From Deltaproteobacteria bacterium (GTDB lineage Bacteria; UBA10199; 2-02-FULL-44-16): a stretch of DNA of 18,035 nucleotides. Numbering within the stretch: position 1 is the first letter of the stretch; every line of letters starts with the position of its first letter. Of this stretch, positions 1 to 18,035 are shown in pieces. The stretch covers positions 1-18,035 of the forward strand of contig JACQMA010000143.1 of NCBI GenBank assembly GCA_016203825.1, in the 5' to 3' direction. The translations under genes and the position numbers were made by a program. The notes under the pieces were generated by a model that worked only from the letters and a program-made list of their open reading frames with translations, ran no database searches and was not told the DNA's origin.

Positions 1-901
1 GTGCTGCGCGATACGCAGGATCATCAAACGTGTATGATTGATAGATCAACCCCACAAGTTCCGCAAAGGCATCGAGGATTTCTTTGCTCCGTCCCTTGAT
101 GACCGCGCGCGCCGTTTCGGGAATCTGATTCGTGGGACCGGGAGGGGTGTCTAATGATGCGAGCCACAACGATCCTTTTTCTTTTTCCTGGAGCGGTACC
201 GTAAAGGTCGGTCGCTCGATCCCCTTTTCCGCTACGGTGCACCAGACACTGTCCAGCACGAGACCTACGTCAGGGGCTCCGGTTGCCTCGAAGTACGACC
301 AGATGGAGCCGCCGGTCTCTTCGGCGGTGTCGAAGACGAGTTCAAAGGTGATGCCTTTCAGATCGTCGCTCCCATCGAAGCGTTTCGCCAATGCCTTCAT
401 TACGGCGAACGCCAACGCCGACGGTCCCTTGTCATCGAGGGCACCTCGACCAACAATGAATTCGGTTTTGGCACCACTCAGTTCGCGTTTTTCTTTTCGT
501 GGTGTGAACGGTTTCCAGCTTTTGTCTTCGGGAGGGACCGTATCCAGGTGCGTGATGAACGCAATCTTTCGGGGTCCGGTGCCCAAACGAAATCCAAAGA
601 CCCAGCGGTCGCGTTCATTGACACGCGCCTCCCAGTTGAAAGGCTGAAGCCGCATGGTCGTTTGTTTCGCGTTGAAACGTTCCGCCTCTTTGAGGAGGTA
701 TGTTTGGGCTTTCCGTAAGCCCGGTTCGGCAGCTATACCCTCCGACGTTCGATAGGTTGGTATCCGCACAAGCTTGTGGGTATCGGTGATGAGGTTCTCG
801 AGTTGCTGGTCCAGAAATGACGTCTGGTAACGATCTGACGCTGAGGTCGTCGCGGCGATCAAGGTAAAACCACACCAACATAATGTGACAAGGCGATTCA
901 T
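1..901 (-). CDS. Secreted M20-family metallopeptidase (partial, C-terminus off window)
   Basis: The first 300 residues are present; the gene reads off the left edge without a stop. The start is the ATG at 901-899. Residues 1-22 form a signal peptide (N-terminal Arg, hydrophobic core, small residues before S-D-R-Y), so the enzyme should act in the periplasm. The M20 metal-site landmarks are in order: THLD near residues 117-120 (His and Asp ligands), GRGALDDKG near 151-159 (bridging Asp), and DTAEETGG near 191-198 (catalytic Glu followed by a Glu ligand). M20 enzymes are zinc di- or aminopeptidases, carboxypeptidases or amidohydrolases; the exact substrate cannot be told from this part. The end of the catalytic domain is outside the window. 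It is divergent from the gene at 966, and its mRNA may start only a few bases before the ATG (see the promoter entry). Confidence 0.88.
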   Translation of the reverse strand, partial: MNRLVTLCWCGFTLIAATTSASDRYQTSFLDQQLENLITDTHKLVRIPTYRTSEGIAAEPGLRKAQTYLLKEAERFNAKQTTMRLQPFNWEARVNERDRWVFGFRLGTGPRKIAFITHLDTVPPEDKSWKPFTPRKEKRELSGAKTEFIVGRGALDDKGPSALAFAVMKALAKRFDGSDDLKGITFELVFDTAEETGGSIWSYFEATGAPDVGLVLDSVWCTVAEKGIERPTFTVPLQEKEKGSLWLASLDTPPGPTNQIPETARAVIKGRSKEILDAFAELVGLIYQSYTFDDPAYRAA

Positions 902-904
902 AAA

Positions 905-941
905 TTGACAGGGATTGTATGATTGTCTAGTTGCCTGTCAA
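905..941. promoter_or_regulatory. Face-to-face divergent promoters forming an inverted repeat
   Basis: TTGACAGG (905-912) and CCTGTCAA (934-941) are perfect 8-bp inverted arms with 21 bp between them. On the minus strand the right arm supplies a TTGACA -35 (941-936), followed after 16 bp by TACAAT (919-914), a good sigma-70 promoter for the peptidase gene. Its predicted start site is about 5-7 bases before that ATG, with no Shine-Dalgarno sequence visible. On the plus strand the left arm gives a TTGACA for the gene at 966, but its -10 is poor (TCTAGT at 926-931, or TATGAT at 918-923 at a wrong distance). The symmetric arms could also be an operator. Confidence 0.5.
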
Positions 942-965
942 CCTTTTACCCATAAGGAGGGTGAG

Positions 966-1346
966 ATGAAAAAAATCTTGGCAGGTGTGGTGATGGTTGC
1001 GGTGGTGCTCGGCGCCATGGTGGCGAGTGCGGCGAATTTTGATGGCGTGTATAAATTTACATCGCGCGCCAAAGAAGGAACGCCGGACATGCAGGGATGG
1101 TGGGGGATGATGGTCATCAAGAACAATACGATGTCACGCATCTACCGTTCGCCGGACGGCACGCAGGAAAAGTACTACGTCGGCACCCTCACGCAAAATG
1201 GCAATATCTATACGGTCAAGTTTACGGATACCTACAAACCCGAATATGTTGGCAATGAACATCGCAACACGATGACCGTCGACGGCATGAGCCTTGTTAT
1301 CGGAAGCGAAGATGGGAAATTTAAAGAAGTGTGGGCGAAGAAGTAG
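966..1346 (+). CDS. Small periplasmic protein of unknown function
   Basis: A 126-residue protein not recognised as a named family. The start ATG at 966 has an excellent Shine-Dalgarno sequence (AAGGAGG, 954-960, 5 bases away), preferred over an upstream in-frame start at 915. Residues 1-22 are a textbook signal peptide (Met-Lys-Lys, hydrophobic core, ending A-S-A). The mature part of about 104 residues looks like a small all-beta protein: alternating polar and hydrophobic strands, with G-V-Y-K-F, G-W-W-G-M-M-V-I and Y-Y-V-G-T-L stretches. This recalls small lipocalin- or calycin-like periplasmic proteins, but that is a guess from pattern alone. It leads an operon with an amino-acid ABC importer, so a role near that transporter is possible but unproven. 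Confidence 0.75.
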   Translation: MKKILAGVVMVAVVLGAMVASAANFDGVYKFTSRAKEGTPDMQGWWGMMVIKNNTMSRIYRSPDGTQEKYYVGTLTQNGNIYTVKFTDTYKPEYVGNEHRNTMTVDGMSLVIGSEDGKFKEVWAKK

Positions 1347-1348
1347 AA

Positions 1349-2824
1349 GTGCGATCCTTGACGATGGCGTTCGCGGTGGCGGTGTTGAGCTTTTGCTCAA
1401 CACCCGCCGCTGCTGATACGCTGGCCAACATCAAAGCACGTGGGACGATCCTGTGGGGCGCCGATGCAGAAGGTGGCGCCCCATATGTTTTTCCTGACGC
1501 CAAACATCCATCTCAACTTGTTGGCTTCGAAGTGGACCTCATGGACGCCATCGCGCGTGAGATGGGGGTTCGCCCGAAGCACTACCAGAATAATTGGGAT
1601 GGATTGATTCCCTCGCTCACGAAGGGGGATTTCGACCTGACCCCCGACGGCATCGAAGTCACCCCGGCGCGTGAACAAGAAGTCCTTTTCTCGCGTCCCT
1701 TCTACCTCTATTCGGAACAAATCGTCGTGCGCAAAGGTGATCGCCGTATCCATACATTCGAGGATCTCAAAGAAAAAAGAGTTGGTACCCTTTCGGCATC
1801 GGCGGCGATGGACATGCTCCAATCATTGGGCGGCGTGGACATCGCGATCTATTCCGGTCAGATGGAACCGTATGAAGATTTGGCCCTCGGTCGACTCGAC
1901 GCCGTCTTCATGGACCTCCCCATCGCTGCCTACTACGGCCGGTCGAATCCGAAACTCGAGTTTGTCGGCGATCCCGTCGGTGAAGGTGTGTACGCGATTG
2001 CGATGCGCCGAGGGGACGATGCCCTAAAGATCGAAGTGGATCGCATTCTTGAATTCTTGATCACCAATGGAACAATCCAACGTATTTTTGAAAAGTGGGG
2101 TATTTGGAATGATGCACAGCAAAAGCTTCAAGCACCTCCCTCGTCTCAAGGCTTCACCCGTTTTCAGGAAGCCAAGCAGATCGCGCTTGTTCAATTTATT
2201 CCCACGCTCCTGCGAGGTGCCGGGATCACGCTCGTGCTCTCGTGTGTGTCGATGGCTCTCGCTGTGATGTTGGGACTGTTGCTCACGATCATGAGGCTCT
2301 ATGGACCATCTTTATTGGGACGACTGGCAACCATCTATGTCGAAGTCTATCGTGGGACACCCCTGCTTGTGCAGTTGTACATGCTCTATTATGGTTTGCC
2401 CAATATCGGCATCAGCCTGACGCCGATGGTGGCAGCGGTGTTGGGATTGGGGATGAATTATGCGGCCTATGAATCCGAAAATTATCGCGGCGGCATTGGC
2501 GCGGTGAACAAGGGTCAGATGGAAGCGGCCTTGGCGCTCGGCATGCCACGCATGATGGCGGTGCGCCGGATCGTGCTGCCTCAGGCGGTGCGCGTAACGT
2601 TGCCGGCGGTGACGAATGATTTTATCGCGCTCTTCAAAGACTCGTCGATTGTCTCGGTGATCACGATGGTAGAGCTCACAAAGACCTACAATATGTTGGC
2701 GACGACGACGTTCAAGTATTTTCAATTGGGTCTCATCACGGCGTTTCTGTATTTTGCGATGAGTTATCCGCTCTCGCTGATGAGTCGGCGACTCGAATGG
2801 AAACTCAAAGGGGGCTTGCGATGA
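1349..2824 (+). CDS. Fused substrate-binding protein/permease of polar amino-acid ABC importer
   Basis: About 491 residues with two modules. A signal peptide (1-22, ending AAA before Asp) leads a family-3 solute-binding domain to about residue 255, with the signature GFEVDLMDAIAREMG and a DGIEVTPAREQEVLFSRPFY segment. A linker follows, then a HisM/GlnP-type permease domain from about 280 to the end with several membrane segments, a VEVYRGTPLLVQLY motif and the EAA loop (EAALALGMPRMMAVRRIVLP) that docks on the ATPase. The fusion tethers the binding domain to the channel, as in GlnP proteins of Gram-positives. I chose GTG 1349, just after the upstream stop, because GAAGAAG (1337-1343) is well placed and the signal peptide is then compact; GTG 1331 and ATG 1364 are alternatives. 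The last codon overlaps the ATPase gene. The ligand is probably a polar amino acid, not specified by sequence. Confidence 0.92.
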   Translation: MRSLTMAFAVAVLSFCSTPAAADTLANIKARGTILWGADAEGGAPYVFPDAKHPSQLVGFEVDLMDAIAREMGVRPKHYQNNWDGLIPSLTKGDFDLTPDGIEVTPAREQEVLFSRPFYLYSEQIVVRKGDRRIHTFEDLKEKRVGTLSASAAMDMLQSLGGVDIAIYSGQMEPYEDLALGRLDAVFMDLPIAAYYGRSNPKLEFVGDPVGEGVYAIAMRRGDDALKIEVDRILEFLITNGTIQRIFEKWGIWNDAQQKLQAPPSSQGFTRFQEAKQIALVQFIPTLLRGAGITLVLSCVSMALAVMLGLLLTIMRLYGPSLLGRLATIYVEVYRGTPLLVQLYMLYYGLPNIGISLTPMVAAVLGLGMNYAAYESENYRGGIGAVNKGQMEAALALGMPRMMAVRRIVLPQAVRVTLPAVTNDFIALFKDSSIVSVITMVELTKTYNMLATTTFKYFQLGLITAFLYFAMSYPLSLMSRRLEWKLKGGLR

Positions 2825-3576
2825 TCACGATCCGCGATTTGCACAAATACTATGGTGAGCACCACACCCTGAAGGGCATCGACCTTGCGATGGAGAAGGG
2901 AGAGGCGCTCGCCCTCATTGGACCATCAGGGAGCGGCAAGAGCACGTTGCTCCGATGTCTCAATGGTCTCGAAACATTTGAATCGGGAGAGATTCATGTC
3001 AACGGAACGGAGCTGCACTCCATCAATCATACGAAACCAACACGGCACGATCGTGAAACCATTCGGAACGTACGGTTGCAAGTGGGGATGGTCTTTCAAC
3101 AGTTTAATCTCTTTCCCCACATGACGGCGTTGGAGAATGTCATCGAAGCGCCGATCCGGGTGTTGGGAACGCCCCGTGACGAGGCGGTTGAAAACGCGCG
3201 CGCACTCCTGCGACGTGTGAACTTGGAACACCGGGCGGACCAATTCCCCGAGCGCCTTTCGGGCGGCGAACAGCAGCGGGTGGCGATTGCGCGAGCGTTG
3301 GCCATGAAGCCTCAAGCAATGCTCTTTGACGAACCGACATCGTCGCTCGATCCCGAAATGGTCGGCGAGGTCTTGGAAGTCATCCGTGATCTTATTGAAG
3401 ACGGCATGACGACGTTGATGGCGGCGCACGAAATGAGCTTTGCTCGTGAGGTCGCCGATCGCGTGATCGTCTTTGATGCGGGCGATATTGTCGAGGTTGG
3501 TCCGCCGGACCAAGTCTTCACGAATCCTCAGGCCGAACGGACGAAGGTTTTCTTAAGTCGTGTCATGCGTTCGTAA
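2821..3576 (+). CDS. GlnQ/HisP-type ATP-binding protein of amino-acid ABC importer
   Basis: 251 residues, the usual length for the polar amino-acid ATPase family. Visible motifs are Walker A GPSGSGKST (34-42), Q-loop QQFNLFPH (93-100), the signature LSGGEQQR (146-153), Walker B AMLFDEP (166-172) and the switch His in AAHEM (203). It powers import through the fused permease encoded immediately upstream. Its ATG (2821) overlaps the permease stop as ATGA, which indicates translational coupling, and AAAGGGGG (2808-2815) serves as ribosome binding site. The gene ends 2 bp from the convergent lipoprotein gene, so transcripts from the two sides must meet here; no terminator hairpin is seen. Confidence 0.95.
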   Translation: MITIRDLHKYYGEHHTLKGIDLAMEKGEALALIGPSGSGKSTLLRCLNGLETFESGEIHVNGTELHSINHTKPTRHDRETIRNVRLQVGMVFQQFNLFPHMTALENVIEAPIRVLGTPRDEAVENARALLRRVNLEHRADQFPERLSGGEQQRVAIARALAMKPQAMLFDEPTSSLDPEMVGEVLEVIRDLIEDGMTTLMAAHEMSFAREVADRVIVFDAGDIVEVGPPDQVFTNPQAERTKVFLSRVMRS

Positions 3577-3578
3577 TC

Positions 3579-4766
3579 TTATTCCACGGTCAGCGATTCG
3601 AAGGTCACCGACATGGAACCATCATTGTTGTCCGTGAGGGGATTGATATAAACAGCATAGGGGGATGCAAGTGCTGCCACCATGGCCGCACTGTTGCCTT
3701 GCTCATCGGTGGTGTGAAGGGTTGTATAGGAAGCATTTTCTGACCCCTTCACCGAAGCGATCAGCTTGCTCCCATCATTGGTGATGCGCAGCCAAATCGG
3801 ATTTCCCGCTCCGACATTGCAGACATTCGATGGGCTACTGCTCGGTGTAACGACCTGCTGAGAACTCATGTCGTAGTCGACAATTACATCGCACGCGTAG
3901 ATACCCTGATTGATGCGGAATTCGATAGAGTAGGCGGCAAAGGGGTCGGAGCTTGCGCTGGGACTCGAGATCGAAAAGATCACCATGGCATCAACATTTG
4001 AGTTTTGGTTCGATATCACTTGGGAGGTCGTGCCAAATCCGCCGAAAGTCTCAATTTTGAGGGTGATCGTTGCCGGATTTGTTTCGACAATTTTTTTGAT
4101 TCCGATTGAGCCATCACCTCCGGAATTCGCAGAAAAAATCCATACACCCTCCGGGGCGTCGAAGGTGAGTCCATCGCTGATGGTCCACACATCATCAATT
4201 GTGTAGCCTGACGGAGCTGGAGATTCGGCGGTATTCATCAAGTACCAGCAGCTCGGGTTGGTGTCGTCGTCTCCGACGAGGCTGTTCTCGCTGAAGTCAT
4301 CGGATTCGGTGCAGCCGGTCGTGAAGGTGCTGGTGTACGCGGCTTCGAGTGCCGTTCCCCCGTCGGATTCGACGGCGGTCGTCAGTGCCAGGGTGTAGGT
4401 TGTGAGCGGATCGAGCTCACCGCTGTAATTGCAGGTAAAGGTAAGATTATCGCTGCTGGCCGTGATGCTGGTACAGATAGAAGTGCTGCTTTCCGCCGGG
4501 GTTACCGTGTAGGAACTCGTCGTTACCGTCGTTGGGTCCAGGGCGGAATCAGAAGTAAAGCTGATCGTTGCATCGAGGTCGATGCCGGTGCTTCGTGTGA
4601 GCGAAACGCCCGAGACTTCCGGCGCGGCATCGGCCGCCGAGGTCAACGTCGAGTCTTCCGTTGAAGCGTCGCTCCCACCGCCTCCACAGGCAACAATGAC
4701 GCGAAACAGAAGGGAACATCCGATGAGCACAAGAGAACGTTTCTGCAGTTTCGAGATCATCATCAT
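3579..4766 (-). CDS. Lipoprotein with bacterial Ig-like domain and possible jelly-roll domain
   Basis: 395 residues. A lipoprotein signal peptide ends in the lipobox I-V-A-C (Cys27), followed by Gly-Gly-Gly-Gly-Ser, so the mature protein should be lipid-anchored, probably in the outer membrane. Residues ~48-150 match the Big_5/SbsA Ig-like pattern (P-x-V-S-G-V-S-L, then a strand ending Y-T-S-T-F-T-T). The C-terminal ~240 residues begin D-D-F-S-E-N and end in V-T-F-E-S-L-T-V, with strand-rich repeats suggesting a concanavalin-like jelly roll (DUF1349- or LamG-like); this second call is weak. Asp/Ser/Thr content is high, as in surface proteins. Three ATG codons (4766, 4763, 4760) are clustered; the only strong Shine-Dalgarno (GGAGGAGG, 4790-4783) lies somewhat far away, so the exact start is uncertain. 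Confidence 0.8.
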   Translation of the reverse strand: MMMISKLQKRSLVLIGCSLLFRVIVACGGGGSDASTEDSTLTSAADAAPEVSGVSLTRSTGIDLDATISFTSDSALDPTTVTTSSYTVTPAESSTSICTSITASSDNLTFTCNYSGELDPLTTYTLALTTAVESDGGTALEAAYTSTFTTGCTESDDFSENSLVGDDDTNPSCWYLMNTAESPAPSGYTIDDVWTISDGLTFDAPEGVWIFSANSGGDGSIGIKKIVETNPATITLKIETFGGFGTTSQVISNQNSNVDAMVIFSISSPSASSDPFAAYSIEFRINQGIYACDVIVDYDMSSQQVVTPSSSPSNVCNVGAGNPIWLRITNDGSKLIASVKGSENASYTTLHTTDEQGNSAAMVAALASPYAVYINPLTDNNDGSMSVTFESLTVE

Positions 4767-4808
4767 ATATTGTACGTATTCGCCTCCTCCCCTACAAGGG
4801 GAACGTTA

Positions 4809-4837
4809 TTGACAAACGAGATTGGTAAAAAGATAAG
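4809..4837 (+). promoter_or_regulatory. Candidate sigma-70 promoter for the acyltransferase-DedA operon
   Basis: TTGACA (4809-4814), a 17-bp spacer, then GATAAG (4832-4837, 4 of 6 matches to TATAAT). The predicted start site is close to the ATG at 4851, leaving a very short leader. It is based only on consensus matching. Confidence 0.4.
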
Positions 4838-4850
4838 GAATTTCAAGGCT

Positions 4851-5870
4851 ATGCGACGTTTATCCCTTGAGGTGGTGAGTCTTTCAGGCCTGCCCGTTGA
4901 GCTGGCCTTGGAGCTCGGTCGACTCCGGGCCAAGCGGATTGCGCGCGCGATTGAGTTTTGGGATCGGCTGCTTGCGAAAAAGTTTCGCGGTCGGCGTGAT
5001 GTCCTCCGCACACTTGAACAATCCTTTTTCCGTGCGGCATGCGACTATGCCCCGCAATACGTCAGCGAGATCGAGGCGATGGCAGAAGGGGCGGGGGTTC
5101 CGTTTCGCGACCTTTTTCGTCTGAATTGCACCGAACTTCACACGTACGCCGACGAAAAATGTACCACTTTGATTTTTCCTGTTCAGACGAAACAAGGTCG
5201 TCGGATTCTCGTGGCCCATAATGAAGACTGGGATCCCAAGCGAAGTGATGTGTTCATCTTGCGCGCCGCCCTCCCGGGTGTTTCGTATGTCATCGTCGCT
5301 TATGACGGCTATCTCCCCGGTGTGTCGTGTGGAATGAACTCAGCAGGGCTCGTGCATGCCGTGAATTTCCTCAAACCCGCTGATCGGCGTGCGGGATTGC
5401 CGCGCATCTTCATCACGCATCATCTTGTCACCGCCCCGAATATCGATGACTGTTTGAAGTGGATCCGTGGCGCGAAGCGGGCCTTTGGTCAGTCGATTCA
5501 TCTTGCCCAAGGCAATCGCTACGTGGGGATCGAGCTCACGGCCAAGCACATGGCCATTCGCCGGCCGAAACTTCCCACGGCACATTCGAATCATTATCTG
5601 GCCAGATCACTCGATAGTGAGCATCAATCACCGACGCAGTCGTCGCTCTTGCGCTATCAAACGGCTACGCGACTCTTGCGCGAAGGGAAGAATGCGTGCG
5701 AGATTCTTTCCGATCAATCGGATCACCCGTATAGCATCTGGCGTGAGGCAGATCATCCCGAAGATCCCGCCGCAACGCTCGTGATGGCGATGCTCCAGAC
5801 GGGCGACGAGAAGATCGAAGTTTATCGTTGCCGTCCTGATCGGAGTAAGGGTAAAGCCATCCGCCTATGA
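4851..5870 (+). CDS. C45/AAT-family N-terminal-nucleophile acyltransferase (peptidase C45-like)
   Basis: 339 residues from ATG 4851; an in-frame ATG 81 bases upstream would place odd sequence ahead of the conserved domain and overlap the promoter region. The pattern is that of the acyl-CoA:6-aminopenicillanate acyltransferase family (AAT). Helical residues 1-95 contain G-R-x-R-A near 29-33 and E-x-x-A-M-A-E-G-A-G-V. Next come N-C-T-E-L and then D-E-K-C-T-T, where Cys104 is the expected self-cleavage site and N-terminal nucleophile. H-N-E-D-W-D (123-128) supplies the conserved Asn/Asp pocket. In this family the proenzyme cuts itself before the Cys, and the mature enzyme moves or hydrolyses acyl groups on amides; bacterial members mostly have unknown substrates. 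No signal peptide is visible. The stop overlaps the start of the DedA gene (ATGA), so the two are translated together. Confidence 0.85.
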   Translation: MRRLSLEVVSLSGLPVELALELGRLRAKRIARAIEFWDRLLAKKFRGRRDVLRTLEQSFFRAACDYAPQYVSEIEAMAEGAGVPFRDLFRLNCTELHTYADEKCTTLIFPVQTKQGRRILVAHNEDWDPKRSDVFILRAALPGVSYVIVAYDGYLPGVSCGMNSAGLVHAVNFLKPADRRAGLPRIFITHHLVTAPNIDDCLKWIRGAKRAFGQSIHLAQGNRYVGIELTAKHMAIRRPKLPTAHSNHYLARSLDSEHQSPTQSSLLRYQTATRLLREGKNACEILSDQSDHPYSIWREADHPEDPAATLVMAMLQTGDEKIEVYRCRPDRSKGKAIRL

Positions 5871-6484
5871 TCGGAACACTCATCAGCATTCTTGCCGGGT
5901 TTGTGATGACGTCGATCTCGACGCTGGGGTATCTCGGGATCGTTGCGACCATGGCGATTGAGAGTGCGTGCATCCCGCTCCCCAGTGAAGTCATCATGCC
6001 GTTTTCGGGATTTCTCGTCTCCGAAGGCCGTTTTACGCTCTGGGGCATTACGCTTGCGGGTGCGATTGGCAATGTCATCGGTTCGATCCTCGCCTATGCC
6101 GCGGGCCGCTTCGGTGGGCGGCCGTTTGTGTGGACCTACGGAAAATATTTTCTGATCTCGCATCGCGATATCGAAATGGCCGATCGCTGGTTTTCGAAGT
6201 ACGGCCAGCTCGCCGTTTTTGCAACGCGCATGATGCCCGTGGTGAGGACGTTTATTTCTCTCCCCGCCGGTATCGCGAAGGTTCGTTTCCTTCCCTTCCT
6301 CATTTGGACTTTTTTGGGATCGCTCCCGTGGTGTTTTGGGCTCGGCTATCTTGGGTTTCAACTGGGGGCGCGTTGGGAAACGCTCGGGAGTTATTTTCAC
6401 AAGTTTGACACCGCGATTGGGATCGTCCTCTTGGCCGGCCTTATCTGGTGGATCCGTCGGCATGTGAAGCATGTGCGATCGTAG
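5867..6484 (+). CDS. DedA/SNARE-associated family inner-membrane protein
   Basis: 205 residues with hydrophobic segments throughout. DedA landmarks include E-S-A-C-I-P-L-P-S-E-V (32-42, with membrane-facing Glu32 and Glu41), the small-residue stretch G-A-I-G-N-V-I-G-S (65-73), Y-A-A-G-R-F-G-G (77-84), and F-A-T-R-M-M-P-V-V-R-T-F-I-S-L-P-A-G (118-135), with the two conserved arginines 121 and 127. DedA proteins act in lipid carrier recycling (undecaprenyl-phosphate or phospholipid flipping) and proton-motive-force upkeep; which applies here cannot be told. The start overlaps the upstream acyltransferase stop by ATGA. The stop codon TAG (6482-6484) lies inside the 28-bp palindrome that follows. 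Confidence 0.92.
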   Translation: MIGTLISILAGFVMTSISTLGYLGIVATMAIESACIPLPSEVIMPFSGFLVSEGRFTLWGITLAGAIGNVIGSILAYAAGRFGGRPFVWTYGKYFLISHRDIEMADRWFSKYGQLAVFATRMMPVVRTFISLPAGIAKVRFLPFLIWTFLGSLPWCFGLGYLGFQLGARWETLGSYFHKFDTAIGIVLLAGLIWWIRRHVKHVRS

Positions 6485-6508
6485 GGGCGGTTCGCGAACC
6501 GCCCCTAC
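6481..6508. repeat. Perfect 28-bp palindrome, REP/MITE-like, between convergent genes
   Basis: GTAGGGGCGGTTCG is followed directly by its exact reverse complement CGAACCGCCCCTAC, giving 14-bp arms with no spacer. It includes the last base before, and all of, the DedA stop codon. There is no T-run on either side, so it is not a standard intrinsic terminator, although it could block transcription from both convergent units or protect mRNA 3' ends. From memory, similar GC-rich sequences starting GTAGGGGCGG occur as dispersed short palindromes in unrelated bacterial genomes. Only one copy was seen in this window. Confidence 0.8.
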
Positions 6509-6522
6509 AATGACAGCGTATT

Positions 6523-7113
6523 CTATTTTAAGTTTTGCAACTCATGTGTTGCAGCAACTTCACGAAGTATTTCTTCGAGGAGTTGGTTCGCAAGTTTTCC
6601 CACCTGTTTGACGCCGCGATTTCTGATGCCCTTGGCATACAGTTCAGCTGTGACCACGATCGTTGTTGCCGACGTCTCTTCACGACGTGCCTCAAATACG
6701 AGTTCGCTGCGTGCCGTCCCTTTTCCGGAAACGAGTTTCTTTTCGCCCGTCACATCAAACTGACGGATTTCGACTTCGAGGCGCAAGATCGTTTCATCTC
6801 CGTGTGGCACAAACGTCATGCCGCAGGTGGTGAAGAGATCGCGCAGCGCTGAATCGAATGTTCGCTCGAGGGGTGTGGCGGCGACAATCGTCACAGGGTC
6901 CTTGTTGCGTTGTTGCTGCTCGCCGATTGCAGGTGATGGTCGATTATCCTTCACCCCCATCCAGACCACGGTTACCTCCTTCCAGAGGGGACCGCTGGTA
7001 CAGAGTTGCTGTGAAAGTCCCGGCGGAACCGCAAGGGAGACAACAGTAGGTTCACTGGCATAAACAAAAACCGGAAAAAAGAGAAAAACGAACCATGATG
7101 ATTTCCAGATCAT
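6523..7113 (-). CDS. YajG-like secreted protein of unknown function
   Basis: 196 residues. Residues 1-19 are a signal peptide (M-I-W-K-S-S, then a Phe/Val-rich core ending Y-A-S). The mature region has the layout of YajG-type lipoproteins: a D-N-R-P-S motif near 56-60, a segment T-F-D-S-A-L-R-D-L-F-T-T-C-G-M with the 'last helix before strand' look, then a strand L-R-L-E-V-E-I-R-Q-F-D, a G-K-G-T-A-R-S-E-L-V-F-E-A-R strand, and a C-terminal helix. Unlike true YajG it has no lipobox Cys, so it should be a soluble periplasmic protein. The assignment rests on pattern, not alignment. Its ATG overlaps the stop of the AI-2E family gene (ATGA), so the two are cotranslated. Confidence 0.65.
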   Translation of the reverse strand: MIWKSSWFVFLFFPVFVYASEPTVVSLAVPPGLSQQLCTSGPLWKEVTVVWMGVKDNRPSPAIGEQQQRNKDPVTIVAATPLERTFDSALRDLFTTCGMTFVPHGDETILRLEVEIRQFDVTGEKKLVSGKGTARSELVFEARREETSATTIVVTAELYAKGIRNRGVKQVGKLANQLLEEILREVAATHELQNLK

Positions 7114-8165
7114 GGTTGCTGCTGATGAGTAAACTCGCGGCGGTAGATTCGCAAGGCCGCGAGAAAGATTGCAAGCAGCACAGGACCGGCGACGATGCCG
7201 ATGGGACCCGCGAGATTCACCGCACCCAGCAGGATCAGGAAAAGCAGAACGGGGTGAATACGCACGGTACTTCGGACGACCACCGAGCGAATGACATTAT
7301 CAATCATGGATACCACCCCAAACCCATAGAGAAGAAAAATAATGGCGGCGTTGGTGTTTCCCATCGACAGGAGCAAGAACGTGGCGGTCAGATAACACGA
7401 CGCGGCTCCAATCACGGGAATGATGGAAAGAATGACGGCGACGAGCCACCAGCCGTACGGTTGGTGAAATCCCGCGATCCAAAACCCAAGTCCTAGCAGG
7501 GACCCTTGGACGAACGCTGTGATCAGGGCAGCCGACAAGGATGAAGCGATCGTTATGCGGACTTCGTTGGCGAGTTCACGCCAGTGGTCCGACGAGATCG
7601 GAACCATCTCGCGCAGGAGTTCCAGGAGACGCTCGCCCTCGGCAAAAAAGACCGCGAGCAAGAGCAGCATCAAAAAGAAATTCCCGACGACCGAAAAAGT
7701 GGTGGAGAGCACCTGCGGTGAGAACTGGTAGAGCTTCGCGGCCCCGGTTTTGAGGGCGCCAAAGATGGCCCCTCGGACGTCATCCAAGGGTGGTGCCTGG
7801 CCGATCAGATTTTCGATCGAGTGGTGGATGCTCGCAAGATACGTTCCGATCGCATCGGCAAGCGACCCCACTTCGACTTGAGCAATAAATCCCTGCAAAA
7901 AGTGACCCGCCTGCGTGATTACGATGGTCGCCATGACGGTGAGCGGCAAGAGGACGCACACGCTGATCGCGATCGTGGTGGCGATGGAGGCGATATAACG
8001 ATGCAAGCGGCACTTCTCGCGAGCAAAACGGTAGAGCGGGGCGAAAAGGATCGACAACGTAAAGGCAAGAAACGCGGCCTTCACAAACGGCCATGCGATC
8101 ACGCCGACCAATACCACGATGGCACCAAAGAGGAGCAGAAACCCTACCCGTGGAGAAATCGCCAT
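7110..8165 (-). CDS. AI-2E family (PF01594) inner-membrane transporter
   Basis: 351 residues with about eight membrane helices: two near the N-terminus (10-45), one around 62-85, a periplasmic or amphipathic middle part (90-150), then a helical bundle to residue 340. Family signs are the I-P-V-I-G-A segment in the second half and the C-terminal block I-H-P-V-L-L-F-L-I-L-L-G-A-V-N, followed by G-P-I-G-I-V-A-G-P-V-L-L-A. Despite the family name, most members are not proven autoinducer exporters; some are Na+/H+ antiporters. ATG 8165 is the only sensible start, although its Shine-Dalgarno is weak. It is the first gene of a two-gene unit with the YajG-like protein and is divergent from the RND gene at 8229. 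Confidence 0.9.
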   Translation of the reverse strand: MAISPRVGFLLLFGAIVVLVGVIAWPFVKAAFLAFTLSILFAPLYRFAREKCRLHRYIASIATTIAISVCVLLPLTVMATIVITQAGHFLQGFIAQVEVGSLADAIGTYLASIHHSIENLIGQAPPLDDVRGAIFGALKTGAAKLYQFSPQVLSTTFSVVGNFFLMLLLLAVFFAEGERLLELLREMVPISSDHWRELANEVRITIASSLSAALITAFVQGSLLGLGFWIAGFHQPYGWWLVAVILSIIPVIGAASCYLTATFLLLSMGNTNAAIIFLLYGFGVVSMIDNVIRSVVVRSTVRIHPVLLFLILLGAVNLAGPIGIVAGPVLLAIFLAALRIYRREFTHQQQP

Positions 8166-8228
8166 GCCCGTTCATTAAATGATTTTGTGAGGAGTGACAA
8201 GATCTAAGAAAGCCGCTACGAGGACGGC

Positions 8229-10892
8229 ATGATGCAGCAATTCTTTCAGGTATTGGCTCGTTTCGTGATGAAAGTGCCAGGTTTCATTGTGGTCGTGGCC
8301 CTGGGCCTTGCCACCATGTCCGGGATCTATGCCGCGACTCACATTACACTGAATGCCGATCTCGACGACCTTGTCTCAGACGACCTCGACTATCATCGAC
8401 GGTACAAGGAGTTTCTCAAGGAATTCGGCGACCAGGAATACCTGTATGTGGTGACCGATGCTGGCGGCGACCTGCCGCGCGCCAAGGAGTTTGTGCGGAC
8501 CTTGGCCAGTCGCCTGACACAGCTCCCCGGTCTTGAAGACGTTGTGTGGCAGATCTCCAATCCCACGTTGGAAAAGGGGTTCCTCTTGTACTTGGAGCCC
8601 GCACAACTTGAAATCATGCAGGCATTGACGGAACGTGGCCCGTTTTCGATCAAAAAAATTTCCTCATGGGATTCCCTTGCACCACTTTTTTCGGGTCTTG
8701 CGACCGTCATGGGTTCAGATCAGGCCTTGGAAGGCGAAGCCGTTCTCTCTACGGGTTTTCGGTTTGTCGATGGGCTCCTCGATGGCATGACCATGTCGAT
8801 CACCCACAACATGCCCTATCAATCTCACCTGCAACAATTTTTGGCGGCGAATGATGACACCTTCGACCCCGATGGTTTTTTGCGCAATGGCAATCTCCTC
8901 TTTGTCCTCGTCATGCCGCGCAAAGATTACGCAACGATGGACGTCATCCGACAACCACTCAACGCCGTTCGCGGCGTCCTCACGAAGACGCGTCAGGAAT
9001 TTCCCGGGATCACGGCGGGTCTTACGGGACGCCCCGCGCTCAATGCCGATGAAATGGAAGCCGCCAATCGTGACTCCACGCGCGCCACGATTCTCGCGGT
9101 GGTCGTGATTGGCCTCTTGTTGTTTCTTGCGTTTCGAAGCGTGAGTCGGCCGTGTCTTGCGGTGCTCTCACTGTTGATCGGGATTGCATGGACCTTTGGA
9201 ATCGTTGCCCTGTGTATCGGGCAGCTCACCGTCATCACGTCGGTCTTCGCGTTGATCCTCGTCGGTGCGGCCATTGAGTATGCCATTCATGTGGTCGCTC
9301 GCTATCAGGAGGAACTCGCGCGTGGTTGCTCGATCGAAGATGCGGTGACGTCAAGCCTTGTGCATGTGGGGAGTGCAAATCTGACGAGTGCGCTGACGAC
9401 CTCGGCTGCTTTTTTGACGATCGTGTGGACAGATTTTACGGCACTTGCTGAACTCGGTGTTATTGCCGGTGTCGGCATCATCCTCTGTCTCCTCTCGATG
9501 CTCATCGTGCTTCCGGCGATGCTCATGCTTCGGGATCGACGACGGAGTGCCAGCGATCTTCGCCGTGTGCATCCGTTTGTGGTTTCGTGGCTGCCGAAGC
9601 TCTATCGTTTTCCCCGTGGAATGATGATCGGCATCGCGGTCGTGACCGTCATCGCCCTTCCCTTCGCCATAAAAGCAAAGTTCGATAACAACTTGCTCCA
9701 CTTGCAAGCAGAAGGGTTAGAATCGGTACGGTTTGAACGCCTCATGATTGAACATTCGACGGAAACGACGTGGTTTGCGAATGTCGTCGCATCAACACCG
9801 GAAGACTCGGCGAACAAGGCCGATGCCTTTCGCAAACTCCCTACGGTTCGACGTGTCGATGATGTCCGTCGCATCGTTCCTCCCGATCAGGACGTGAAAC
9901 AAAAACTCATCGCCGCCATGGCTCCGGCATTTGAACATCTTTCCTTTGCGCCGCTCGAGGGAACCGTTGATCGTGGGGCGTTGCTGCGGTCCCTCAAAAA
10001 ACTCCACCGGCGTCTGGAACCGCTTCAGTCAAAGGCCTTTACGGCGGGTCGTGCCGATGCCGTTCTCGAACTCGAGCGATTTTCCGCAAAAATGACGAGC
10101 GTGATCGACCTCGTGAGTCACGCCGACGCTCAGGCTCTCGATCGACTCACCTCATTTCAAAACGCGTTGATCGCTGATGTTCGACATCATCTCGAGATCC
10201 TGGCGCAAGGCATGCATCCCGAACCGATCACGCTTGACGATCTTCCAGCAGGACTCACGCGACGCTACGTCAGTCCGCAAGGGAAGTATGCCGTCGCCAT
10301 CTATCCCAAAGACGATATTTGGGATCCCGTGGCCCTCGAACGATTCGTGACCGATATCCGTTCCGTCGATGCGAAAGTCTTGGGGACACCGATCGAGGTC
10401 CATGAATCAGGGAAGCTGATGCGCGCGACATTTCTTCGCTCGGCGGTCTTAGCGCTCATCGTGATCATTATCTTGGTCGGGATGGATGTTCGTTCGTGGC
10501 GATGGACGATCATGGCGGTGACACCACTCCTCCTTGCGATGGTGTGGTTAGGGGCCGTCATGGGATGGGTCGGTATTCCTTTCAACATGGCGAACTTTTT
10601 TGCGATCCCCATCTTGATCGGAGTAGGCATTGATAGTGGCGTGCATCTCGTCCATCGCCTTCGGGAGGACGGTCGTCTCACGGCGTTGGGGAGTTCGACG
10701 GCACGAGGGATGATCGTGAACGGTCTGTGTAATGCCGTCGGCTTCGGCATGATGATGATTGCGGCACATCAGGGTTTGAGAAGTTTGGGCGAAGTCATGG
10801 CCATTGGTGCAGCCCTCTGTCCGCTTGCGGCCCTCCTCATTGTTCCTCCCCTTTTTCTGTGGCATCGTTCCCGACAATCCGCTAGGAGGTGA
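8229..10892 (+). CDS. RND-superfamily MMPL/HpnN-like lipid exporter
   Basis: 887 residues with the classical RND duplication. TM1 is at ~16-37 and a periplasmic loop follows to ~285. Five helices lie at ~286-433 and TM7 at ~463-480, then a second periplasmic loop with helical hairpins (500-735) and a last helical bundle at ~736-878. The TM4-type motif appears twice: V-G-A-A-I-E-Y-A-I-H-V-V-A-R-Y-Q-E (345-361) and G-V-G-I-D-S-G-V-H-L-V-H-R-L-R-E (798-813). This architecture matches MMPL proteins and the hopanoid exporter HpnN, which move lipids out of the inner membrane by proton flow. No hopanoid genes are in view, so the cargo is open. The first repeat carries Glu350 where the family normally has the proton-relay Asp; the second keeps Asp802. 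GAGGA at 8220-8224 is the ribosome binding site. Confidence 0.88.
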   Translation: MMQQFFQVLARFVMKVPGFIVVVALGLATMSGIYAATHITLNADLDDLVSDDLDYHRRYKEFLKEFGDQEYLYVVTDAGGDLPRAKEFVRTLASRLTQLPGLEDVVWQISNPTLEKGFLLYLEPAQLEIMQALTERGPFSIKKISSWDSLAPLFSGLATVMGSDQALEGEAVLSTGFRFVDGLLDGMTMSITHNMPYQSHLQQFLAANDDTFDPDGFLRNGNLLFVLVMPRKDYATMDVIRQPLNAVRGVLTKTRQEFPGITAGLTGRPALNADEMEAANRDSTRATILAVVVIGLLLFLAFRSVSRPCLAVLSLLIGIAWTFGIVALCIGQLTVITSVFALILVGAAIEYAIHVVARYQEELARGCSIEDAVTSSLVHVGSANLTSALTTSAAFLTIVWTDFTALAELGVIAGVGIILCLLSMLIVLPAMLMLRDRRRSASDLRRVHPFVVSWLPKLYRFPRGMMIGIAVVTVIALPFAIKAKFDNNLLHLQAEGLESVRFERLMIEHSTETTWFANVVASTPEDSANKADAFRKLPTVRRVDDVRRIVPPDQDVKQKLIAAMAPAFEHLSFAPLEGTVDRGALLRSLKKLHRRLEPLQSKAFTAGRADAVLELERFSAKMTSVIDLVSHADAQALDRLTSFQNALIADVRHHLEILAQGMHPEPITLDDLPAGLTRRYVSPQGKYAVAIYPKDDIWDPVALERFVTDIRSVDAKVLGTPIEVHESGKLMRATFLRSAVLALIVIIILVGMDVRSWRWTIMAVTPLLLAMVWLGAVMGWVGIPFNMANFFAIPILIGVGIDSGVHLVHRLREDGRLTALGSSTARGMIVNGLCNAVGFGMMMIAAHQGLRSLGEVMAIGAALCPLAALLIVPPLFLWHRSRQSARR

Positions 10893-10898
10893 CGCCTC

Positions 10899-11783
10899 AT
10901 GCGACGGGTTGCCCGCGAACCTTCAAACGAAGAACTGATCCAAAAACTTTTTCAGGAAGGCGATCGTCTGCGTCGTTCCACGGTCGATGAAATCCTGCGA
11001 CGAGGGACGGAACTCATTCCGGAACTCGGCACCATGTGCATGGATCGACTCCTCTGGACTGAGGACCTCCCGGGCTGGTGGGCGCCGGTCCACGCGACCT
11101 ATCTTTTAGGGGCGATGAGTAGCGAAGAAGTCATCCTCCCATTGCTCTCGGCACTCCGATGGTCCGATGCCTATGACAATGAATGGGTGACGGAAGATTT
11201 GCCAGCCATGTTTGGAAAAATCGGTGGCGTGGCGATCGAACCGTTGCTTGCGGTTGCCTCCGATCAAAGTGCGGGCTGGTCCGCACGCTCGATTGCCCTC
11301 GACAGCCTCACGGCAATCGCTGTGGTGTCACCGCAACATGAAGAGCGACTCCTTCGCTTTGTCGATGGTCATCTCAAAAACAAAAACGAGCATCCCGGCG
11401 TTCGTCGCGCGGCGGCGATCATTCTTCTCGATCTCCGCGTGACGCGGATGCACGATGCACTTATTGCCTTCGCCAAAGAAGAAGAACAGCGGGCCAATGA
11501 ATTTGAAGACTATCGCCCCGTGTTTGTCTCGACCGACGTCGATCGCGAACTGGCGATTCCCGTGCGCTCCGAGGAATATTATCGCCGCGATTGGCTCACC
11601 TTCTATCATGATGAAGAAATCCACCGCCGACAGCTCGCCTGGCAGCAGGAAGATCAAGCGGAGGCCAAATCCCGCTTTGGTCCAGGTGTAGGCGAGCGCG
11701 AGGCGGTTGCGGAAGGATTAAGGCTTTGCCCCTGCGGCAGCGGCCGCATGTACCGTCATTGCTGCTGGGGAAAACTCCATTAA
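10899..11783 (+). CDS. HEAT-like repeat protein with C-terminal SEC-C zinc motif
   Basis: 294 residues from ATG 10899, with a strong Shine-Dalgarno (TAGGAGGT, 10883-10890) that overlaps the end of the RND gene, so the two are probably one operon. Residues ~10-190 are built of paired helices with HEAT-like spacing (segments such as A-P-V-H-A-T-Y-L-L-G-A-M, I-L-P-L-L-S-A-L-R, I-E-P-L-L-A-V-A, R-R-A-A-A-I-I-L-L-D-L). A charged region rich in Glu and Tyr follows. The tail holds the SEC-C motif C-P-C-G-S-G-R-M-Y-R-H-C-C (277-289), a zinc-binding knuckle first seen at the end of SecA and used to contact SecB or ribosomes. The protein is cytoplasmic; its partner is unknown. Confidence 0.82.
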   Translation: MRRVAREPSNEELIQKLFQEGDRLRRSTVDEILRRGTELIPELGTMCMDRLLWTEDLPGWWAPVHATYLLGAMSSEEVILPLLSALRWSDAYDNEWVTEDLPAMFGKIGGVAIEPLLAVASDQSAGWSARSIALDSLTAIAVVSPQHEERLLRFVDGHLKNKNEHPGVRRAAAIILLDLRVTRMHDALIAFAKEEEQRANEFEDYRPVFVSTDVDRELAIPVRSEEYYRRDWLTFYHDEEIHRRQLAWQQEDQAEAKSRFGPGVGEREAVAEGLRLCPCGSGRMYRHCCWGKLH

Positions 11784-11796
11784 GGTTTGGTATTTT

Positions 11797-12534
11797 CTAT
11801 TCCACGAGCGTCATTGCAAACATGATCGTGAGGCCCGCAAGCAGGGCGATGAAGGAGCCGATGCGGCCGCGGTTTTCGTGGAACGCCTCGGGGACGAGAT
11901 CGCACGTGGCGACATAGAGAAAGGTTCCCGCAGCGAGAGCCACAGGAAGATGAATTTGAAACGGCGAGAGTTTTGTCGAGATGGTGAGCGGGAGGAGGGC
12001 GGCGAGTGGAGTTACGGCCGAAAACAGAACGAGCAAGAAAAGTGATCGGCGCGTCTTGAATTGGGCGAGGCGAAAGACCGTTCCTAAAGAAAATCCATCG
12101 ACCGCTTTGTGAGACACGATCGCGATGAAGATCGGGAGTCCGAGCGACGGGTCACTCATCGCAACACCCAAACTCAATCCATCGGCGATGCTGTGGATCG
12201 TCAGTCCAATCATCGTGGCGTATCCTATGACCGCGTGTTCATGTCCGCATCCATGTCCACACACGCGTTCGTGTTGACTGAGCAGGACACGTTCAATCAA
12301 GAGAATTGCCAAGAAGCCGACCAAGACCATGAAATTCGCTGATCCACTATAATCATTGCCCGCGACGCGGGGGAGGATGTGCAGGAACGCGACACCGAGA
12401 AAAATGCCGGCGGCCAGCGCCACAAAGAGGTGAAGCTGCCGCTCGCTCCACATGCGCACAAAGGGAAACAACGCCCCCACAATCGCCGCGAGAAACGTCG
12501 CCACCAGAAACCACATGGGCATTGTCGAGACCAT
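11797..12534 (-). CDS. ZIP-family divalent metal transporter
   Basis: About 245 residues from ATG 12534 (alternatives at 12576, 12522 and 12516; the longest adds a polar, charged stretch before TM1). Around eight helices are predicted. The two metal-site helices are clear: H-S-I-A-D-G-L-S-L-G (TM4, His114 and Asp118) and H-K-A-V-D-G-F-S-L-G (TM5, His142 and Asp146). A His/Cys-rich loop, with H-E-R-V-C-G-H-G-C-G-H-E-H at 88-100, lies just before TM4, as is usual for ZIP proteins that bind zinc in the loop. The protein imports zinc or another divalent metal into the cytoplasm. Its 3' end is 13 bp from the convergent SEC-C gene with no hairpin between. No Zur-like operator was recognised upstream. 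Confidence 0.92.
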   Translation of the reverse strand: MVSTMPMWFLVATFLAAIVGALFPFVRMWSERQLHLFVALAAGIFLGVAFLHILPRVAGNDYSGSANFMVLVGFLAILLIERVLLSQHERVCGHGCGHEHAVIGYATMIGLTIHSIADGLSLGVAMSDPSLGLPIFIAIVSHKAVDGFSLGTVFRLAQFKTRRSLFLLVLFSAVTPLAALLPLTISTKLSPFQIHLPVALAAGTFLYVATCDLVPEAFHENRGRIGSFIALLAGLTIMFAMTLVE

Positions 12535-12598
12535 CCGTCGTTCTCTAACTCTTCTTGATCCTTGATCGCAATTCAAAAAGCTGTTACCGTCACGGGCA

Positions 12599-12901
12599 AT
12601 GCCAAAAGGAAATCAACAACGCGGGGGTCAAAGTCATGGGATGACGGGATATCCCGAGATTGAACGCCTGATCGAATCGGAGCAATTCGATGACGTGAAT
12701 CAGGTCTTCGCCGCTACCCACGAGGAATTGTCGAAGGTCGCCACAAAAAAGGGCGGGTTCAAAAAGAGTGGCGAGGCCAAGAAGGCGATGAGGGCGATCG
12801 AGCTCGTGATGCAGCTCTTTCGCGAACTCCTGACCATCAAGTACCAACTCAAAGAACGCTTCGCCGAACGGCAAAAAGGCGCTTCCAAGTCCGCTCGTTA
12901 A
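12599..12901 (+). CDS. Small charged helical protein of unknown function
   Basis: 100 residues: a polar, Gly/Gln-rich first 15 residues, then two amphipathic helices rich in Glu, Lys and Arg (E-R-L-I-E-S-E-Q-F-D-D-V-N-Q-V-F at 21-36 and A-M-R-A-I-E-L-V-M-Q-L-F-R-E-L-L at 63-78) and a basic tail. It may form a helical hairpin or coiled coil. Codon use matches the neighbours, and the opposite-strand reading frame here has no recognisable protein, so this frame is preferred. No good Shine-Dalgarno precedes ATG 12599; ATG 12641 is an alternative start. It sits just before the T3SS promoter on the same strand, so it may belong to the cluster or be independent. No family recognised. Confidence 0.6.
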   Translation: MPKGNQQRGGQSHGMTGYPEIERLIESEQFDDVNQVFAATHEELSKVATKKGGFKKSGEAKKAMRAIELVMQLFRELLTIKYQLKERFAERQKGASKSAR

Positions 12902-12918
12902 CCCAAAACAATAAAGAT

Positions 12919-12948
12919 TTGGCATTGTTATGCGATTCTCGGTATAAT
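12919..12948 (+). promoter_or_regulatory. Sigma-70-type promoter before the T3SS cluster
   Basis: TTGGCA (12919-12924), an 18-bp spacer and a perfect TATAAT (12943-12948). The start site would fall near 12955, giving a leader of about 65 bases that contains the second, FliA-like element at 12961-12998. The two could work as tandem promoters for the gene at 13021. Confidence 0.6.
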
Positions 12949-12960
12949 GCCCCCTGGTGC

Positions 12961-12998
12961 CGCAACTTCGGAGGGGTCGTCGACCGATAATGAAGATG
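12961..12998 (+). promoter_or_regulatory. FliA-like promoter element, copy 1 (before needle/rod-like gene)
   Basis: CGCAACTT (12961-12968), 14 bp, then ACCGATAAT (12983-12991) followed by GAAGATG. The second half matches 7 of 8 bases of the FliA -10 consensus GCCGATAA. The same two blocks with the same 14-bp gap recur at 14992. The start codon is 30 bases after the -10-like block, with GGAGG at 13011-13015. Confidence 0.6.
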
Positions 12999-13020
12999 CG
13001 GGACCCTTGTGGAGGTAAGC

Positions 13021-13560
13021 ATGGCAGACTCAATTGAAATGATTAACCCAGAGGCGATACGCTCCCAGACGAAGGCGATGGGGACGAAATCGCCTGGGGA
13101 TTTTAACGCCTTTCTCGATGCGGCCAATGCCATGACCCCGGCCTTTGCGACGGCGGGCCAGATGTATGCGAGCCCCAATGCCCAAGCCGTTCTTTCCTCG
13201 GCCTTTTCGGGGATGTCCTCGACCGGGGCGCTGGCCCAGCAAGCGTCGTATCCTTCATTTGCCGGTGGTGGTGGCGGTCTTCCCGATTACGGTGCTGGAT
13301 TTGCGAAATACGGAAACGGCCTTGGTGAACTCCCCAGTCCGGGTGGGCTCCCCAGTGGTGGTGAGCCGGTCGTTCCGGGAACAACGGGATTTACGACCGC
13401 AGACCTTATGAACTCGATGAACCAAAATAACTTGAAACTCCTGGAACTCCAGGCCGTCATGCAGAGCAACATGCAGGCGTGGAATACGAAGTCGAATATT
13501 CTTTCTGCCGATCACCGTGCCCGAATGGCGATGATCGAGAAATTCACGGCTCGAGGCTAA
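13021..13560 (+). CDS. Small T3SS-cluster protein, needle/rod-like C-terminus (candidate structural or secreted subunit)
   Basis: 179 residues from ATG 13021 (GGAGG 5 bases upstream; the in-frame GTG 12 bases earlier would overlap that ribosome site). There is no signal peptide, as expected for a T3SS substrate. Residues 1-75 are helical and Ala/Met-rich; 80-122 form a flexible Gly/Pro linker; 125-176 are a long helix with N-N-L-K-L-L-E-L-Q-A-V-M-Q. That helix lines up without gaps with the C-terminal helix of the SctI-like protein at 16912 (N-N-x2-L-L-x2-Q in both), which suggests a needle, rod or filament subunit. No clear named family. It has two stacked promoters and is followed at once by a terminator, a layout suited to much higher expression than the genes behind it. 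This functional reading is inference. Confidence 0.65.
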   Translation: MADSIEMINPEAIRSQTKAMGTKSPGDFNAFLDAANAMTPAFATAGQMYASPNAQAVLSSAFSGMSSTGALAQQASYPSFAGGGGGLPDYGAGFAKYGNGLGELPSPGGLPSGGEPVVPGTTGFTTADLMNSMNQNNLKLLELQAVMQSNMQAWNTKSNILSADHRARMAMIEKFTARG

Positions 13561-13583
13561 TCCGTGAATTGATGATTGCGCTC

Positions 13584-13622
13584 AAAGCCCGTCGGCTGAT
13601 ACTATCAGCGACGGGCTTTTTC
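13584..13622 (+). terminator. Intrinsic terminator after the needle/rod-like gene
   Basis: AAAGCCCGTCGGCTGAT pairs with ATCAGCGACGGGCTTT around an ACT loop, with a single bulged C, and is followed by a short T-rich tail ending in CTTTTTC. It lies between the gene at 13021 and the TPR gene at 13637, so transcription past the first gene is probably only partial. Confidence 0.8.
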
Positions 13623-13636
13623 TTCGAGGGGGGATC

Positions 13637-14089
13637 ATGATCGACATCGACCGAAAATACCTCGTCATGATGATGGAGGCGGGTTACGTCTATCTCGGCA
13701 TGCGTCGTTTGAAAGAGGCGCGCGCCATCTTTGAAGGTCTCTCGGCCATTTCGCCCGATAGCGACGTGCCCATTATTGCCCTCGGGGGCGTCGCTTTTTG
13801 TGAAGGTGATTTTCGCGGGGCGATGACGCTCTACCGCAAGGCGATGAAGGTCGATCCGCAAAGTCTCTTCGCCAAAGTCTACCTCGGTGAAGCCCTGTTC
13901 TTCTCCGGCAAGAAAGATGAAGCGCTCGAATACTTGGTGGAGGTGCGCGACGCCGATGCCAAGGGAGCTGCGGGAAGTTTTGCCACCGCCCTCATGGACG
14001 CTATTCACAAGGGTTTTACGCCGCAGATGCTCTCCAGTCTTCCGGGGAAGGAGAAAGGTCGTCATGCCGTTCACAAAGCGATTCACTAA
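13637..14089 (+). CDS. TPR protein, likely T3SS chaperone or SctG-like
   Basis: 150 residues from ATG 13637, with GAGGGGGG (13626-13633) as ribosome site. Three TPR units are visible: ~10-40 (A-G-Y-V-Y-L-G-M-R-R-L-K-E-A), ~45-74 (G-V-A-F-C-E-G-D-F-R-G-A-M-T-L-Y-R-K-A) and ~78-105 (Y-L-G-E-A-L-F-F-S-G-K-K-D-E-A). Small all-TPR proteins next to SctJ genes are usually class II chaperones for translocators (LcrH/SycD type) or needle-subunit chaperones (SctG type); its neighbour at 13021 is the obvious client. The reading frame overlaps the start of sctJ by 26 bases, so the two are tightly coupled. Confidence 0.75.
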   Translation: MIDIDRKYLVMMMEAGYVYLGMRRLKEARAIFEGLSAISPDSDVPIIALGGVAFCEGDFRGAMTLYRKAMKVDPQSLFAKVYLGEALFFSGKKDEALEYLVEVRDADAKGAAGSFATALMDAIHKGFTPQMLSSLPGKEKGRHAVHKAIH

Positions 14090-15002
14090 ATTTCTCGCTC
14101 TCCTTGTTTTCGTTTGTGCGGTGGGCTGCAGTGAGATCGATCTCTATCAAGATTTGGGCGAAGAAGACGCCAATGAGATTCTCGTCCTCCTCAGCGACCA
14201 TGGGATCAAGGCCGATAAGAAAAAGGTCATTCGTCAGAACGAAACTTTTTATGCTATTGCGGTTTCTGCCGAGGAGATGAGCAAGGCCCGCTCGCTTCTT
14301 TTGGAACACCATCTTCCCCGTCGCAAAGAGCTTGGGCTCACCGGGGTCTACAGTGAAAAGGGGCTGATCCCCACACCCGATGAGCAGAAGGCGCGGTATC
14401 TGTTGGCGTTGAAGGGAGAGATTATCAACTCCTTGGAGAGTCTCCCCGATATCGTGGATGCCGATGTCGTGCTGAACGTTCCGACCCCCGATGAATTTGC
14501 GAGCGAAGAGGCGAAGAAGCGCCTTCGACCAACGGCATCGGTGATTGTGCGAGCGAAGCCAGGGATCTCGACCGACAGCGTCATCACGGAGAGTAAACTC
14601 CAGCAATTTGTCGCGAACGCGATTGAAGGACTCAATCCCCGCGATGTCACGGTCATCATCAGCTATTTGCGGGATGGAAGCCGAACGCTGCGACCCGGGG
14701 ATGTCTTAACCCTTTCTCCCAAGGGAACACCGGAAACGTCCGCAGAAGAACCAACCGAACAACTCTTGGGCCTCAGCCTTGATGCGGCGTCGAAAGATCG
14801 TCTCAAGATGTACCTCCTCCTCTTCTTTTTGATCCTGATCCTCCTTTCCACGGGTCTCATCGTTTCGATCGTCCAAGGGAGCCGGATGCGGCGGACGCTC
14901 GCCACCCTTCAGGGGGCACCGGGAGGCCCTCCGGCCATTGAGGGGCGGGTCGTGGATGAACAGCGCCGCCTGGGCGGGGGTGGAGAGGGGACGCAACTTT
15001 GA
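14064..15002 (+). CDS. sctJ: T3SS inner-membrane ring lipoprotein SctJ (YscJ/PrgK family)
   Basis: 312 residues from ATG 14064. A lipoprotein signal ends at A-V-G-C (Cys22). The YscJ/FliF ring-building region follows directly: E-I-D-L-Y-Q-D-L-G-E-E-D-A-N-E-I-L near 24-40, where the Leu-Tyr-x-x-Leu and Ala-Asn pattern is the family hallmark, then a second ring domain around 115-225 (L-K-G-E-I-I-N-S-L-E-S-L-P-D-I-V-D-A-D-V-V-L). One C-terminal membrane helix (~249-271) is followed by a short basic, Gly-rich tail. This is the non-flagellar form: flagellar FliF is about 550 residues with two membrane helices and no lipobox. SctJ and SctD form the inner-membrane ring of the injectisome. Its last codons overlap the second FliA-like promoter element. 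Confidence 0.93.
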   Translation: MPFTKRFTKFLALLVFVCAVGCSEIDLYQDLGEEDANEILVLLSDHGIKADKKKVIRQNETFYAIAVSAEEMSKARSLLLEHHLPRRKELGLTGVYSEKGLIPTPDEQKARYLLALKGEIINSLESLPDIVDADVVLNVPTPDEFASEEAKKRLRPTASVIVRAKPGISTDSVITESKLQQFVANAIEGLNPRDVTVIISYLRDGSRTLRPGDVLTLSPKGTPETSAEEPTEQLLGLSLDAASKDRLKMYLLLFFLILILLSTGLIVSIVQGSRMRRTLATLQGAPGGPPAIEGRVVDEQRRLGGGGEGTQL

Positions 15003-15029
15003 CCCCTCCAAAAACCGATAATCAGGATG
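14992..15029 (+). promoter_or_regulatory. FliA-like promoter element, copy 2 (end of sctJ)
   Basis: CGCAACTT (14992-14999, overlapping the last sctJ codons), 14 bp, ACCGATAAT (15014-15022), then CAGGATG. Both blocks and the gap equal those at 12961; the tail differs by two bases in seven. The spacers are unrelated, so the match is confined to the promoter-like positions. It should drive the gene at 15068. Confidence 0.6.
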
Positions 15030-15042
15030 AGGGGACTTCGAC

Positions 15043-15048
15043 TATAAT
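15043..15048 (+). promoter_or_regulatory. TATAAT box close to the gene at 15068
   Basis: A perfect TATAAT lies 20 bases before the GTG start codon, but no convincing -35 is seen 16-18 bp upstream (AATCAG at 15020-15025). A start site here would fall just before the AAGGAG ribosome site. It could be chance. Confidence 0.25.
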
Positions 15049-15067
15049 AATGATGTAAGGAGCAACC

Positions 15068-15490
15068 GTGGATTTCACACCCATTAAGCCTGACCTGGTC
15101 AAATTCGAAATGCGGATGGTCCAAGGGGTCAATCCGCATGAGAAGGAGATGAAGCAACCGGGTGGGTTCGCCCGTTTTCTCTCCGGAGCGGGCCGTGTCC
15201 TTGGGTCCGTCGCCCTGCCGCTTTCGTTTATCTTCCCCCCGGCGGCGATTGGTGCAGCGACGATGTATGGGACGAGTGCTGTCGGCGATCAGATGCAACA
15301 ACGCATTTACCTGAAACAAATGGAACAAGCCCAACGCAACCAGGCGACCAACGTGTCCTTTCCTGGTTTGGGTGTTGGTGACGGTGGACTTCAGCCGGCG
15401 GCCGGGACGGTGTCGGCGGCTGATGAAACGGTCATGAACGTGCTTTTTAAGCGAAACGATGCGATGATGGAGAATGCGCATATGCTGTAA
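15068..15490 (+). CDS. Unrecognised T3SS-cluster protein with one hydrophobic segment
   Basis: 140 residues, starting at GTG 15068 with AAGGAG (15057-15062) at ideal distance; no earlier ATG fits. There is no signal peptide. Residues 43-68 are hydrophobic (G-R-V-L-G-S-V-A-L-P-L-S-F-I-F) with Pro-Pro in the middle, followed by a Gln-rich helix (75-92), a Gly-rich turn and a C-terminal helix (118-140) containing V-M-N-V-L-F-K-R-N-D-A-M-M. A small protein with an internal membrane-like hairpin and no signal is what one expects of a T3SS translocator, or of a substrate or inner-membrane accessory. It follows the second FliA-like element, so it is probably under the same control as the needle/rod-like gene. 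Confidence 0.65.
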   Translation: MDFTPIKPDLVKFEMRMVQGVNPHEKEMKQPGGFARFLSGAGRVLGSVALPLSFIFPPAAIGAATMYGTSAVGDQMQQRIYLKQMEQAQRNQATNVSFPGLGVGDGGLQPAAGTVSAADETVMNVLFKRNDAMMENAHML

Positions 15491-15518
15491 GGGGGCTTAT
15501 GGGGGATAGGGAGGTTCT

Positions 15519-15902
15519 ATGATCAGCGGTGCGAAAATGAAAGTCGATGGTCCTTCGGCGTCTTCGCCGGCAGCCACTGAATCACCACCCATCACGACAC
15601 GAGCGACGTATGGTGCGGGAACACCCGCAAAGGTCAGTCCTTTTGATCGTGAGAGCCACGGCAAGTTGCTGGCGCGTGAAGTTGGTCACCGACAGGATTT
15701 CCGGCAGATCATCAATGAACGTCGTTCGATGGAGGCCACAGACGACGAAGTTGCCGGTATTGTCGATGCCCTCAAGCCAGCCGATCAGCCAAACGAACTC
15801 TACGATCTCTTAAGCCCCGATTTGCGGGCCGGTGTCACGCGACAAGAATTCGTCGACCTCGCCTTCAACCTCCGTACGGCGATGATGAATAAGTTGTCTT
15901 AA
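15519..15902 (+). CDS. Unrecognised T3SS-cluster protein, disordered N-terminus and helical domain
   Basis: 127 residues from ATG 15519 (GAGG at 15511-15514). Residues 1-45 are Ser/Pro/Thr-rich and likely disordered, as in many secreted T3SS substrates; 46-127 form a compact helical domain with L-A-R-E-V-G-H-R-Q-D-F, D-D-E-V-A-G-I-V-D-A-L and G-V-T-R-Q-E-F-V-D-L-A-F segments. It is probably cotranscribed with the gene at 15068 (28-base gap) and ends at a terminator. No family recognised. It could be a secreted regulator or small chaperone. Confidence 0.65.
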   Translation: MISGAKMKVDGPSASSPAATESPPITTRATYGAGTPAKVSPFDRESHGKLLAREVGHRQDFRQIINERRSMEATDDEVAGIVDALKPADQPNELYDLLSPDLRAGVTRQEFVDLAFNLRTAMMNKLS

Positions 15903-15906
15903 ACTG

Positions 15907-15948
15907 GGGTCTGGGGGCCTCAAAAGGCCTGCTCAGACCCTCGTTTTT
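15907..15948 (+). terminator. Intrinsic terminator before the sigma-factor gene
   Basis: GGGTCTG (15907-15913) pairs with CAGACCC (15934-15940). An inner GGCC/GGCC pair can form around a TCAAAA loop. GTTTTT at 15943-15948 gives the T-run. It closes the unit that begins at 15068. Confidence 0.8.
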
Positions 15949-15982
15949 ACATCGATATTCAAAGATCGCCCTTCTCTTTTTC

Positions 15983-16007
15983 AAGTCATTTCAATAAGTT
16001 AAGTCAT
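15983..16007. promoter_or_regulatory. Direct repeat AAGTCAT x2 upstream of the sigma gene
   Basis: AAGTCAT occurs at 15983-15989 and 16001-16007, an 18-bp period, in an AT-rich stretch 55-79 bases before the sigma-factor start. It might be an activator or repressor site; no regulator is recognised. No clear -35/-10 pair was found in the same stretch. Confidence 0.25.
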
Positions 16008-16061
16008 GGCATGTTTTCTGCATCGTTAAGTTCCGAACGGGTTTCCAAAAGGGGGAAAACC

Positions 16062-16922
16062 ATGGCCAAGCCGGCCTTGAGGCATGATCATCGTGCGACA
16101 TCGAAACACAAGGTGTCCGACACCAAGAAACTGGACGCTCGTCCCAAGAGCCGTGCTGAACAACAGCGTGATCTTGCGGAACTCAAACGTCGCAACGACC
16201 TCATCGATCAGTACATGCCGTACGCTGCATCGATCGCGAGTCGCGTCTGTCAAAGTCTCTCCTCGGCGGTCGATTATGAAGATGTTGTGTGCAACGCGCG
16301 TGTCGGACTCCTCGAAGCTGCCAAGCGTTTTGAGTTATCCCAAGACGTCGATTTTCGAACATTTGCCTATTATCGGATTAAAGGCGCGATCTACGATGGA
16401 TTGCGTCGGAGCGGTTGGCTCCCGCGCACGCTCTACGCCAAGATCAAATTCGAAGAAGCAGCGAACGACTACCTCCAAAACCGTCGCCTCAATCAGCCCA
16501 CGGGTCCTGTTCGTCCGATGCCGGGGGCGACAACCGGGGGCGACGATGATGAACATGCGGTCACCGAAACGGTCAACACGCTGGCATCGATCTACATCGT
16601 CTCGCTTGATGAGAATGAAGACATCGATGTCGAAGATGAACATGGTGCGAATGTCGAGCAACGCACCGAATTCATGCAAGTCCGTCGCTACATGCGGGAT
16701 GCTATCGGCAGTCTTCCCGAGAAAGAGAAGCAATTGGTGATGATGTACTATTTTCAAAATCGAACACTCGAAGAGATTGGTGAGCGGCTCGGACTGTCCA
16801 AATCGTGGACGTCGCGCCTTCATGCGCGCGCGTTGGCCCTTCTCTTCAAGCGCATTAAGCAACGGGCACAGACGCAAAAAGAAAATGATGAGGGGGAAGT
16901 GGAGATGTCCCATGGCGAGTGA
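16062..16922 (+). CDS. FliA/WhiG-type sigma factor, T3SS-cluster encoded
   Basis: 286 residues from ATG 16062 (GGGGG ribosome site at 16051-16055; the in-frame ATG 51 bases upstream lacks one). A basic N-terminal extension of ~40 residues is followed by region 2 (Y-A-A-S-I-A-S-R at 54-61, V-D-Y-E-D-V-V at 70-76, R-I-K-G-A-I-Y-D-G-L-R-R-S-G-W-L-P-R at 105-122), which closely matches the FliA family. Region 4 is intact (L-P-E-K-E-K-Q-L-V at 218-226; E-E-I-G-E-R-L-G-L-S at 237-246). Region 3, normally about 60 residues ending in the GR-x-PT-x-EIA box, is missing that box; instead there is a Pro/Gly stretch and an acidic loop (D-D-D-E at 161-164; D-E-N-E-D-I-D-V-E-D-E at 183-193). The stop overlaps the SctI-like start by 11 bases. 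It is the natural candidate for reading the two FliA-like elements nearby. Confidence 0.9.
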   Translation: MAKPALRHDHRATSKHKVSDTKKLDARPKSRAEQQRDLAELKRRNDLIDQYMPYAASIASRVCQSLSSAVDYEDVVCNARVGLLEAAKRFELSQDVDFRTFAYYRIKGAIYDGLRRSGWLPRTLYAKIKFEEAANDYLQNRRLNQPTGPVRPMPGATTGGDDDEHAVTETVNTLASIYIVSLDENEDIDVEDEHGANVEQRTEFMQVRRYMRDAIGSLPEKEKQLVMMYYFQNRTLEEIGERLGLSKSWTSRLHARALALLFKRIKQRAQTQKENDEGEVEMSHGE

Positions 16923-17415
16923 AGCGTTGTTGGGAAAACTGAATGCGCAAGCCCTGTCGAAGGCCCTCGATCACTCCAATATGACCAGCCAGCAGTCGGC
17001 GACGTCAACTCAGAATTCTTCGTTCAAGGACATGATGGCGGCAGCGGAAAACAGTGGCGATGAAATGACACGGATGTTGGGAATGGGGAATACCGATGTC
17101 ACGCCCGTGAATCAGGTTGTGGCCCTCTCGGGCAACGATGTACCGTTCACCCCGGGAAACGTGGGGATCGGCGTTGAACAACCTGATGGATCGCGAAAAG
17201 TTCTGAACATGTTGGCCGACGTGAATCGTGGCCAGCTCCAGATGGACAGTCTGGTGAATCATGTGTTGTACAGCGGGAAGCGTTTCAATAATCAGGAACT
17301 GCTGGTTATCCAGTCGCATATTTTCCATTTTGCGCAGATGACGGAATTGACGGTGAAGGTTGCGGAACACGGGATTTCCTCGGTCCGCTCGGTCCTCAAC
17401 ACGCAGGTGCAATAA
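16912..17415 (+). CDS. sctI: T3SS inner-rod protein, SctI/YscI-like
   Basis: 167 residues from ATG 16912 (GGAG at 16901-16904), overlapping the end of the sigma gene. There is no signal peptide. The first ~75 residues are polar and Ser/Asn/Met-rich; the last ~55 are the conserved part: G-Q-L-Q-M-D-S-L-V-N, then N-N-Q-E-L-L-V-I-Q (126-134), T-E-L-T-V-K-V (144-150) and a tail ending Q-V-Q. That LL-x-x-Q and E-L-T-x-K-V pattern is the signature of the SctI/YscI/PrgJ rod family (and, more loosely, of FliE). SctI links the export gate to the needle and is itself secreted early. The family call rests on the C-terminal third only. Confidence 0.72.
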   Translation: MASEALLGKLNAQALSKALDHSNMTSQQSATSTQNSSFKDMMAAAENSGDEMTRMLGMGNTDVTPVNQVVALSGNDVPFTPGNVGIGVEQPDGSRKVLNMLADVNRGQLQMDSLVNHVLYSGKRFNNQELLVIQSHIFHFAQMTELTVKVAEHGISSVRSVLNTQVQ

Positions 17416-18035
17416 ATGGCGCGGACGATGAACAATCGGCAACGTGTGGTGGCCCTCTTGGCAACACTCCACGGCGATGATGTCGCGACCCTCGCGGCTT
17501 CAAGTACGCCGGGAGATGCTCAGGCGATCAGCGATGTCGTTGCCGGCTTTGCGAATCTTCCTCCTGATGCCTGTCGCGAACAGGCGGCACAAACACTCAA
17601 AGCGTTGCAGGCGAGTGAACATTTTTCAGGACTCTCCGAAATTCATCCCGGCTGGATTCTCCGGGCCCTTCTTGCCGAGCCACCGCGTTTGATCGGCATC
17701 ATCCTTCGTTATCTTCCGTCACATCATGTACGATTTGTGATCGAACATCTTCCTGCCGATGTGCGAGAGAGACTCCCCCATATGGTCGAGGCGTTTTCGG
17801 TTCCGCCGCCACTCCTCGATGTCATTCGTCAACGATTTGAGCGTCGCTTTGTGGCGATGCCGGCACCGCATGTATCCGAACACGTGACCTTTGATGAGAT
17901 TTCTTCGTTGAAGACCGAAGAACTCGAAGCCCTCGTGACCGACATCGGTCTCGAGGAATTTGCCCTGGCGCTCGGTCGCCTTTCCTCGCGTGGACTTCGA
18001 ATGCTCCTCAATCGTCTGTCGCTCAAAGAAGCCAA
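17416..18035 (+). CDS. FliG-like protein in T3SS cluster (partial, C-terminus off window)
   Basis: 206 residues are visible; the gene runs off the right edge. The start ATG follows the SctI stop with no gap. Residues ~75-145 resemble the FliG middle domain (L-R-A-L-L-A-E-P-P-R-L-I-G-I-I-L-R-Y-L-P, then H-L-P-A-D-V-R-E-R-L-P and a helix ending R-Q-R-F-E-R-R-F). Residues 159-206 resemble the start of the FliG C-terminal domain: F-D-E-I-S-S-L-K, E-E-F-A-L-A-L-G-R-L-S-S-R-G-L, N-R-L-S-L-K-E-A. In flagella FliG sits on FliF as part of the rotor switch. In injectisomes this gene position (after sctI/sctJ) is usually taken by SctK. It may be a FliG-derived SctK equivalent. The motor-contact helix of FliG would lie beyond the window and cannot be checked. 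Confidence 0.7.
   Translation, partial: MARTMNNRQRVVALLATLHGDDVATLAASSTPGDAQAISDVVAGFANLPPDACREQAAQTLKALQASEHFSGLSEIHPGWILRALLAEPPRLIGIILRYLPSHHVRFVIEHLPADVRERLPHMVEAFSVPPPLLDVIRQRFERRFVAMPAPHVSEHVTFDEISSLKTEELEALVTDIGLEEFALALGRLSSRGLRMLLNRLSLKEA

Follow-up and report, generated by a model that had tools for sequence, protein, structure and literature searches.

Candidate promoters of a FliA-type sigma factor probably dedicated to a non-flagellar T3SS

Overview of the predicted regulon

Two promoter-like elements in a T3SS gene cluster of a deltaproteobacterium are very likely promoters of a FliA-type sigma factor dedicated to a non-flagellar T3SS, and as judged from sequence they would belong to a cascade running from sigma-54 through a sigma-28-type factor to part of the machine and to putative effectors. 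The window, that is, the whole stretch of DNA analysed, comprises 18,035 nucleotides (contig JACQMA010000143.1). A dedicated sigma regulon had been proposed for it in the original prediction, and comparative genomics now supports this interpretation through the class-wide occurrence of the element, its presence at orthologous positions and the clade formed by the linked sigma factors. The regulon extends far outside the T3SS cluster; confinement of the element to that cluster is ruled out, as the majority of sites lie elsewhere. The search sample consisted of 60 genomes, namely the genome of the window (own genome), 45 relatives of the same class (classmates) and 14 genomes from elsewhere.

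Gene organization and the two elements

The features of the window considered here are as follows.

12961..12991, + strand: promoter-like element 1, 29-bp class, core GCAACTT-N15-CCGATAA
13021..13560, + strand: sctX1 (name used here), T3SS-cluster gene, no Pfam match; orthologue in 18/20 relatives' clusters
13637..14089, + strand: TPR protein of the cluster, Pfam TPR families
14064..15002, + strand: sctJ, inner-ring lipoprotein, YscJ_FliF, 85 bits, 312 aa
14992..15022, + strand: promoter-like element 2, 29-bp class, overlaps the sctJ end
15068..15490, + strand: 'small' (name used here), T3SS-cluster gene, no Pfam match; orthologue in 20/20 relatives' clusters
15519..15902, + strand: small fast-evolving gene before the sigma gene, no Pfam match
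15906..15941, + strand: intrinsic-terminator-like hairpin followed by a T run, -25 kcal/mol, z -4.0
16007..16022, + strand: sigma-54 type -24/-12 element TGGCATGTTTTCTGCA
16062..16922, + strand: FliA/WhiG-type sigma factor of the T3SS clade, Sigma70_r2 and r4; best solved-structure matches WhiG and FliA
16912..17415, + strand: cluster gene after the sigma gene, no Pfam match, conserved beside the sigma gene in relatives

The T3SS is of the non-flagellar kind, as defined by an export gate together with SctJ, a short lipoprotein, in place of FliF. T3SS-type sctJ was found in 38 of the 45 classmates, and a match to FHIPEP (export gate) in 44 of them; no FHIPEP match was found in the own genome, an incomplete assembly (1.1 Mb in 230 contigs, 84% complete). 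The order sctX1, TPR gene, sctJ, 'small', further small genes, sigma gene and next gene is kept in 20 relatives as far as their contigs reach; among these 20 clusters a match to sctX1 is absent from those of G019 and G034, and the gene is cut in G031. Most of the relatives' clusters have ORFs similar to 15519..15902 in place and size, with no detectable homology to it, and its product is, speculatively, a candidate chaperone or anti-sigma factor. The gene at 16912..17415 is taken here, by its place, to be SctI-like.

Both copies of CGCAACTT-N14-ACCGATAAT were recovered where they had been described, at 12961-12991 and 14992-15022 on the + strand, with 0 mismatches; a scan of the window with up to 3 mismatches found no third copy, against 0.04 copies expected by chance (shuffles). 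Each copy lies just upstream of a small T3SS-cluster gene, as had been claimed, with its last base 30 bases from the start codon in one case (ATG at 13021) and 46 in the other (GTG at 15068), and the upstream block of copy 2 does fall within the last codons of sctJ, which ends at 15002. The -35 block had been called unlike that of FliA, which does not wholly hold: the class consensus GCAACTTT agrees at 5 of 8 positions with TAAAGTTT, the reference being the full E. coli sigma-28 (FliA) regulon consensus TAAAGTTT-n11-GCCGATAA as given in PMC2859248. The two spacers, earlier described as unrelated, are not neutral filler; both fit the G/C-rich habit, with GGG/CCC runs, of the 29-bp class of sites. 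The spacers of 12961-12991 and 14992-15022 also have GGAGGGGTC in common, inverted between them (GGAGGGGTC / GACCCCTCC), which is probably part of the same G/C-run habit.

Distribution and conservation of the element

The element does not occur at random. Its core, GCAACTT-N12-16-CCGATAA, has 953 sites over 46/46 class genomes (the own genome and 45/45 classmates, with 2-58 sites per classmate), against 3 matches for the reversed control, and has no site in any of the 14 genomes outside the class, where the reversed control gives 2 matches. The own genome contains 11 core sites (reversed control, 0) and 4 matches to CGCAACTTN12-16CCGATAA. A search of five genomes with gaps of 7-22 gave 138 sites, every one of them 26-31 bp in total length.

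The element is also kept upstream of orthologues in relatives, in 17/17 cases for sctX1 and 20/20 for 'small', with at most 3 mismatches, near matches being sought within about 260 bp before the gene. For sctX1, the relatives counted are those with the gene start in hand, and 14 sites were found by the pattern and 3 with 1 mismatch; 16 are 29 bp long, and that of G028 is 28 bp long. For 'small', 14 sites were found by the pattern and 6 with 1-3 mismatches (G028 being the worst), all of 29 bp; the reversed control for near matches, which covered up to 2 mismatches, gave 1 such match in 32 kb.

The sites are strongly oriented relative to genes. In G001, G006, G013 and G017, 66/116 sites are followed within 80 bp by the start of an ORF of at least 150 aa, compared with 4/116 in the opposite direction, and with ORFs of at least 60 aa the same layout gives 87 vs 22 of 116; the count covers 116 of the 118 sites in these genomes, the two T3SS-cluster sites of G006 standing outside it. 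For the site set as a whole, chance or a coding artefact is ruled out by the shuffle, reversed and direction controls. No ORF was found behind the 31-bp site of G017 (L217), and sites in G001 (L306) and G013 (L191) precede similar ORFs that resemble parts of zinc-ribbon genes; these few sites are probably due to chance or coding.

Length classes and their target genes

The sites fall into length classes. Among 267 sites, which are all those of 11 genomes (six of them searched at 26-30 bp only, with G007 and the other classmates outside the set), 164 are 27 bp long, 29 are 28 bp, 70 are 29 bp and 4 are of other lengths. The 27-bp class has an A/T-rich spacer and the 29-bp class a G/C-rich one, the mean spacer G+C being 0.36, 0.54 and 0.59 for 27, 28 and 29 bp, respectively (27 vs 29 bp, p = 1e-18); GGG/CCC runs occur in 0.68 of 88 distinct 29-bp spacers, compared with 0.46 after per-spacer shuffling. 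The 27-bp form has the layout of E. coli sigma-28 promoters (n11), while the 29-bp form corresponds to n13. By sequence, the 27-bp class matches a sigma-28 promoter, with a GCCGATAA-like -10 and, at n11, a -35 that agrees at 5/8 positions; the window copies (29 bp, n13) do so only with a longer spacer.

In G000, G013 and G017, the 29-bp targets include SctV (G013), an SctD-like FHA/YscD protein (G000), sctX1 and 'small', and further two SLT transglycosylases, a HEAT protein, an AAA protein and some proteins without known family; the transglycosylase and a common unknown gene are found again after 29-bp sites in G001 and G006. The 27-bp targets are scattered and mostly unknown effector-like genes, some of them with Sec or lipoprotein signals (by eye). 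The Pfam scan took in part of the 27-bp targets read: of 29 proteins, 21 match no family at E 0.01, 3 match weakly and 5 pass the curated cut-off (protein kinase, TPR, TSP3, subtilase and M10 peptidase), and one scanned 28-bp target is a nucleoside hydrolase. The 27-bp targets are regarded as candidate T3SS-secreted effectors on two grounds, the class of their promoters and the fact that 21/29 of those scanned match no Pfam family.

The machine is represented in part. A site lies within about 1.5 kb of sctV in just 3 of the 21 genomes examined, so that a general placing of sctV under the GCAACTT element is rejected and regulon membership is indicated for part of the machine; these sites are 29 bp, exact and 24 bp before the start in G013, 29 bp with 1 mismatch and about 0.3-0.4 kb off in G039, and 28 bp with 1 mismatch and about 0.8-0.9 kb off in G010. 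Sigma-54 type elements were observed a few hundred bp before sctV in 4/20 genomes (L354, L357, L358 and L360), and part of the T3SS machine may be driven directly by sigma-54. In contig C109 of the own genome, a strong terminator-like hairpin (L003:1557-1592, z -5.7) stands between a 29-bp site and the SctD-like gene and is a possible attenuator or small RNA.

Two readings of the length classes have to be weighed. According to the first, they have no functional meaning: length simply follows the base composition of the spacer through the twist and rise of DNA, and one sigma factor reads both classes alike. This reading, which comes close to an even chance, is favoured by the rise of spacer G+C with length, by the existence of 28-bp sites that resemble the 29-bp ones, and by the abundance of 29-bp sites in G006 (16/53) and G008 (14/28), some of which do not precede recognisable T3SS genes. 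It is opposed by the constancy of length at orthologous T3SS positions, 36/37 of which have the same 29-bp length, and by the enrichment of common targets in the 29-bp class: targets common to at least two of five genomes make up 12/31 for 29-bp sites, 6/66 for 26-27-bp sites and 0/11 for 28-bp sites (Fisher p 0.0013 for 29 vs 26-27 bp). According to the second, which is put forward tentatively as somewhat short of evenly balanced, one sigma factor reads both classes, and the 2-bp longer, G/C-rich spacer sets the machine genes, at 29 bp, apart from the effector genes, at 27 bp, so that an order of expression might arise without FlgM, all of it downstream of sigma-54.

The linked sigma factor

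A FliA/WhiG-type sigma gene had been placed downstream of the elements, and one does start at 16062. Its product belongs to the FliA/WhiG (sigma-28) family, with Sigma-70 regions 2 and 4 and with WhiG and FliA as the closest solved structures, WhiG being the best. A strong orthologue was found in 40/45 classmates, and in addition to these G035 has a shortened one of 215 aa. In 38/38 aligned T3SS sigma factors the recognition helix reads SKSW[TV][SC]R, where E. coli FliA and WhiG have ESRVSQ; the region that reads the -10, by contrast, resembles that of FliA. The element itself shows the same pattern, its -10 half being that of FliA and its -35 half different. The recognition helix is the reader of the -35 half of a promoter, and the other region the reader of the -10 half. 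Since the -10 half and the -10-reading region are both FliA-like, and the -35 half and the recognition helix are both altered, we infer that the T3SS sigma factor reads the GCAACTT/CCGATAA element.

In the tree, a 100/97 branch separates the 38 T3SS sigma factors from seven others, with a program warning of long branches; a sigma factor of G043 (C241, 8127-8744, L328) has a long branch and a KSWASR helix and falls on the T3SS side, so that the labels need 2 changes rather than 1. No usable sigma sequence came from the flagellar locus of G029, G003:C81, G024:C2 or L062, and G011:C10, being partial, was excluded. The T3SS sigma factor is not an orthologue of flagellar FliA in the sense of a factor that groups with FliA and serves flagellar genes. 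Flagellin matches occur in four classmates, and the five best-scoring flagellin loci have no GCAACTT-type site at spacers of 11-17. In the flagellin upstream regions of G011 and G029 (L314 and L313), T[AC]AAGTTT-n11/12-TCCGTC was seen by eye, and the flagellar sigma factor of the class possibly has a different -10. FlgM (PF04316) matches were found in 4/45 classmates, all of them flagellin-bearing, and none in the own genome; a FlgM-type checkpoint is ruled out, there being no FlgM match in the class beyond the four flagellated classmates.

It is improbable that a different cellular sigma factor reads the element while the linked FliA-type factor has other targets. The difference of the -35 half from the FliA consensus speaks for such a reading, as do G003, G024, G025 and G041, in which the T3SS-type sigma factor was not found despite 22, 3, 37 and 2 sites, respectively, and three of which are at least 95% complete. 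T3SS-type sctJ is also absent from these four genomes while an FHIPEP match is present, and this joint absence of sctJ and sigma gene suggests one missing contig. The identity of the -10 half with the FliA -10 argues against another reader, and so do the Sigma70_r4 proteins of the own genome, where nothing was found beyond the T3SS sigma factor and one protein at a contig end, and the position of the sigma gene beside the conserved elements in 18/20 clusters read (the other two are cut by a contig end or partial). No classmate without both sigma factor and sites was found among the 45.

That the element serves a conserved transcription factor as its operator, and is not a promoter core, is very improbable: two blocks at fixed spacing do look operator-like, and the distance of the second block from the start codons, 30-46 bases, also fits, but the 27-bp class has the known sigma-28 layout, the sites are strongly oriented relative to genes, and the 29-bp spacers have no clear palindrome (2.67 vs 2.55 in shuffles, a value reached by 5% of them), which also rejects a MerR-like operator in the long spacer. 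The 27-bp spacers do exceed their shuffles for palindromes (2.52 vs 2.29, reached by 0/200), an excess put down to a T run followed by an A run.

Control of the sigma gene and proposed mechanism

The terminator-like hairpin divides the sigma gene from the preceding unit, and a sigma-54 type promoter sequence, GG-N10-GC with TGGC and TGC flanks, follows it. The corresponding TGGC-N8-TGC(A/T) element precedes the sigma gene in 37/38 orthologues with enough upstream sequence, a count reached after the pattern had been altered twice for variant letters (21/31, then 26/30, then 37/38), while the density of the pattern elsewhere is 0.019 per 280 bp. The sole miss is G009, which has an N run there; one further sigma locus was too short to be counted, and the start codons of the relatives are estimates. 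An rpoN gene is present in the own genome and in 43/45 classmates; no RpoN match was found in G034 and G039 (family f20), although the -24/-12 element is preserved upstream of the sigma gene in both. These sequences suggest that sigma-54 drives the sigma gene.

In the mechanism proposed, sigma-54 RNA polymerase and an activator would use the -24/-12 element at 16007 to transcribe the sigma gene. The sigma factor would then take RNA polymerase to GCAACTTT-n11-(G/A)CCGATAA (27-bp) and GCAACTTT-n13-(G/A)CCGATAA (29-bp) sites. The 29-bp sites would drive T3SS-associated units, which in the window run from 13021 onward and from 15068 onward, and the 27-bp sites would drive scattered genes, mostly of unknown function, as candidate secreted effectors. 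Against this mechanism stand the four genomes that have sites but in which the T3SS-type sigma factor was not found, the rarity of sites near sctV, the missing RpoN match in G034 and G039, and the Sec or lipoprotein signals of some 27-bp targets.

Comparison with known systems and implications

Sigma-28 is the late-flagellar sigma factor, and WhiG controls development. Actinobacterial WhiG resembles the present case in being the best solved-structure match to the T3SS sigma factor and in its non-flagellar use of the family, but it keeps the ESRVSQ helix. The E. coli FliA regulon, as presented in PMC2859248, is alike in sigma family, -10 block, 27-bp layout and T3SS-related cargo; here, in contrast, the -35 block and the recognition helix are different, there is an extra 29-bp class, and FlgM matches occur only in four flagellated classmates. 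In P. syringae, a cascade from HrpRS through sigma-54 to HrpL has been described, HrpL being an ECF sigma factor with the hrp box (PMC5263251); alike is the arrangement in which sigma-54 drives an alternative sigma factor that serves a T3SS via a common promoter box, whereas here a FliA-type sigma factor and a sigma-28 type box would stand in the place of HrpL. In Chlamydia, too, a non-flagellar T3SS occurs in the same cell as sigma-28 and sigma-54, but the sources cited report hctB and tsp as the whole of its sigma-28 regulon and sigma-66 as the factor that transcribes its sigma-28 gene (PMC12282069, PMC10597470). Among the matches listed from open-access PMC, no report of a sigma-28-controlled non-flagellar T3SS stood out.

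From the 953 sites, sequence alone yields a list of proteins of uncultured bacteria that are candidates for secretion, and most of those scanned fall in no known family. The 27/29-bp split offers a clean case in which the length of a spacer may act as a regulatory signal. If the proposed cascade is true, a FliA-type sigma factor fills the slot that HrpL, an ECF sigma factor, occupies in P. syringae, and a class-wide sigma-28 paralogue that apparently serves a non-flagellar injection machine would mean that flagellar logic has been reused.
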